A stretch of 64,000 nucleotides of DNA from the NCBI RefSeq assembly GCF_004349245.1, contig NZ_SMLC01000007.1, forward strand, positions 1 through 64,000, in the 5' to 3' direction. The stretch is from Actinomadura sp. 6K520 (GTDB lineage Bacteria > Actinomycetota > Actinomycetes > Streptosporangiales > Streptosporangiaceae). Position numbers and translations under genes: made by a program. A model generated the notes under the pieces. It made no database searches. It saw only the letters and a program-made list of their open reading frames with translations, and had not been told where the DNA came from. Positions 1 through 64,000 of the stretch are shown piece after piece (within the stretch, counting starts at the first letter, position 1; each line of letters begins with the position of its first letter).

Positions 1-51
1 CCCCCTAACCCCGTCGCAAACCCCCCGGCGATCTCGGTACCCTTGCACAAC

Positions 52-124
52 GGGTCGCTAGCTCAATTGGCAGAGCTCCGGACTTTTAATCCGTAGGCTG
101 TGGGTTCGAGTCCCACGCGACCCA
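52..124 (+). tRNA. tRNA-Lys (anticodon UUU)
   Basis: The 73-nt cloverleaf has a 7-bp acceptor stem (GGGTCGC/GCGACCC) and discriminator A. The anticodon loop is CTTTTAA, which reads lysine codons, and the T-arm is GTGGGTTCGAGTCCCAC. No CCA is encoded. Its 3' part is duplicated at 40422-40468, so this gene is the chromosomal target of the adjacent integrase. The copy here stays complete after integration because the island supplies an identical 3' end. Confidence 0.97.
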
Positions 125-125
125 C
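79..125. repeat. attL: 47-bp direct repeat in the tRNA-Lys 3' end
   Basis: These 47 bases, from the anticodon arm through the end of the tRNA plus one base, are identical to 40422-40468. The match breaks on both sides (C/T on the left, T/C on the right). The same orientation, tRNA location and adjacent integrase make this the left attachment site. Confidence 0.95.
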
Positions 126-180
126 TCACCGCATCGCCTATGTGGCTTGCGGATACACGTCACGTGCACGCGGTGAGGGG

Positions 181-1707
181 CTACTCCTTCTCGTTCTGGG
201 AGGACGTGGGGAGGACGGAGGGCCGGGCTTCCTGAGCTGGGATCTTCCTTGGAACCAGTGCTGCGGCGGCTTCTGCGGCTTGGCGGGCGACTTCGGGGAG
301 GACGCTGGTGTAGGTGTCGGCGGTGATGGCGAGCGAGGAGTGCCGCAGCAGCGCCTGAACCAGCTTCATGTCCGCGCCACCGGCGAGCATCAACGTCGCG
401 GCGCCATGGCGAAGATCGTGCAGGCGAATGGGTGGCAGTCCGGCACCGTAGGCGAGCCGGGCGAACGCATCGGTCACGTGGTCAGGGTGCAGCGCCGAAC
501 CGTCTTCCCGGGTGAACACTTTTCCTGATTCCTGCCACGCCTGGCCCCACTCGGTCCTGGCCTGTTCCTGCCGCCGACGATGGGCTTCGAGCACGGTGAC
601 GGTGCCGGAGTCGAGTGGGATCGTGTCGTCGCCGGCGTCGGTCTTGGGGTGGCCGTCCTCGATCTCCTGGTAGGTGATCTTCACGCGGTTCTGCCGGACG
701 GCCAACGACGCCGCGGCCAAATCGAGGTCCGGCCATGCGAGCCCGCACGCCTCCCCGCGGCGCAGCCCCCGGAACGCCATCAGGTGAAACAGCGCGTACA
801 AAGGGTGGTCTGCGGCGTGATCGAGGAAGGCTCCGATCTGTTCGGGTGTCCACACCATCACCCGCGAAGGGCGCGGTAGCGACACCCAGACCTTGAACGC
901 ATTGACCGTACGGCCACCGGCTCGTTCCCGCTCCGCCAGTTCCCGCTCAAGGCCGGTCTGCCACGCGGTGACGCGTTCGCTGGTCCACACCAGTGCCTTG
1001 GGCCGCTTGCCTGTTTGGAGCTTGGTCAACTTCGCCACGTTAACCGCGACCAGGCCTTGCCGTACCGCATCCGCCAGAGCCGACCGCAGCGTCGCGCGGA
1101 TGCGCTGCATGGTCGCTGCCCCGACCGTCCGACGGTGAGGCGGAAGCCCGGCGAGTTCGGCGTGAGCGGCTCTGTGCGCGGCCTTGTCCCCAGAGCGCCA
1201 TGCCTGCTGAGTCGCAGCAAGCAATCGCCGGCGTTCCCCAGCCGCCCACAGGATGCGCTTGTTGTCGGCGTCGATCGCGGCGAACATCTCGTTCAGATGC
1301 GCAACGCGTAGCTGGTCCAGTTCGATGTGGCCCAGGTGGGGTTTGAGGTAGTACTCGATGTGCTCGCCATAGGATTTGCGGGTACTGCGGCGCAGACCGC
1401 CGTTGCCGACCAGCCACTCGTCGAGGTAATGCCCGACGGTGTACCGCACGCCCGGATCCAAGCCGCGCAACGCCCGGCAACGGGCATCCTCCAGAGCGTT
1501 CTCAGCGTCCGCTTGCGAGCTGAACCCGCCCCGGCGGATCCGGCGGCGTTTGCCGCCCGGAGCGGCGTCGAGTTCCAGGTAGAAGTACCAGGTACCGTGC
1601 CGCGGATTCCAGGCGCCGTCCTCGTGACGCAGCTGCGGACAGCGGGAAGCGAGTTCCTTTCCGTCCGCACCACGGCATTTACACCTCTTGTACGTCGACC
1701 CCTTCAT
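181..1707 (-). CDS. int: tyrosine site-specific integrase of the island
   Basis: This 508-aa phage-type integrase most likely catalyses recombination at the tRNA-Lys site. The N-terminal ~90 residues are a basic, cysteine-containing arm-binding region (C-x-C near residues 9-11). A core-binding SAM-like segment covers about 90-230. The catalytic domain runs about 285-475 with R316 (GLRRGE), K355 (HPKT), H430-x-x-R433 (HDLRHG), H456 (LLRHSS) and the nucleophile Y466 (TADTY). All catalytic residues are present. The stop lies 56 bp from attL, the usual arrangement for tRNA-targeting integrases. No xis-like gene lies upstream; IS debris begins about 200 bp away. A second, truncated integrase relic is at 3594-3880. 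Confidence 0.95.
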   Translation of the reverse strand: MKGSTYKRCKCRGADGKELASRCPQLRHEDGAWNPRHGTWYFYLELDAAPGGKRRRIRRGGFSSQADAENALEDARCRALRGLDPGVRYTVGHYLDEWLVGNGGLRRSTRKSYGEHIEYYLKPHLGHIELDQLRVAHLNEMFAAIDADNKRILWAAGERRRLLAATQQAWRSGDKAAHRAAHAELAGLPPHRRTVGAATMQRIRATLRSALADAVRQGLVAVNVAKLTKLQTGKRPKALVWTSERVTAWQTGLERELAERERAGGRTVNAFKVWVSLPRPSRVMVWTPEQIGAFLDHAADHPLYALFHLMAFRGLRRGEACGLAWPDLDLAAASLAVRQNRVKITYQEIEDGHPKTDAGDDTIPLDSGTVTVLEAHRRRQEQARTEWGQAWQESGKVFTREDGSALHPDHVTDAFARLAYGAGLPPIRLHDLRHGAATLMLAGGADMKLVQALLRHSSLAITADTYTSVLPEVARQAAEAAAALVPRKIPAQEARPSVLPTSSQNEKE

Positions 1708-1926
1708 CGAAACCTGAGGCTATATTTCAAGTCGTGAGGCAGGCCAGCACCCTTGCGGCTGAAGGCTGCACACGACTCCGCGTGATTGCTCTTCGCAAGG
1801 TGTGCACTAACCCGTGGGTCTAAGAGGGTTGTTTGTTAGGGATTGCCCCGATGTGGGTTGCCGGGCTGGTGAGGGTTTCGTTGCCGCCTGTTGACGCTCG
1901 GTCTTTGCCGGGTGGCTGTGGGTGGC

Positions 1927-2155
1927 ATGGGGGTCGAGGGCGAGAGGTCGCGTAAGTCGTATCGGAGTGATCTGTCCGATGAGTGGTGGGCGTTGATCGA
2001 GCCGGTCATCGCGGCGTGGAAGGCGCGGCACCCCTCGGTGTCAGGGCATTCAGGCCGGTATCCGATGCGGGAGATCATCAATGCGATCCTGTACCAGGAA
2101 CGCACCGGCTGCGGGTGGGAGTACCTGCCGCATGACCTGCCGCCTCGCTCGGGGT
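1927..2155 (+). pseudogene. IS5/IS1182-type transposase, N-terminal relic
   Basis: About 75 codons from ATG 1927 encode the DUF4096-type N-terminus of an IS5-group transposase (SYRSDLSDEWWALIEPV, then IIN-AILYQ-RTGC-W-YLP). The homology ends near 2155 and all DDE residues are missing. The following bases belong to another IS in the opposite orientation, so an insertion or deletion joined the two relics. Family call is from motif recognition; the exact IS is not known. Confidence 0.8.
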
Positions 2156-2193
2156 GTACTACCACTTCGCCTGGTGGCTCTCTAATGCGTCTG

Positions 2194-2421
2194 TCAAGCC
2201 GCTGCTGCTGTGTGGCCGGGGTTGCAGGGAGTGCGGTTGCGGAGCAAGGCGTGCAGCACGTTGACGCGTCGTCGGGCGAGCGCGAGTACGGCTTGGCGGT
2301 GGGTCTTCCCTTGGTCCTTCTTGCGCCGGTAGAACGCCTTGCTGGCCGGGTCGCAGCCGACCGCCACCAAGCCCGCGCCCGCCGCTGCCACTACCAACGA
2401 CAACGACGCGTCATCGATCAC
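2194..2421 (-). pseudogene. IS110-family transposase, C-terminal relic
   Basis: This 75-residue fragment carries the typical IS110/IS116/IS902 C-terminal sequence (GCDPASKAFY, then GKTHRQAVLALARRR and VNVLHALLR). The N-terminal DEDD catalytic domain is absent, so it is inactive. It abuts the IS5-type relic on one side and the SUKH gene on the other. Confidence 0.8.
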
Positions 2422-2438
2422 TAAATGCGGCTGGAGTA

Positions 2439-3062
2439 TCAGTCAAATATTTGCTCAACATGCAGACTGTCCCCGATTGGAAAGCCTTCTGGGAAGGCGC
2501 GACACTGTACCCGTCGGACTAGAATATCGACTAGAAATTCTGTAATGGATCCTCGGTAATGCCAGAATTCTGGTTCCGACGCAACAACGACGGTCCATTC
2601 ATCTGGCGACCCCTGTGTGAGCCAGCAGCATCTGCTCCCATCTTCCGGCATCCCCCAAGCCATCAGACCACCTGCATCGGGATAGATGGGAAAAGGGAAA
2701 TCGTTCGCTGCTATCGATCTCACTTCCTCTACACCCTCACCTTGGCTTGGGGTGTAGGTATAGAGCAGAGTGGGGGTGAGGTTAGCAACAAACCGACTCT
2801 GAGTAGTTGCGTAGCGCACCAGATTTACGAGGCCATATTCGTTACCTGGCGGATCTGGTGTTCCCGGGTGCAAAATGGGAAGCCATTCATCAATCATCAA
2901 CAAAGGGTAGCGATTGGCCAGTTCTTTGTAATCGCTCGGCAGATCGGTCCCGAGTTGGCGCATCACCTTTTGCCAGTCTACGACCGGTGGATCGGCAGTT
3001 GGGGCACCGAGGTACTGTTCAAGAGGCACAGGGATCGTCATAGAGGATTGATGCCCCTTCAT
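2439..3062 (-). CDS. SMI1/KNR4 (SUKH) family immunity-like protein
   Basis: The 207-aa soluble protein (or 200 aa from the in-frame ATG at codon 8) has the SUKH signature: an N-terminal amphipathic helix, LPSDYKELANRYP at about residues 40-52, then a mixed alpha/beta body rich in W/Y/F with GSPDEW near 155. SUKH proteins commonly neutralise polymorphic or contact-dependent toxins. No toxin gene is beside it; both flanks are IS debris. By eye its base composition is lower in GC than the neighbourhood, suggesting separate acquisition. It is probably an orphan immunity gene (inference). Confidence 0.8.
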   Translation of the reverse strand: MKGHQSSMTIPVPLEQYLGAPTADPPVVDWQKVMRQLGTDLPSDYKELANRYPLLMIDEWLPILHPGTPDPPGNEYGLVNLVRYATTQSRFVANLTPTLLYTYTPSQGEGVEEVRSIAANDFPFPIYPDAGGLMAWGMPEDGSRCCWLTQGSPDEWTVVVASEPEFWHYRGSITEFLVDILVRRVQCRAFPEGFPIGDSLHVEQIFD

Positions 3063-3217
3063 TGTTGGTATTGACTATGCATGTATCAAGGAAGAAGCCC
3101 TTTGAGCCCCGTGCAACGATATGAATCTTGTTTGGCATCGGATACTCCAAGCTGGGCAACGCATCTGGCCAGCCATCCGCCCCGATGATTGAAGGCCTTG
3201 GGCCGGTGGTGGATGGT

Positions 3218-3558
3218 CGACTCGTGCGGCCGGACATAGTCCTGCGCTGGCACCGGGACCTGATCGCGGGTCGGCACGCTGTTTACTCCATACCCGCGCG
3301 TCCGGGCCGCCCGCCGACCGTCCGTTCCATCCGGGCTCTCGTCCTTAGCCGGTACGGGAGAACCCGAGTTGGGGCTACCGGCGGGTGCACGGCGAACTAC
3401 TGGTTCTCGGCGTCAAGGTCGCGACCTCCATCGTCTGCAAGAATTTCAAGGACGCCGGCGTCGATCCGGCACCCGAGCGGTCCGCCACCATCTGGGCCCG
3501 CTTCCTGCGCTCCCAGGCCGAGGCGCTGCTGGCATGTGACTTCCTGGAGACCGCAAAC
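3218..3558 (+). pseudogene. IS transposase fragment (same family as 26813-27859)
   Basis: The sequence matches the N-terminal half of the complete transposase at 26813-27859: first LVRPD-VLRWHRDLIAGRHA, then after a frameshift near 3340 HGELLVLGVKVA and ALLACDF. It stops just before the catalytic core and is joined to an isolated terminal inverted repeat at 3561-3593. Both the start and the DDE half are gone. Confidence 0.85.
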
Positions 3559-3560
3559 CT

Positions 3561-3593
3561 TGTCCCTGCCGAAAACCTCGTCCGTGCAGGTCA
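3561..3593. repeat. solo terminal inverted repeat of the 1.25-kb IS
   Basis: The 33 bases beginning TGTCCCTGCCGAAAACC closely match the left end of the complete IS at 26732. The IS interior that should follow is replaced by an integrase relic, so this is an end left by deletion. Confidence 0.8.
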
Positions 3594-3880
3594 ATCTGGT
3601 GGTCGTCCAGCCACCGCTGCAGCCACTGGGCCACAGTGAGCGGACTCCCGGCCGGGCCACGCAACCGCACCAACGCCTCCAACGCGGACTTACGGGTCTG
3701 GAAACCGCCACGGCGGACACGGCGCCGGCGACCGTCCATCCCCGTTCCCAACTCCAGTCGCAGGTACCAGCTGCCATGGTGGCGCTCGGCCGCCAACCGC
3801 GGGCACTGCGGCCCATCGCGCGGCCGGTCCCGGGATCCTCGCAGCCGTATCGCCGGTACACACCACCAGCACTCCTCGCT
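3594..3880 (-). pseudogene. second tyrosine integrase, N-terminal relic
   Basis: The minus strand encodes a basic arm-binding region like the first ~100 residues of the intact integrase: PQCPRL, HGSWYLRLELG, then RRRRVRRGGF and LTVAQWLQRWLDDH. A frameshift near 3818 separates the first ~20 residues, and the gene is cut where the IS end begins at 3593. The sequence clearly differs from the integrase at 181-1707, so it belonged to another integrative element that once occupied this spot. Confidence 0.75.
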
Positions 3881-4361
3881 CTTCTCATAGGGGCAGGGTG
3901 GGCGGCCATCGATGCATTGACCATCACGGACAGCGACAGACTGGCCTACCGAGCACGACAGCACAGCCTCGGGCCAGGGCGACGCGAACTCCCCTGGCTT
4001 GCTTCCCATCACGGAAGCCGGGGCGTCTCACAACAGCGCGGTCCGCCGAAACGCGGGGTCTAACACCCACGCCTCCAACTGGTTCTTCGTACCCCGCGCC
4101 TGCGTCCAAGACGCTGCCGGCAAGCTCCACTGACATCCCCTGCCCTTGGGCCCGGGCTCGGATAGGCGCCCGGGCCCCAGGGCAATGTGACGACGGCGTA
4201 GAGCGGCGACGATCGGAGGGACGAGACGGGAGATCCCGCCATTGAAGTCCACGGAGCCGCAGTACCGGCCGCGCCGCTCCAGCCGGAGCACGGTGCAGCG
4301 GGTCCGCGACGGCGATGGCCGCCCCGTCGGGCACCGGGACGGTGTCGTCGGCGAACGCTGT

Positions 4362-4454
4362 GGTCTTTCACAATCGCCGACGCCGCCACAGCGCCCTGGG
4401 ATGCTCGTCCCGATCGAGTACGAAAGACTCCACTCAACCCAACTGCTCGCATGA
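4362..4454 (+). pseudogene. IS3-family OrfB C-terminal relic
   Basis: The last ~30 codons of an IS3-type integrase core are recognisable: FHNRRRRHSALG in one frame, then GMLVPIEYERLHS in the next, ending at a TGA. A one-base shift splits the two. Nothing upstream (3881-4361) could be assigned. The following 4455-4679 holds no gene that I can support and contains the promoter region of the DUF262 gene. Confidence 0.7.
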
Positions 4455-4679
4455 GGTTCCGGTATCACGACACCACGAAACACGGGGGACGTCATCACCT
4501 CCGCCGACCCGGGGCGGTTCGCCTACTCAGAGCTTTGAGATCCACCAGCGATGGCGAGACTGGCCGATCTCGGCTATCGGTTGCCGTTTCACCGGCGAGA
4601 TGTCGGCGAGGGGATGGAGAATGCATGTGCCTGGTGCGCGCATGCAGATCCCGGGCAGACGCTCCTGGAGGGAAGTGGG

Positions 4680-7205
4680 ATGAAGGCGGAAGAGACCACT
4701 CTGCGTAAGCTGATCGGCGGCGAGCAGCAGTTCGTCGTCCCGCTTTACCAGCGCACGTACTCGTGGGGGTTCCGCCATCTCGACACGTTGTGGAACGACG
4801 TTGTGGATCAAGAGCGTGCGCTTGCGGACGGCCGCCCCAAGTCCCACTTCCTCGGGTCGGTGGTGCTTGCGCCTGGCCCCGCTCTCAGCCCCTCGCTGTC
4901 GCAGTGGGTCGTTGTCGACGGGCAGCAACGACTGACCACCTTGATGATCGCGCTTTGTGCGATACGCGATCACCAAGCCGCTGAGGATCCCTTGCACATC
5001 GAACGCATCAACGAGCTCCACTTGATCAATAAGTTCAAGCGCGGCAACATGCGCTACCGGCTATTGCCGACGCAGGTCGACCGGTCGGCAATGATCGCAT
5101 GCATCGAGGGCGATCACGACGGGCAGACGAGTGGCGCCATCGGCGACGCGTACCGCTTCTTCCGCGCCCGGCTCATCGACATCGACGCCCCGGCCGACCC
5201 GCATGACGTCAGCCGGATCGAGGAGGTGGTTCTGGATCACCTGGCTCTCGTTCAGATTGTCGTCGAGAAGGGCGACAACGCCTTTCGGATCTTCGAATCG
5301 CTTAACAACACCGGACTGCCGCTCAGTCCCGTCGACCTCATCCGCAACTACGTCTTTATGTGCCTGCCGACCCGCGGCGAGGAGGTGTACCGCAAATATT
5401 GGTACCCCTTTCAAGAGCGGCTACGAAGCGAGCACGGTACCAAGGCCCTCGAGACGCTGATGTACCAGGTTCTGGTCCTGGACCGAGGCGAAGAGGCCAC
5501 CTACGCCGACGCCTACCTCGGTCACCAGGAGATCCTGAGAGAAGCCTCCAGCGACGAAGCAGAAGTGGAAGCCTATGTCGCTGAGCTTGCGCGCCGGGCC
5601 CGTCATCTGGAAGTCATCCTCAGCCCGACCAAGGAAGCACACGAGCCGACGAGGGACCATCTGGCCTTCCTGAACGAGTGGCGCGCCACGACCGCCTACC
5701 CAGCGATCATGCGGTTGCTGGAGCTACGCGAAGACGGCGTACCGTCTGACGAGGTGGCTCAGGCGCTGAGCTACATCGAAAGCTTTTTCGTGCGCCGCAT
5801 GATCGCCGGGGTAACCACCAAGAACCTGAACCGGATCTTCCAGCGGCTGACCGGTCGGCTGACCGACGATACGGTGGCCGAGACGGTCCGGATCGAGTTG
5901 TCGCCCGAACGGCTGTACTGGCCTACCGACGAGGAACTGCGAGACGCAATCCGCACCAACGCCTTCTACTGGCGAGGGCAGGCCATACAGCGGAAGCTCG
6001 TGCTACGCCGGTTGGCCGATACCTTTGACCGCGGCGAACCGGTCCTGCTGACCTCCAAGAAGATCACCATCGAACATGTCATGCCGCAGCATCTCACCGA
6101 CGCCTGGCGTGCCGAGCTGGCGGCAGACGGCGAAGACCCGGCCAGAACGCACCGGGAGCTCGTCCACACCCTCGGTAATCTCACGCTCACCGCATATAAC
6201 TCCGAGTTGGGCGACATGGCATACAGAGACAAGCGTGACCGGCTCAGCCAGACCGGCATCGCGATGACACACGCGATCGTTCAGCAGCCGCGATGGAGGA
6301 GGACAGAGATTCTGGCCCGTGCTGATGACCTCGCCTCCCGCGCCCTCGCGATCTGGCCGGGCCCAGACGAACAGTCACGCGGAACAAGCCCGCGGCGCGA
6401 CTGGACGCTGTTGCATGACGCGATGGCCGCGATCCCATCCGGAACATGGACGACCTACACCGAACTCGCCCAGGTAGCCGGCTCGGCCCCCATGCCGGTA
6501 GCAGTACACGTCTCCACCACGCCGCTGCCCAACGCCCACCGAGTCCTCACCAACGACGGAACACCGCCCGAGGAAATCACCCGACCAGACGAAGCAAACA
6601 CCCGCACCGCCCGAGAGGTCCTCACTGAAGAGGGCATCGATTTCGATGAGCAAGGCCACGCCGACCTCAACAAACGCGTCAACGCCGTGGAACTCGCAGA
6701 CCTACTCGACCTTCCGGACGTCGCAGAATTTTCCACATCAGAACTTCAGGACGTCGACCCCGCCAGCCTGACCGAGCATCAACACCGATTCCACCGACAA
6801 CTCGCAGAACGAGGGGGGCCTGACATCTCCCGCGCTGTCTCGGACGTGATCGGCTGGTGGACGAAGCTCGCGGGAACGTTCTGGTACGGCACTTCCGCCA
6901 CGGGGCGCTGCACCCCCTACCTCAAGCACGACGGCACCGATTACTGGATGCTGAACATCTACCCCGAAGTCACAGAGGTCCCCTTCAGATCCCTCAAGCG
7001 GAGGACCCCATTCGACGACCCTCAGATGCGCGGGGAGCTGCGCCGACGCCTCAACCAAGCACCCCAGATCGAGATCCCCGAAGCCAAGCTCGATCTGTTC
7101 CCCAGCTTCCCCAACTCACTCCTGACCGATCCTGCCGTGTTGGACGTGGTGATCAGCACTCTCCATTGGTTCATCGATCGAGTACAACGACAAGAGCTCG
7201 CGTGA
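4680..7205 (+). CDS. DUF262-DUF1524 nuclease with internal alkyltransferase-like domain (GmrSD-like)
   Basis: The 841-aa cytoplasmic protein starts at ATG 4680 behind GGAGGGAAGTGGG. Residues ~1-230 are a DUF262/GmrS-type ParB-Srx-fold NTPase region (VPLYQRTYSW near 20-30, DGQQRLTTL at 80-88, FESLNNTGLPL near 205). DUF1524, an HNH nuclease of the GmrD type, follows with IEHVMPQ at ~463-469 and LGNLTLT near 503. Residues ~575-670 resemble an O6-alkylguanine-DNA alkyltransferase-like module (IPSGTWTTYTELA, PNAHRVL at ~616-622) in which the alkyl-acceptor cysteine is replaced. The C-terminal ~150 residues are an uncharacterised domain common in this family. GmrSD relatives are type IV restriction enzymes cleaving modified DNA. 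The phage-defence role here is inferred from family and island context. Confidence 0.88.
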   Translation: MKAEETTLRKLIGGEQQFVVPLYQRTYSWGFRHLDTLWNDVVDQERALADGRPKSHFLGSVVLAPGPALSPSLSQWVVVDGQQRLTTLMIALCAIRDHQAAEDPLHIERINELHLINKFKRGNMRYRLLPTQVDRSAMIACIEGDHDGQTSGAIGDAYRFFRARLIDIDAPADPHDVSRIEEVVLDHLALVQIVVEKGDNAFRIFESLNNTGLPLSPVDLIRNYVFMCLPTRGEEVYRKYWYPFQERLRSEHGTKALETLMYQVLVLDRGEEATYADAYLGHQEILREASSDEAEVEAYVAELARRARHLEVILSPTKEAHEPTRDHLAFLNEWRATTAYPAIMRLLELREDGVPSDEVAQALSYIESFFVRRMIAGVTTKNLNRIFQRLTGRLTDDTVAETVRIELSPERLYWPTDEELRDAIRTNAFYWRGQAIQRKLVLRRLADTFDRGEPVLLTSKKITIEHVMPQHLTDAWRAELAADGEDPARTHRELVHTLGNLTLTAYNSELGDMAYRDKRDRLSQTGIAMTHAIVQQPRWRRTEILARADDLASRALAIWPGPDEQSRGTSPRRDWTLLHDAMAAIPSGTWTTYTELAQVAGSAPMPVAVHVSTTPLPNAHRVLTNDGTPPEEITRPDEANTRTAREVLTEEGIDFDEQGHADLNKRVNAVELADLLDLPDVAEFSTSELQDVDPASLTEHQHRFHRQLAERGGPDISRAVSDVIGWWTKLAGTFWYGTSATGRCTPYLKHDGTDYWMLNIYPEVTEVPFRSLKRRTPFDDPQMRGELRRRLNQAPQIEIPEAKLDLFPSFPNSLLTDPAVLDVVISTLHWFIDRVQRQELA

Positions 7206-7228
7206 TCAGGTAAACCCTTCCTCAACGC

Positions 7229-7420
7229 TGTACTTGCCGGAAACTACGTCCATGCAGATCAAGCAGCCTGATCGAACTCGTTGAGAATCCCGCCCAGACG
7301 TTGCCTACTTCGTAGGTCCAAGCTGACGATTCGGTCGGGTCGGTAATCGGTGGAGGCAGCGGTCTGAGCGGCCGACCATTGGCTAGGCCCTGGTGTACCC
7401 ATGGGGCCGACGCCCCGGTC
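7229..7420 (-). pseudogene. IS end with transposase C-terminal relic
   Basis: Bases 7229-7262 are a diverged copy of the 1.25-kb IS left terminus (TGTACTTGCCGGAAAC). Inside it the minus strand keeps the transposase C-terminus QGLANGRPLRPLPPPI, as in the intact copy at 26813, followed by a stop. The remaining ~90% of the IS is missing. Confidence 0.8.
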
Positions 7421-7541
7421 GCTGGCAGACTGTGTCGGCTCGTTGTCTGCTCGGCGATCCCGAACCGGACTGGCACGGAGCGGGCTGTGGCGGCACGGTG
7501 TCCCGCTCGATTATTGAGTTTCGCGCTCTGACCAGGGCTTA

Positions 7542-9023
7542 CGCGGCGTGGTGATATTCGCTGATCATGCCTGTGATGACGCGTTTTCGGCGGATGCGGC
7601 GTAGGTCGATGGGTTCGGGCGCCTCCCGGATCGGCTGCGTTTCGATGTCCGGTGGGCGCTGCTGCCGGGATTGGTGCGGCCGGTGGCGGTTGTAGTGGAT
7701 CAGGTACTCACGGAGCACCATCGCCAAGTGGCGTTCGCCGAGGATCAGGGGCCGGTCCAGTATCTCGCGGCGGAGGGTTCCGATGACGCGCTCACAGATG
7801 GCGTTCATGCGTGGCGTCTTCGGCAGGGTGGTGATGGTCCGCAGCCCGTCGGCTGTGAACACCTCGGCGAACGCGGTGGTGAACAGCGGATCGCGATCAT
7901 GGATCACGAACCTCAGCGTGTCGATGCGCTCCTCCAGGTCCATAGCCAGGTTCCGAGCCTGCTGCACTGCCCACGCCCTGGTCGGGTGCCCGGTCACGCC
8001 GCCCAGGTGGAGTCTGCGGGTCCCGTGCTCGATGAACACCAGTGTCGGCGACGGGTGAAAACTGACCCCCGGGCGACGGGCGGGTTCCAGTACTTGTCGC
8101 AACACTCCTGGTATGTGAAGGGGTGTGGAGTTGGGACGACGGGGACGCAAGCGGCAGTTGGAACTAGAGGACGAGTACTGGAAGTTGATCCTCGCCGGTG
8201 TCGGGACGGCTGAGGCGTGCCGCCAGGTGGGGATCGGCCGCAAGACCGGATACCGGTGGCGGGCCGAGCGGGGCGGCATCCCCCCGGACCGGGTGGCCGA
8301 GGGGTCCCGGTCGTCTCGGTACCTGTCGCTGCTGGAGCGGCAGAGAATCGCCACACTGCGCGAGCATGGCCACGGGGTGCGCGAGATCGCGCGTCGGCTG
8401 GGCCGGGAACCGTCGACGGTTTCGCGGGAGCTGAAGCGCAACATACGTCCGCACGACCAGGGCATCTACGACGCCGACCTGGCGCACGCCCGTGCCCGAG
8501 GCAACGCACGCCGTAAACGTGCCGGCAGCGTGCAAAATCTCCCACACCGTGGATGCGCCGATCACGTACCCGAGCCGGGCCAGCTCACCCTGGATTCTCC
8601 GATGGCCCCAGGTCGGGTTCTCCCGCGCCATCCGCAGAATCAGTGCCTTGACCGAAACCCCGGTCGATGGTCGCCCCGGCCGACGTCGGTCGGTAAACGT
8701 CCACTTGCGGGCGACCAGACTGCGGTGCCAGCGCAAGATCGTGGCTGGGGTGACCGGGAAGACCTCCGCCCACCGGCGGCGGTGCACCAATCGGGACAAC
8801 GCCGCCAACCAGAGCCGGTCGAGGTGATCCCACCGCAACCGGCGACCGCCCAACTGACGACGCAGACCCTGGCTTCATGACGCAACACCAGCAGCTCGGC
8901 GTTCTTCGACAGATCAGACCGGACCAACACCTCCAGCACGCCGAGCAAGCACCTCACCAACCGGTATACCAACGACAACAGCACCTCGAGATGATCCCAG
9001 TCACTCTGCTGATCGTGCAGCAA
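7542..9023 (-). pseudogene. rve-type (IS3/IS481-like) transposase, split by an IS30 fragment
   Basis: Two halves of one transposase lie on the minus strand. The N-terminal half (9023-8521, frameshifted near 8880) carries a helix-turn-helix region, with LRWHRSLVARKW and WGHRRIQGELARLG. The C-terminal half (about 8060-7542) carries the DDE core: VFIEHGTRRLHLGGVT, FVIHDRDPLF, then NAICERVIGTLRREILDRP and HYNRHRPHQS. Between them lies opposite-strand IS30 sequence. The catalytic D and E residues of the C-terminal half remain, but no continuous product is possible. The IS appears to have landed in a glutaminase gene (see 9064-9207). Confidence 0.82.
8125..8520 (+). pseudogene. IS30-family transposase, N-terminal relic
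   Basis: About 130 codons encode an IS30-type N-terminus with two helix-turn-helix motifs: AEACRQVGIGRKTGYRWRAE, and REIARRLGREPSTVSRELKR at about residues 88-107. The DDE integrase domain is absent. It is embedded in reverse orientation within another transposase. Confidence 0.85.
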
Positions 9024-9063
9024 AACCCCAGTTCACAACCCGAAACCGAGTTTTCGAGCGGCA

Positions 9064-9207
9064 CAGGACCTCACCGTCGGCCATGGCGAACACCGCTCCG
9101 AGGTGACCGGGCTCCGCTGTTGCGAGCTCGGGGATATACCCAGCAGGCGCACCGGATGTGTCTGCTGCAACGTCCCCGAGCGCCTCGGCCAGGTAGTCGG
9201 GCACCAT
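9064..9207 (-). pseudogene. glutaminase A (glsA) N-terminal relic
   Basis: The first ~48 codons of a glutaminase are preserved from ATG 9207 (VPDYLAEALGD, SGAPAGYIPELA, VFAMADGEVL). They align with residues 5-50 of the intact glsA at 57046-58332. The reading then stops matching where IS sequence begins, so the SxxK catalytic region and the rest are lost. It lies downstream of the esterase/kinase/ABC operon, the same relative place that glsA has at 57 kb. Confidence 0.85.
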
Positions 9208-9271
9208 GGACCTCACAGCCCGGCCCCTGACGCGTGTGCCGCGGGGTACGCAGTGACGAGCACGATTCCAC

Positions 9272-10354
9272 TCATTCCGAAGGTCCTCTCGGGTGGCGTC
9301 GGGCGAAGTCCCAGACGAGGGCGCTGGCGTCCGGACCGGCGTGATCGGTGAAGAGGCCCTCGCCGTCGGGGCCGGGCCATGCATGGCCCATGTCGTCGAC
9401 CAGGTACGACTCGACCAGGACCGGGGCGTCCTGGGTGGTGATCGTGGTGCGCTCGTAGGCATGCCTACCGTCGTCCTCGGGCACGATCGTGGTCTCCTCG
9501 ACCATTTGCAGGCTGTCGTTGAGCACTCCGTCGTCGACGAGGTCGCTCACCGCGGTCCAGTGTTCGACCAGGCGGGTGGCGACGAGGGGTGGGACGACGT
9601 CGTCCTCCTCGCCCTGGATGACGAGCAGCGGCACGGATCGCGCCCGGTCGCCCATCTGGGACCACGCCTGACGGGCGGTGTACTCCGGTGGCGTGGCGTC
9701 GGGGTCATCGGGGTCGACCTGGTTCAATCCGTACTCACCGCCGGCTACGGACGTCACCGTCGCGAAGACGTCGGGATAGGTCACTGCGAGGATGACCGCC
9801 GTGCCCGCTCCGGATGACGCGCCGGCGACGTGCACCTGGTCCGGGTCCGCGTTGTAGGTTTCGACCACCTCTCGGGCGACTCCGGCGAGGAGCGCGGGTT
9901 CGCCGGTGTCGCGGTGCTGGTCACGTGGGTCGGCAGAGTTCCAGCAGTTGAGCGCGTTGCGGAACAACCGCTGCGTCGGGTAGACGACGATGAAGCCCTC
10001 GCGGTCGGCCAGGTCGTTGAACTGCGTCGTGGACTTCATCGAGTTCCATCCGAAGCCACTCATCCCACAACCGTGGATCGCCATGATGACCGGCAGCCGC
10101 GTGGTGCCGTCGTACTGCGGCGGGAGGTGGACCTGGTACCGCTGGGAACCCACGTCACTCTCGTAGACGTGGTTGTGGTCGCCCTCGCCCTTCCACCAGG
10201 GGAGACCGTGGTGGAAGACAGCCAGAGCCATCCCGGCCAGGACCACGAGCACCGCGGCGACGCCGGCGGCGACCCTGGGCCATCGCCGACGGCGCCGACT
10301 AACCCGGCCACTCTGCGGCCCCGTGCTCTCCAGCACCTGGTCAGGAGTGGCCAC
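9272..10354 (-). CDS. membrane-anchored/exported PHB-depolymerase-type esterase (alpha/beta hydrolase)
   Basis: The 360-aa protein starts at GTG 10354, overlapping the DUF4260 gene's end by 14 bp. A basic run (RRRRRWPR) followed by a ~17-residue hydrophobic helix at ~29-45 suggests an N-terminal anchor or signal. The body has the esterase_PHB/LpqC layout: AIHGCGMSG oxyanion region, nucleophile elbow GASSGAG near 180, an acidic QGEEDDVVP loop and a late MGHAWPG histidine. Such enzymes hydrolyse short polyester, feruloyl or acetyl esters outside the membrane; the substrate is unknown. It is the last intact gene of the kinase/ABC operon. Confidence 0.85.
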   Translation of the reverse strand: MATPDQVLESTGPQSGRVSRRRRRWPRVAAGVAAVLVVLAGMALAVFHHGLPWWKGEGDHNHVYESDVGSQRYQVHLPPQYDGTTRLPVIMAIHGCGMSGFGWNSMKSTTQFNDLADREGFIVVYPTQRLFRNALNCWNSADPRDQHRDTGEPALLAGVAREVVETYNADPDQVHVAGASSGAGTAVILAVTYPDVFATVTSVAGGEYGLNQVDPDDPDATPPEYTARQAWSQMGDRARSVPLLVIQGEEDDVVPPLVATRLVEHWTAVSDLVDDGVLNDSLQMVEETTIVPEDDGRHAYERTTITTQDAPVLVESYLVDDMGHAWPGPDGEGLFTDHAGPDASALVWDFARRHPRGPSE

Positions 10355-10748
10355 CGCTGCTCCCTTCGCGGCCGATCCGTCCGAGGTGAGTGTTCCTGAA
10401 CGAGTCCGGCAGCTTCAGTCCGTACCCGAGGGCGCGGTCGACACCGACGTGGAAGGCCCACGCACAGGCGATGACTCCTGCCGCCGTCGACGTGGCTGGA
10501 GACACCGGCTCCATAGTGAGTGCGGCCAACCCCGCCACAGCCGGGAAGGCGTAGTTATGGACCATGTTGTACGTCGCGGCGCCGGCGGCGGTCGATCGCA
10601 CGTAGCCCAGCATCGAGAGGTCGAACACGAGGAAGGCCACGAGAACCACCCACCACCAACCGGGATAGAGCATGACCGCGGCGACGAGGGCGATGAGTGC
10701 CACCGCCCCCGCCTCTGCCCGCTGGGTCCGGTTGACCTGACTGGTCAT
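10341..10748 (-). CDS. DUF4260 family membrane protein
   Basis: This 135-aa protein begins at ATG 10748. It has two or three hydrophobic segments (VALIALVAAVMLYPGWWW, WVVLVAFLVFDLSMLGY and one near residue 85) and the family-typical VDRALGYGLKLPDSFRNTHLG C-terminal motif. DUF4260 has no known function. The start is 5 bp from the hydrolase stop upstream and the end overlaps the esterase start, implying co-translation. Confidence 0.85.
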   Translation of the reverse strand: MTSQVNRTQRAEAGAVALIALVAAVMLYPGWWWVVLVAFLVFDLSMLGYVRSTAAGAATYNMVHNYAFPAVAGLAALTMEPVSPATSTAAGVIACAWAFHVGVDRALGYGLKLPDSFRNTHLGRIGREGSSGGHS

Positions 10749-10752
10749 CGGG

Positions 10753-11625
<873 letters not shown>

Positions 11626-12543
11626 TCAGCAGGCCAGTGCGGCCGTGCCGGTCTGGGTGCTCATAGCGAGGGTCATCGGCATGTCCTGCCCGAGACCGCG
11701 CCCAGCGGACCGGAGCGCATCCGCGAAGGTTCGCGCGTCCTGGAACCGGTCCTCCCGGGCCTTGGCGAGTGCCTTGACGAGCACGGCATCGACCGCGGGT
11801 GTGAGGTCGGGGTCGTAGTCGCTGACCCGCAGGGGCTCCTCGTGGACGTGTTGGTAGGCGACACAGACCGGGTCGTCTCCGACGAACGGTGGTCGCCCCG
11901 TGAAGAGCTCGTAGAGCAGGCAGCCCGCGGAGTAGAGGTCGCTGCGCACGTCCGCAGTCTCGCCGCGCGCCTGCTCGGAAGAGAGGTACGAGGGAGTTCC
12001 GAGGAACACCTGGGCATGGGTCAGGGTCGCGGCCGGATCCCCGCTGGCCCGCGCGATCCCGAAGTCCACCACCTTGACGGCGCCCTCGGGCGTGATCATC
12101 ACGTTGGCCGGTTTGATGTCGCGATGGATCACGCCCGCTCGATGGCTGAAGTCGAGCGCCGAGAGGATCTCGGCCTGGACGTGGATGGTCACATCGAGCG
12201 TGAGGCGGCGGCTCCTCAGGACGTCCCGCAACGACCGACCGGCGATGTGCTCCATGACGATGAACGGGACCCGGACCTGGCGCGCGGAGCCGCCTTCGAC
12301 TTCCTCGTAGCCGGTGTCGTAGATCTCGACGATGGCGCGGTGGTTGAGACCGGCCACCGACTTCGCCTCGCGCCGGAAGCGGGAGTGGAACAAGGGATCT
12401 CGCGCGAGGTCCCGGCGGAGCACCTTGATGGCAACCGGGCGCCCCGAGCCGAGGTCACGGCCGAGGTGGACATCGGCGGTGCCGCCGAAGCCGATGACCT
12501 CCCCGACCTCGTAGCGTCCGGCGAGGACACGATGCGTGCTCAT
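11626..12543 (-). CDS. soluble Ser/Thr protein kinase (PknB-type catalytic domain)
   Basis: The 305-aa protein consists almost only of a Hanks-type kinase domain: YEVGEVIGFGGTADVHLGRD, catalytic-lysine VAIKVLRRDL, HRDIKPANVM, DFGIARASG and LGTPSYLSSEQARG. No transmembrane, PASTA or sensor domain follows. It starts at ATG 12543, which overlaps the TGA of the ABC permease (ATGA), so the kinase is translationally coupled to an exporter. A close paralogue, fused to a pirin, is at 59208-61280 in the same gene order. Its substrate is unknown; the transporter or the neighbouring LuxR regulator are candidates (inference). Confidence 0.92.
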   Translation of the reverse strand: MSTHRVLAGRYEVGEVIGFGGTADVHLGRDLGSGRPVAIKVLRRDLARDPLFHSRFRREAKSVAGLNHRAIVEIYDTGYEEVEGGSARQVRVPFIVMEHIAGRSLRDVLRSRRLTLDVTIHVQAEILSALDFSHRAGVIHRDIKPANVMITPEGAVKVVDFGIARASGDPAATLTHAQVFLGTPSYLSSEQARGETADVRSDLYSAGCLLYELFTGRPPFVGDDPVCVAYQHVHEEPLRVSDYDPDLTPAVDAVLVKALAKAREDRFQDARTFADALRSAGRGLGQDMPMTLAMSTQTGTAALAC

Positions 12544-13259
12544 CGGCGCGGCTCCCAGCGGAAGAGCCGGCCGGCCAGTGCGACGGCGACGACGACCCAA
12601 CCCAGGGTGGGCACCAGGAGGGGCAGCGAGTCGGCGACGGGGACGCCGCCGTCCCAGGCGTTGACGACCAGCTCGGTGGCCGCACCGCCGGGAAGGAGCC
12701 GCTTGAGGTAGACGAGGTCCTCCGTGCCGGAGAGGCCCACCCAGCTGGCCACGGCGATCACCGCGAGACTGAGCGGCAGGGTGGTCACCTGGGCGTGCTC
12801 CGGAGAGTTCGTGAGCCCCGCGGTGGCCAGCGCCAGTGCGACCATCATCGCCATCGTTGCCAGGATCGCCACCGCGAGAAGCGGGATGTCGGCCGGTTTG
12901 GAGGCGACCGCACCCAGCACGACGAGGATCGCGATTGCCTGGGCGAGCGCGATGGCGGTGATCGGCAGGACCAGCCCGACCAGGATGTTCGCGTCGCCCG
13001 CGACGGTGGAGCGCAACCGCTTGAGGAAGAGGTTCTGTCGCCGCGAGGCCAGCGTCGTCACCGCCGTGGTGTACAGGCCGAAAGCCATCACGGTGAATAG
13101 CACGATCGCAGCGATGTAGCCGAGGCTGGCCAGGTCGGCGAAGGTTTGGTGCTCGTAGACGAAGTACCCGCTGACGGCCACCGGGATGACCAGACCGGTG
13201 ACCAGGACCAGCCGGTTCCGGAACATCTGGATCAGCTCACTGCGAGCGATCACGAGCAT
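12540..13259 (-). CDS. ABC-2 type transporter permease (DrrB-like)
   Basis: The 239-aa integral membrane protein has six hydrophobic spans: VLVTGLVIPVAVSGYFV near 17, GYIAAIVLFTVMAFGLYTT near 48, and four more to the C-terminus (GWVVVAVALAGRLFRWEPRR). Size and topology fit DrrB/ABC-2 permeases that export drugs or lipids with a separate ATPase. It follows the ATPase by 22 bp and overlaps the kinase by 4 bp. Short pieces of its paralogue survive in the collapsed gene at 61364-61699. Confidence 0.88.
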   Translation of the reverse strand: MLVIARSELIQMFRNRLVLVTGLVIPVAVSGYFVYEHQTFADLASLGYIAAIVLFTVMAFGLYTTAVTTLASRRQNLFLKRLRSTVAGDANILVGLVLPITAIALAQAIAILVVLGAVASKPADIPLLAVAILATMAMMVALALATAGLTNSPEHAQVTTLPLSLAVIAVASWVGLSGTEDLVYLKRLLPGGAATELVVNAWDGGVPVADSLPLLVPTLGWVVVAVALAGRLFRWEPRR

Positions 13260-13281
13260 GGTGTTGATTCCCTTCGTGGGT

Positions 13282-14168
13282 TCAGTCGGCGTCGAGGGCG
13301 CGGAAGACGTCGTCGAGACGGGTCGGGCCGGCTTCGAGCTGCAGCAGCTCCACCCCGGCGTCGTGTGCCCAGTCCAGTAGTCGGTGGAGGTCTTCCTGCA
13401 GGTTGAACGTCTCGATGTGGAAGGCGCCGTTGAGCGCACCCACCATGGGCGGCTCGGGTGCACCAGGAGGGAGCGCGAACCGGATCAGCGACGGAGGCGA
13501 CTGGGTGAGCTCGGCCACCGTGCCCTCCCGGCGCAGCGTGCCCTCGTGCATGAGTCCGACGCGGTCGGCGCGCTGCTGGGCCTCCTCGAGGTAGTGCGTC
13601 GTGAGCACGACGGTGGACCCGTCGTCGCGCAGCCTGTCCACAGCGGCCCAGAGCGCGTCGCGCGACTGGATGTCCAGGCCGGTGGTGGGCTCGTCGAGAA
13701 TCACCAGCTCGGGCCCCCCGTAGGCGGCAGTGGCAAAGTCCAGGCGGCGCTTCTCACCACCGGACAGCTGGGAGACCAGGGTGTCGATCTTGCGGGAGAG
13801 GCCGGCGATGCCGAGCACCCGGTCGATGTCGTCTCGCCGCCCGCTCAACCTGCCGATCAAGCCCACCGACTCCGCGACCGTCAGGTCCGGGGAGAAGCCG
13901 CTGTCCTGCAGCATGATGCCTGTGCGTGGGCGCACCGCGCGCCGATCCTTCGGGCTCTTGCCGAAGATCCGCACCGAGCCTGAGGTGGCCCGACGGTGAC
14001 CTTCAACGACCTCCAGCGTGGAGGTCTTCCCGGCGCCGTTGGTGCCTAGCAGCGCGTAGAGCTCGCCGGGCTGCACGTGGAACGACACGTCGCGGACGGC
14101 CTGAAGTCACCGTAGGTGACAGTGAGACGTTCCACGTCGATCACGGGCGATGTAGAGCATGCAGACAT
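13282..14168 (-). pseudogene. ABC transporter ATPase (DrrA-like), frameshifted near its N-terminus
   Basis: The body encodes a complete DrrA-type ATPase: GTNGAGKTST Walker A, LSGGEKRRLDFA signature, LVILDEPTTGLDI Walker B and the TTHYLEEAQQRAD H-loop, plus the usual ~80-residue C-terminal tail. The natural start is ATG 14168 (SACSTSPVIDVERLTVTYGD). About one base is missing near 14102, so the first 22 codons are out of frame. Translation from ATG 14088 would skip strand beta-1 and lose the Y/F adenine contact. The paralogue at 61699 has no such shift. It may be a real mutation or a sequence error. It pairs with the permease at 12540-13259. Confidence 0.85.
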
Positions 14169-14220
14169 GGAGCGGTTCCTCTCGTGTTCCGGGCCGTCCG
14201 ATGCGCCGGTCAGCGTCGTG

Positions 14221-14280
14221 CCATCAGGTTCGCGCAGGAACGTGTGGCCTCGCGTCGGTGCAAACCCCTGATGTCGTGCC
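14221..14280. promoter_or_regulatory. conserved intergenic block, copy A (ABC / LuxR-1)
   Basis: This 60-bp stretch aligns without gaps to 17461-17520 and closely to 61795-61853. The invariant core is CGCGTCGGTG (14251-14260), followed by CCCTGATGTCGT. It sits between the leftward ABC/kinase operon and the rightward LuxR gene, 83 bp from the ABC start. Position and conservation suggest a shared promoter/operator. Confidence 0.65.
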
Positions 14281-14335
14281 CTGAGGGCGCCGCCCAGCGG
14301 TTGAGCGTGGCCTGACAGAGGCTGCTCGCATCGGT

Positions 14336-14345
14336 GGTAATTACC
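14336..14345. promoter_or_regulatory. palindrome GGTAATTACC upstream of LuxR-1
   Basis: This perfect 10-bp palindrome, continued by CTAG, lies 30 bp before the TTG start of LuxR-1. The matching location before the regulator at 61951 has TAGGT-N7-ACCTA (61906-61922). These could be autoregulatory operators (inference). Confidence 0.4.
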
Positions 14346-14375
14346 TAGTCCGGCGGCTAGGAGGGGGAACACGTT

Positions 14376-15800
14376 TTGGACCTGATAGGCCGAGGCACCG
14401 AGCTCGAAGCGGTCGAACGTCTGCTCGCCGAAGCCCGGGCCGGGCAGAGCGGGGCGCTCGCCATCCGCGGCGAGGCCGGCGCAGGCAAGACGGCCCTGCT
14501 CGAGCATGCCCGCTCCGTCGCGGTCCGGTCGGGCTTCCGGGTGGAGACCTCGGTCGGCCTGGTAGCCGAGATGCAGTTCGCGTTCGGAGCTGTCCATCAG
14601 CTGATCAAGCCGCTCCTGGGGCGGCTGGACGCCCTGCCCGATCCCCAGCAGTCCGCACTGCAGGTGGCGTTCGGACAACGGGCCGGTGCGGCTCCGGACC
14701 GCTTCCTGGTCGGGCTGGCCGCTCTTACCCTGCTGGCCGAGGCCGCCGAGGAGCGGCCGTTACTGTGCATCGTCGACGATGCACAGTGGCTGGACGAGGC
14801 GTCCGCACAAGTGCTGGCCTTCGTGGCGCGTCGGGTTTCGGCGGAGGAGGTAGCGCTGGTGCTCTCCGTGCGCGACCCAACCGACGACGGGGACCTCAGC
14901 CGTGGGCACCGACGAGGAGGTGGCCGGTGAGCTTGAACGCTCGGCGGGCCGGGCGCGCGCTCGCGGCGGGGCGGCCGCCGCAGCCGCTTTCCTGCAGCAG
15001 GCGGCCGAGCTCACCTCCGATCCGGGCACCCGCGCCGAGCGCGCGCTCGACGCCGCATACGCCAAGCACGAGGCCGGTGCATCCGAGGCTGCCCTGGAAA
15101 TGCTGGCCGTCGCGGCCACCGGGCCACTGGACGCCCTGCAATCCGGCCGCCTGGAGCTACTGCGCGCCCAGATCGCGTTCCACACCACACGCGGAAGCGA
15201 GGTGCCGGGAATGCTGCTCGACGCCGCCAAGACGCTCGCCCCGCTCGACCCGACGTCGGCCCGCGAGACCTACCTGCACGCGCTCGATGCGGCAGTCATC
15301 AACGGCGGAGGCGATGCCGTGCACATCGCCGAAGCGGCGCTGACCGCTCCCACTCCTGACGCACCGGCTCGACCCGCGGACCTGCTTCTTGACGGCCTTG
15401 CGACGGCCTTGACGAGGGGATACGCAGCAGGAGCACCGGGGCTGAGGCGCGCCCTGGAGGCGTTTCGCGACAGTCCGCACGCTGATCCCAGGCAGGACCG
15501 CGGCAAAGACCGGTGGCTGTGGCTCGCGGGACGCAATGCCGTAGCGATCTTCGACGAGGACCTGGTCGAAATACTGGCCCGCCGGAACGTCCAACTGGCT
15601 CGTGAGTCCGGTGCGCTGGCAACCCTTCCTGCCGCGTTGAGCTTCTTGTCCATCAGCTCGGTCCTGATGGGTGAACTCGCCCGAGCCGACGAGCTCGCCA
15701 CCGAGGCGACGCCCGCACGATCGAAGCCCACCTGCGCAACATCTTCGGCAGACTCGGCATCACCTCGCGTCGACAGCTGAAGGGTCTGCGGCTCACCTGA
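14376..15800 (+). pseudogene. LuxR-family ATP-binding (LAL) regulator, internally deleted (LuxR-1)
   Basis: Translation from TTG 14376 (RBS GGAGGGGG) gives the AAA/STAND N-terminus: DLIGRGTELEAVERLL, GEAGAGKTALLEHA Walker A and LLCIVDDAQWLDEAS Walker B. After VLSVRDPTD a deletion of roughly 165 codons shifts the frame. From ~14902 the solenoid resumes (GTDEEVAGELERSAGRAR) to ELATEA near 15712. There a second deletion and frameshift lead directly into the end of a LuxR helix-turn-helix (ARTIEAHLRNIFGRLGITSRRQL) and a TGA at 15800. The complete regulator at 61951 shows what is missing. Not expected to function. Confidence 0.88.
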
Positions 15801-15869
15801 ATGCCGTCGATGCGCGGGCTAGCTGTTCTTGGCCGGATCTCCCGGCGAGCGCCACGTGCGCGCGGTGGA

Positions 15870-17426
15870 TCAGTGCGCCACCTCGAGCTCGTGTTCCGCC
15901 GCGAGGTCCTTGTGCGCGGCCGCACCCCGGAGCGTGAAGCTGGCCCACAGGGCGGTGAGGACCATGATGACGGCTCCGGCGAGGCCCGCGACGGTGATGG
16001 CTTCGGTGAACGCGGCCTCGGCGATCTCGAGGACCGAGGCTCCGGTGCCGCTGTCGACCTCGGTCGCGACGACCTGGGCCTCGGCCATCGTCGACGACGC
16101 GCGTTCGCGGAGTGGGCCCGGCAGGTCTATCGCGTCGATCTCGGAACTGACGACACGCGTGTACCAAGCCACGAGCACTCCACCGAGGACGGCTGTTCCC
16201 AGGGTCGTGCCGAGCTCGTAGGCGGTCTCCGAGGTCGCTGCCGCCTGTCCGGCTCGCTCAGGCTGCACCGAGCTCATGATGATGTCGTTGCTCAAGGCAA
16301 GTCCGACCCCCGCCCCCAGTGCGACCAGCGCGAGCGAGGTGGCGATCAGCGCAGGGGACGAGCTCGGCGACAGGAAGACGGTGAGCGCGAACCCGATCGC
16401 GGCGATCAGGAGTCCGACAGCGACGACGTACGCGGGGAGGAAGCGCTTGACTAGCATTGCGGCAGCGAAGGCGGCGGCGGCCGCGCAGACGGCCTGGGGG
16501 ATGAGCCAGACGGATGCCTCAAGCGGGTTGAGTCCCAGCACGAGCTGCAGGTACTGGACGAGCGCGACCAGGGCGCCCACCATCGCGAGGATCGACAGCA
16601 GGTCCCCGATGACAGCTCCGCGGAAGTACCGCACCCGGAAGAGTCGGACCTCCAGCAGAGGCGTCGGCAGGGTGAGCTGCCGGCGTACGAACGCGATGAC
16701 GGCGATCACACCGACGACAAGGGCGCTCATGCCGAGGGCGGTGTCCTTGCCACCGGTGAGTGTCTTGATGGCGTAGACGACCCCGACCATGCCGACGAGG
16801 GAGAGCACCACGCTGATCACGTCGATGCTGTGCAGGCTGGGATTGCGGCTCTCCGGCAGCAGGAGCGGGCCGAGGACCAGCAGCACCACCATGACGGGGA
16901 TGTTCATCAGGAACGCCGCCTGCCAGCTGAACGTCTCGATGACCCACCCACCCGCGAGGGGGCCAACGGCCGCGCCGACCGACGCCATCGCTGCCCACAC
17001 GGCCATCGCGTATCGACGCTGCTGCCGGTCGAGGAACATGTTGCGCACCAAGGACAAGGTCGACGGCATCATGATCGCCCCGCCGATACCTAGGAGTGCA
17101 CGTGCTCCGATGAGCATCCACGGCGTGGTGGCCAGGGCGCCGACGACCGACGCGATCGTGAAGACGACCGAGCCGATGAGCAGGTTCCGCCTCCGTCCGA
17201 ACCGATCGCCCACGGTGCTCATCGCCACGAGCAGGCCTGCCAGCACCAACGAGTAGATGTCGATCATCCAGAGCTGCTCGATGCCCGTCGGGCTGAGGTC
17301 GGCAGAGATCGCGGGCAGGCCGAGGATCAGGACGGTGCCGTCGATCGTGATCAGCAGCAGAGGAAGGACCAGCACGGCAAGGCCGATCCAGCTTCGGGCG
17401 GTGGCGCTGGGAGGGGCAACGTTCAT
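15870..17426 (-). CDS. 14-TM MFS drug-efflux transporter (QacA/EmrB-like)
   Basis: The 518-aa protein starts at ATG 17426. It has the DHA2 pattern: TM1 with LLLITIDGTVLILGLPAI, motif A as DRFGRRRNLLIG, TM5 motif C as GPLAGGWVIETFSW, and about 14 hydrophobic segments ending before HKDLAAEHELEVAH. DHA2 members use proton antiport to expel cationic drugs or natural products; the substrate is unknown. It is transcribed away from LuxR-2 across conserved block B, so the LuxR protein is its likely former regulator. Confidence 0.92.
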   Translation of the reverse strand: MNVAPPSATARSWIGLAVLVLPLLLITIDGTVLILGLPAISADLSPTGIEQLWMIDIYSLVLAGLLVAMSTVGDRFGRRRNLLIGSVVFTIASVVGALATTPWMLIGARALLGIGGAIMMPSTLSLVRNMFLDRQQRRYAMAVWAAMASVGAAVGPLAGGWVIETFSWQAAFLMNIPVMVVLLVLGPLLLPESRNPSLHSIDVISVVLSLVGMVGVVYAIKTLTGGKDTALGMSALVVGVIAVIAFVRRQLTLPTPLLEVRLFRVRYFRGAVIGDLLSILAMVGALVALVQYLQLVLGLNPLEASVWLIPQAVCAAAAAFAAAMLVKRFLPAYVVAVGLLIAAIGFALTVFLSPSSSPALIATSLALVALGAGVGLALSNDIIMSSVQPERAGQAAATSETAYELGTTLGTAVLGGVLVAWYTRVVSSEIDAIDLPGPLRERASSTMAEAQVVATEVDSGTGASVLEIAEAAFTEAITVAGLAGAVIMVLTALWASFTLRGAAAHKDLAAEHELEVAH

Positions 17427-17460
17427 CAGAAGTCTTCCCGGGTCGAATGGGTTCGGTCTG

Positions 17461-17520
17461 CCACCAGGTTCGTATGTACCGCGACGTGTTCGCGTCGGTG
17501 GAGATCCCTGATGTCGTCCC
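17461..17520. promoter_or_regulatory. conserved intergenic block, copy B (MFS / LuxR-2)
   Basis: This block aligns base for base with 14221-14280. Both share CCAYCAGGTTCG at the left, CGCGTCGGTG at 17491-17500 and ATCCCTGATGTCGT at the right. It lies 65 bp from the MFS start and about 120 bp before LuxR-2, the same geometry as copies A and C. Confidence 0.65.
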
Positions 17521-17638
17521 AGGGCTACGCAGTTCAGCATCGTTGCCCGGCCATCCGATCCACGGGCAGGGGCTAGGCCGGGGTGCTCGGCGTCGGCGAC
17601 ACTGGCAGGACAGCTGCGAACGGTGACGGGAGTGCAGG

Positions 17639-19580
17639 GTGGACCTCTTGGGTCGTCGGGCCGAGCGCGAAGCGGTCGAGCGCACGCTGGCCCGGGCCCG
17701 AGACGGACGCAGCTCCGCGCTGATGGTGGCTGGGGAGGCGGGCATCGGGAAGTCCGCACTGCTGGAGCACGTGCGCCACGCCGCGACCGGCCTCGGGTTC
17801 AGGTGGAGGACTCGGTCGGGGTCGAGGCCGAGGCGCACTTCGCGTACGCCGGTCTGCACAAGCTCTGTACACCGTTGCTGGACCGCGTCGGGTCCCTGCC
17901 CGACCCCCAACGCGCTGCCCTCGGTGTGGCGTTCGGCCAGCGAGCCGGGTCGCCGCCGGACCCGTTCCTGGTCGGGCTGGCCGTGCTCAGTCTCGTGGCC
18001 GAGGTCGCCGAACACGGGCCACTGCTGTGTCTCGTCGACGATGCGCAGTGGCTGGACCAGGCATCAGCCCAGACGCTGGCGTTCGTGGCGCGGCGAGTGT
18101 CCGCGGAGCCGGTGGCGTTGGTGTTCGCGGTGCGCGATCCGAGCGAGGGTCGTGTGCCTCCGTTCGCCGAGCTGCCCGAGCTCCGCCTGGGAGGGCTGGA
18201 CGAGACCGCCGCGCGAACGCTGTTGGCCACGACGGCCCCACCCTGCTCGACGATGAGGTGCGCGACCGGATCCTCGCCGAGTCACGCGGCAACCCCCTCG
18301 CGCTGATGGAGCTACCTCGCGGTGCTCCTCCGGCACACCTGGCAGGTGGGTTCGAGAGGGCCAGATGTGCTCAGTGTGCCGCGTCGGGTGGAGCAGTCCT
18401 TCGAACGCCGTTCGGTCGGATGCCGGCAGAGACGCAGCTGCTGCTGTTGCTCGCATCGGCCGAGCCGACCGGCGACCCCGACTTGCTGTGGCGCTCGGCC
18501 GAGCGGCTCGGGATCGCTCGCGAGGCGGCGTCTCCGGTAAGAGCCGCCGGTCTGGTGGAGATCAACCACCGGGTCCGGTTCTCAAATCCATTGGCGCGTT
18601 CAGCGGTCTACCGGGTGGCGACACCACCGGATCGTCGCCGCGCGCATGCGGCGCTGGCAGCGGCGACCGACGTCCGGTCCGACCCGGACCGGCGTGCCTG
18701 GCACCGCGCCCAAGCAGCGCATGGTCCTCACGAGGAGGTCGCGGTCGAGCTCGAGCAGTCGGCGGGTCGCGCGCGCGACCGCGGCGGGCTCGCCGCCGCG
18801 GCCGCCCTGCTGCAGTTGGCCATCGAGATGACGCCGCACCCGACCGGCGCGCGAACCGGGCACTGGAAGCCGCCTACTCCAAGCACGAGGCCGGGAATCC
18901 CGACGCGGCGCTGGCTTTGCTGGGCGTCGCGGAGGAAGGCTCGAGACGTTGCGCGCCAACGAACCTGCAACCGACAACGACGAGCGCTACTGGCTCTGGC
19001 TGGGCTGCCACGTCGCGGCCGATCTCTGGGACGACGAGGCGATCTACGTCCTCGCCAGCCGCGACGTCAGGCTGGCCCGGCAGGTGGGCGCGCTGACCAC
19101 GCTCCCCCCCCCGCACCCAACGCCCTGTCCTCGGTGCTGGTGCTGACCGGCGAGTTCGACCGGGCCGCAGAGTTGATGACGGAGGAGCTGGCCATCACGC
19201 AGGCAGCGGGCATCCCGCATCTGCCCAACGCCCGACTGATCCTGGCTGCCTGGCGGGGCCGGGAGGCCGAGACGACCGAACTGCACGAGACCCTGGTCCA
19301 GGAGGCCACGGAGCGCGGGGAAGGCGCGACGAGGAAGTCCCCCGCGCTGGCCGCGAACGAGATCTGCACCTCGCTCGCGGTGGTGGCCCTGGCTGTCCTG
19401 TCGTGGATCCTCGGCGGCTGGATCCCGTCGCGGAGCGACTTCGTCCCTTCGCTCCTCCTCGCCCTCGCCATCGGCTTCACCAGCACCGCGGCGGTCATCA
19501 TGTCGGTCTTCGACGCAGAGAGTATGCCGGCCGTTGCTCCGGAGCCCACCATGGAAGCGGTGGATGACGGCTTCGGCTGA
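17639..19580 (+). pseudogene. LuxR-family ATP-binding (LAL) regulator, frameshifted and 3'-truncated (LuxR-2)
   Basis: The start is GTG 17639 (DLLGRRAEREAVERTL, GEAGIGKSALLEH). Frameshifts occur near 17800 (before VEAEAHFAYAGLHKLC), near 18235 (before TLLDDEVRDRILAESRGNPL) and again around 18850-19110. The remaining blocks follow the LAL order: LLCLVDDAQWLDQAS, AELMTEELAITQAAGIPHL, ATERGEGAT. Homology ends near 19335. The HTH is gone and is replaced by ~80 codons of a hydrophobic protein (SLAVVALAVLSWILGGW, SLLLALAIGFTSTAAVIM) of unknown origin. Not functional as a regulator. Confidence 0.85.
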
Positions 19581-19656
19581 CGCGGGCGGCATCACGCATG
19601 GGCGAAGGAGGACACCGCAGATTCGTCGCAGCGGAGCGACGGCTTCGCTGGGGGTC

Positions 19657-20430
19657 TCACCGCCCGCGCTCTTCGCTGATGGAGTTCGCTCCGTCGACCG
19701 TGATGAGCTGACCCGTGATGTACGACGCGCCTTCATCAGCGAGGAACGCGATCGCGTGCGCTACTTCGTCTGCGGTGCCGGACCGGCCGACGGGCGTGGC
19801 CGCACCCAACACCCGCTCGTAGTCGGAGGCGGATGAAGTGTCAATCCATCCCGGAGCGACGGCGTTCACTGTGATGCCCGCCGCAGCCATGTCGATCGCC
19901 GTCGCACGCGTCAGTCCGACAACGCCGGCCTTCGCCGCGTGATAGGCGACATCGCCGGCATAAGCGGCAACCGGCCCCGACACCGACGACACATTGACGA
20001 TGCGGCCGTAGCCGGCCGCCTGCATGAGGCGCGCCACACCGCGGATCATCAGGAACGACGTGGTCAGGTTTCGATCGAGCGAGGCATGCCAGTCGTCAAG
20101 GGACAGTCCGTCGATCGCGCCCGACGTGTACGAGCCGGACACGGAAGTCATCCCGGCGTTGTTGACGAGGATGTCGATGCCGCCGAACGAGTCCGACGCG
20201 CACGCGACGACGCCATCCACATCGGCGGGATCAGTAAGGTCCGCGACCACCCCTTCCGTGCGGATGCCGGCGGCGCGCAGTTCTGCGACCCGCTCGAAGA
20301 TGCGATCCGTCGTTGACGTGATCACCACCCGACTTCCGCCGGCGCCGAGAAGACGGGCTGCCGCGAACCCGATACCGTGCGCGCTTCCCGCGCCGGTGAT
20401 GATGGCGACTCTCTGTGTCATCGTGGTCAT
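19657..20430 (-). CDS. short-chain dehydrogenase/reductase (FabG-like)
   Basis: The 257-aa classical SDR starts at ATG 20430 behind GGAAGG. It has TGAGSAHGIG at 12-20 for NAD(P) binding, NNAG near 90-93, a catalytic Ser in VSSVSG, Y163-x-x-x-K167 (YHAAK) and the PGWIDT substrate loop. It reduces or oxidises an alcohol/ketone, but the substrate cannot be read from the sequence. It is the promoter-distal member of a minus-strand set with the DUF5996 relic, a flavodoxin-fold oxidoreductase and a GNAT. Confidence 0.9.
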   Translation of the reverse strand: MTTMTQRVAIITGAGSAHGIGFAAARLLGAGGSRVVITSTTDRIFERVAELRAAGIRTEGVVADLTDPADVDGVVACASDSFGGIDILVNNAGMTSVSGSYTSGAIDGLSLDDWHASLDRNLTTSFLMIRGVARLMQAAGYGRIVNVSSVSGPVAAYAGDVAYHAAKAGVVGLTRATAIDMAAAGITVNAVAPGWIDTSSASDYERVLGAATPVGRSGTADEVAHAIAFLADEGASYITGQLITVDGANSISEERGR

Positions 20431-20445
20431 GGTTGAACCTTCCGT

Positions 20446-20962
20446 TCAGCTGTCCCGTCGGTCATCGCTTGAGGCCGGCTTGATGCTGCGGCCACCGGTA
20501 CGGGTCGTCCTCCAGGCGCTTCCGGTCCCACCCGTCACCCAGTCGCCGCAGTCGGGGGCCCCACCGGGGTGCGCCGGCGCCTCGCGTCCGGAGAAGCGGG
20601 TGCACGCCAGGTCCATGGCGCCCCAGAAGAAGTGCACCGGACTGACCTTCCCGACGAAGTGCGACCGGAACTCGCCCATCACCCGGTCCGCCTGCGTCAA
20701 TTGGCGCCAGAAGATCTGGGCCGCCTCGAAGTCGAAGAGTCCGCCGCGGTGGGGGATTGCGCCTGTGGTCAGACCGCGGGGGCTGACGTAGAGCGTGACC
20801 TGCCACCAGTGGTTGAGCAGCGGGGCTTGCGAGAGCCGGATCTTGCCGACGATCTGTGCCCACATGTGCAAGGTGTCGCGGGTCTCGGTCCAATCCTCGA
20901 CCCGCAGGCGCGACCAGGGTTGCGGTGTGTTGTCGGGATTCGCCTGTGTTCTCCTGTCGACG
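20446..20962 (-). pseudogene. DUF5996 family gene, internally deleted
   Basis: Two separated DUF5996 blocks are joined in frame: LHMWAQIVGKIRLSQAPLLNHWW plus YVSPRGLTTGAIP (N-terminal part), then FWRQLTQADRVMGEFRSHF, VSPVHFFWGAMDL and FSGREAPAHPGG. About 100 residues that should separate them are absent, as is the normal C-terminus. No convincing start precedes the first block. DUF5996 has no known function. Confidence 0.75.
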
Positions 20963-20964
20963 CT

Positions 20965-21702
20965 CTATCGGTGCTCTGGATTGGCCTGGTCGGGGGCGCA
21001 GCCGGCGTCCCACTCGCTGCGACGGTTGCCGTAGGCCGGGACGCCGCCCGCGTCCCGCAGCAGAGTCGCAAGGTGCATCAGGTTGTAGGTCATGAAGGTG
21101 GTGTTGCGGTTGGTGAAGTCGTTCTCGGGGCCACCCGACCCGGGATCGAGGTAGGACGGCCCCGGCCCGACCGGTCCGATCCAGCCCGCGTCGGACTGCG
21201 GCGGGATGGTGAAGCCGAGGTGCTGGAGGCTGTAGAGCAGGTTCATCGCGCAGTGCTTGATGCCGTCCTCGTTGCCGGTGATGAGGCAGCCGGCGACGCG
21301 GCCGTAGTAGGCGTACTGGCCTACGTCGTTGAGCAAGCCGGAGCAGCCGTAGAGCCGCTCGACGACCCGCTTCATCACCGAGCTGTTGTCGCCGAGCCAG
21401 ATCGGCCCCGCGAGGACCATGATGTCTGCGGCCAGGACCTTCTCGAACATCGTCGGCCACTCGTCGACCTCCGCGCCGTGCTCGGTCATGTCGGGCCACA
21501 CCCCGGTCGCGATCTCGTGGTCGATGGCCCGGATGACCTCGACCGCGACACCGTGCTCCTCCATGATCCGCGTGCTGACACCCACCAGCCCGTCGGTGTG
21601 GCTCGGCTCCGGCGAACGCTTCAGCGTCGCGTTGACGAAGACGGCCCTCAGGCCGTCGAACTGGGGCGTCACGGCCGCTGCGCCTCCTGCTGGCTCTGCC
21701 AT
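20965..21702 (-). CDS. flavodoxin-fold NAD(P)H-dependent oxidoreductase
   Basis: The 245-aa protein starts at ATG 21702 (RBS GGAG). AVFVNATLKRSPEPSHTD at ~20-37 is the FMN phosphate loop of the NADPH-dependent FMN-reductase family. LAGPIWLGDNSS at ~98-109 is the conserved flavin-contact strand. GCLITGNEDG follows. Members reduce quinones, azo compounds or iron with NADPH using FMN. It has one cytosolic domain and no membrane segment. It starts 8 bp after the GNAT gene upstream, which implies one operon. Confidence 0.85.
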   Translation of the reverse strand: MAEPAGGAAAVTPQFDGLRAVFVNATLKRSPEPSHTDGLVGVSTRIMEEHGVAVEVIRAIDHEIATGVWPDMTEHGAEVDEWPTMFEKVLAADIMVLAGPIWLGDNSSVMKRVVERLYGCSGLLNDVGQYAYYGRVAGCLITGNEDGIKHCAMNLLYSLQHLGFTIPPQSDAGWIGPVGPGPSYLDPGSGGPENDFTNRNTTFMTYNLMHLATLLRDAGGVPAYGNRRSEWDAGCAPDQANPEHR

Positions 21703-21710
21703 GTCGACTC

Positions 21711-22025
21711 CTAGTCGCTGACCTTGGACGGGGGTGCGTTGAAGAGCAGGTCCTGGTAGTCAGGATGGTTGCGCAGCCACCCGATGATGAAGGGGCAGAT
21801 CACCAGTGTCTTCAACCGGCGCTCACGGACGTCGTCCAGTGCGGCGCGGGCCAGCACACTGCCAATTCCTCGGCCCTCGAAGGCGGGGCCGACCTCGGTG
21901 TGAGTCAGCACGACCAACTCGCTGGTCTCTTGGTATTCGACGTAACCGGCGAGACCCGATGACCGGGCCACGGCCTCGTAGCGCTGCCTGCCGGTGTTGT
22001 TGGTCACGGTGATGTCGGTGGACAT
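21711..22025 (-). CDS. GNAT-like N-acetyltransferase (YjdJ/COG2388 type)
   Basis: The 104-aa minimal acetyltransferase has VGPAFEGRGIGSVLARAALDD at ~50-70, the acetyl-CoA pyrophosphate loop, then VICPFIIGWLRNHPDYQDLL, which is characteristic of the small YjdJ-type GNATs. It starts at ATG 22025 after GGAGAGC and is the first gene of a minus-strand operon that begins beside conserved block D. The acceptor substrate is unknown. Confidence 0.85.
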   Translation of the reverse strand: MSTDITVTNNTGRQRYEAVARSSGLAGYVEYQETSELVVLTHTEVGPAFEGRGIGSVLARAALDDVRERRLKTLVICPFIIGWLRNHPDYQDLLFNAPPSKVSD

Positions 22026-22110
22026 GGGTGGTCAGCTCTCCTCTGACAAGTGACGAAAAGGGTCTGTGGGCTCCGTGCCGGACACCGGGGCTACTGACCC
22101 GAGCGTGCTG

Positions 22111-22160
22111 CTCCGAGTGACGTCTTCGCGTCGGTGAACATCACCGACCACCTGCGACTA
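22111..22160. promoter_or_regulatory. conserved intergenic block, copy D (GNAT operon)
   Basis: The core TTCGCGTCGGTG (22125-22136) is identical to copy B, though the downstream half diverges. A CTAGGTAGGTG sequence follows at 22158. It lies 102 bp upstream of the GNAT start. No LuxR gene is on its right; a decayed monooxygenase is. Confidence 0.45.
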
Positions 22161-22323
22161 GGTAGGTGCCTCGGACACCGGTCTTCACTTGACTCGGCGG
22201 TCCTCGGACCCGTTCGCGAGCCAGTGCCTCCACGAAACCCCGGGCGATTCGCTGCGCCGGCGCTGCTTGCGCGAGGAGCTCGGGGCGCTCTGTGCGCGGA
22301 GCGCTGTACGCGCACCTTCGATG

Positions 22324-23035
22324 CAGGGGTTCACCGCGACGCCGCGAACGCTCGACGATGTCCCGCCGTTCGTGTGGCACGGCTCGATCCGCACGCCCGA
22401 GATCGCCGAGCAGGCCGCTTTCTACGGCAACGGCTTTTTCGCAAACCACATCCTCGCGCCGAACCTCCACTTCAAGCCGCTGGTCGACCTCTACCGCCGG
22501 CGGTTCGAGCACTACGGCCACGGCACCGCGGACCAGGCGATCGTCGGTTTCGGCGGCCAGGCGTTCATCGCCCGCCGCTCGCAGGATGCGGTCGAGCGGT
22601 TCCGCCCCTACTTCGAGGCCTATCCCGTCTTCCGGGGGGTCGAGCCTGGAGGACTGGATGGAGCGCACGCCGCTGACCGTCGGCAGCCCGCAGGAGGTCA
22701 TCGACAAGACCCTCACGTTCCAGGAGGGCTTCGGCGACTACCAGCGCCAGCTGTTCGCGGTCGACAGCCTCGGGCTGCCGGTCGAGGTCGCCCTGGAGCA
22801 GGTCGAGCTGCTCGCCACCGAGGTCGTGCCGGTGCTCCGCAGGGAGATGGAGTCGCGGCGGGCGCCCGACGTACCCGAGGCCCCGACGCACGCGTCGCTG
22901 GTGGTCGCCAAGTACGGCGACGCCGAGACGCGCCAGCCGCGGCCGAACCCCAACCGCGGGGACAACCTGTCCGGCAGCTCGCCGTACCAGGACAGCGACC
23001 CCAGCGTCGAAGCGCACTTCCCCGTGGTGGTCTGA
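22324..23035 (+). pseudogene. FMN-dependent luciferase-like monooxygenase (CE1758 type), truncated and frameshifted
   Basis: The C-terminal ~60% of a bacterial-luciferase-fold monooxygenase is visible: DDVPPFVWHGSIRTPEIAEQ, FYGNGFFANHIL, GHGTADQAIVGFGGQ, then after a frameshift near 22640 RTPLTVGSPQEVIDKTLTF, GDYQRQLF and PEAPTHASLV. The N-terminal ~150 residues, including part of the flavin pocket, are missing. The old stop overlaps the MarR start by one base (TGATG), so they were once an operon. Confidence 0.8.
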
Positions 23036-23592
23036 TGGCTGCCGCAGCGCGACCCTCAGCCTCGTCGATCCGGCTCGCGAACGAGTCCTGGGAGGCCCTG
23101 TTCCGCGCGCAGGCCACCCTGGCCCGCGAGTTCGAGCGCGACGGCGACCGGGGCGGTCTCCCGCCCCGGGAGTACGGCGTCCTGTACGCGCTCGCGGGCG
23201 CGGACGAGGGTCTGCGGATCACCGACCTAATCGACGATGCCCTGCTTACCCAGGCAGGAGTCTCGCGGCTGGTGTCGCGGCTTGAGAGGCGCGGGCTGGT
23301 CGAGCGACGCGATGACCCGGACGACGCTCGTGCCTGCCGGATCGTGCTGACCGCCGAGGGCCGGAACGTCCAGCGGCGCGTCGGCCGTGCCCACGCGAGG
23401 CACGTCACCAGGGCGATGACCCGCGCTCTCGACCGCGAGCAGCTCGCGATCCTCCGAGACCTGACCAAGACCTTGATCTACGGGAGTGATCGCTGGCGCG
23501 CGCCACCCGCGCGGTCAGCTCTGGAATCTCAACACCAGACCGGGCACGAACCGACCCGTGTGACCACCTTGGGTGCATGGGCGACGTCATGA
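23035..23592 (+). CDS. MarR-family transcriptional regulator
   Basis: The 185-aa winged-helix protein starts at ATG 23035, overlapping the monooxygenase stop. The HTH is ITDLIDDALLTQAGVSRLVSRL (~62-83), followed by the wing LVERRDDPDDARACRIVLTAEG. The dimerisation helices are normal, and the last ~35 residues (from about YGSDRWRAPP) look like read-through beyond the usual C-terminus. It would ordinarily repress its own operon or a neighbouring oxidoreductase in response to a phenolic or oxidant ligand; the ligand is unknown. Confidence 0.88.
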   Translation: MAAAARPSASSIRLANESWEALFRAQATLAREFERDGDRGGLPPREYGVLYALAGADEGLRITDLIDDALLTQAGVSRLVSRLERRGLVERRDDPDDARACRIVLTAEGRNVQRRVGRAHARHVTRAMTRALDREQLAILRDLTKTLIYGSDRWRAPPARSALESQHQTGHEPTRVTTLGAWATS

Positions 23593-23739
23593 ACCCGCGG
23601 TAGTTTGTCGATCACTCATCAGCCATCCATCGAGACGCGCCGACGAGTCACAAGATTCCCGACAGAGTCGCTCACTGATCCTCCTGTTGGGGTTGGAGGA
23701 CCCGTCGGATGTGTCTGATTGACACGCCGATCTCTATCG

Positions 23740-24702
23740 CTAAGTCAGGCGCAAAGCATTTTCCACCTCAAGGACAGCCTTCCCGTGCAACGTGCGCTGG
23801 CGGATCAGGGCGAATGGCGTCTCGGGGTCATCCCACGGCCCGCGCCAAGTCACCTCGGCATCCAGCCGGCCCTCGGCGACCTCCGTTGCTAACAGGCTGA
23901 GGTCGTCGCCTAGTGGCGCACCTCCGTGCAAATGGAAAGTCACGAGCCGGCGGTCGTGGAGGCCGCCATGAGCATGGAAAGCACCGATCGGGAAAACCGT
24001 TTCCGCCACAGTGGCGTGCCCGACCGCCACCAGCACGCCCCCTGTTCGCAGCGCGAGGTAGCCCGCGACGAGCTGATCACCAGCCACCAGGTCGACGACG
24101 CCGTCGATTCGACCATCGATGTCGCTCGGATGGCTCACGACCTCGGCCGCGCCGAGCTCGCGGAGTCGTGGTCCGAGCTCGGTCGGACATGTGGTCGACA
24201 CGATGACGTGGGCTCCACCACGGTGCGCGAGCTGCACAGCGAATCGACCGACGCCACCGCCGGCCCCGGTGACGAGTACGCGCTTGCCCAGCGTGCCGGT
24301 GATTTGCAACGCCCGGAGGGCAGTGGTCGCTGCAACGGGCAAGGTGGCGAGGGAAGCGGCATCGGCATCAGGAGGGGCCACACCGAGCCACGTGGTCGCA
24401 ACCGCTCGGAGTTCCGCCCAGCCGCCGAGCCCGGAGTGCGTCACGACGAGCGAGCCGGCAGGCGGGCCAGACCCATCTGCGGCTGCCCGCTCAACGATGC
24501 CTGCGGAGTCCCAGCCCGGCACGACGCCGTCCGGCAGGTCGAAGATGCCAGCGTTCACCTCGCCGAAGTTCAGCCCGACGGCCTTGGTGCGCACCAGTGC
24601 TTCGTTCGGCGCCGGCACCGGAACCGGGACGTTAGCGGCCAGTCGGACTCCAACCTCGGTGCTCGCGTCGCGGACCAGGGCCCGCATCGTCGCCTCAGGC
24701 AT
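23740..24702 (-). CDS. zinc-independent MDR-family oxidoreductase (quinone reductase-like)
   Basis: The 320-aa medium-chain dehydrogenase/reductase has [26 protein letters not shown] at ~43-68, with no catalytic zinc cysteines, and [19 protein letters not shown] at ~141-159 binding NADPH. The C-terminus ends [11 protein letters not shown], typical of quinone oxidoreductase-like MDRs. It probably reduces an alpha,beta-unsaturated carbonyl or quinone. Its ATG overlaps the TGA of the NTF2-like gene upstream (TGATG), so the two are coupled. Confidence 0.9.
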
Positions 24703-25169
24703 CAGCTGTCCGCTTGATCAGGTTCGGCTTCGTCACTGACGAAGCCGACCACTGCTGAGGGATCGAAGTACTCACGCATCAGAGTGATCTTTCCGGCCTC
24801 AGTCTTCACGATCATGACGTAGCGCTGATCGAATTCTTGCCCAGTTGCCACGATGCGAGGGGTGCTCCGGTACTCCAGGACCGTTGCATCGGCCGCCTCG
24901 TAGAAGGCGTCGAGAACTACGTTCTCGACGCGAACCTGCCGGGGGACGACGGTGAACAGCTCGTCGATGGCCTTCCGGCCCGTGACCGACGGCAGGAGCC
25001 CACCAAAGGGGTACTCCAAGGTGGCATTGGGATCGAGCGCGTTGAGGAATGTGCCCTCAAAGGGTGCCAGACGATCTCCCAGCACCTTGACGATGATGTC
25101 CGCAATGCCGGTCGGAAACTGGGGCCCTTCGTCTTCGGCATGCTCAACGTTGGATCCCGGACTGCTCAT
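24702..25169 (-). CDS. SnoaL/NTF2-like polyketide-cyclase-fold protein
   Basis: From ATG 25169 (RBS AAGGGA) the 155-aa protein has the SnoaL-type pattern: [47 protein letters not shown] and [21 protein letters not shown]. The family includes cyclases, isomerases and small-ligand binders; no catalytic pair can be assigned. It forms an operon with the MDR oxidoreductase and could act on the same substrate. Confidence 0.85.
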
Positions 25170-25708
25170 ATCACTGTCCCTTCGCGTTGGGTACCGGCCT
25201 TTGCCGGGCAATCGGCGCTCGCTCCTCGCAATCCGCCGGAGGCTGCTGTGGCCCGCTGGTGGCCGCTTGCGACATCACAGTGCCCTCGGCCGACGAGACG
25301 TCGCATCCGTACTTCTCCCGTAGAACCCCACCGAGGAGCACGTGTCGCGCCACCGACACTGCCGTTGCCGACGGACTCAGGACCACTTCGAGCTCTGATC
25401 ACGTAGGTCTTCTCGACCGCACGTGCCCAGGTCTAGGCAGCGCGCATTCGGTAGTTGTCACTGACGCGAACGCGTCATGGTCTGCGCCAACCTGATTGCG
25501 CCCACATGTGCTGACCCGCTGGGCCAACTCTTCCCGGCTGGGGAAAAGAACCGTCCCCGGCCGGGGCGCTCTGCGGGTCCACCCCGACAAGCGGGCGAGG
25601 GCGAGGAAACGCAAGGCACGCTCCGCCCGTCATCGACGTCGACCACCGGCATGCCGGCGGAACGACGTTCCGCCAAGTCTGAGGTACGTCATCGAACAGG
25701 AAGCCAAC
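25170..25708. promoter_or_regulatory. 539-bp divergent intergenic region with a GACGCG-AA-CGCGTC palindrome
   Basis: I find no supportable gene here. At 25463-25476 lies a perfect 14-bp palindrome GACGCGAACGCGTC, midway between the divergent NTF2-like and hydrolase genes and a candidate operator. A second GC-rich stretch (25540-25680) shows no homology that I recognise. Confidence 0.4.
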
Positions 25709-26614
25709 ATGCCTACTCCAGCACAGCAGCAGATCATCGCGGTCAAGCCGATCGCCGTGCCCTTCGACGGGCGCGACGTGGACCTCCAGGTGAAGGTCAC
25801 CGCACCGAGGCAGGGCAACAACCTGCCCGTCATCGTGTTCTCGCACGGCAACGCGTGGTCGATGGACGGCTACGAGCCGCTCGTCGACCGGTGGGCGGCT
25901 GCAGGTTTCGTCGTCGTCCAGCCCACCCACCTCGACTCACGGCGCAACGCCATCGGGTTCGACGACCCGAGGTTCCAATCCATCTGGCGGGTGCGCATCG
26001 CCGACCTCCGCGCAGTCCTCGACCATCTCGATCAGGTCGTCGGCGAGGCCGGACTCGCCGACCGGGTCGACCTGGCGCGAGTGGCGCTCGTGGGCCACTC
26101 CTGGGGGGCCCAGACGGTCGGCGCGCTTCTCGGCGCTCGCGTGTTCGACGCGGCCGGCAACGCCGAGGAGGACTTCTCGTGCGAGGGCATCACCGCCGGC
26201 GTACTGATCGCAGCGACCGGGACCGGCGACTCCCTGACGCCCTTCGCGCAAGAGCACCTGTCGTTCATGCGGCCGGACTACACCACGATGACTGCGCCCG
26301 CTCTCGTCATCGCCGGCGACAAGGACCAGTCGAAGATGTCGACGCGAGGACCGGAGTGGTTCCTCGACGCATACGAGCTGAGCCCGGCGCCGAAGAGCCT
26401 CATGGTGATCCCTGACGGCGAGCACACGCTCGGCGGGATCGCCGGAGAGGCCGTGAGCGAGACGACCGACACCGATGGGGCCCGGGTCGCACTCGTGGCC
26501 GACGCCGTCAGCGCCTACCTCCTCGAGGCACTCGACGTGGACACCAGTGTCTGGTCGAAGTTCAGCGATGAGGCAGCGTCCGAACGAAGGGCCTCGTTCG
26601 CGCAGAAGAGCTGA
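25709..26614 (+). CDS. alpha/beta hydrolase (dienelactone-hydrolase/chlorophyllase-like)
   Basis: The 301-aa protein starts at ATG 25709 (RBS AGGAAG). It shows VIVFSHGNAWSMDGYEP (oxyanion loop), VALVGHSWGAQTVGALLG with the nucleophile serine near 129, a VIAGDKDQSKM acid loop and GEHTLGG histidine. There is no signal peptide. The layout matches chlorophyllase/DLH-like lipases; the substrate is unknown. It is monocistronic, with an IS end about 115 bp downstream. Confidence 0.88.
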   Translation: MPTPAQQQIIAVKPIAVPFDGRDVDLQVKVTAPRQGNNLPVIVFSHGNAWSMDGYEPLVDRWAAAGFVVVQPTHLDSRRNAIGFDDPRFQSIWRVRIADLRAVLDHLDQVVGEAGLADRVDLARVALVGHSWGAQTVGALLGARVFDAAGNAEEDFSCEGITAGVLIAATGTGDSLTPFAQEHLSFMRPDYTTMTAPALVIAGDKDQSKMSTRGPEWFLDAYELSPAPKSLMVIPDGEHTLGGIAGEAVSETTDTDGARVALVADAVSAYLLEALDVDTSVWSKFSDEAASERRASFAQKS

Positions 26615-26731
26615 CCCTCGAACTCCTCCGCCGTTCTGAGCGGCTCACCCGGTGGTCAGGCCGGGGGAGCCCTCGCGGCCGGCTCCAGAGACGGCACAAG
26701 GCCGCACTCCTGCTGCACGCGACACCACCCC

Positions 26732-27979
26732 TGCCCCTGCCGAAAACCTCGTCCGTGCAGGTCAAGCCGCATGTTCGTACTCGTTGAGGGTTCCGCCCAG
26801 ACGTTGCCGTCTTCAGACGTTCAGGTAGGCGATCTGGTCTGATTCGTTGATCGGCGGCGGCAGCGGCTTCAACGGGCGAGCATTGGCGATGCCTTGATGC
26901 GGGCGATGCTCGTTGCAGAAGGTCTCGAACTCGCCTAGTGCGGGGAGCAGGTGCCGCTGGTTCCAGATCAAAGTCCGGTCGAGGAGCTCACGGCGGCAGG
27001 TCTGCACCCACCGTTCCGTCAATGCGTTCATCCTCGGCATCCGCACCCCGGTGAGCATCGTCTGGATTCCGGCATCGGCCAGGACGGCGTCGAACGACTC
27101 GGGGAACTTGCCGTCCCGGTCGCGGATCAGGAACCGTGCCCGGCAACTCGCGTCCTCCAAGTCCATGACCAGGTTCCGGGCCGCCTGGGTCACCCACGCA
27201 GCGGTCGGGTGAGCGGTGGCGCCCAGAACCCGGACACGGCGGGTGCGATTTTCGATGACCGCCGGCACGTACATGCGGGCGCCGGCGAGGGTCACGGTAT
27301 CCACGAAGTCACACGCCAGCAGCGCCTCGGCCTGCGAGCGCAGAAACCCGCCCCAGGTCGTGGCGGAACGCTCAGGTGCCGGATCAACGCCGGCGTCCTT
27401 GAGGATCTCCCAGACGGTAGAGGCGGCTACCTTGACGCCGAGCACCAGCAACTCGCCGTGCACCCGCCGGTAACCCCAACCCGGGTTCTCCCGCACCAGT
27501 CGAAGTATCAGCCTGCGGATGGAACGGACGGTCGGTGGGCGGCCCGGCCGCTTGGGTATGGATCGAGCGGCGTGCCGACCCGCGATCAGGTCGCGGTGCC
27601 AGCGCAGCACCGTGTCCGGCCGCACCAGTAGCCGCATCCGCCGTAACACGCTGGGACGGAGTCGGTGCAGCAACGCCGCGAGCAGTGCTCGGTCCGGAAC
27701 GGTGAACCGCACCCGTGCACCGTCGAGTTGCCGCTCCAGCACGGTGATCTGGTGCCGCAGCACCAAAATCTCGGCGTCCTTCTCCCGATCGGTCATCGGC
27801 AGGAGACGCAGCACCGCGAACGCGTTGGCCGCGGTCAAGTAGGCCAGTCGCAAGAACACAGCCGCCCATCATCCCGCGACGACCGCCCTGCCGCCGCCTG
27901 TTTCGCAGCTGATCAAGCACGGCGCCCGAGCACCCCTCTACGCCTTCCACCTGCGTGGACGTAATTTTCGGCAAGCACA
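26732..27979 (-). mobile_element. complete 1.25-kb insertion sequence
   Basis: Ends are imperfect inverted repeats of about 33 bp: left TGCCCCTGCCGAAAACC, right (reverse complement) TGTGCTTGCCGAAAATT. They flank one intact transposase gene. Relatives occur at 3561, 7229, 37964-39216 and 50532. I see no clear target duplication, so the flanks may have been rearranged. Confidence 0.88.
26813..27859 (-). CDS. rve-superfamily DDE transposase (IS3/IS481-like)
   Basis: The 348-aa single-ORF transposase has an N-terminal coiled region (DAEILVLRHQITVLERQL) and an HTH/linker (VLRWHRDLIAGRHA, WGYRRVHGELLVLGVKV). The integrase core has D in CDFVDTVTL, D in FLIRDRDGKF and E in ALTERWVQTCRRELLDR. It is followed by NEHRPHQGIANARPLKPLPPPI. 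All three acidic residues are present, so this is the only potentially active copy in the window and could mobilise the decayed relatives in trans. Confidence 0.92.
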   Translation of the reverse strand: MFLRLAYLTAANAFAVLRLLPMTDREKDAEILVLRHQITVLERQLDGARVRFTVPDRALLAALLHRLRPSVLRRMRLLVRPDTVLRWHRDLIAGRHAARSIPKRPGRPPTVRSIRRLILRLVRENPGWGYRRVHGELLVLGVKVAASTVWEILKDAGVDPAPERSATTWGGFLRSQAEALLACDFVDTVTLAGARMYVPAVIENRTRRVRVLGATAHPTAAWVTQAARNLVMDLEDASCRARFLIRDRDGKFPESFDAVLADAGIQTMLTGVRMPRMNALTERWVQTCRRELLDRTLIWNQRHLLPALGEFETFCNEHRPHQGIANARPLKPLPPPINESDQIAYLNV

Positions 27980-27990
27980 CCGCCGAAACG

Positions 27991-28035
27991 CGGAATTGTC
28001 CATCTCGTGTCCACCAAGACCCGGAATTGTCCATC
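27991..28035. repeat. paired CGGAATTGTCCATC repeats (IS21-type end relic?)
   Basis: Two direct copies of the 14-mer lie at 27991-28004 and 28022-28035, separated by GTCCACCAAGAC-type sequence. Such tandem terminal repeats are typical of IS21-like ends. No istA/istB remains. The rest of 27980-28287 has no recognisable gene. Confidence 0.45.
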
Positions 28036-28287
28036 ATTCCGCGGAACCTACCCCCCTGTAGGGTCCGGATGATCATGAGCACTCGCCGGCCGCTGACCTG
28101 CGGCACTCTGACGGGTGAGCAATGATGCCTTGCTGGCGTTCCGGATGATCACGAGAAATGAGGCTCGGGCACGATCCGCGAATTGCGTCCCGCAACGCCA
28201 GAGCGTGGGAGGTCTTCCGTCGCCGCGCCCACGCGGTCAGCACCAAGGTTCCTAGTCGGAAACACCACCGCTTCGGGCTCAGCATCA

Positions 28288-29250
28288 CTAGAAGTCAGGG
28301 CCGGGGCCGTAGACTGCACTGGCCTCATCCTTGCGGCCAAGCGCCCCCAGGTTCGCGCTCAGCCGGATGCGGACCCGTTCGGTCCGGTCGTCTTTCTTGC
28401 CCAGGAGCCGTTCGTACCGGTGCAGCACATCGGTATTCAACTCCCTGGCGGTCTCGTGGTCACCCATCTTCTGCAGCGTGATCGCGACATTTTCAGCCGC
28501 GAGCAGGGTCGACAGGTTGTCGGTTCCGAAGAGGCGCCGGTTTCGTTCGTGCACGTCCCGGTAGGTGGCGAGCGCCATCTCGTACTCGCCTAGCCCGAAG
28601 AGGCTGGTGGCGAGCTGGGTCGTGGCGTACAAGGTTGTCCTGTCGTCGCCGCCGAGAACGCGGGTGCAGACGCTTACGGTGTCCTGGCTCAACCGCAGCG
28701 CTTGGTGATAGTCCTCGACGTTATTGAAGCACCTGCAGAGATCCGCGGTCGCATGCAGTGTCACCGCATGGTTCGCGCCGTGGGCTTCGGTTCGCAGTTG
28801 CACCGTTTCACGCAGCAGGGGAAGCGCCGTGTTGCCGTCGCCGATGTCGAGCAGGCACAGCGCGCAGTACTCGGCGGCGCTAACCCGGTCCGCATGCCGC
28901 ATGCCTAGTTCCGCGCTCCAGCGGTGGTAGACGTCCTGGGCCAGGACCGCGCCGAGGTCGCTCCGGTTATTCGTGTGCAGATGCCACAGCAGGTCCAGCA
29001 CGAGAGCCCGGAACTGTTCTGGCTTCCCTATGGGTACGCCTGTCTGTGAGGTGAAGCCGAGCAGGACCCGCAGGTCCGATGTGAGCGTGTCCCAGTCATC
29101 CTCGGCGTCTCGGTCGGCTGGGTCGAGTGAGGGGACGGCGGCGAGTCGGTCCCGGGCCTGTTCGCATGCCCTCGCCAGGTCTGCGGTCTGGGTCCGGAAG
29201 ATCTCCTGGATGTCGCGGTGCGCGCGCTGGATCGTCTCGCCGGCTGTCAT
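28288..29250 (-). CDS. tetratricopeptide-repeat protein of the SARP-STAND operon
   Basis: The 320-aa protein consists of an N-terminal helical region and at least four kinesin-light-chain-like TPRs of about 42 residues (DIGDGNTALPLLRETVQL, NVEDYHQALRLSQDTVSV, GLGEYEMALATYRDVHER, KMGDHETARELNTDVLHR). It has no enzymatic motif. Its ATG overlaps the stop of the 1503-aa ATPase gene by four bases (ATGA), so it is co-translated with it and is a likely interaction partner or adaptor. The sequence after the last repeat ends VYGPGPDF; the gene appears complete. Confidence 0.88.
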   Translation of the reverse strand: MTAGETIQRAHRDIQEIFRTQTADLARACEQARDRLAAVPSLDPADRDAEDDWDTLTSDLRVLLGFTSQTGVPIGKPEQFRALVLDLLWHLHTNNRSDLGAVLAQDVYHRWSAELGMRHADRVSAAEYCALCLLDIGDGNTALPLLRETVQLRTEAHGANHAVTLHATADLCRCFNNVEDYHQALRLSQDTVSVCTRVLGGDDRTTLYATTQLATSLFGLGEYEMALATYRDVHERNRRLFGTDNLSTLLAAENVAITLQKMGDHETARELNTDVLHRYERLLGKKDDRTERVRIRLSANLGALGRKDEASAVYGPGPDF

Positions 29251-32200
29251 GCCTGGCGCTCCTCGGTGCTGTCGGCAAGGCGTTCAAGGCGTACCCCGTC
29301 GACAACCGGCGGGATCGTGCCGCCGGGTGCCATGCATGCCAGCCCGCGCCGGATGGCGTCCGCGAGAGTGGCCGCCACCTCGATCCCGGCGGCATCGGTC
29401 AGCGGTTCCGCTGCCGCCTCCAGCAGCCCCATGGCATCTCCCCAACTAGCAGCCGCTGATTGATACAGCGCGCGAAGCGCCGCACCGGGATCGGTTGCGA
29501 CGAGCACCGGGAACAGCCGGGCACGTACGTCGGCGAGTGCCCAGGTCTCCCAGCGGAAAGGAGCGCTTTGTTCCGTCTCGGAGTAGAGCGCTGCCGGATC
29601 GACAAGTCCGCGCAGGGACCGCGCTTCGGCGAGCCTGGACAAGGCATCGACTCGCCGTGCCGGGTCCTCGCGGCTGGCCGCTTCGATGATCTGGTTGCCG
29701 AGCGCACGAAGGTCCGCGGAGTACTCCGGGCGGGCATCCGCGGCGAAGGCCACGAGCCCGGCCGCCGCGGGTAGCGAACCCTTTCCGATCATGTCGCCGA
29801 CCTTGGCCTTGAACTCGGGGCTGAGCGGTTCTCCAGGTGCGGGCGTCACGAGGTCGACGACTGCGCCGTAACGCGGATCGGCGATCCGTACCCGTGCCGC
29901 ATTGGACCGGTAGCCGGGAACGGCCGTGCTGATCCGGAATTCCTGGTAGGCCGCCTGTGCTCGCGCGATGTCGAACAGCCAGTCACCGTCGTCCGCCCGG
30001 AGCAGGTTCTGGTGGGCTTCGGCGAAGAGTGTGTACGCTCTCCGCCTCGCGATGGATTCGTTCGCGTAGTAGCGCGACAGCCAGGTCCACATGGAGATGT
30101 GCATCGTGTGCTCGAGGAACGTGAGGTCGTTGAGCGCGTCCCAGTCTTGACGTCGGCAGCCGTACGAGCGGACGGCGACCTCGAAACGGACCTGATGATC
30201 GGGGCGCGCGTAGGCCCAGGCTCGCCTGTCGGTGTCACCCATCTCGACGTGCCAGCGGTATGGCTCAAGCTCCGCGAGTGCCCGGTCGAGTTCGCGTGAC
30301 AGCGCTTCCGCCGCGGGCCCGTGGTCGGGGGCGTGCCCGGCCCGGTGCAATCCGGCGAAGCCGACCGCACACTCACCCGGATCCGTGATCGCCCGCATCA
30401 GCCGGGCCGCACGAGCGAGATCGGTGGTCGCCTCGTGTTCGGCGAGTACGCGGAGAGTCCTGGCCAGGCTGTGCGGACCTCCGGCGACGGTGCGGACGGC
30501 GCGGACGACATCGGCCGGGTCCCGGTAGAAGTATCTCTTTGTGCACGCGGACCAGTCCTGGCTGAGGTTGTAGATCGCCATGCCGCCCTCGATGGAGTAG
30601 TGCCGGATCGGACGCTGCTCGCCGATGGGATGCACTGGGAACATCTCGAACTGCGGGGCATGACCGACAGACGGGGCACGTTTCCGCGTATAGCAGGCGG
30701 AGACCCATGTCGTTCCGGTCAGCGCCTCGATGTCGCCGGATCGAGCCGTGATCTCGTCGACCAGCCGGTCCGCCGCGCGCTGGTCGCCTTCATCCAGGCA
30801 GCGATGGGCGATGTCCGCCAGGACGGAGTATCTGTCCGCATTCACGTCGCGCTCGAGTTCGGGGACACCACGATCATCGACCGCGCCCGAAATGGCGAAT
30901 AGCGACGAGGTCCATCTCGTCTGAGAAATTTCCCTGGCGACCTCGGCCGCGCGGGCAAGATCGTGCCGGGCGAATTCCATGGCCGCGTCCCGGAGGCTCT
31001 CGTTCCGGTAGAGGTTCTCCAGCGAGCCCGCGGTGTCGGCCACGGCGGGAATGGCGGCGTATTCTTTTTCGATCAGCGGGAGCGCGGTCGCGCGGTCGGT
31101 GGGATCCAGCGTCGACAGTACGTGCACTTTGGCCCATCCGTCGCGGTTCCCCGCCGCCGCCATGAGCCGGTTGCCGAGGGAGCGTGCCCTGGCGGGTTCG
31201 CCCCACTGGGTCCACAGCTCTATTCCATGGAGAAAACCCGGGGCGCGGACTGTGCAGGGGACCGTGGCATCGAGCGTCGCCAGCAGCATCCGCGCCGTCA
31301 TCCGGTCTTCCGCGATCGCCGCGGCCGCCGCGGCGACGTTAGTGGCGAACTTCTCGCCGGCCGCCGCGTCGAACATCTCCGCTCGCAGCGCGGCGAGCCG
31401 GCCGGTGGCCTCGCCCGTGTCGTGCCGTCTCCACAGCGCGGCCAGCCGTGCCAGCCCGGGAAGCCGCGCGGCTGGGTTGAGACGGGCCAGGGCCCCTTCC
31501 GCCTCGCGCAGGATCGAGCGCACGTCCGGGGCCGCGGCGCGATCCGCGAGGTCCAGGTAGGCATCCGCCCGGTCGCGGTCGTCCCGGATACGGGCGATCA
31601 GTTCGCGTGCCCGTCGACCGTCGCCCGCAGCGCGGGCCGCCTCCCGGTACAGCGGGTCCGGTTGCGCCACCTTGCCGGACCCGATGGTCTCCGCGCCGTG
31701 CCGCCACAGGCGCAGCGCACGTTCGAGGTTTCGTGGAGCGAGCACCAGCGCCGCGGCCTTCATCGCCTCCCATGCGGAGGATTTGCGACCGTGGTCGCCG
31801 CCGGGATCGCCTGCGACGGTGACCGCGTTCTCCACCAGCAACTCGATCAGGTCCTCCACCGACGGATCGCCGGGGCCGGGCACGGCATAGCGGAGTATTT
31901 CCAGGATGGACGTGAACCGCTGAACCGATGGCGGGAGCGTCGCGGCCCGATCCAGCGCCTCCCGGAGCCTCCCCCGCCGGGCCAGCAGGCCGAGCGGCTT
32001 GGGGGGAAGCGCGGCATCGGCCTGGGCACCCTGATGGCGGATGACCCCCAGGTACACCACCTGAGCCAAGCCGTCCGTCAGGTCACCGGCACGCGAGACT
32101 CGTTCGGCGGCGTGATCGGCGAGTTCCATGAACCGCCAGTCGTTCCCGAACTCCGCCCGGATCGCCTGCCGCAGTCCGGGGCAGGCCAGGCTCACCAGGC

Positions 32201-33758
32201 CGCCCGCACCGTCCTTGTCCGAACGCTCCACATGAGCCGCCAGGTGCGCCAAGCCGTACCGGTCGACCTTTGGCCAGTCGACGTCGTCCCACGTGTCGGC
32301 GCCCGCGCGGTAGTGACGCACGATCCGCCCGTGCCACAGGGCCTCACGGACGTGGCATTCCGGGCATTCGTGGGCCGCCCGTTCGCTGACCAGGAATTCG
32401 GCGATCGACTCGTGGAAGAACGCGAGCCGGTCGTTGCGCCTGTCGAGCAGCCAGCGCATCCGGCTCACCACCACGTCGACCGAGTCGATCTCGACGCGGA
32501 CGCCGGACAGCTCCGTGAGCTGCTCGATGGTCAGCGGCTCGCGTGCCACGGCGAGGACGCCGAGGATGCGTCTTCCGACGCCCTCCCACGCCGGCGTGAC
32601 CGTGTCCGTCGGCGCTTGCGGGTCCTCGATGAGCTGCATGCCGAGTTGCTCGATATCCCGGCGGGCGGTCTCCGCGAAGAAGCCGTAGATGTCCGCGAGA
32701 TCGGATCCGAAGTCGTCCAGCTTCAGCAGCTTGGCGACGAGGTCGTCGTTGTGGTCGGCGGACGCGTCATTCAGCGCGTGCGCGTAGCTCGCGAGGTACT
32801 GGAAGTTTCCCGACGCGTGCCGCGCCACCCGCTGCCGGAACTGGTCCGGAATGAGCCCGTTGGCCGCCAGCTCCCGCTCCGCGTGCGAGGTGCCGAGCGC
32901 GGTCTCGGCGTACTTGACCAGGTCGGCGCGAACCCGCGTGTCGGCGAGGTCGAGTTCGATCCTGGTGAGCATCGGACGCCGACCCAGCAGGTCCAGCGCC
33001 CGGTGCGGCCGGGACGTGATGACCAGGCGCACGTTGGGTGGCGGGGGAGTTCCGGCGCTCAGCCAGTTGATGAGCCCGTCGCCCTCACCGGACCGGGCGG
33101 CGTCGTCGAGCCCGTCTATCAGGACCACAATCCGGGCCGCTGGATTCTGCTCGAGCAGGACCTTCGCGGGGGCCCACAGCGCCAGGTAGGCGAGGTTGTG
33201 GGGCTCCAGCAGCCGGGGCTCCAGCTGGGCCGTTCCGATCCGCACTCCGGTAACGACGCCGTCGCCTTCCACGCGCCCGACTCGCTGCTCTACATCCAGG
33301 ATGGAATGATCCGGGTCGCCAGCATGCATGGCGGTCTCGTGGAACGGGGAGACGACGAGGTCGTCGATCGTGACCCCGATGGCGCTCCCGCCGGGTCCGA
33401 CCTGGTCGATGTCCATCTGGACGACGATCTTCAGCCGCTCCAGGGCGAATGCCGCTGGATGCCGCCGGGCGAGCTGGTGCCCGACCGAGAGCAGGAATGA
33501 CGTCACGTCGCCGGGAGCGTGGACACCCTTGTCGGGCTGTCCGATGAAGTACCGCAGCCAGTCGTCGCGGTCTCTGGCGAGGCCGCAGGCCAGGGTGGTC
33601 TTGCCCGCACCCGGTTCTCCCGTCAGGAGCACGAACCGGCAGGCGTCTTCGGCGACAGCGGACTCGATGCCCTCCACCATCCAGCGCCGATCGATGAAGT
33701 TCACTCCGGTACGGTCACGGATGAACGCCTCGAACGGCCGGTCGTCCTGCGGCTCCAC
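29247..33758 (-). CDS. very large NACHT/STAND-type ATPase with alpha-solenoid sensor
   Basis: This 1503-aa protein starts at GTG 33758. Walker A is GEPGAGKTT at 47-55, Walker B is VVLIDGLDD at 211-219, a sensor-like LVITSRP lies at 245-251, and a winged-helix-like region follows with FFHESIAEFLV near 460. From about 520 to the end there are no domain names I can assign. The sequence is helical and alanine/arginine-rich with degenerate ~35-residue repeats, as in the ligand-sensing solenoids of STAND regulators and Avs/NLR-like defence proteins. No effector nuclease, TIR or protease domain is visible. It sits between a SARP-like gene and a TPR gene with 2-bp and overlapping junctions. Confidence 0.88.
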   Translation of the reverse strand: MEPQDDRPFEAFIRDRTGVNFIDRRWMVEGIESAVAEDACRFVLLTGEPGAGKTTLACGLARDRDDWLRYFIGQPDKGVHAPGDVTSFLLSVGHQLARRHPAAFALERLKIVVQMDIDQVGPGGSAIGVTIDDLVVSPFHETAMHAGDPDHSILDVEQRVGRVEGDGVVTGVRIGTAQLEPRLLEPHNLAYLALWAPAKVLLEQNPAARIVVLIDGLDDAARSGEGDGLINWLSAGTPPPPNVRLVITSRPHRALDLLGRRPMLTRIELDLADTRVRADLVKYAETALGTSHAERELAANGLIPDQFRQRVARHASGNFQYLASYAHALNDASADHNDDLVAKLLKLDDFGSDLADIYGFFAETARRDIEQLGMQLIEDPQAPTDTVTPAWEGVGRRILGVLAVAREPLTIEQLTELSGVRVEIDSVDVVVSRMRWLLDRRNDRLAFFHESIAEFLVSERAAHECPECHVREALWHGRIVRHYRAGADTWDDVDWPKVDRYGLAHLAAHVERSDKDGAGGLVSLACPGLRQAIRAEFGNDWRFMELADHAAERVSRAGDLTDGLAQVVYLGVIRHQGAQADAALPPKPLGLLARRGRLREALDRAATLPPSVQRFTSILEILRYAVPGPGDPSVEDLIELLVENAVTVAGDPGGDHGRKSSAWEAMKAAALVLAPRNLERALRLWRHGAETIGSGKVAQPDPLYREAARAAGDGRRARELIARIRDDRDRADAYLDLADRAAAPDVRSILREAEGALARLNPAARLPGLARLAALWRRHDTGEATGRLAALRAEMFDAAAGEKFATNVAAAAAAIAEDRMTARMLLATLDATVPCTVRAPGFLHGIELWTQWGEPARARSLGNRLMAAAGNRDGWAKVHVLSTLDPTDRATALPLIEKEYAAIPAVADTAGSLENLYRNESLRDAAMEFARHDLARAAEVAREISQTRWTSSLFAISGAVDDRGVPELERDVNADRYSVLADIAHRCLDEGDQRAADRLVDEITARSGDIEALTGTTWVSACYTRKRAPSVGHAPQFEMFPVHPIGEQRPIRHYSIEGGMAIYNLSQDWSACTKRYFYRDPADVVRAVRTVAGGPHSLARTLRVLAEHEATTDLARAARLMRAITDPGECAVGFAGLHRAGHAPDHGPAAEALSRELDRALAELEPYRWHVEMGDTDRRAWAYARPDHQVRFEVAVRSYGCRRQDWDALNDLTFLEHTMHISMWTWLSRYYANESIARRRAYTLFAEAHQNLLRADDGDWLFDIARAQAAYQEFRISTAVPGYRSNAARVRIADPRYGAVVDLVTPAPGEPLSPEFKAKVGDMIGKGSLPAAAGLVAFAADARPEYSADLRALGNQIIEAASREDPARRVDALSRLAEARSLRGLVDPAALYSETEQSAPFRWETWALADVRARLFPVLVATDPGAALRALYQSAAASWGDAMGLLEAAAEPLTDAAGIEVAATLADAIRRGLACMAPGGTIPPVVDGVRLERLADSTEERQA

Positions 33759-33760
33759 GG

Positions 33761-34780
33761 TCAGCTCCCCTGCTTGAGCTCGACCCCGATGAGCTCACCG
33801 CCCGCTTCGACGCTGCCGGCCCGTACGTCGCCCTCGATGTGTCCAGCGGCGCGCCCGGTCGCGACGGCGACGGCCTTACCGGCGACTACGCCGTCGACGT
33901 TGATCGTGCCCCGTACCGTCGGTGACGGCTCGCCGGAGCGAACGCTTGGCTGCTCTTCCGCGTGCTCCCCGCCTGCTTCCTCGCTCGCCTTCGGCGGCAC
34001 CGCCGCCGGCAGCGCCCCGTTCCGGCTGCCGCCGGCCCTGAGATGCGCCTCCAGGCGGGACAGGGAAGCGCCGAGTCGATCGCCCGCGTGAGCGGCCGCG
34101 TTCGCTGCCTTCTGATAAATCTGGTGGGCTCTGGCCGGGTGCCCGGCGTGGCTCGCCGCCCGCATCCAGAGTTCGACGAACTCCGCGTCCAGCAGCGCCT
34201 GCGGGTCGTTGGCGGCGCGCTGCTCGCATTCGTCGAGCACCAGCGCATGGTCGTGCCGGCTCATCCGCTGCGCTAGGCAGTGGATCACGGCGTCCCGGTA
34301 CTCCATCCGCAGCGTCTGCCCGGTGTTGTCGGCCCACTGGCCGCGCAGACCGCGCAACGGGTGCCCACCGTGCAGGCCGGTCGCCGTTGGTCCCCACTCC
34401 CGCAGCGCCCGCTGCATGAGCCCCAGGCTCTCCGCGTCATCGACGCGGCGAGCCTCGGCGCACATGGCGCGGAAGCGCAGCACATCCGCCTGCTCCTGCG
34501 TGACGGGCAGACAGTAGCCGCCATCGCGTGCGGGTACCGGGTCGCCATCGGGCGATGCCCGCCGCAGCTCACGGCGTAATTCGGACGCCACCCGCTCGAC
34601 CCCGTGCTCCGGATACGGCGTCCTGAAGTCCCACAGGACCTCCTCCAGGCGCTCCCTGCCGACCACCGCGCCCCCCGCCATCGTCAGGACCGCGAGCAGA
34701 TGCTGCTGCTGCCGGGACAGCTCGGCGGCCCAGCCGTCCTGCCGCGCGGCGACCCCGCTGAGGATCTCGAAAGTGATCAA
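33761..34780 (-). CDS. SARP-like regulator (winged helix + BTAD) with beta-rich tail
   Basis: The preferred start is TTG 34780 behind a perfect AGGAGG; a longer in-frame start at 34894 overlaps the divergent gene. The 339-aa product has an OmpR/SARP-type winged helix (~1-90; LSRQQQHLLAVLTMAGG, EEVLWDFRTPYPEHGVERVASELRREL) and a BTAD helical domain (~110-260; AEARRVDDAESLGLMQRAL). An unusual ~55-residue tail follows, with repeating G-x-V/I strands (GTINVDGVVAGKAVAVATG, GHIEGDVRAGSVEAGGELIGV). Ordinary SARPs activate antibiotic clusters. This one is 2 bp from a STAND ATPase, as if an AfsR-like protein were split between two genes. Confidence 0.82.
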   Translation of the reverse strand: MITFEILSGVAARQDGWAAELSRQQQHLLAVLTMAGGAVVGRERLEEVLWDFRTPYPEHGVERVASELRRELRRASPDGDPVPARDGGYCLPVTQEQADVLRFRAMCAEARRVDDAESLGLMQRALREWGPTATGLHGGHPLRGLRGQWADNTGQTLRMEYRDAVIHCLAQRMSRHDHALVLDECEQRAANDPQALLDAEFVELWMRAASHAGHPARAHQIYQKAANAAAHAGDRLGASLSRLEAHLRAGGSRNGALPAAVPPKASEEAGGEHAEEQPSVRSGEPSPTVRGTINVDGVVAGKAVAVATGRAAGHIEGDVRAGSVEAGGELIGVELKQGS

Positions 34781-34893
34781 CGAACCTCCTGCGCACCCGT
34801 AGCGAACCGGCAGCGCACCCAGGAGCGCACCGGCATGGCAGACCGTGTCCTTGGCCGGGAGTTCCCCGGACAAGGACGAGAAGGGAAAAGACA

Positions 34894-35154
34894 ATGGGCA
34901 AGGAAGGCGACTGGCCGGAGTTCAGGCTCGCGTGCAACGGGGGCGGCGGCTGCGTCGTGGTCGAGCACATCGCGGACGCAGTGGTCATCCGAGACTCCAA
35001 GAACCTGCACCAGCCGGGGCTGGTCTTCAGCAGGAGGGAGTACGCGGACTTCCGGCGCCGCGTCCGGGGTGGCACCTGGCCCCGGACCGTCCTGCAGTTC
35101 CTCGCGTCCGTGCTGCGGACGGCGGCGCTGATCCTGCGGCACGTCACCCACTGA
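34894..35154 (+). CDS. DUF397-like small protein
   Basis: The 86-aa protein starts at ATG 34894 (RBS GAAGGG). It has the DUF397 core WPEFRLACNGGGGCVVVEHIADAVVIRDSKN and LVFSRREYADFRRRV. An extra hydrophobic C-terminal helix, LQFLASVLRTAALILRHV, is not typical and could contact membrane. DUF397 proteins usually pair with XRE-DUF5753 regulators such as the convergent gene 35226-36119. Confidence 0.82.
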   Translation: MGKEGDWPEFRLACNGGGGCVVVEHIADAVVIRDSKNLHQPGLVFSRREYADFRRRVRGGTWPRTVLQFLASVLRTAALILRHVTH

Positions 35155-35166
35155 CCCCCCGGCCCG

Positions 35167-35197
35167 GGGTGCCCGGCGTTCTCCTCGCCGGGCACCC
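35167..35197. terminator. bidirectional hairpin terminator between DUF397 and XRE genes
   Basis: A perfect 12-bp stem, GGGTGCCCGGCG / CGCCGGGCACCC, with a 7-base loop lies between the stops of two convergent genes. There is no strong U-tract, as is usual in actinomycetes. Confidence 0.75.
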
Positions 35198-35225
35198 GGG
35201 GTGCCCCCGTGCTCATGACCCGTCC

Positions 35226-36119
35226 TCATAAGCCGTCCTCGGCGGGCTGCGCGCGGACGTCAGCGGCGATGCCCGAGAGCAGATCGCGCGCGTCCGGGCC
35301 GTAGACGGCCATCTGCTCCAGCAGCGGCCACTGGGCCCGGTAGAGGGCCACCTGTCCCGCGTCACTCACGGTGAGGTTGGCGTGCACCGTCTCCACCAGG
35401 ACGAACGCATCTGCCCCCGGGTCGGCCGGCTCGATCACGACGAACCCGTGCGGCACGTGCGTGAGCGCCCGCGCGGACTGCGGAACCACCCCGATGACGA
35501 CATTCCCAAGGGTGGCCACCGAGGCAATCCGGTCAAGCTGGGCGAGCATCAGGCTGGGCGGCCCCGGTCGCCACCGGAGCGCGGCCTCGGTGATGAGGAA
35601 GCCGAACTCCCGCGCCGGGTCGAACAGCGCGGCCTGCCGGTCCACCCGGCTCGCGGTCACGCCGGGTATGTCGGGCTCGGCATACGCCGGTTCGAACATG
35701 GCGACCACCCGTCGGGCGTACTCCGCTGTCTGTAGCAGGCCGGGCACCAGCGTCGGCTCATAGACCAGCACGGCGCGGGACCGGGCCTCAATCTGCTGGA
35801 TATCGTCTTGCAGGTGGCCGTGCCCGCGCATCGCCACGTCCCAGGGATGCACCTCGGTGTAGGCGGCCTCGGCCAGCGCCACCGCCCTGCTGGCCACGTC
35901 CTCGGAAGCGCTGACCGCAGCCGTCCAGCCGGTCACCTCCGGGATAGTCGGGAGGGTAGCGCCGGACTCGATCCGCGAGATCTTCGACTGACTGACGCCG
36001 ATCTGCTCCGCGAGCTGACGACCAGGCAACCCAGCCTGCTCACGGAGCCGCCGCAGCTCAGCGCCGAGCCGACGCCGCCTGCTGAGCAGCACGTGCAGAT
36101 TCCCATCCCCAGCGGGCAC
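35226..36119 (-). CDS. XRE-family regulator with DUF5753 ligand/partner domain
   Basis: The 297-aa protein starts at GTG 36119 (RBS GGGAGG). The lambda-type HTH is ELRRLREQAGLPGRQLAEQIGVSQSKISRIESG (about 19-52; only its parts QLAEQIGVSQSKISRIE are diagnostic). DUF5753 covers ~110-285 (YEPTLVPGLLQTAEYAR, EAALRWRPGP, FVVIEPADP). These regulators, the WhiJ-like group, form pairs with DUF397 proteins and often control development or act like toxin-antitoxin modules. It is convergent with the DUF397 gene rather than in tandem, which is less common. Confidence 0.92.
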   Translation of the reverse strand: MPAGDGNLHVLLSRRRRLGAELRRLREQAGLPGRQLAEQIGVSQSKISRIESGATLPTIPEVTGWTAAVSASEDVASRAVALAEAAYTEVHPWDVAMRGHGHLQDDIQQIEARSRAVLVYEPTLVPGLLQTAEYARRVVAMFEPAYAEPDIPGVTASRVDRQAALFDPAREFGFLITEAALRWRPGPPSLMLAQLDRIASVATLGNVVIGVVPQSARALTHVPHGFVVIEPADPGADAFVLVETVHANLTVSDAGQVALYRAQWPLLEQMAVYGPDARDLLSGIAADVRAQPAEDGL

Positions 36120-36167
36120 AGCCCTCCCTGCGCAGTAAACGAATCAAGGCAAGCCAAACTGAATCAT

Positions 36168-36179
36168 GGAGCATGCTCC
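36168..36179. promoter_or_regulatory. palindrome GGAGCATGCTCC upstream of the XRE gene
   Basis: This perfect 12-bp palindrome lies 49 bp upstream of the GTG start of the XRE-DUF5753 gene. It is a reasonable autoregulatory operator for a dimeric lambda-type repressor (inference). Confidence 0.45.
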
Positions 36180-36229
36180 TGCATAGTACGGCAAAACCGG
36201 GCCCCGCGTGGAGTTTGATTCAAGGAGTG

Positions 36230-37962
36230 TCATCTCGGGCGGCTGCCATGTCGTCGACGCCGATCAGCGGGCGGCGGAGAGACCTCAGCACGGCCGAGCG
36301 GGATCTCGGCCTTCCTCACATCTCCCTCCCGATGTGGCTGCGCTGCCGCCTGCTCCCGTGCGACCTGGAGGATCTGCAGTGCTTCGCGGATGAATTCGTG
36401 GCCGGCGTCCGTCGGGGACAGAGGCGTGCTGGACCTGTCGATGATGGGGAATCCGGCGGCTGTCTCGATCTTGGTGACCATTTGGCGCAGGGCGCTGTCG
36501 CGCCCGCCGTAGAGGGCGCGTGCTGCGGCGGCGAGGCTGTCGTGGCCGGGGATGCGGGTGATCAGTTCCAGTCGGGTGAGGGCGCCTGTGCGCATGGTGA
36601 CGGCGCACATGGCGGGTGACGGCGGTGCGGGCAGGGTCAGGTGGCCGATGCCGCTGAAGTCGCTGTGCCGGCGGATCGGCAGGCCCCAGTTTCTGGCCAG
36701 GCTCTTCAGGTAGTGGGCGGTGACGACACGCTCGCGAGCGAGCGTGTCGATGCTGCGGAGCTTGTCGACGTACTCGCGGTGCAGCCATTCCCGGGTGATT
36801 CCCGATTCCGGTGGCGGCCGTCGACAGGTGGGCCGCTGGGGCCACGCCGTCGATCTGCAGGAGCCTGCGGATGGTGGCGGTGGCGCAGCCGGCCATGGCG
36901 GCGATCTCGGTGATGGGCAGGTTCTGGTGCTCGTAAAGGTCCCGGAGCCGGGCAGGGCTGAGGACTTCGGCCCGCGGAGGAGAGACGGGCAGGCCGTTGG
37001 CGGTGGCGGGCGGCGGGCCGGTGCCGGCAATCTCGCAGTACAGCCGGACATGCTCGGCGGTTAGGCCGAGGACACTGGCCGCCTCGTGCACGGAGCCGGT
37101 CCCGGCCAGCACGGCGGCGACCTCGTCTCCTGCGAGGCTGGTGGGGTCGGCGCCGGGCCAGTCCTACAAGGTGACCCAGCAGGCGGGCGGTTCCCAGGTG
37201 AGGGGCTCGGTGATGCCGTACCGGGCGAGGTTTGCCTCGGCCTGCTGGCGCAGGAAGGCACGCAGCGGGCCAGGTGCGCTGTAGCGGAAGCTGGTGCAGT
37301 GCCAGCCGAACGGCTTCCTCGCCCCGGGGATGGCGGGGTGCTCGCCGGTGAGCAGGACGAGCAGGTACCAGTGCAGCACGGCCAGGCGGGGGGCGTAGCT
37401 TCTGCTCCAGCCGTGCTGGAGGCGCAGCCGTGTGTAGGCGTCAAGGTCCAGGGTGACCGATTCCGGGCCGGTGAACAGCGCGCGGCGCCGCGTGTCGTTG
37501 ATGGGACTGCCGTGCTCGTCCAGGGCGCAGGCGAGTTGGGCCAGTACTGACGCCAGCGGGGTAAGGCCGCGTTCGCGGTAGATGATGCGTTCCACTGCGC
37601 TGCGGTCGGTGTCGAAAGAGTGGTTGGCGAGCAGCGGGCTGGCGCACTCGAAGTTCAGCTGCGGTGGCCCTCCGGGCAGCAGCAGGAAGCTGGCACAGCC
37701 GCGCCGGAAGGAACTGCACGTGGCACTGTGCGGCGCGTCATCCTCGGCCGCGGAATGACGAGACCGCGGCAGCAGCCGCAGAGTCCAGCCTGGCCACAGC
37801 ATCGCGGGGATCATCGCCGCGCGGCGGGTGATGGCCCCAGCGGACAGGACGGGCCAGCGGGGCCGCGGGGTAGCGCTGGCGTAGCGGAGCCGGGCGTGCA
37901 GGCTCGCGTCGCCGTCGAGGCCGCCGAGCACTTTGCTGACCATGTCGGGGCCGCACCAGGCC
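36230..37962 (-). pseudogene. large DNA-binding-type protein, 5' cut by an IS, amber stop and frameshift
   Basis: Minus-strand coding sequence starts abruptly at the IS edge (37962) and reads PAMLWPGWTLRLLP, FRRGCASFLLLPGGP, SAVERIIYRERGLTPLASVLAQLACAL. It reaches an in-frame TAG at 37164-37166, then continues in the same frame (DWPGADPTSLAGDEVAAVLAG, LTAEHVRLYCEIAG). After a shift near 36820 it continues as REWLHREYVDKLRSIDTLARERVV, LARNWGLPIRRH and a LysR-like segment near the end (RALYGGRDSALRQMVTKIE). At least two helix-turn-helix-like stretches are present (LPITEIAAMAGCATATIRRLL). I do not recognise the family with confidence; it could derive from a mobile-element DNA-binding protein. 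Confidence 0.6.
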
Positions 37963-37963
37963 C

Positions 37964-39216
37964 TGTGCTTGCCGAATACCTCGTCCGTGCACGTCAAGCC
38001 GCATGCCGGTACTCGTTCAGGATGCCGCCAAGACGTTGACTTCTTCTGATGTTCAGCTGGGCGATCTCGTCGGGTTCGCTGATCGGTGGAGGTAGTGGCT
38101 TCAAGGGGCGTGCGTTGGCGATGCCCTGGTGAGGCCGATGCTGGTTGTAGAAGGTTTCGAACTCGCGAAGGGCGTGGAGCAGGTGCCGCTGGTTCCAGAT
38201 CGACGTGCGGTCGAGGAGCTCGCGGCGGCAGGTCAGCACCCACCCTTCCATCACCGCGTTCATCCTGAGCATCCGCACCCCGGTCAGCACCACCCTGATG
38301 CCGGCATCGGCCAGGACAGTGTCGAACAGGTCGGGGAACTTGCCGTCCCGGTCACGGATCAGAAACTGCACCCGGCAGCCCACGTCCTCCAGGTCCATGA
38401 CCAGGTTCCGAGCCGCCTGGGTCACCCACGCTGCGGTCGGGCGGGCGGTGGCGCCCAGAACCCGGATGCGGGCGGGTGCGGTGCTCGATGACCGCCAGCA
38501 CGTACGTGCGGGCGCCCATGAGGGTCACGGTCTCCAGGAAGTCGCACGCCAGCAGCCCCTCGGCCTGGGAACGCAGGAACCCGGCCCAGGTGGTGGCGGA
38601 ACGCTCGGACGCCCGGATCGATGCCGGCTTCCTTGAGGATCTTGCACACGGTAGGGGCCGCGACCTTGACGCCGAGCACCAGCAGTTCACCGTGCACCCG
38701 CCGATAGCTCCAGCCCGGGTTCTCCCGCACCAAGCGGAGTACCAGCAGCCGGATGGAGCGGACGGTCGGTGGCCGGCCCCGGCCTTGTGGGGTTGGATCG
38801 GGCGGCGCGCAGGCCCGCGATCAGGTCACGGCGCCAGCGCAGCACCGTGTCTGGCCGTACCAGGAGCCGTATCCGCCGAAGTCCCACCGCGACGCAACGG
38901 GTGCAGCAGCGCCGCGAGCAGTGCCCAGTCCGGAGCGGTGAACTGCACCCTCGTCGCCTCCAGTTGGCGTTCCAGCACCGTGATTGGATGCCGTGGCACC
39001 AAGATCTCAGCGTCCTTGTCCCGATCGGTCATCGGGAGCAGGCGGAGGGCCGCGAAGGTGTTCGCCACGGTCAGGTAGGCCAGTCGCAACAGCACAGCCA
39101 CCCATCCTCCCGCGGCACAGCGGTGTCATGGCCCGGCCGGAACCGCCAAGCCCGGCGCCGCTGCCTGCCGGGCACTACGTCTCTCACCTGCACGGACATA
39201 GTTTTCGGCAAGCACA
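37964..39216 (-). mobile_element. second full-length copy of the 1.25-kb IS, decayed
   Basis: Left end TGTGCTTGCCGAATACC and right end (reverse complement) TGTGCTTGCCGAAAACT are well matched inverted repeats, 1253 bp apart. The internal transposase is frameshifted. It interrupts the gene at 36230-37962. No target duplication was recognised. Confidence 0.85.
37994..39101 (-). pseudogene. frameshifted DDE transposase
   Basis: All parts of the transposase at 26813-27859 are present in order but in different frames: the N-terminus from ATG 39101 (LRLAYLTVANTFAALRLLPM), LVRPDTVLRWRRDLIAGLRA after a shift near 38885, HGELLVLGVKVA near 38690, and the intact-looking DDE core (NLVMDLEDVGCR, FLIRDRDGKFPD, NAVMEGWVLTCRRELLDR) below 38425. 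In the last motif the catalytic glutamate context reads MEGW. At least three frameshifts make it inactive. Confidence 0.85.
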
Positions 39217-39565
39217 CGGTTCGAACTCGGAGTTCCCGAGTCGGAGCCAGGCGATATTGCCTTCATGCTGGGCGGCCCGCAACGACCACCCAGTCCTTTC
39301 ACCGCATAACGGACAAGCCCATCCCAGGTTCTGGACACCGGCCGCTACTCAGCTGGACGTCCTGAGCCGCCTCACCATGCGTCTGCCGCTCCAGCGGACC
39401 AGAATTTCTGCACTCATCATGACGACCCGAAGCCACTCAATAGCGCTTGGTCACATCACTTCACATGCCGCATCCTTACTGCCCCCAATGCGCCAGGCCT
39501 GATGTGGCCAGGACCGATCAGATTGATACATAGCCGAGACTAACGTTCATCACTATCATCTCACC
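39217..39565. other. 349-bp stretch with no assignable gene
   Basis: The region is between the IS right end and the low-GC hypothetical gene. Composition falls from high to moderate GC across it. No coding sequence, RNA gene or repeat that I can support; the last ~60 bp probably hold the promoter of the following gene. Confidence 0.5.
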
Positions 39566-40138
39566 ATGGGCACGGAACATAGCAATGATCTAAGAACCTT
39601 TTGTCGGCAAGTCCAACAGCGCTCGGTAGAGCACCAGCAAGCTATGCCCGTCGTCATAGAAAATGGCTGGCGATCAATTAGCGTAGGCATCCTGCGACAA
39701 GAGCTTGACTCAATGGTCCGCGTAATCTACCTGAATTCACAGCCACCTGAACGCCAGGCTCAACTACTTGCCGACTCAGTGAATGGTGAGCGCTGGAGAG
39801 GCGCTTCAGGGAAACCTGTATTCGATAGACAGATGGTGGACAATACAGGAATTTCGGATGGCTGGCCGAAGATAGTTTACAAGTTTGGCTGCACCTTCAT
39901 TCACCTGTCCAGCTCTCACGACCATATGGCGCGCGACCCTTTCCAGGCGCTACCCATCCATGAACGACAGATCATTGTTGATTACATCAACTATTACCAC
40001 GACAATAAGCCTCTCGATCCAGTGACGATTGATTCTGATTTTGAGACCGTACACCTCTATGTGCCATACATTCTAGAAAAGATATCTACGAACCTTGAGT
40101 TTGAACTTGAAAAACTCGAGAATGGCAAGCTCACTTAG
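39566..40138 (+). CDS. orphan low-GC hypothetical protein near attR
   Basis: The 190-aa soluble protein starts at ATG 39566. Codon use is strikingly unlike its neighbours: many A/T-ending codons such as AAA, GAT, ATT and CTT. Predicted helices dominate; recognisable stretches are QELDSMVRVIYLNS, YKFGCTFIHLSSSHDHMARDPFQALP and HERQIIVDYINYYHD. I do not recognise the family, and see no signal peptide, membrane span or metal cluster. A single low-GC gene next to an attachment site often is an accessory defence, toxin or immunity cargo gene. That role is a guess from position only. Confidence 0.75.
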   Translation: MGTEHSNDLRTFCRQVQQRSVEHQQAMPVVIENGWRSISVGILRQELDSMVRVIYLNSQPPERQAQLLADSVNGERWRGASGKPVFDRQMVDNTGISDGWPKIVYKFGCTFIHLSSSHDHMARDPFQALPIHERQIIVDYINYYHDNKPLDPVTIDSDFETVHLYVPYILEKISTNLEFELEKLENGKLT

Positions 40139-40254
40139 CATTGATCTCGACATCCCCTCGATTTAAACCGGTTAAGTACGGCGACCGGACGACGCGTCGA
40201 AGCGGCACCCGCATGATCGCGTAGCCACCGCGCCAGCCACTCCCCCACCGTAAC

Positions 40255-40312
40255 CGCCGAGCAAGCCACGCGATCACCAACAGCCCATGGCGGCTCGTTG
40301 TCGGCTCGGCAG
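40255..40312. repeat. 58-bp dispersed repeat, copy 1
   Basis: The sequence beginning CGCCGAGCAAGCCACGCG and ending GTTGTCGGCTCGGCAG matches 50576-50633 at 53 of 58 positions by direct comparison. One copy lies inside the island 110 bp from attR, the other outside it beside a solo IS end. A shorter related stretch is near 7434. Confidence 0.75.
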
Positions 40313-40421
40313 TTCTGAAACTAATCGGCATGCAGTAACATTGGACAGCAGGAAAATCGGGCGAGATGCGGACGGTTCGGCATACAATGCCACTGTGCAA
40401 CCCGTTCCGACACGACAATTT

Positions 40422-40468
40422 CGGACTTTTAATCCGTAGGCTGTGGGTTCGAGTCCCACGCGACCCAC
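40422..40468. repeat. attR: 47-bp direct repeat (tRNA-Lys 3' fragment)
   Basis: This block is identical to 79-125 but preceded by unrelated sequence, so no tRNA can form here. It marks the right end of the island. Confidence 0.95.
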
Positions 40469-40560
40469 CCTTCCTGACCTGGGCAAACACGGCTCCCACT
40501 GCTCGCGGTCACGCTGCCCGCGCGTGCGGCGCTGCGCCGCCGGTCCTAGCGCACGCCCAC

Positions 40561-40595
40561 GGGGCGGGAGCCGGCGTCGCGCCTGCTCCCGCCCC
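40561..40595. terminator. hairpin terminator downstream of pntB and of the original tRNA
   Basis: A perfect 11-bp stem GGGGCGGGAGC / GCTCCCGCCCC with a 13-base loop lies just right of attR and 29 bp after the pntB stop. It could terminate pntAB leftward and the tRNA rightward before island insertion. Confidence 0.75.
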
Positions 40596-40623
40596 GGCGT
40601 CCTCTCGGTGCGCCCGGTGGTGG

Positions 40624-42090
40624 TCAGGATCGCGAGACGACCTCGGGGCGGCCGGCCAGGGGCGTGAGGTGTTTGAGGGCCTGGAGGATGTCGGCTACCT
40701 GCTCCTTGGCGTCGCCGAAGAGCATGTGCGTGTTGTCGCGGAAGAAGAGCGGGTTCTGGACGCCGGCGTACCCGGTGGCCATGGAGCGTTTGAACACGAT
40801 GACCTGCCGGGCGTTCCAGACCTCCAGGACGGGCATGCCGGCGATGGGGCTCGCGGGGTCCTCCTCGGCGGCGGGGTTGACGATGTCGTTGGCGCCGATC
40901 ACCAGGACCACGTCGGCGGCGCCGAAGTCGTCGTTGATCTCGTCCATCTCCAGCACCAGGTCGTAGGGCACCTTGGCCTCGGCGAGCAGCACGTTCATGT
41001 GGCCGGGAAGGCGGCCGGCGACCGGGTGGATGCCGAACCTGACCTGGACGCCATGGTCACGCAGCCGCGCGGTCAGCGCGGCGACCGGGACCTGTGCCTG
41101 GGCGACGGCCATTCCGTAGCCCGGAACGATGATCACCGAGGAGGCCGCGGCCAGCGCTTCGGCGCTCTCCTCGGCGGTGATCTCCCGGTGCCGGCCGTGG
41201 TCGGCGCCGGACGCGGCGGCCGCCTCGAGGCCGAAACCGCCGGCGATGACCGAGAGGAAGGAGCGGTTCATCGCCCGGCACATGATGGCCGACAGGTAGG
41301 CGCCCGAGGAGCCCACCAGCGCGCCGACGATGATCAGGAGGTCGTTGCCGAGCAGGAACCCGGACGCGGCGGCCGCCCAGCCGGAGTAGCTGTTCAGCAT
41401 GGAGACCACCACCGGCATGTCGCCGCCGCCGATGGAGGCGACCAGGTGCCAGCCGAGCAGCAGCGCCAGCGCGGTGACCGCGATGAGCTGCCACGGCCGG
41501 GGCTCGACGACGAAGGCGACGGTGAGCGCGAAGAACGCGACGACCGCCGCGACGTTGAGCAGGTTCTTGCCCGGCAGCATCAGCGGCGCGGACTTCAGCC
41601 TGCCCGACAGCTTGCCGAAGGCCACGACCGAGCCGGTGAAGGTGACGCCGCCGATGAGGACGCCGATGAAGACCTCGGCGCTGTGGATGCCGAGCATGCC
41701 CTCGCGGGCGAGCGCCGCCGCCTCCGCCCCCTCGGGATGGTGCTCGACGTGCAGGTAGCCGCTCCAGCCGACCATGACCGCCGCCAGCCCGACGAAGCTG
41801 TGCAGTAGTGCGATGAGCTCGGGCATCGCGGTCATCTCCACCGCCCTGGCCCGGTTCAGGCCGATCAGCGCGCCGACCGCGACCGCGGCCATGAGCAGCC
41901 CGAGCGCGGGGAGGCCGATGCCGCCGTCGATGGTGAGGGCGACGGTGGCGGCGAGCGCCACGGTCATGCCGAGCATGCCGTAGGTGTTGCCCAGGCGCGC
42001 GGATTCGTGCCGTGAGAGCCCGGCCAGCGCGCGGATGAAGAACAGCGCCGCGACGATGTACGCCGCGGTCGCCGCGGTTGCGACCGTCAT
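40624..42090 (-). CDS. pntB: NAD(P)+ transhydrogenase subunit beta
   Basis: The 488-aa protein has about nine transmembrane helices in residues 1-270, including [36 protein letters not shown] and [21 protein letters not shown]. The soluble NADP(H)-binding domain III follows: [63 protein letters not shown]. It couples proton entry to hydride transfer from NADH to NADP+, supplying NADPH. It follows pntA by 3 bp in one operon. Confidence 0.97.
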
Positions 42091-42093
42091 TGC

Positions 42094-43626
42094 CTAGCTC
42101 CTGATGAACATGGCGAGCATGCGGCGGGTGACCGCGAATCCGCCGAAGACGTTGATGCTCGCGAGCAGGATCGCCGCGAGTGAGAGCACGGTGATCGCCG
42201 TGCTTCCCGCGCCGATCTGCACCAGCGCTCCGACCACGATGATCCCGGAGATCGCGTTGGTCACCGACATCAGCGGGGTGTGCAGTGCGTGGTGCACGTT
42301 CCCGATGACGTAGTAGCCGATCACGATGGCCAACGCGAACACGGTCAGGTGCACCTGCAGCGCCGCCGGCGATATCGCGATCAGGCCGAACAGCCCGGCG
42401 GCCGCAAGGGCGGCGCCGAGCCGGCGCAGCGCCGGGTTCGGCGCGCCGTCCGCGTCGTCCCCCTCGGGGTCCGGCTGCGCCGGCTGGGCGGTCACCGGTG
42501 CCGCCGACACCGGTACCGGGGGCGGCGGCCAGGTGAGCTCGCCCTCGCGGACGACGGTCATCGAGCGTTGCACGACGTCGTCGAAGTCCAGGACGAGTTC
42601 GCCGTCCCGTTGCGGGGTCATCGACTCGATCAGATTGACCAGGTTGGTCCCGTACAGCTGGGACGCCTGCGCGGGCAGCCGCCCGGCCAGGTCGGTGTAG
42701 CCGAGGATGACCACGCCGTTCCCGGTGACCACCCGCTCGCCGGGAACCGTGCCCTCGACGTTGCCGCCGTTGGCCGCGGCCATGTCGACGATCACCGACC
42801 CCGGCCGCATCGTCGCCACCATCTCGGCGGTGATCAGCTTCGGCGCGGGCTTCCCGGGGATGAGCGCGGTGGTGACGATGATGTCCACGTCACGGCACTG
42901 CTCGGCGTAGAGCGCGGCGGCGCGGGCGTTGTAGTCGTCCGACATCTCCTGGGCGTACCCGGTGTCCGGTGCGTCGCCGGTCTCGGCCTCGGCGACCGCG
43001 AGGTAGTCGCCGCCGAGCGAGCGCACCTGGTCGGCGACCTCCGGCCGCGGGTCGGTGGCCCGGACGATCGCGCCGAGGCTTCCGGCCGCGCCGATCGCCG
43101 CGAGCCCGGCGACGCCGGCCCCCGCGACCAGCACCTTCGCCGGCGGCACCTTGCCCGCCGCGGTCACCTGACCGGTGAAGAACCGCCCGAACTCGTGTGC
43201 GGCCTCGATCACCGCCCGGTACCCGGCGATATTGGCCATCGAGGAGAGCACGTCGAACGACTGCGCCCGGGAGATCCGCGGCACCGCGTCCAGGGACAGT
43301 GCCGTGATGGGACGCCTGGCGAGGTCCTCCACCAGATCCGGCCTGAACCGGGGGCTCAGCAGGCCGATCAGTGCGGCTCCCGGTCGCAGTGCGTCCAGTC
43401 GCCCGGGTGGGGGCGGGTCGACGCCCAGCACCACGTCCGCGGCGACCGCGTCGCCGATGGCGGCGCCCGCGGCCTCGTACCGGTCATCGGGAAAGCCGGC
43501 TCCGGCCCCGGCGCCGGACTCGACGATCACCTCGTACCCGAGTTTCTGCAGACGGGTAACGGTGTCCGGCGTCACCGCCACCCGCCGCTCGCCGGGCGAA
43601 TCCTCCTTGAGAACCCCAACGATCAT
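42094..43626 (-). CDS. pntA: NAD(P)+ transhydrogenase subunit alpha
   Basis: The 510-aa protein starts at ATG 43626 (RBS GAGGTG). It combines the NAD(H)-binding domain I ([17 protein letters not shown], the signature [21 protein letters not shown] near 112-132, [18 protein letters not shown] near 170, mobile loop [15 protein letters not shown]) and, after a Pro/Ala linker, three to four membrane helices (residues ~410-510; [20 protein letters not shown]). In many actinobacteria alpha is split into two genes; here it is the fused form. It works with PntB in the cytoplasmic membrane. Confidence 0.97.
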
Positions 43627-43947
43627 GACAAGCACCTCACATCTCTCGCGCACCAGCGCGTGGTGCGCGGCGTCGCGCCGGTGGCCGGGGGGTGCCTGTC
43701 TGCCAGTGCGGCCGTGGGCGAGCGGACGGCGCCAAGTATCTTGGCATCAAGGTAATTCTGCCGCGAACGCGACCGCTTCCGCCACACACTGTGTGCCAGT
43801 CTTGGCTGTGACATTTGGGCACTTGCGCACTGCCCCCGCGGGAGTACGCCTCGCCTCACCAGCCCGTTTCGAGGACGTCGTCCAGCGCTTCGGTGAACTC
43901 GCCGGCGTGCGCGGACGTGAACGTCAGCGGCGGTTATCGGACGGCCG
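43627..43947. promoter_or_regulatory. pntAB upstream region with a CACACA-C-TGTGTG palindrome
   Basis: The 321-bp gap holds no gene that I can support. A 13-bp palindrome CACACACTGTGTG at 43783-43795 lies 157 bp before pntA and could be an operator for the leftward operon. Confidence 0.4.
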
Positions 43948-44250
43948 TCACAGCATCTCGCGCACTTCACCCGAGAACATGACCACGGAGGCGACCTCGT
44001 AGGTGGCCGCGTCCTTGCCCGCCGCCGCCATCTCCGGGCTGCCGAGCGCGGTCTGGAGCGCGTCGGCGTCCTCGAACCACAGTTCGGCGACGAGGTAGGG
44101 CGCGTCGCCCCGGAGCGGGCGCGGCCGCGCCAGGGTGAACGACTCGATCCCCGGCAGCGCGCGGACCAGCGGCACGTGCACGCTCTCGTATCGCTCGTCG
44201 AACGCGGCGGGGTCGGCCGGGGAGAAGTACTGGACGGTGAGCCGGTGCAT
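43948..44250 (-). CDS. EthD-domain protein
   Basis: The 100-aa dimeric ferredoxin-like-fold protein starts at ATG 44250 (RBS GGAGG). It has the EthD pattern: YFSPADPAAFDERYESVHVPLVRALPG, ARPRPLRGDAPYLVAELWF and the LGSPEMAAAGKDAATY strand. Members assist or perform oxidation/cyclisation of small aromatic substrates. It sits alone, downstream of pntA on the same strand but about 320 bp away. Confidence 0.88.
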   Translation of the reverse strand: MHRLTVQYFSPADPAAFDERYESVHVPLVRALPGIESFTLARPRPLRGDAPYLVAELWFEDADALQTALGSPEMAAAGKDAATYEVASVVMFSGEVREML

Positions 44251-44373
44251 GGAGGGCCTCCGAGGCGGGAGTCGTGGCCATGGCCTGGTCATTGGCTGTG
44301 AACATCAACAGGTGGCAACCGGCCGACCTGGCAGGTCACCACGTGACAACCTCATCTCTGTTCGCCGTGTGCG

Positions 44374-44715
44374 TCAACGATCGCGTCCCTCGCGGGACTG
44401 ACCGCGGTCCCGGGCGAGGCGGTGTACGGCGCGCCCAAGCACGCCGCGATCGGCTTCAGCCTGAGCACGCTCGCCGACCTGCGCCCGGCCGGGATCAAGG
44501 ACATCGACATCTCCTGCGTCTGCCCGGACGGGATCTGGACCCCGATACTCCACGACAAGCTCACCGACCCCGCGTCGGCGCTGTCCTTCTCCGGCAGGTT
44601 GCTCCGGCCCGAGCAGGTCGTCGAAGCCATTCGCAAGATCTTGGACCGGCCGCGTCCGGTCACGGCGGTACCGGCCTGGCGGGGCCTGCAAGCACGTCGG
44701 CCTCGGTCCGGATGA
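44374..44715 (+). pseudogene. SDR-family C-terminal relic
   Basis: The fragment opens mid-protein (STIASLAGLTAVPGEAVYGAPKHAAIGFS), keeping the Y-x-x-x-K pair and a C-terminal half (DIDISCVCPDGIWTPIL, LRPEQVVEAIRKILDRPRPV). The Rossmann N-terminus and a start are missing. Its end overlaps the convergent LysR gene by about 55 bp. Confidence 0.75.
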
Positions 44716-45562
44716 GGCGGCGGACGATGAGGGCGGACGGCGAGGGGCGGCCGTCCCGCCGCTGCGTCAGGCACACGTGGACGGGGGGCGCGTCGCGCAG
44801 CGGAAGCCAGACCAGGTCGGCGATGTCCGCCGACGGGTTGAAGCGGGCGAGGATGCCGAGCCCGACCCCCTGGGCGACCATCACCTCGACGGTGCGCGCC
44901 GACATGGCCTGGACGACGACATCGGGGGCGGGCACGTGCCGGTGCAGCATGTCCCACATGACGGTGCCCGCCCGCATGGTGACGACGGGCCAGGTCTCAA
45001 GGTCGCGCCAATGGACGTGGCCGCGTCCGGCCAGCGGATGGTCGGCCCGCATGCAGACCCCCACCGGGGCGGACATGAGCGGTATCCGGTGCAGGCCCGG
45101 CGCGGCCGGGGTCCCCGGCATGGTGACCACCCCGAAGTCCAGTCCCCCGTCCAGCACGGCTGATTCGATGGCGGCCGAGGCCCCCTCGCGGACGGTGAAC
45201 CGCAGCCCCGGATGCTGCTCCCGCAGCCGGCCCACGACCGGCGCGATGATCGTCTCCGCGGTCACCGAGACACCGCCGATCTGGACCCGGCCGCGGTAGG
45301 CGCCGCTCGACTCCATGGCCGACTGGCGCACCGCGTCCTCGGCGGCCACGAGGCGTCCCAGCGGCTCCATCAGGGCCTGGCCGGCCGGTGTCGGGCGGAC
45401 GCCGTGCCGGCTGCGGGTGAGCAGGACGACGTCGAGATCCTCCTCCAGCAGGCCGATCTGCTGCCCGATGGTGGGCTGGCTGACGCCGCATTTCGCGGCG
45501 GCCGCGCGTAGCGACCCGGTCTCGATGGCGGCCAGGAAGTACCGCGCTCGTTCCACCCGCAC
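44660..45562 (-). CDS. LysR-family transcriptional regulator of the CoA-transferase/MatC operon
   Basis: The 300-aa LTTR starts at GTG 45562, or GTG 45556 two codons on. The N-terminal winged HTH is RARYFLAAIETGSLRAAAAKCGVSQPTIGQQI with LLEEDLDVVLLTRSRHGVRPTPAG; note that only short parts (AAAAKCGVSQPTIGQQI) are diagnostic. The effector domain has GRVQIGGVS, LDFGVVTMPG and GVGLGILARF. It is divergent from the CoA-transferase gene across 133 bp containing a symmetric A/T-rich element, the classical arrangement in which the regulator activates the neighbour in response to its substrate. Confidence 0.92.
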   Translation of the reverse strand: MRVERARYFLAAIETGSLRAAAAKCGVSQPTIGQQIGLLEEDLDVVLLTRSRHGVRPTPAGQALMEPLGRLVAAEDAVRQSAMESSGAYRGRVQIGGVSVTAETIIAPVVGRLREQHPGLRFTVREGASAAIESAVLDGGLDFGVVTMPGTPAAPGLHRIPLMSAPVGVCMRADHPLAGRGHVHWRDLETWPVVTMRAGTVMWDMLHRHVPAPDVVVQAMSARTVEVMVAQGVGLGILARFNPSADIADLVWLPLRDAPPVHVCLTQRRDGRPSPSALIVRRLIRTEADVLAGPARPVPP

Positions 45563-45574
45563 GGGCTCACTATA

Positions 45575-45590
45575 GAAGGAAAACCTTTCA
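45575..45590. promoter_or_regulatory. LysR-type binding site candidate
   Basis: GAAGGAAAACCTTTC, an imperfect palindrome (AAGG-AAAA-CCTT), lies between divergent lysR and the CoA-transferase operon. It stands out as A/T-rich in high-GC DNA. Confidence 0.5.
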
Positions 45591-45695
45591 CGGGTGAGCG
45601 CCGAATACGTCTTCCCGGTGCTCCGGTCGCAGGGCATCTTGACGTAGACCCATTTCCGGTCCGCGCCCCCAGGACCGTTCGTGAAAGGAATTCCA

Positions 45696-46880
45696 TTGCC
45701 CGGTCCGCTGAGCGGAGTGCGCGTCCTGGACGTGTCGACGATCCTGGCCGGCCCGCTGGCGTCCTCGCTCCTCGGCGAGTTCGGCGCCGAGGTGATCAAG
45801 ATCGAGCATCCCGCCGACGGCGACCCCGCGCGCCGCTATCCGCCGCTGGAAGACGGCGAGTCGGTCGCCTGGGCGATGCTGGCCCGCGCCAAGCGGAGCG
45901 TCACGATCGACCTGCACCGCGCCGAGGCGGCCGGCCTGGTCGGACGGCTGGCCGCCGCCGCCGACATCGTCGTGACGAACTTCCGCCCGGCGACGCTGCG
46001 CCGGTTCCGCATCGACTTCGACGACCTGCGGGCGTACCGGCCGGACCTGGTGATGGTCCATGTGAGCGCGTTCGGGCGCACCGGCCCCTACGCCGACCGT
46101 CCCGGCTTCGCCCGCGTCGCGGAGGCCTTCGCCGGCCTGACCTACCGGACAGGCGGCCCCGACCAGCCGCCGGTCTTCGCCGGCTACCCCGTGGCCGACG
46201 GCGTCACCGGCATCTACGCCGCGTTCGCGGCCATGCTGGCGCTGCGCCAGCGGGACATCACCGGCGAGGCCCAGCTGGCCGACATCCCCCTCTACGAGCC
46301 GCTGCTGCGGATGATGGAGGACTTCATCGCCGAGTACGGCGCGACCGGCGAGACCCGGGAGCGCCAGGGCAACCAGAACCCCCACATCAGCCCGAACAGC
46401 CTCTACCGCACCCGCGACGGCCGCTGGCTGGCCCTGCCCGCGTCGACCGAGCAGATGTGGCGCCGGCTGGTCAAGGTCATGGACGCCGCGGACCTCGCCG
46501 TCCACGACTCTATGACCGCCCGGCTGGAGCACCGCGAGGAGATCGAGGCGCGGGTCGCCGCGTTCGTCGCGTCCCACGACCTCGAACCGCTGATGGCGCT
46601 GCTCCTCGACGCCGGGGTGGCCGCCGGGCCGGTGAACTCGGCGGCGGACATCTGCGCCGACCCGCACATCCGCGCCCGCGGATCGGTGGTGGAGGTACCG
46701 GACGGAGGCACCGGCCGCCCGCGTCTCATGCAGGCGCCCGCCGGACGCTTCTCCGGGTTCGACGCCACCGTCGGCGACGCCGCGCCGGCGCTGGGCCAGC
46801 ACACGACCGACGTGCTGCGAGACCTGGCCGGGCTCACCGAACCGGAGATCGACGAACTTCGCCACCGAGGAGCGGTCTGA
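45696..46880 (+). CDS. CaiB/BaiF family (type III) CoA-transferase
   Basis: The 394-aa enzyme is taken from TTG 45696, six bases after AAAGGAA; GTG 45681 is an in-frame alternative. Motifs are LDVSTILAGPLASSLLGEFGAEVIKIEHP near the N-terminus, the family signature MVHVSAFGRTGPYADRPGF, and QLADIPLYEPLLRM with the likely catalytic aspartate near residue 196. The C-terminal domain returns to NSAADICADPHIRARGSVVEV. It transfers CoA between carboxylic acids. The MatC/SLC13 transporter follows 18 bp later, so the two probably import and activate one dicarboxylate. Confidence 0.92.
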   Translation: MPGPLSGVRVLDVSTILAGPLASSLLGEFGAEVIKIEHPADGDPARRYPPLEDGESVAWAMLARAKRSVTIDLHRAEAAGLVGRLAAAADIVVTNFRPATLRRFRIDFDDLRAYRPDLVMVHVSAFGRTGPYADRPGFARVAEAFAGLTYRTGGPDQPPVFAGYPVADGVTGIYAAFAAMLALRQRDITGEAQLADIPLYEPLLRMMEDFIAEYGATGETRERQGNQNPHISPNSLYRTRDGRWLALPASTEQMWRRLVKVMDAADLAVHDSMTARLEHREEIEARVAAFVASHDLEPLMALLLDAGVAAGPVNSAADICADPHIRARGSVVEVPDGGTGRPRLMQAPAGRFSGFDATVGDAAPALGQHTTDVLRDLAGLTEPEIDELRHRGAV

Positions 46881-46898
46881 CCGAGAAAGAGCGTGCTC

Positions 46899-48278
46899 AT
46901 GACCATGGCCACCCTGTCCATCATCGTGCTGGTCGCGCTGTTCGCGGCGACCCTGATCCCCGCATTCGACCTCGGGCTCGGCGCCCTGGTCGCCGCGTTC
47001 CTCCTCGGCCTCGCCGCCGATGTGGCCACGGACGACGTGACGGGATTCTTCCCCTCCGGCTTCTTCGTCCTCATCGTCGGGGTGACGGCCCTGTTCGCCG
47101 CCGCCCATCTCAACGGGACACTCGACTGGCTGCTCGACCTCATGCTGCGGCTGGTCCGCGGCCGGCTGGTGCTGATCGTCCTGGTCCCCTTCGCGATCGG
47201 CGCCGTGCTCACCGCCGTCGGCACCCTGCCCGCGGCCGCGACCGCGATCGTCTCCCCCATCGCGCTGGGCTTCGCCGCGCGGTACCGGGTCTCACCGCTG
47301 ATCGCCGCCGTCCTCGGCGTCACCGGGATCATCAGCGGGCTGCTCTCGCCGCTCGCCGTCTACGGCGTCACCGCGCGCGAGCTGAGCGAGGAGCAGGGCA
47401 TCGCCCTCCCCGGCTCGGCGCCGGTGTCCTTCCTGCTCGGCGGCCTGATCACCGGCCTGCTGGTGTGCACGGCCCTGATGCTCGTCGGCGTACGGACCGG
47501 CGCGATTCCGTCCGGCCGGGTGGCCGCCCCGTCCGGTCCCGCCGCACCGGACGGCCTCGCGCCGGACGGCGCGGCGACTGATGGCGGCCCACCGGAGGGC
47601 ACCGCTCCGGAGCCCCCGGCGAAAACCTCCGTGTCCACCGCCACGGCCGGGACGGCGACGGTCGTCGCCCCGGCGCCCGCGGGGACGCGGGACCAGTTCC
47701 GAGTCCGCGCCCTCACGGTCTCCTGCCTGCTCGCCGTGGTCGTCCTCTCGGTCGGGTTCGACATGAACGTGGGCTACCTCGGGCTCACCGCGGCGCTGGT
47801 CCTGCAGCTGGCGCTCCGCCTGCCACCCGGCGAGATCGTCTCCAGGATCCCGTGGAACGTCGTCCTGCTGATCGGCGGCCTGCTGACCTACGTCGGCCTG
47901 ATGCAGCACCTGGGCGCGTTCAAGCAGATCAGCGACATGCTCCGGGTGGACGGGTCGCCCATGCTCAGCCTGCTGGTGCTCTGCTACATCGCCGGGGTGA
48001 CGTCCTTCGCCGCCAGCTCCATCGCGGTGTTCGTGACCGCCATGCCGCTGCTGCCCCCGCTGGTGGCCGACGGCGTGTCCCCGGTCGGCGGCGTGCTCGC
48101 CCTCGCCCTGGCCTCGGTGATGGTCGACATCAACCCGCTCGGCATCACCGGCGGCCTCATCCTCGGCGCCGCCGAACCCTCGGCACGGCCCCGCCTGTTC
48201 CGCAACCTGCTCATCTACGGCCTCATCTCGATTCCCATCGCCCCCTTCCTGACCTGGCTGGCCTTCAGCTGGTGGTGA
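46899..48278 (+). CDS. MatC/SLC13-type carboxylate transporter
   Basis: The 459-aa integral membrane protein is read from ATG 46899; GTG 46893 is in frame. There are about 11 TMs in two halves (LVALFAATLIPAFDLGLGAL, LPAAATAIVSPIALGFAARY; second half FAASSIAVFVTAMPLLPPLV, DINPLGITGGLIL). They are split by an unusually long, proline/alanine-rich cytoplasmic linker at ~215-275 (GPAAPDGLAPDG and similar). The family carries malonate, succinate, citrate or other dicarboxylates with Na+ or H+. Adjacency to a CoA-transferase supports a carboxylate substrate. Confidence 0.88.
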   Translation: MTMATLSIIVLVALFAATLIPAFDLGLGALVAAFLLGLAADVATDDVTGFFPSGFFVLIVGVTALFAAAHLNGTLDWLLDLMLRLVRGRLVLIVLVPFAIGAVLTAVGTLPAAATAIVSPIALGFAARYRVSPLIAAVLGVTGIISGLLSPLAVYGVTARELSEEQGIALPGSAPVSFLLGGLITGLLVCTALMLVGVRTGAIPSGRVAAPSGPAAPDGLAPDGAATDGGPPEGTAPEPPAKTSVSTATAGTATVVAPAPAGTRDQFRVRALTVSCLLAVVVLSVGFDMNVGYLGLTAALVLQLALRLPPGEIVSRIPWNVVLLIGGLLTYVGLMQHLGAFKQISDMLRVDGSPMLSLLVLCYIAGVTSFAASSIAVFVTAMPLLPPLVADGVSPVGGVLALALASVMVDINPLGITGGLILGAAEPSARPRLFRNLLIYGLISIPIAPFLTWLAFSWW

Positions 48279-48293
48279 GACCCCGGAGTCGCC

Positions 48294-48329
48294 ACCGGGA
48301 CCGGCCGCCTGCCGGCCGCCGGTCCCGGT
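48294..48329 (+). terminator. hairpin terminator after the transporter gene
   Basis: A perfect 11-bp stem ACCGGGACCGG / CCGGTCCCGGT with a 14-base loop starts 16 bp after the stop codon. It closes the CoA-transferase-transporter operon. Confidence 0.78.
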
Positions 48330-48493
48330 CGCGCTCCGCCTGACCGTCAGCACCAGGAGAGGTTCAAGTTCGTGCGGGTCACGTTGCGGAGGGCCCAGCA
48401 CGGCCGGGCACCGCATCCCGCGGTACCCGGCCGTCACGGGCCCCGCCGCGCGGCAGTGCCCGTTCGTACGCGGCGAGACGTCGGCCGCGCTCA

Positions 48494-49762
48494 CTACTGA
48501 CTTGTTGTGCACTCGGTGCCGTTGAGGCTGAACTCGGTCGGTGCGGTGTTCGTCCCGCCATAGGTGGCCTGAAGCCCGAAGGACGTGGCGGCTCCGGCGG
48601 CGATCGTGGCGTTGTAGGGGACGTTGCGGGCGGTGGCCTGGGCACCGGACTGGGTCACGTCGGCGTTCCAGGCGCTGGTCACGTGCTGATCTCCCGGCCA
48701 GGCCCAGGTCAGCGTCCAGCCGTTGACGGTGGTGGTGCTGGTGATGCTGAGCTGCGCGGTGAAGCCGTTGTTCCAGGTGTTGGCGGTGTAGGTGACCTGG
48801 CAGGTGGAGTCGGACGGCGGGGGCGTCGTGGGGTTGCCGGAGGCGAGGCCGAAGAACTCGACGGCGTACTGCGCCATGCCGCTCATCGGCAGGCTGTGCC
48901 CGGCACCGGAGACGGTGATCGCCTCGACCGGGGCGGTGCCGGAGGAACCGGCGAAGCGCTGCCGGGTCCAGCCGGACCGCGGGGTGTCGGTAGAGGTGGG
49001 CGTGGTGCTCAGGCCGTGCACGTTGGTCCACTGTTTGATCTCCTCGGCCAGTTCGGCGTAGGAGACGACGTTGTCGGCGGTGCCGTGCCAGAGCTGCATC
49101 CGCGGCCAGGGTCCGCCGTAGCCGGGGTTCGCCTGGCGCACCAGGTCGCCCCACTGCTGCGCGGTCTTGCCGACGCACGGCGAGGCGTTGCCCCCGGGCT
49201 GGTAGGCGTCCTCGTTGGGGAAGCACGCGAAGGGGACGCCCATGAACGCCGCTCCCGCCTTGAACACCTCCGGGTACAGGGCGGCCATCGCGTTGGTCAT
49301 CATGCCGCCCGAGGAACTGCCCGTCACGAACACCCGATCCGGGTCGCCGCCGTAATGCTGCTCCGCATAAGTGATCATTGACATGAGCGAGACGGGGTCG
49401 GTGCGGCCGCCGCGTACCTTCGACGCGTCGGACCAGTTGTCGAAGCAGTTGAACTTCTTGTTCGACGCCGACGGGAAGATCACGACGAATCCGTACCGGT
49501 CGGCCAGGGACGCGAACTCGCTGGACGAATAGAAGCCGGGTCCCGAACCACCGCACGGATGCAGCGCCATCACGATCGCCGGCGACGTCTGTGCCGTGTC
49601 GGGCACGTAAACGTGCATCTGCAGGTTGCCCGGATTGTCGCCGAAGCCAGTGACCTGCGTCAGACTGGCCGCCGCCGCGTGCTGTACCGGCAGCACGGCC
49701 GCCGTGACCGCACAGAGCATCGCCGCGCATGCGCTGGCCAGCATGGTCGTCAGTCGTTTCAT
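48494..49762 (-). CDS. secreted CE1 esterase (PHB depolymerase/acetylxylan-feruloyl type) with C-terminal CBM2
   Basis: The 422-aa product begins with a Sec signal peptide (MKRLTTMLASACAAML, cut near AAA-32). The catalytic domain, residues ~35-310, has ALHPCGGSGPGF (oxyanion), VTGSSSGGMMTNAM with nucleophile S150, HGTADNVVS (acid) and GAGHSLPM (histidine). A short TTPPPSDS linker leads to a ~100-residue cellulose-binding module family 2 with surface tryptophans (TANTWNNGFTAQLSI, VNGWTLTWAWPG, SAWNADVTQSG). It most likely de-esterifies plant polysaccharide (acetylxylan or feruloyl-arabinoxylan) while bound to cellulose. It is monocistronic, divergent from MarR. Confidence 0.92.
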   Translation of the reverse strand: MKRLTTMLASACAAMLCAVTAAVLPVQHAAAASLTQVTGFGDNPGNLQMHVYVPDTAQTSPAIVMALHPCGGSGPGFYSSSEFASLADRYGFVVIFPSASNKKFNCFDNWSDASKVRGGRTDPVSLMSMITYAEQHYGGDPDRVFVTGSSSGGMMTNAMAALYPEVFKAGAAFMGVPFACFPNEDAYQPGGNASPCVGKTAQQWGDLVRQANPGYGGPWPRMQLWHGTADNVVSYAELAEEIKQWTNVHGLSTTPTSTDTPRSGWTRQRFAGSSGTAPVEAITVSGAGHSLPMSGMAQYAVEFFGLASGNPTTPPPSDSTCQVTYTANTWNNGFTAQLSITSTTTVNGWTLTWAWPGDQHVTSAWNADVTQSGAQATARNVPYNATIAAGAATSFGLQATYGGTNTAPTEFSLNGTECTTSQ

Positions 49763-49921
49763 CCGCCCTCCTTCATTCGGGCCTGGGAGCTGGTGCCGTG
49801 ATTTTCAGCGGACCGGCATCAATTGCCGGAATATATGTGGAGCGTCGATCAGCGTCAACGCTTTATCACGTCCATCGGCCGATCAGATCAGGGGAAACGA
49901 GTTTCCGCTGGCATCAAGAGC

Positions 49922-49933
49922 CTTGATATCAAG
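49922..49933. promoter_or_regulatory. palindrome CTTGATATCAAG upstream of marR
   Basis: This perfect 12-bp palindrome, with a neighbouring ATCAAGAG half-site at 49912, lies 70 bp before the GTG start of the MarR gene, in the divergent region with the CE1 esterase. CTTGATATCAAG-type sites are typical MarR operators. Confidence 0.6.
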
Positions 49934-50003
49934 ATCCTTGCGACGCATCCATGAAAACTTTCACGGCTAACAGTTCCGGAGGCGCCGGAGGTATGGTCTT
50001 CCG

Positions 50004-50528
50004 GTGACCGACCGCCGCACTCCCCCACCGGCCCGGCCGGCCGGTGCGCCGCAGCCGCGCGTGAGCTATCTGGTGTTCCGGTTGGAGCGACGTATCCGGG
50101 CCCGTCTCGACGATGCGCTGGCCCGGCACGGTGTCACCACGACCGAGTACATGGCGCTCAGCGAGCTGAATCTTCGTGACGGGCCGTCGTCGGCGGAGCT
50201 GGCCCGCATCGCCTTCGTCACGCCGCAGGCGATGAATCTGGTCATCCGCGACCTGGAACGGCGCGAGCTGATCCGCCGCGATCCGCATCCGGACGGCGGG
50301 CGCGTGCTGCGCGCCCGGGTCACCGGCAGGGGCCTGGACGTCCTGCGGCGCTGTGACCGCGCGCTGGACGACATCGAAGCGATCATGTTCGCCGAGATCG
50401 ACGCCGTCGACCGCAAGTCGCTGGCCGAGAACCTCCTACGGTGCGCACACGCCCTGCGGTCCGACACGAGCACCCACCACCTGGACCACCGGCGCCCCCT
50501 CCACGGGCTTGGCGACCCCGACAGGTGA
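50004..50528 (+). CDS. MarR-family transcriptional regulator
   Basis: The 174-aa protein starts at GTG 50004 behind GGAGGT. It has SYLVFRLERRIRARLDDALARHGVT, HTH SSAELARIAFVTPQAMNLVIRDLERREL and wing RRDPHPDGGRVLRARVT; the key recognition part is FVTPQAMNLVIRDL. No ligand residues can be assigned. Its target may be its own promoter and the divergent esterase. A solo IS end begins 3 bp after the stop. Confidence 0.9.
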   Translation: MTDRRTPPPARPAGAPQPRVSYLVFRLERRIRARLDDALARHGVTTTEYMALSELNLRDGPSSAELARIAFVTPQAMNLVIRDLERRELIRRDPHPDGGRVLRARVTGRGLDVLRRCDRALDDIEAIMFAEIDAVDRKSLAENLLRCAHALRSDTSTHHLDHRRPLHGLGDPDR

Positions 50529-50531
50529 CCC

Positions 50532-50564
50532 TGCACTTGCCGAGAACTTCGTCCGTGCAGGTCA
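50532..50564. repeat. solo terminal repeat of the 1.25-kb IS, outside the island
   Basis: TGCACTTGCCGAGAACTTC continuing to GCAGGTCA matches the IS ends at 26732, 37964, 3561 and 7229. No transposase sequence follows, so only the end remains. It shows the IS has moved on both sides of attR. Confidence 0.78.
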
Positions 50565-50575
50565 GGCGAGGCCGC

Positions 50576-50633
50576 CGCCGAGCAAGCCATGAGATCACCA
50601 ACGGTCCATGGCGGCTCGTTGTCGGTTCGGCAG
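50576..50633. repeat. 58-bp dispersed repeat, copy 2
   Basis: This copy matches 40255-40312 at 53 of 58 positions and follows the solo IS end by 11 bp. The remaining 50634-50908 contains no gene that I can support. Confidence 0.75.
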
Positions 50634-50908
50634 GAAGTCGCGGTAGGCGGGCCGGCCGGTGGCGGCGGCTGGTGGTCGGTGCCGGTGAGTTCCAGCAGCG
50701 TCTGGTGCGGTGGTGGCACCGGTCAGCCGGCGCGTCGCTCCTGTCTTCCCGGCATGCCGGGAAGACCTGCTCCATGGCAGGCTGGTTGTCTCAAGTGATC
50801 TCGGTGTGGTGCTCGTGGGTCCGCTGGGACGCAAGGATGTGGGTGAGCCGGCCGGACGGCGGAGTGCGACGTTCTGGACGCGGGCCGGTGCGGCTCCCGA
50901 GCACGGTG

Positions 50909-51511
50909 TCAGGCGGCGTGGCCCCGAGCGAGCGCCGCGGCCATCTGCGTGATGCGCTTGGCCTGGTAGCGGGCGCCTTCGAGGACCGGCTCCCCGGGGC
51001 CGCCGTCCCCGCTCCTGTGGGACACGCCGTAGGGGTTGCCGAGCTGGAACTGGATGTCGTCGGTGTAACCGGGCGGGACGATCAGCCCACCCCAGTGGTA
51101 GAAGACGTTGTGCAGGGATAGCAGGGTGCTCTCATGGCCGCCGTGCGCGGTGCCTGCCGAGCCGAATGCGCCGTAGACCTTCCCGGCCAGCAGTCCACGG
51201 CTCCAGACCGAACCGGTGGTGTCGATGAACTGCTTGAGCTGGCTGGCCATCGCCCCGTACCGGGTCGGGGTGCCGAGCAGCACCGCGTCCGCCCAGACCA
51301 GGTCCTCCACCACGGCTTCCTGGACGTCCTTGGTGCTTTCGGCGTGCGCGGCCCACTCGGGGTTGCCGGCGATGGCCTGGGCGGGGGCGAGTTCGGTGAC
51401 CTTTCGCAGCCGCACCTCGGCCCCGGCCTTCTCCGCGCCCTCGGCCGCCGCGACGGCGAGGGCGTGCACGTTGCCGGTGGAGCTGTAGTAGATGATCGCG
51501 ACATTGGTCAT
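50909..51511 (-). CDS. wrbA: NAD(P)H:quinone oxidoreductase type IV (WrbA)
   Basis: The 200-aa flavodoxin-fold enzyme has IIYYSSTGNVHALAVAAAEG for FMN phosphate, LLGTPTRYGAMASQLKQFID for the isoalloxazine, and GTAHGGHESTLLSLHNVFYHWG with the family histidines. It performs two-electron reduction of quinones, avoiding semiquinone radicals. Its ATG overlaps the exporter's stop by 4 bp (ATGA), so the exporter and WrbA form one operon that would detoxify and expel quinone-like compounds. Confidence 0.94.
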   Translation of the reverse strand: MTNVAIIYYSSTGNVHALAVAAAEGAEKAGAEVRLRKVTELAPAQAIAGNPEWAAHAESTKDVQEAVVEDLVWADAVLLGTPTRYGAMASQLKQFIDTTGSVWSRGLLAGKVYGAFGSAGTAHGGHESTLLSLHNVFYHWGGLIVPPGYTDDIQFQLGNPYGVSHRSGDGGPGEPVLEGARYQAKRITQMAAALARGHAA

Positions 51512-52911
51512 GGTGTCGGTTCCTTTCGTTCCGGAAGAGGGGCGGATGTTGCGGGGCCTTCAGGGGCGGACGGGGACCGTCGGAGCAGGGCCAGGAGGCC
51601 GAGCAGGGCGAGACAGAACGCCACGCCGATGACCGGGCGGACGGACCGGTAGCCGGAAAGGGACCAGGTGACGGTCGCCAGCGCGGGGCCGAAGGCGACG
51701 CCGAGCTGCCGAGCCAGGCTGGTGGTCGCGCCCGTGGTGGCCAGCAGGTGCCGCGGTGACAGGAACATGGCCATCGTCTGATTCGGGCCGGCGAACAGCC
51801 CGGCGCCCACGCCCACCAGGACCAGCGGCAGGGCCAGCCGGGACGGGACGGGCTCGTATCCGAACGTCTCGAACGAGGCGAGGCCGAGGATCAGGACGCA
51901 CATGCCGCCGACGGTGGTCCGTCCAGCCCCCGCGAGCCCGCCCTGTCCCAGCCGGTCGGACAGCAGCCCGCCGCACAGTCCGGCGGCCATGACACCGGCC
52001 GGCAACGCCAGCATGGTCAGCCCGATCTCGCTGGGCGAGGCGCCCCCGCGCATCAGGTGGAACGGGATCAGGAACTGGATGGTCATGACCGCCGCCATCT
52101 CCATCAGCAGCGCCAGGTGCGGGGCGCCCATGCCCGGCACGGCGAGCAGCTCACGGACCGGCCGCCCTGCCGGCAGCCGCCACCAGGCCAGCACGAAGGG
52201 GACGGCGGCCAGGATCAGCGGGAACCACCCGGGCCCGTCGGCGGCGGCGAGCGACAGCGACAGCATGACCATGACCGCGGCGGTGCCGAGCAGCCCGGTC
52301 TCGGCCGCCCAGGCCCGGTCCGGCAGCCGCAGGCGCGGCCCCGGCGGCAGCTGGGGCCACGCGATCGCGATGACCAGCAGGCCCACCGGAACGTTCAGGT
52401 AGAAGATCCAAGGCCAGCCCAGCGACTCGATGACCAGCCCGCCGAGCGCGGGCCCCGCCACCGCGCCCAGCGGCCCGAGCGTCATCACCACCGCCATCGC
52501 ACGTCCGCGCGCCTCAGGCCGTACCGCGATCGTGGTGAGCACGGGGACGAGCGCGAACAGGGCGGCGCCGAACGCGCCCTGCGCCACCCGCGCCGCCAGC
52601 AGCCAGCCGATGCCCGGGGCGAGCCCGGCCGCGACGCCGGCGGCGGTGAACCCGGTGACCGCCAAGGTCAGCGCCTCCCGGCGTCCCACCCGGTCGAGCC
52701 ATCGCCCGCTGGGCAGGCTGAGCGCGATCAGCGGAAGAACGTACCCCAGAACGACCCACTCGGTGAGGCTCGTGCCGATGCCGAAGTCGTGCTCGATGGT
52801 GGGCAGAGCGACGTTGACGATGGTCACGTCCAGCTGAGCCGTGAAGACGGCGAGTCCCGTGGCGGCGACCAGCCACCATCGGTTCCGCGCACCGAGGCCG
52901 TCGTCGCGCAC
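51508..52911 (-). CDS. MFS drug-efflux transporter (DHA2-like)
   Basis: The 467-aa protein starts at GTG 52911 and has about 14 TMs: FTAQLDVTIVNVALPTIEHDF in TM1, DRVGRREALTLAVTG motif A, GPLGAVAGPALGGLVIESLGW motif C, and a second half ending VAFCLALLGLLALLRR. It is shorter than QacA-like proteins but the pattern is clear. It is the first gene of the exporter-wrbA operon, directly adjacent to a 16-bp inverted repeat and the divergent TetR, which almost certainly represses it. Confidence 0.93.
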   Translation of the reverse strand: MRDDGLGARNRWWLVAATGLAVFTAQLDVTIVNVALPTIEHDFGIGTSLTEWVVLGYVLPLIALSLPSGRWLDRVGRREALTLAVTGFTAAGVAAGLAPGIGWLLAARVAQGAFGAALFALVPVLTTIAVRPEARGRAMAVVMTLGPLGAVAGPALGGLVIESLGWPWIFYLNVPVGLLVIAIAWPQLPPGPRLRLPDRAWAAETGLLGTAAVMVMLSLSLAAADGPGWFPLILAAVPFVLAWWRLPAGRPVRELLAVPGMGAPHLALLMEMAAVMTIQFLIPFHLMRGGASPSEIGLTMLALPAGVMAAGLCGGLLSDRLGQGGLAGAGRTTVGGMCVLILGLASFETFGYEPVPSRLALPLVLVGVGAGLFAGPNQTMAMFLSPRHLLATTGATTSLARQLGVAFGPALATVTWSLSGYRSVRPVIGVAFCLALLGLLALLRRSPSAPEGPATSAPLPERKEPTP

Positions 52912-52924
52912 CAGTCCCCCGAAA

Positions 52925-52970
52925 AACTTGTCACTGTGTCAAGTTGGTAATGTAGACACGGAGACAAGTT
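52925..52970. promoter_or_regulatory. TetR operator: 16-bp inverted repeat
   Basis: The left arm AACTTGTCACTGTGTC (52925-52940) and right arm GACACGGAGACAAGTT (52955-52970) are inverted with 14 of 16 positions paired and a 14-bp spacer. The element fills the short gap between the divergent exporter and TetR starts, overlapping both promoters. Confidence 0.8.
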
Positions 52971-52984
52971 TTGGCAAGGAGCCC

Positions 52985-53611
52985 ATGGCCAGAGAGATCA
53001 AAGATCCGCGGAACGCGCGCAGCCGCCGGACACGGGACGCGGTACTGGCGGCGACCCGCGCCATCTTGGAGAAAGACGGCTTCGAGGCGCTGAGCATCGC
53101 GGCCGTCGCTGCCCATGCGGGAATCTCCCGGCAGGCCGTCTACCTGCATTTCGGTTCCCGATCCGAGCTGGTGACCGCCCTGTTCGACTTCATGGCCCAA
53201 CAGGAGGGACTCACCGAGTCGCTCGACCCGGTCCACAACGCGCCCGACGTGATCACCGCGCTTCGGGAATGGGCGCGGCACCTGGCCACCTACCACCCGC
53301 GCCTGATGGCCGTGGACAGCGCGATCGACCGTGTCCGGCACGTGGACGCCGACGCGGCCCGCTACCGGGAGACGATCGACGCCAGGCAGATGGCCGGCTG
53401 CCGCGCGCTGGCCCGGCGCCTGGCCGACGAGGGCCGCCTGGCCGAACCCTGGACGGTCGACACGGCGGCCGACATGCTGTGGTCTCTGATCGCCACGGAC
53501 CTGTTCAAACGTCTGCTCGCCCGCGGCTGGACGGCCGCCCGCACCGCCGAGCATCTCGGGGCCATGTTCGAAGCGACCTTCGTCCGGCCTCCGGAACCCG
53601 CCGATCGTTAG
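52985..53611 (+). CDS. TetR-family repressor of the exporter-wrbA operon
   Basis: The 208-aa protein starts at ATG 52985 (RBS AAGGAG). The N-terminal HTH is ILEKDGFEALSIAAVAAHAGISRQAVYLHFGSRSELV, whose core AAVAAHAGISRQAVYLHF is the TetR signature. The C-terminal helices form the ligand pocket (DTAADMLWSLIATDLFKRLL). The divergent operon and strong inverted repeat indicate local autorepression relieved by the exported compound. The short segment 53612-53764 after it carries no gene that I recognise. Confidence 0.93.
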   Translation: MAREIKDPRNARSRRTRDAVLAATRAILEKDGFEALSIAAVAAHAGISRQAVYLHFGSRSELVTALFDFMAQQEGLTESLDPVHNAPDVITALREWARHLATYHPRLMAVDSAIDRVRHVDADAARYRETIDARQMAGCRALARRLADEGRLAEPWTVDTAADMLWSLIATDLFKRLLARGWTAARTAEHLGAMFEATFVRPPEPADR

Positions 53612-53764
53612 CCACTGGGCCAGGGCGATGGAGCAGGGTGAGCAGCCCTTCGTGGCGCATTCGTAGACCTCGGCGGCCCGCCTGCTCGTCACCAGCGCGG
53701 CCGGCCGGCCGGGCGCGGCGGTGAGGCCGTCCAGAAGGTCACTGAGTTCGGCGGCTCACAGAGG

Positions 53765-54364
53765 TCACATCTCGTACACCTGGCCGGTCTGACGACCTTC
53801 GATGGAGCGAATGTAGGCGTTTGCCGCCATGGCGGCCGGGACGGGTTCGAAGCCGGCGAACAGGTCGCCGTAGTGATCCATCGACTCGCTGAAGACGGTG
53901 GGGCTGACGGCGTTGATCCGCTGGCGGTGCGGCAGTTCGATCGCGGCGGCTCGGACGAACGCCTCAACGGCGCCGTTGGCCACTGACGCCATCGAGCCGC
54001 GGACGAGCGGATCGCGGACGAGGACACCGCTGATGAGAGTGAAGGACCCGTCCTCGGCCGCCCGTGCGCTGCCCTGCCGGACGAGTTCGATCTGGCTGAA
54101 CGCCTTTCCGGTGAGACCGTCCCGCACATCCTGAGCGCTCAACTCGGCGAAGGGCTTCCACGGCACGCCGCCGGCGGCGCTGGCCACGGCCTCGATCCGC
54201 CCCGCCCGCTCGTACATCGCCTGGATGGAGTCGGGGTCGGTGATGTCCACGGAAATCTCGGAGCCGGTGCGTGAAGCGGTGACGATCTCATGGCCGCGTT
54301 CGCGCAGCACCATGTGGACGGCACGGCCGAGAGTTCCGGTGGCTCCGATGAGCAGAATCTTCAT
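53765..54364 (-). CDS. short-chain dehydrogenase-like NAD(P)-binding protein
   Basis: The 199-aa compact SDR has ILLIGATGTLGRAVHMVL for the dinucleotide, DITDPDSIQAMYE, ASAAGGVPWKPF replacing NNAG, and a C-terminal INAVSPTVF. The usual Y-x-x-x-K is not seen, as in the short SDR_a5/YwnB-like group, so catalysis is uncertain. It is divergent from the LysR gene 54436, which probably controls it. Confidence 0.85.
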   Translation of the reverse strand: MKILLIGATGTLGRAVHMVLRERGHEIVTASRTGSEISVDITDPDSIQAMYERAGRIEAVASAAGGVPWKPFAELSAQDVRDGLTGKAFSQIELVRQGSARAAEDGSFTLISGVLVRDPLVRGSMASVANGAVEAFVRAAAIELPHRQRINAVSPTVFSESMDHYGDLFAGFEPVPAAMAANAYIRSIEGRQTGQVYEM

Positions 54365-54435
54365 GGACGGATGGTCGTCCAGATTGGTCAGTGGAGTCCA
54401 GCTACATATGCTGCACGTCCTTTTAAGATGAGCTC

Positions 54436-55320
54436 ATGCTCGACGTGAGGCGCCTCATCCTGCTCCGCGACCTGGCGGAGTACGGCACCGTCACCGCGGT
54501 CGCCGACGTGCATCAGGTCACCCCGTCCGCCGTCTCGCAGCAGTTGCGGGCGCTGGAGACCGAGGCCGATGCGGTCCTGCTGCACCGGGAGGGACGCACC
54601 GTGAGCCTGACCGCGACCGGCGCCGCGCTGGTCAGGCAGAGCGAGCGGGTGCTCGCCGAACTGGAACGGGCGCACGGCATCGTGCGGGCCACGGACGGGC
54701 AGGTCGCGGGTGAGCTCGTCATCGGCTGCTTCACCAGCGCCCTCGCCCCGGTGGCCGCCCCTCTCTCGGGCGCCCTGGTCGAACGCCACCCGGGACTGCG
54801 CCCGAGGATCATCCAGGCGGAGCCTGAGGACGCCCTGCCGATGCTGAGGCGGCGTGACCTCGATCTGGCGCTTCACTACCGCTACCGGCACCTCGGGGCC
54901 GGCCTTCCCGACGGACTCACCGCCCGTACGCTCTTCGAGGACCCGCTGGCGCTCGCCGTCCCGGAGAGGCTGCGAGCGGCCGCAGGGGAACGGGGGGTCG
55001 CGGCACTCCGGCGTGAGCGCTGGGTCACCACACCCCCGCCCAGCGCCTGCCGCGACGTCATGTTGCACGCCTGTCACAGCGCGGGCTTCACGCCCCTGCT
55101 GGAGCACGACTACACCGATTTGCGGTCGGCACTGGCCCTGGTGGCGACGGGGCTGGCCGTGACGATCCTCCCCGGGCTGCTGTGCGACGACCCGCCGGAC
55201 GGCGTGGCGATCCTGCCGCTGCCGGAGAAGGGCCGCACGATCGAGGCCGTGATCAGGTCAGGCTCGGAGGAGCATCCGGCGATCGTCGCCGCCCTCGACG
55301 TGCTGAATCACCCAGCCTGA
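54436..55320 (+). CDS. LysR-family transcriptional regulator
   Basis: The 294-aa LTTR has HTH LAEYGTVTAVADVHQVTPSAVSQQLRALE (recognition part VHQVTPSAVSQQL) and an effector domain with GELVIGCFTSALAPVAAPL, LDLALHYRYR and VATGLAVTILPGL. It starts at ATG 54436 and is divergent from the SDR gene with a 71-bp gap, the usual layout for regulating the neighbour. It ends in DVLNHPA, of normal length. Confidence 0.92.
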   Translation: MLDVRRLILLRDLAEYGTVTAVADVHQVTPSAVSQQLRALETEADAVLLHREGRTVSLTATGAALVRQSERVLAELERAHGIVRATDGQVAGELVIGCFTSALAPVAAPLSGALVERHPGLRPRIIQAEPEDALPMLRRRDLDLALHYRYRHLGAGLPDGLTARTLFEDPLALAVPERLRAAAGERGVAALRRERWVTTPPPSACRDVMLHACHSAGFTPLLEHDYTDLRSALALVATGLAVTILPGLLCDDPPDGVAILPLPEKGRTIEAVIRSGSEEHPAIVAALDVLNHPA

Positions 55321-55374
55321 GTAGTCGCTCATATCCAGGCGAGGAACGAACACGCGTTCAGGGGACGACCCGGG

Positions 55375-55600
55375 TCAGAAGAGTTCGAGGCGGCGGGTCA
55401 GGAACCTCCGCTCGGGGGTGACGTGGCCAGGTCGAGCGCCCGGCGATACGCGGATCTGGCCTCTCCGTCGCGGCCGAGACGCCGCAGCAGTTCGCCCCGG
55501 GTCGAATGGAAGTAGAGGTAGCCGTCCAGGTCGAGGCCATCGACCGCGCGCAGCACCGTGGCGGGGTCACCGGCCTGGGCGAGCGCCGCAGCGCGGTTGA
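55375..55600 (-). pseudogene. ECF sigma factor (DUF6596/SigJ-like) C-terminal relic
   Basis: The last ~70 residues of an ECF41/42-like sigma factor are visible: FNRAAALAQAGDPATVLRAVDG, DLDGYLYFHSTRGELLRRLG and AYRRALDLATSPP. A frameshift then leads to ERRFLTRRLELF and the stop. The sigma-2/sigma-4 DNA-binding regions are lost. Confidence 0.75.
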
Positions 55601-55671
55601 ACCATCCGCGGCCCCGAGGGCATGCAGGCCGACCTGGTCCGCGCGCTCTAACAACGCGCGCCAAGAACACA

Positions 55672-55715
55672 GCGCCGACGGGCAGGACCGCGAAAACGGT
55701 CCTGCCCGTCGGCGC
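55672..55715. terminator. exceptional 19-bp perfect hairpin
   Basis: GCGCCGACGGGCAGGACCG and its exact reverse complement are separated by only CGAAAA. Stem perfection and the tight A-rich loop indicate a strong intrinsic terminator. It now stands in a gene-poor stretch between the sigma relic and the palindromes, so its parent gene may be lost. Confidence 0.8.
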
Positions 55716-55939
55716 GACCACGGCGAAAACCCTGATCGGGCCGATCGTTCGGTGGACGGTGGCTCGTGGGACGGTGCGCAGGTCGCGGCGGCGGACGTCG
55801 ATGTAGGTCGCGGTGAGCAGCCCGGCGGAGAGGATGTCGCACCAGCTGAGGCGCACCGCCCGGAAAGCCGCACGGTTCAGGCCGGCGTAGCCGGAGAGTG
55901 AGCCGAAAGAGTTGTTCAAGGGGCTTCCCGCCCCACGGG

Positions 55940-55981
55940 TGTGGCCACAGCCGTAGGGCGGCCGCGTAGGGTGTGGCCACA
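55940..55981. promoter_or_regulatory. twin TGTGGCCACA operators
   Basis: Two perfect 10-bp palindromes TGTGGCCACA lie at 55940-55949 and 55972-55981, centres 32 bp apart, i.e. about three helical turns. They are 27 bp before the start of the 99-aa gene and would put two dimers on one face of the DNA over the promoter. Confidence 0.65.
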
Positions 55982-56007
55982 CCACTGCAGCGAGAGGCAC
56001 CGGCCCC

Positions 56008-56307
56008 ATGAGGCTCGAACTCACCAACTACGAAGCCCTGCACGCTTGGGGCGTCGTCAACAACAGTGCCGGTTGGCATGCTCAGCGCAACCGCAAGCCC
56101 CCCGCGGCCGAACAGGCAGTCGGAGACATCCTCTTCACGGCATACGACTGCCGGACCAACACCACGACCACGGTTGAGCTCAGCGACGACGAGTGTGCGA
56201 GCCTCGCCGAGCTGGTCAGCGAACACATCGCGGCGTGGGTGAAGCGCGGCCAAGAAAACGCCGCAACACCCCACCTGCGCTCGCTACTCATGAAGCTGGA
56301 CGGCTGA
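56008..56307 (+). CDS. 99-aa hypothetical protein of a two-gene operon
   Basis: The protein starts at ATG 56008 after GAGAGGCACCGGCCCC. It is soluble and mostly helical, with YEALHAWGVVNNSAGWHAQRN, AEQAVGDILFTAYDC and LSDDECASLAELVSEHIAAW. I recognise no enzymatic motif. The stop is one base before the ATG of the 57-aa gene. Similar small paired genes occur in actinomycete accessory regions; their function is unknown. Confidence 0.75.
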   Translation: MRLELTNYEALHAWGVVNNSAGWHAQRNRKPPAAEQAVGDILFTAYDCRTNTTTTVELSDDECASLAELVSEHIAAWVKRGQENAATPHLRSLLMKLDG

Positions 56308-56308
56308 C

Positions 56309-56482
56309 ATGCCTACACCAGGCAGCCCACAACGAAAGTTCCGCCTCGCCGACGATGCCTTGTGGGCCGAGTACGGCCAGGCGTGCCGTGACATCAACGG
56401 CAGCGCGGACCGCAGCGACGACATCCGCAAACACGTCAAGGCCGTCGTCGCCGAATGGAAGAAGCGACACGAGGAGAACTGA
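56309..56482 (+). CDS. 57-aa small basic protein
   Basis: The gene starts at ATG 56309, one base after the upstream stop, and reads MPTPGSPQRKFRLADDALW, then SADRSDDIRKHVKAVVAEWKKRHEEN. The RKFRLADD strand followed by two helices resembles a ribbon-helix-helix DNA-binding protein. It could bind the twin palindromes upstream (inference). Confidence 0.7.
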   Translation: MPTPGSPQRKFRLADDALWAEYGQACRDINGSADRSDDIRKHVKAVVAEWKKRHEEN

Positions 56483-56597
56483 TTTTCCGAAGGGTGTAAC
56501 TCGTTTCTTCAAGCAGGGGCTGGGCTCGGCTCATGTCCGCCTTGCGTGCCCTGCCAGTACACGACACCGCGAATCGGTAGGCACTCAGGCGTCCAGG

Positions 56598-56890
56598 GTC
56601 TTGTCGCGGATCGCCCTGGGGTCCCTGGGCGTCGCGCGGCTGATGCGGTTCGCGCCCCGGTCGGTGATGGTCGGGTTCGTCAACGCCCTGGCCATCCTGA
56701 TCTTCATGGCGCAGGTGCCCGAGCTGCGCGACGTGCCCTGGCCGGTCTACCCGCTGGTCGCCGCAGCGCTCGCGCTGATGGTGCTGATCCCGAGGATCAC
56801 CAAGGCGATCCCGGCCCCGCTCGTGTCCATCGTCGCCCTGACGGCCCTGCCCGTCGGCGCCGGCATCGCCAGCAAGGCCGGCCGAGGAGG
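56598..56890 (+). pseudogene. SulP-family anion transporter, internal fragment
   Basis: About 95 codons encode the middle of a SulP permease: LMRFAPRSVMVGFVNALAILIFMAQVP, WPVYPLVAAALALMVLIPRITKA and PAPLVSIVALTALPVG. The family-defining start, the remaining TMs and the STAS domain are absent. Sequence to 57045 continues as non-coding debris. It ends beside a glutaminase carrying its own STAS domain. Confidence 0.8.
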
Positions 56891-57045
56891 CGCCGGTGTC
56901 GGGCCAGGCGGTAGCGGTCGTCGGAGGCATGGGCGGGCGCCGCGGCAACCAGCGCATGGCCGTCGCCCCCGTCCGAGCGCCGGGGACCTGTTGTCCCCTT
57001 CGCATCCATGGCTGGGCTCACGTGCGCGGACGAGTATGCGGTCGG

Positions 57046-58332
57046 TCATCCTCCACGACAGCGCACGAACTCCTCCACCGTGCGGACGGTGACAACCCGG
57101 CCGCCGTCGCCGGGATCGGGATCGGGCACCACCGCTTCCGGGTCGACCAGATACACCTCGTGGCCGTCGAGGGTGAGCCGCCGCACGACCTCCAGCAGCA
57201 TTCTGCGGGCCACATCGTCGATGGAGTGGACGTGTGTGAGGTCCAGAGCCATCCCGGGCTCACTGGGCGCGATGGACACGATTTCGCGCACGAGCCGCTC
57301 TGCACCCGCGAAGCGGATCGCGCCCTGGAGTTCCACAACCCTCCCCGCGGCTGCCCCCGTGCCCACTACGCGTGTACCGCGTACGACCGCGCGTGCCGGT
57401 GCCGGGACCTCCATCAGATGCAACCCCATGTCGGAGGAGAAGCGTTCGAAGAGCGAGACCCCGCGGACACTGTTTCCGTGTGAGTCGAGCCGTGGGGAGA
57501 ACGTGGCTATACCGACCTGCCCCGGAAGCGACCCAATCAGCCCTCCGGCCACACCGCTCTTGGCGGGGATGCCTACTTGGGTCGCCCAGTCTCCGGCGGA
57601 GTCGTACATCCCGCAGGTGGACATCACGCTCAGGACCTGCCGCACCACCGGGCCCGGCACCACCTGCTGTCCGGAGACCGGGTGGACGCCGTTGTTGGCC
57701 AAGGTCGCTGCCATCACAGCGAGGTCGCGCACGGTGACCAGGACTGAACACTGCCGGGTGTAGCCCTCGACCACTGTTGCGGGGTCCTGGGTGAGGATGT
57801 CGTGGGTTCGGAGCATATGCGCGATCGCGAGGTTGCGATGGGCGTGTGCCATCTCCGAGGTGTACACCGACTCATCGGTCTCCAGGCTGCGCCCGGCGAA
57901 TGCGGACAGCCCTTCGATCATCCGTTGCAGACGGACGTCGGCTCCCATCTGCTCGGTACCGACGAGGGAGTGCGCGGCGATCGCGCCCGCGTTGATCATT
58001 GGATTGAGCGGGCGGCCGGTCCCTGGTTCCAGCGAGATCTCGTTGAAGGCCTCTCCCGATGGTTCGACCCCGATCTTGTCCAGCACGGTGTCGAAACCGC
58101 GGTCTGCCAGCGCGAGCGCGTAGGCGAACGGCTTGGAGATCGATTGGATGCTGAACGCCTGATCGACGTCGCCGGCGGCGTAGACCGCGCCGTCCACCAT
58201 CGCGAAGGCCACACCCAGTCGCTCCGGGTCGGCTGCTGCGAGCTCGGGGATGTAGTCCGCGGGCGCGCCGGAGCTGTCGGGTTCGACGGCCTCGCACACC
58301 TCAGCGAGATAGTCGGGTATAGGTGATCGCAT
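57046..58332 (-). CDS. glsA: glutaminase A with C-terminal STAS domain
   Basis: From ATG 58332 (RBS GAGGAG) the 428-aa enzyme has the serine-dependent beta-lactamase-like glutaminase fold: S64-x-x-K67 (QSISKPF), EPSGEAFNEISLE, PLNPMINAGAIAAHSL, YTRQCSVLVTVRDLAVMAATLANNG and KSGVAGGLIGSLPGQVGIATFSPRLD. Residues ~335-425 are a STAS domain (VVELQGAIRFAGAERLV, VHSIDDVARRMLLEV), as in human-type SulP and anti-sigma antagonists. It hydrolyses L-glutamine to glutamate and ammonia. A relic of a second copy is at 9064-9207. Both copies lie downstream of a kinase/ABC module. Confidence 0.95.
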   Translation of the reverse strand: MRSPIPDYLAEVCEAVEPDSSGAPADYIPELAAADPERLGVAFAMVDGAVYAAGDVDQAFSIQSISKPFAYALALADRGFDTVLDKIGVEPSGEAFNEISLEPGTGRPLNPMINAGAIAAHSLVGTEQMGADVRLQRMIEGLSAFAGRSLETDESVYTSEMAHAHRNLAIAHMLRTHDILTQDPATVVEGYTRQCSVLVTVRDLAVMAATLANNGVHPVSGQQVVPGPVVRQVLSVMSTCGMYDSAGDWATQVGIPAKSGVAGGLIGSLPGQVGIATFSPRLDSHGNSVRGVSLFERFSSDMGLHLMEVPAPARAVVRGTRVVGTGAAAGRVVELQGAIRFAGAERLVREIVSIAPSEPGMALDLTHVHSIDDVARRMLLEVVRRLTLDGHEVYLVDPEAVVPDPDPGDGGRVVTVRTVEEFVRCRGG

Positions 58333-58721
58333 ACCGCGCTCCTCGGGATCAGGACCCGACGACGCGTGAGCGGCCTCCGCAGCGGCGGCCGTCCCTCTGC
58401 ACGTCACGGTCCGATGTCGACAAACTCAGAGGCCGAGGCTGAGCGGCCTCGGCGGTGAGGCAAGCCATTTCGAGACAGCCCGGCTCTGTTGCCATAGCAC
58501 CTTTCACGGCACTCGGCCGCCAGGCCGGCCGGGCCCCGTTCTCCTACTTCATCAGCACCGGGTGGCCCCTGGCGATCGAGACCCGGTCGCACACGTCGAT
58601 CATCTCGATCGTGTCGTCGCCGAGTCCGGTCTCGTGTGCTGCGATTCGGGAAGCCGCTGCCGCCTTGACGGCCGCCCTGTGCACCTTGGGGTGTCCTGGG
58701 CGATGTAGGGACGCTCCGCGT
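58333..58721. other. 389-bp gap with a short coding relic
   Basis: On the minus strand 58690-58544 a ~45-codon stretch (AAVKAAAASRIAAHETGLGDD, IEMIDVCDRVSIARGHPVLMK) ends at a stop. It looks like the C-terminus of a lost gene that I cannot identify. Nothing else is recognised. Confidence 0.45.
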
Positions 58722-59114
58722 TCACGCCCCACCCTCGATCGCCTGCTTGACGGTCGTGAGGTCGGCCGGTCTCGGCCGGCGGAACCGTCCGCCATCGGCC
58801 TTGTAGTCCTCGCCGTGCTTGTCCAGGTGCTTGCTGAAGAGCGGGCACACGGGCACGACGATGCGGCCCTTGCGGATGCTGTCCGCCAGCGCCTCGCGGA
58901 CGAGAAGTCCCGCCAGGCCACGACCGCCGAACTCCTCGGCGATCTCGGTGTGGAAGAAGATGCGCTCGCCGCCGGCCTCCGGCGGGTCGACGAAGTCCGC
59001 ACGGCCGGCGAACGTTCCGTCGTCCAGGCGCACGGTGTAGGCGCTGATGGCGCGTGTCTCGTCGAGCGCGATATGTACGGGGGCGCCGGTTCTGTCGGTC
59101 CGTAGTTCGGTCAC
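58722..59114 (-). CDS. GNAT-like N-acetyltransferase (YjdJ/COG2388 type)
   Basis: The 130-aa protein has YTVRLDDGTFAGRADFVD, FFHTEIAEEFGGRGLAGLLVREAL (acetyl-CoA loop GGRGLAG) and VPVCPLFSKHLDKHGEDY. It is the same family as the island protein at 21711-22025. It lies about 90 bp downstream of the pirin ORF and is probably in the same operon. Confidence 0.87.
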   Translation of the reverse strand: MTELRTDRTGAPVHIALDETRAISAYTVRLDDGTFAGRADFVDPPEAGGERIFFHTEIAEEFGGRGLAGLLVREALADSIRKGRIVVPVCPLFSKHLDKHGEDYKADGGRFRRPRPADLTTVKQAIEGGA

Positions 59115-59207
59115 TTCGGGTACCTCTCTGGGGCTTGGTGTCCAACTCGGTGGGGGCGGGCACAGTGGTTCGCGGGGACGAGGCGGGGCAAGCGCCAGCC
59201 GGGTCGG

Positions 59208-61280
<2,073 letters not shown>

Positions 61281-61363
61281 CAGCCCTTCTCCGCCGTCCG
61301 ATAGAGATCGTGATGGTGATCGTGTCGCCGAGACCGGCTGAGCTCCTCCGGTGCACGTCAGGC

Positions 61364-61699
61364 TCATCGGCGCGGCTCCCAGCGCGATGTAGCCGAGGCT
61401 GCCGAGTTCGGAGAACACCTCGGGGTGAGCACGATCGTGGACCCCTCGTCGCGCAGCCTGTCGACAGCGGCCCAGAGGGCGTCGCGGGACTGGATGTCCA
61501 GCCCGGTGGTGGGCTCGTCAAGGATGAGTGGCTCGGGCCCGCCGTACACGGCGGCGGCGGACGTCTTGCCGGCTCCGTTCGTGCCCAGCAACGCGTGGAA
61601 CTCGCAGCGCTGCACGTGGAAGGACAGGTCACGGACGGCGGCGAAGTCATCGCAGGTCACGTTCAGACGTTCGACGTCGATGACGGGAGTGGCCGGCAT
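61364..61699 (-). pseudogene. collapsed ABC transporter gene (ATPase N-terminus + permease scraps)
   Basis: From ATG 61699 (RBS GGAAGG) the ORF begins like DrrA (VIDVERLNVTCDDFAAVRDL, LLGTNGAGKTS). It then jumps over ~80 residues, losing the signature motif, to YGGPEPLILDEPTTGLDIQSRDAL and STIVLT. The last ~20 codons match permease sequence (the out-of-frame SLGYIA piece and the C-terminal RWEPRR). At least two deletions fused the former two ABC genes. The kinase start lies 84 bp on, as expected from the intact operon at 12.5-14.2 kb. Confidence 0.85.
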
Positions 61700-61794
61700 G
61701 GTGTTTCCTTCCGTGTTCACGAGCCGGTGGCGTCACGAGTCAGGCCCGGGCCGAGAAGGTTCTGCTGACCCGGTCAACGCTGGTTCGTGCCGTG

Positions 61795-61853
61795 TCATCA
61801 GAGTCGCGCCGGGCACGGTGCCCTCGCGTCGGTGGAAGCCCCGATGTCTTTCG
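61795..61853. promoter_or_regulatory. conserved intergenic block, copy C (ABC relic / LuxR-3)
   Basis: TCATCAGAGTCGCGCC, CTCGCGTCGGTG (61823-61834) and GATGTCTT align with copy A across the whole length with one gap. It is 126 bp from the ABC relic start and 117 bp before LuxR-3, matching copy A's 116 bp. A TAGGT-N7-ACCTA inverted repeat follows at 61906-61922. Confidence 0.65.
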
Positions 61854-61950
61854 CCGGTCATCACGCCCGTATTCCGAGCCCTGGCCTGGCGTGCTGTGGT
61901 TCGCATAGGTAAGAATCACCTAATTCGGTGCGCGCTCGAAGGGAGCGGAG

Positions 61951-64000
61951 CTGACGGACCTCTTGGGCCGGCGTGCGGAGCGCGAGGCGGTCGAACAACT
62001 GCTGACGCAGGCACGGGCCGGACGCAGCGGGACGCTTGTGCTGCGCGGGGAAGCCGGCATCGGGAAGACCGCCCTGCTCGAGTACGCCCGCGAGACCGCG
62101 GCCCCCTCGGACTTCCGGGTGGAGAGCTCGGTCGGAGCCGAGTCCGAGACGCAGTTCGTGTTCGCGGGCCTGCACCAGCTGTGCGCGCCGCTGCTGGGCC
62201 GCGCGGACGCGCTGCCCGACCCGCAGCAGGCCGCCCTGGGCGTGGCGTTCGGACTGAGAGCCGGTACCGCGCCGGACCGCTTCCTGGTCGGGCTGGCCGT
62301 CCTCAACCTGCTGGCCGAGGTCGCCGAGGAGGGGCCTCTGCTGTGCCTCGTCGACGATGCGCAGTGGCTGGACGAAGCGTCCGCTCAGGTCCTGGCTTTC
62401 GTGGCACGGCGGGTGGAGGCCGAGCGGGTGGCGTTGGTGGTCGCGGTGCGCGACCCCGGCGAGGGTGACGTCGAGCAGTTCGCCGGGTTGCCGGAACTGC
62501 GCCTGGACAGGCTCGGGGAGACCGACGCCCGGGCGTTGATGACCGCCGGCGTGCACACACCGCTGGATGACGCCGTGCGCGAGCGTGTCCTCGCCGAGGC
62601 GCGCGGCAACCCGTTGGCGCTGCTGGAACTGCCCCGAGGGGCACCCCCGGCGAAGCTGGCCGGAGGGTTCGAGCTGCCGGCTGTGCTGAGCGTTCCCCGC
62701 CGCATCGAGGACGGCTTCCAACGCCGATCGGCCGGCCTGCCCGCCGAGGCGCGGCTGCTGTTGCTGGTCGCGGCGGCCGATCCGACCGGCGATACGGCGC
62801 TGCTGTGGCGCGCCGCGGCACGGCTGGGGATCGACCCCGAGGCGGCCGCGCCGGCGGAAGCGGCCGGGCTTCTCCAGATCGACACCCTGGTGCGGTTTCG
62901 TCACCCGCTGGTGCGTTCGGCGGTCTACCTGGCGGCCACGCCCCCGGACCTGCGTCGTGTGCACGGCGCACTGGCCGCCGCCACCGACCCGGTGTCCGAC
63001 CCCGACCGGCGCGCCTGGCACCACGCACAGGCGGTGCTGGGCACCGACGAGCAAGCCGCCGCGGAGCTGGAGCGCTCTGCCGGCCGGGCCCGTGCCCGCG
63101 GCGGGTTGGCCGCTGCGGCCGCGTTCCTGCAGCACGCGGCCGAGCTGACCCCCGATCCCGCCGCCCGTGCGACACGGGCACTCCAAGCCGCGCACGCCAA
63201 GCACGACGCCGGCGCATCCGAGGCCGCCCTGAAACTGCTGGCGGTCGCCGCGACCGGGCCACTGGACGCCCTGCAACAGGCGCGGCTCAAGTTGCTACGC
63301 GCCCAGATCGCGTTCCACCTGACGCGAGGCAGCGACATTCCGGGGATGCTGCTCGACGCCGCCAGGACACTCGCCCCCCTGGACCCGACGCTGGCCCGCG
63401 AAACCTACCTGCACGCGCTTGATGCCGCGATCCACGCCGGTCACCTCGCCCGCGGCTGCGGGCTCCTTGAGGCGGCCGAAGCCGCCCACGACGCGCCCTC
63501 ACCACCGACGCCGCCGCGGCCGGTCGATCTGCTGCTGGACGGGCTGGCCACGAGGTTCACGCAAGGGTTCGAGGCGAGTGTTCCCACCCTGCAGCGGTCA
63601 CTGGCGATACTTCTCGACCACGAATCCCGAGTCGTCGACGACGACCGCCGCTGGCTGTGGCTGGCCTGCCATGTCGCGTCGATGCTGTGGGATGACGAGG
63701 CACTCTACGTACTGGCCTGCCGCGCGGTCCGGCTCGCCCGTGAGGCCGGCGCGCTGTCCACGCTGCCCGCCGCGCTCAACGCCGTCGCCTCGATACTCGT
63801 GCTCACCGGTGAGCTCGCCCGTGCCGCCGAGCTGGCCGCCGAGGAGGCCGCGATCACGCAGGCGACCGGTGCCCCGCCGCTGCCGAACGCCCGGCTCATG
63901 CTGGCTGCCTGGCGTGGCCAACAGCCCGAAACGCTGGAACTGTACGCAGCCATGGTCAACGAGGCGACGGAGCGGGGTGAGGGCGCAACGGTCAATCTGG
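61951..64000 (+). CDS. LuxR-family ATP-binding (LAL) regulator, runs off the window (LuxR-3)
   Basis: The frame is open from the in-frame TAA at 61921 to the end of the window (683 codons). The best start is CTG 61951, six bases after AAGGGAG; no ATG or GTG fits, and homologous starts at 14376 and 17639 align two codons later. Residues ~5-25 give LLGRRAEREAVEQLL, then GEAGIGKTALLEYA (Walker A, ~33), LLCLVDDAQWLDEAS (Walker B, ~133), ARGNPLALLELPRG (~215) and a long TPR-like solenoid. The LuxR HTH must lie beyond 64000. It is the undamaged relative of LuxR-1 and LuxR-2 and probably controls the leftward kinase-pirin operon. Confidence 0.9.
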   Translation, partial: MTDLLGRRAEREAVEQLLTQARAGRSGTLVLRGEAGIGKTALLEYARETAAPSDFRVESSVGAESETQFVFAGLHQLCAPLLGRADALPDPQQAALGVAFGLRAGTAPDRFLVGLAVLNLLAEVAEEGPLLCLVDDAQWLDEASAQVLAFVARRVEAERVALVVAVRDPGEGDVEQFAGLPELRLDRLGETDARALMTAGVHTPLDDAVRERVLAEARGNPLALLELPRGAPPAKLAGGFELPAVLSVPRRIEDGFQRRSAGLPAEARLLLLVAAADPTGDTALLWRAAARLGIDPEAAAPAEAAGLLQIDTLVRFRHPLVRSAVYLAATPPDLRRVHGALAAATDPVSDPDRRAWHHAQAVLGTDEQAAAELERSAGRARARGGLAAAAAFLQHAAELTPDPAARATRALQAAHAKHDAGASEAALKLLAVAATGPLDALQQARLKLLRAQIAFHLTRGSDIPGMLLDAARTLAPLDPTLARETYLHALDAAIHAGHLARGCGLLEAAEAAHDAPSPPTPPRPVDLLLDGLATRFTQGFEASVPTLQRSLAILLDHESRVVDDDRRWLWLACHVASMLWDDEALYVLACRAVRLAREAGALSTLPAALNAVASILVLTGELARAAELAAEEAAITQATGAPPLPNARLMLAAWRGQQPETLELYAAMVNEATERGEGATVNL

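Follow-up and report, generated by a model that had tools for sequence, protein, structure and literature searches.

The locus raises the question of what a domain with the fold of a DNA-damage-recognition protein does within a restriction enzyme. The window, i.e. the whole stretch of DNA analysed here, comprises 64,000 nucleotides from Actinomadura sp. 6K520 (contig NZ_SMLC01000007.1, positions 1 to 64,000). An original prediction made from these letters described one of its genes as a single-chain GmrSD-type nuclease with an AGT/ATL-like module that lacks the alkyl-accepting Cys and would serve as a built-in reader of alkylated or hypermodified guanine in phage DNA. The open frame of this gene encodes 884 aa from its first ATG, and all residue numbers given here (e.g. 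617–721 or Trp633) follow this frame. The true start is probably the ATG at 4680, as originally proposed, because homologues begin there and the sequence GAGGGA lies just 5′ of it: the equivalent Met is the first residue in five of eight homologues, a sixth starts one residue ahead of it and the remaining two have this Met behind an upstream extension. The features are compiled in Table 1.

Table 1. Features of the GmrSD-type gene and of its surroundings in the window
Feature	Position	Strand	Basis or remark
tRNA-Lys	52–125		
Tyrosine recombinase gene	181–1707		PF00589, 3.1e-20
Open frame	4551–7205	+	884 aa, first ATG 4551
Gene, single-chain GmrSD-type protein	4680–7205	+	841 aa from ATG 4680
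GmrSD_N / DUF262 domain	4704–5357	+	Pfam PF03235, aa 52–269, E 8.5e-33
GmrSD_C / DUF1524 (HNH-type) domain	5919–6335	+	Pfam PF07510, aa 457–595, E 1.2e-24
ATL-like (AGT-fold) domain	6399–6713	+	aa 617–721; profile 2.8e-41 (the window is itself a profile row), PF01035, PDB profile and fold matches
Trp633, invariant in restriction-linked rows (Val in 21/22 canonical rows)	6447–6449	+	Row comparison
N-A-H-R (P-C-H-R in AGT: Pro to Asn, Cys to Ala)	6531–6542	+	Alignment with AGT/ATL
C-terminal tail, ~160 aa	6714–7202	+	No Pfam family found
Exact copy of the last 47 tRNA bases	40422–40468		

From the N-terminus the protein consists of a DUF262 domain, an HNH-type DUF1524 domain, a domain of the AGT/ATL fold and the tail. 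Both enzymatic domains have intact motifs, V-D-G-Q-Q-R (at residue 122) and F-E-S-L-N-N-T-G in DUF262 and I-E-H-V-M-P and H-T-L-G-N-L-T-L-T in DUF1524. An N-terminal DUF262 domain with D-G-Q-Q-R and a DUF1524 domain with an HNH-type motif are the sequence marks of GmrSD enzymes, and the protein carries both. PADLOC gave its best match over residues 54–602 (1.6e-136), and a search of the protein against NCBIfam yielded no match at 0.01. The solved structures closest to a full-length AlphaFold model (mean pLDDT 63.6) were the DUF262 proteins DndI (9jfl, 1.0e-17), SspE (7drs, 1.3e-12) and BrxU (7p9m, 7.2e-6). We know of no ATL domain in any of these three. The protein is most likely a GmrSD-type single-chain type IV restriction enzyme, in agreement with the original assignment, and NTP-driven DNA cleavage would be expected from its family membership.

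The part between DUF1524 and the tail was recognised by the Pfam model of the AGT/ATL domain (DNA_binding_1, PF01035) at residues 623–695 with an E-value of 4.4e-5; the match scored 23.7 bits in the whole protein, which is under the curated cut-off of 27, and 28.6 bits, over the cut-off, when the isolated 105-aa domain was used. When a profile built from 15 domain rows (the window and its relatives) was compared to all solved structures, Atl1 of S. pombe (3gva) ranked first with 4.3e-10. The second match (4.5e-6) was 2kif, a Vibrio protein that was deposited as a methyltransferase and has Trp at the Cys position; it stood ahead of the Cys-bearing AGTs, which were found at 1.2e-3 or worse. An AlphaFold model of residues 604–884 had a mean pLDDT of 52, with moderate confidence over the ATL-like domain (51–87 in blocks of 10 residues, with one dip to 44). 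Foldseek placed 3gva, 2kif and 3gx4 at the top with a probability of 1.00 and E-values of only 3e-3 to 6e-3, none reaching 1e-3, and its first 40 rows were AGT/ATL structures throughout. VIA-align superposed the domain model on the Atl1-DNA complex 3gx4 with Z 12.4 and an rmsd of 2.6 Å over 97 residues, a fold match partly dependent on the sequence result, as a free-standing ATL and an AGT were among the rows of the AlphaFold alignment. Profile and model both point to a real ATL-like domain with the fold of the AGT C-terminal domain. The structural match to AGT/ATL on which the original prediction depended was found by either route.

Residues were compared between 107 domains in large defence-type proteins and a canonical set of free-standing AGT/ATL proteins. 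The 107 comprise 52 GmrSD (window protein included), 41 McrB and 14 HEPN-like rows, sorted into these classes by the motifs they contain (DUF262, P-loop or HEPN-type motif) and in part also checked by Pfam; eight of the 115 domain rows in all, fragments and free-standing forms, were set aside. The counts below refer to related sequences with kinship among them, not to independent events. The canonical set holds the 22 rows reached by the collecting profile among the loci gathered for this analysis, 14 of the Cys type and eight of the Trp type, and two AGT loci of the window genome (L022 and L023), which the profile did not reach, lie outside it. Since P-C-H-R or P-W-x-R served to label the 22 rows, the labelling itself dictates how often Pro, Cys and Trp occur in them; their Arg finger, Tyr and Val counts were not fixed by row selection.

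At the alkyl-acceptor site the window protein reads L-P-N-A-H-R-V-L (residues 659–666), with Asn in place of Pro and Ala in place of Cys, just as had been noticed originally. None of the 107 restriction-linked rows has the acceptor Cys. Its position is occupied by Ala in 45/52 GmrSD and 13/14 HEPN-like rows and by Trp in 29/41 McrB rows; Trp is also what most ATLs have in place of Cys, according to the available text of PMC10779285. Pro ahead of the Cys position is likewise missing (0/107 versus 22/22 canonical rows, the latter by selection), and 106/107 rows retain the Arg of the H-R motif. The Arg finger and the Tyr of the HTH are described in the same available text as conserved between AGTs and ATLs (PMC10779285). 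The base-flipping Arg finger was found in 22/22 canonical rows but in only 6/107 restriction-linked ones (four GmrSD, two McrB), in a region where gap placement is uncertain; a smaller earlier count was concordant (3/40 versus 22/22). It is absent from the window protein, which has no Arg or Lys anywhere between the Tyr and the H-R motif, an observation not dependent on gap placement. The segment from the Tyr to the Cys position measures 25 residues in the window protein, compared to 27–28 in Trp-type ATL rows and 30–31 in Cys-type rows. The surroundings of the recognition helix are free of Arg in 42/52 GmrSD and 14/14 HEPN-like rows, but only in 18/41 McrB rows, where a displaced Arg is possible. 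Three of the four Arg-bearing GmrSD rows are among six rows that have no tail and end at most 17 residues past the domain.

A residue was also gained. Three positions ahead of the Tyr all 107 restriction-linked rows have Trp, a count biased by the collecting profile, in which this Trp was already invariant; none of the 22 canonical rows has it (Val in 21, Thr in one). The Tyr that supports flipping (Tyr636 in the window protein) occurs in 43/52 GmrSD, 14/14 HEPN-like and 22/22 canonical rows and in just 3/41 McrB rows. The domain is ATL-derived and sits where a reader would be placed, and it has no Arg finger; measured against the published description of AGTs and ATLs, it lacks one defining feature of ATL proteins.

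How widely this domain occurs was addressed by profile searches. The window genome measures 8.19 Mb in 445 contigs. A scan of a collection of genome contigs gave three loci, of which one was an Actinomadura GmrSD, one a free-standing Trp-type ATL and one a free-standing Cys-type AGT. Within the genus the domain is present in 26/65 genomes at E ≤ 1e-12, and within the taxonomic family of the window in 86/341 genomes from 29/68 genera at E ≤ 1e-15; the family matches among those listed are long open frames throughout (413–1127 aa). It was not seen in any of 80 GmrSD loci on viral contigs (the best 80 of 105). Since 86 of 341 family genomes carry a match and none of the 80 viral loci does, we do not regard the domain as a chance resemblance. 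The part comprising ATL-like domain and tail had no match in annotated phages at 1e-5, and three single-sequence queries found no relatives on viral contigs. A total of 662 plasmid records match the window protein, but 80% of the query is covered at a single place in only one of them, and many relatives therefore seem to be without this part. A relative on a Streptomyces plasmid (WP_331726105.1), annotated only as a DUF262 protein, has type I-E CRISPR genes at a distance of about 6 kb. In three GmrSD proteins from other taxonomic families a RAMA domain (PF18755, 3e-17 to 1e-14) is inserted between DUF1524 and the ATL-like domain.

Three types of effector carry the domain, namely GmrSD (52 rows), McrB (41) and HEPN-like proteins (14). 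In McrB it precedes the GTPase. McrC is encoded in 41/41 McrB loci; in the 16/16 loci checked by position it lies directly downstream of McrB, a few bases away in 15 of them, and Pfam confirmed McrC in 2/2 proteins. At L120, whose McrB frame is among the eight rows outside the 107, McrC lies 289 bases behind this frame, in which no P-loop was matched and which is apparently cut short. AAA_5, the McrB-type AAA+ domain, was found in 5/5 McrB-class proteins scanned, and the NCBIfam McrB model matched L243 at 2.2e-41, under its cut-off. The assignment of the ATL-like domain in McrB proteins builds on our own profile, which has four McrB rows inside, and on pairwise matches: PF01035 was detected in L029 at 4.7e-4, gave nothing at 1e-3 in L243 and L264 and was not in the best 25 matches for L031 and L033, and pairwise comparison with the window protein was good for L029 (1.3e-14) and the L033 McrB (7.6e-10), whereas L031 and L032 gave weak matches (4e-4 to 7e-4). 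Among four HEPN-like proteins scanned, PF01035 matched two below cut-off (L027, L212) and was absent in L223 and L234, and we assign an ATL-like domain to this class tentatively. The region ahead of the domain is common to McrB and HEPN-like proteins (hhalign 99.9%); its Pfam name is Mrr_N, over cut-off in L243 only. Conservation of the domain in proteins lacking the HNH motif had been named as a refutation of the original prediction, and such proteins exist. Its occurrence in McrB and HEPN-like proteins without HNH suggests to us a portable recognition module rather than evidence against one.

In a tree of 67 rows and 117 columns the 22 canonical rows split from the 45 others with a support of 100/100 on a long branch, to be read with caution given long branches, few columns and no resolution of the forks among the 45. 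A single origin of the restriction-associated branch is likely. Judging from the aligned residues, this AGT/ATL branch has lost the Cys and mostly also the Arg finger and gained an invariant Trp; in the window protein a domain that descends from DNA-damage-recognition proteins has given up both the repair Cys and the base-flipping Arg.

The tail behind the domain had AlphaFold confidence mostly below 55, with only two tail-bearing rows in the alignment. Matches to TSG101 UEV had Z under 4 and were not taken as meaningful. In hhalign the tail aligned with that of the HEPN-like proteins at 63% probability (E 7e-5), which is only suggestive of a distant relationship between the two. The tail may share the recognition task, and it could even be the real reader. 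With regard to the genomic setting, the gene follows a tRNA-Lys and a tyrosine recombinase gene, and an exact copy of the tRNA's last 47 bases lies further downstream. These three observations place it most likely on a tRNA-Lys integrative element of about 40.3 kb, and a NACHT/STAND-type protein of 1503 aa is encoded on the same putative element. As regards phosphorothioate sensing of the DndI/SspE kind, the DndC family (TIGR03183) was not found in the 445 contigs of the window genome; 0/14 control genomes scored over the cut-off, so that this search was without a positive control, and such sensing may still apply.

Taken together, we consider it reasonably probable (roughly 60%) that the gene encodes a type IV GmrSD nuclease licensed by an ATL-derived target-recognition module that is common to McrBC and HEPN-like proteins. 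The DUF262 domain would bind and hydrolyse the nucleotide and the HNH-type DUF1524 domain would cut the DNA; the ATL-derived domain in the C-terminal part would select the nucleic acid to be bound and in this way license cutting. We infer the reader role from the placement of the domain and its re-use: it looks like the shared recognition part of three kinds of defence proteins, and what is unusual is the recognition module, the enzyme class being known. The order of the domains, the fold family, the residues lost and gained, the use by three types of effector and the presence of McrC in the McrB loci are computed results. A bolder version, which we put forward tentatively and hold to be less probable than its opposite, sees an unnamed portable ATL branch as the common recognition part of GmrSD, McrBC and HEPN-like defence in actinobacteria, reading some mark on foreign nucleic acid, or some state of it, without the flipping typical of ATLs, perhaps with the Trp standing in for the finger. 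The ATL pocket or its neighbourhood may still be where the domain recognises its target.

Other roles have to be weighed. Fold and closest solved relatives are those of ATLs, the H-R Arg is nearly invariant, the window protein and most GmrSD rows retain the Tyr, and a protein that binds without repairing would be expected to have lost the Cys; all this would fit a domain that flips and binds O6-alkylated or hypermodified phage guanine in the manner of ATLs and triggers the nuclease. The near-complete lack of the Arg finger, the rarity of the Tyr in McrB and the shortened segment between Tyr and Cys position argue against it, and no tie of the domain to guanine was found, which makes this role quite improbable. 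Of the built-in guanine reader originally envisaged, the reader-like placement is supported and the ATL-style reading of guanine is not. Specific base reading could have been lost along with the finger, and the domain might then be a general DNA-binding winged helix that only tethers the enzyme, specificity residing in DUF262 or in the tail. AGTs indeed bind DNA via their helix-turn-helix without sequence specificity, in the available text of PMC10779285. The accessible part of PMC12409352 calls it unclear how BrxU, a GmrSD enzyme, recognises modified DNA, and DUF262 alone could accordingly sense the modification; the nearest solved relatives DndI and SspE are, according to published abstracts, DUF262 proteins of phosphorothioate-sensing systems, and many relatives appear to lack the domain, as the plasmid matches indicate. 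Mere tethering leaves unexplained why the Trp and the H-R core are maintained in three effector families and why the domain is positioned ahead of the GTPase in McrB, and we consider it unlikely, although it deserves attention.

The HEPN fold is typical of RNases. Its association with the domain leaves room for a sensor of something other than intact DNA, such as a nucleotide, RNA or a partner (e.g. a repair factor), that switches on toxic or nuclease effectors, and ATLs work partly via partner proteins, as the available text of PMC10779285 has it. Most rows nevertheless belong to DNA restriction families (of the 107, 52 are GmrSD and 41 are McrB with McrC), and such a sensor seems very improbable. 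A working alkyltransferase, to which the AGT fold alone might point, is ruled out by the absence of the Cys from every row.

The combination of GmrSD with PF01035 is not new and has been in print since 2015: Machnicka et al. (PMC4619093) report PF01035 in several GmrSD homologues, mainly from Streptomyces, with additional domains C-terminal, and these homologues share PF01035 with the window protein. The available text of that paper mentions neither the loss of the Cys and of the Arg finger nor the Trp, the tail or the sharing with McrB and HEPN-like proteins. In the open-access literature, among the matches listed, this paper was the only one with PF01035 in a restriction enzyme, and none was found to describe the loss of the Cys or of the finger, the Trp, or an occurrence of the module in McrB or HEPN proteins. 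McrB proteins carry exchangeable specificity domains, according to the accessible part of a census of McrBC systems (PMC11090510), the main text of which does not contain the words MGMT, ATL or DNA_binding_1; the 41 loci described here resemble these systems in that the ATL-like domain precedes the McrB GTPase and the locus includes McrC. Joining of an AGT/ATL domain to a nuclease is also known from the archaeal AGT-EndoV and ATL-EndoV fusions. In contrast to the window protein these are repair nucleases and not restriction systems, and the AGT version repairs O6-alkylguanine, as stated in the available text of PMC10779285. A parallel for a reader attached to different nucleases is provided by winged-helix domains that read methyl-adenine, as described in the accessible part of PMC11037411.

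The closest relatives of the domain in both sequence and structure are Atl1 and the ATL proteins of E. coli and Vibrio, with which it shares the fold, the absence of the Cys and the H-R core. ATL proteins differ from it in three respects: they are free-standing, they retain both Arg finger and Tyr, and they have Val at the position of Trp633 (8/8 Trp-type ATL rows). If our reading is true, a sensor of DNA repair has been turned into a sensor of immunity, and one module that has a solved DNA-bound relative and clear residue signatures on GmrSD, McrB and HEPN-like proteins offers a direct handle on recognition in all three.

The GmrSD gene of the window, which encodes DUF262, DUF1524 and an ATL-like (AGT/ATL-fold) domain in a single chain, probably lies inside an integrative element of ~40.3 kb, as a tyrosine recombinase gene adjoins tRNA-Lys and the end of this tRNA recurs further on as an exact 47-base copy. 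The same element also encodes a protein of 1503 aa that begins with a NACHT/STAND-type NTPase domain and may represent a further defence gene. Close to the GmrSD gene a weak SUKH (SMI1/KNR4) match, under the Pfam cut-off, was observed; an SMI1/KNR4 gene is found downstream of the GmrSD relative WP_331726105.1 on a Streptomyces plasmid.

Positions of features in the window and in loci of relatives (L-numbers)
Feature	Locus	Position (strand)
tRNA-Lys	window	52-125
Tyrosine recombinase gene	window	181-1707
Weak SUKH match	window	2439-3062 (-)
NACHT/STAND-type protein	window	29247-33758 (-)
Repeat of tRNA-Lys end	window	40422-40468
SMI1/KNR4 gene	L210	10739-11677
GmrSD with RAMA, then ATL-like domain	L124	4059-6434
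GmrSD with RAMA, then ATL-like domain	L125	4965-7415
GmrSD with RAMA, then ATL-like domain	L126	1004-3433
GmrSD-ATL gene, apparent frameshift	L105	4965-7772
GmrSD-ATL gene, apparent frameshift	L041	3881-6764
Trp-bearing form outside the three effector classes	L123	6549-6896
Trp-bearing form outside the three effector classes	L128	5180-6550
Trp-bearing form outside the three effector classes	L129	2608-3300
Mrr_N-like - ATL-like - HEPN-like protein	L027 (window's own genome, contig C409)	4668-6581
Mrr_N-like - ATL-like - HEPN-like protein	L030	7346-9259

Three GmrSD relatives carry two reader-like modules on one protein, RAMA and then ATL-like. Two other GmrSD-ATL genes look broken by frameshifts, seen by eye within or ahead of the ATL-like domain. 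The Trp invariant in restriction-linked ATL-like domains is also present in five forms that are not GmrSD, McrB or HEPN-like (L123, L128, L129, L052 and L059); L128, L129 and L059 retain the finger-position Arg, with Cys replaced by Ala or Pro, and are perhaps intermediates.

HsdM-like genes occur in 4 of the 14 HEPN-class loci, and at L027 and L030 this N6-methylase gene is close to the Mrr_N-like - ATL-like - HEPN-like gene, whose product may be a toxin that guards a restriction locus. Next to this gene, visual inspection points to an HsdS-like gene, which itself matched no Pfam family, and to a coiled-coil AAA+ gene.

Among the 41 McrB loci, 14 contain an Eco57I-like methylase gene near ATL-McrB and McrC (for example L033, L119, L243, L245 and L250), 11 of them with an additional SNF2-type helicase, both counts being lower bounds as many loci have flanks of ~5 kb. 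This neighbourhood suggests that ATL-McrB/McrC is part of a larger multi-gene system.
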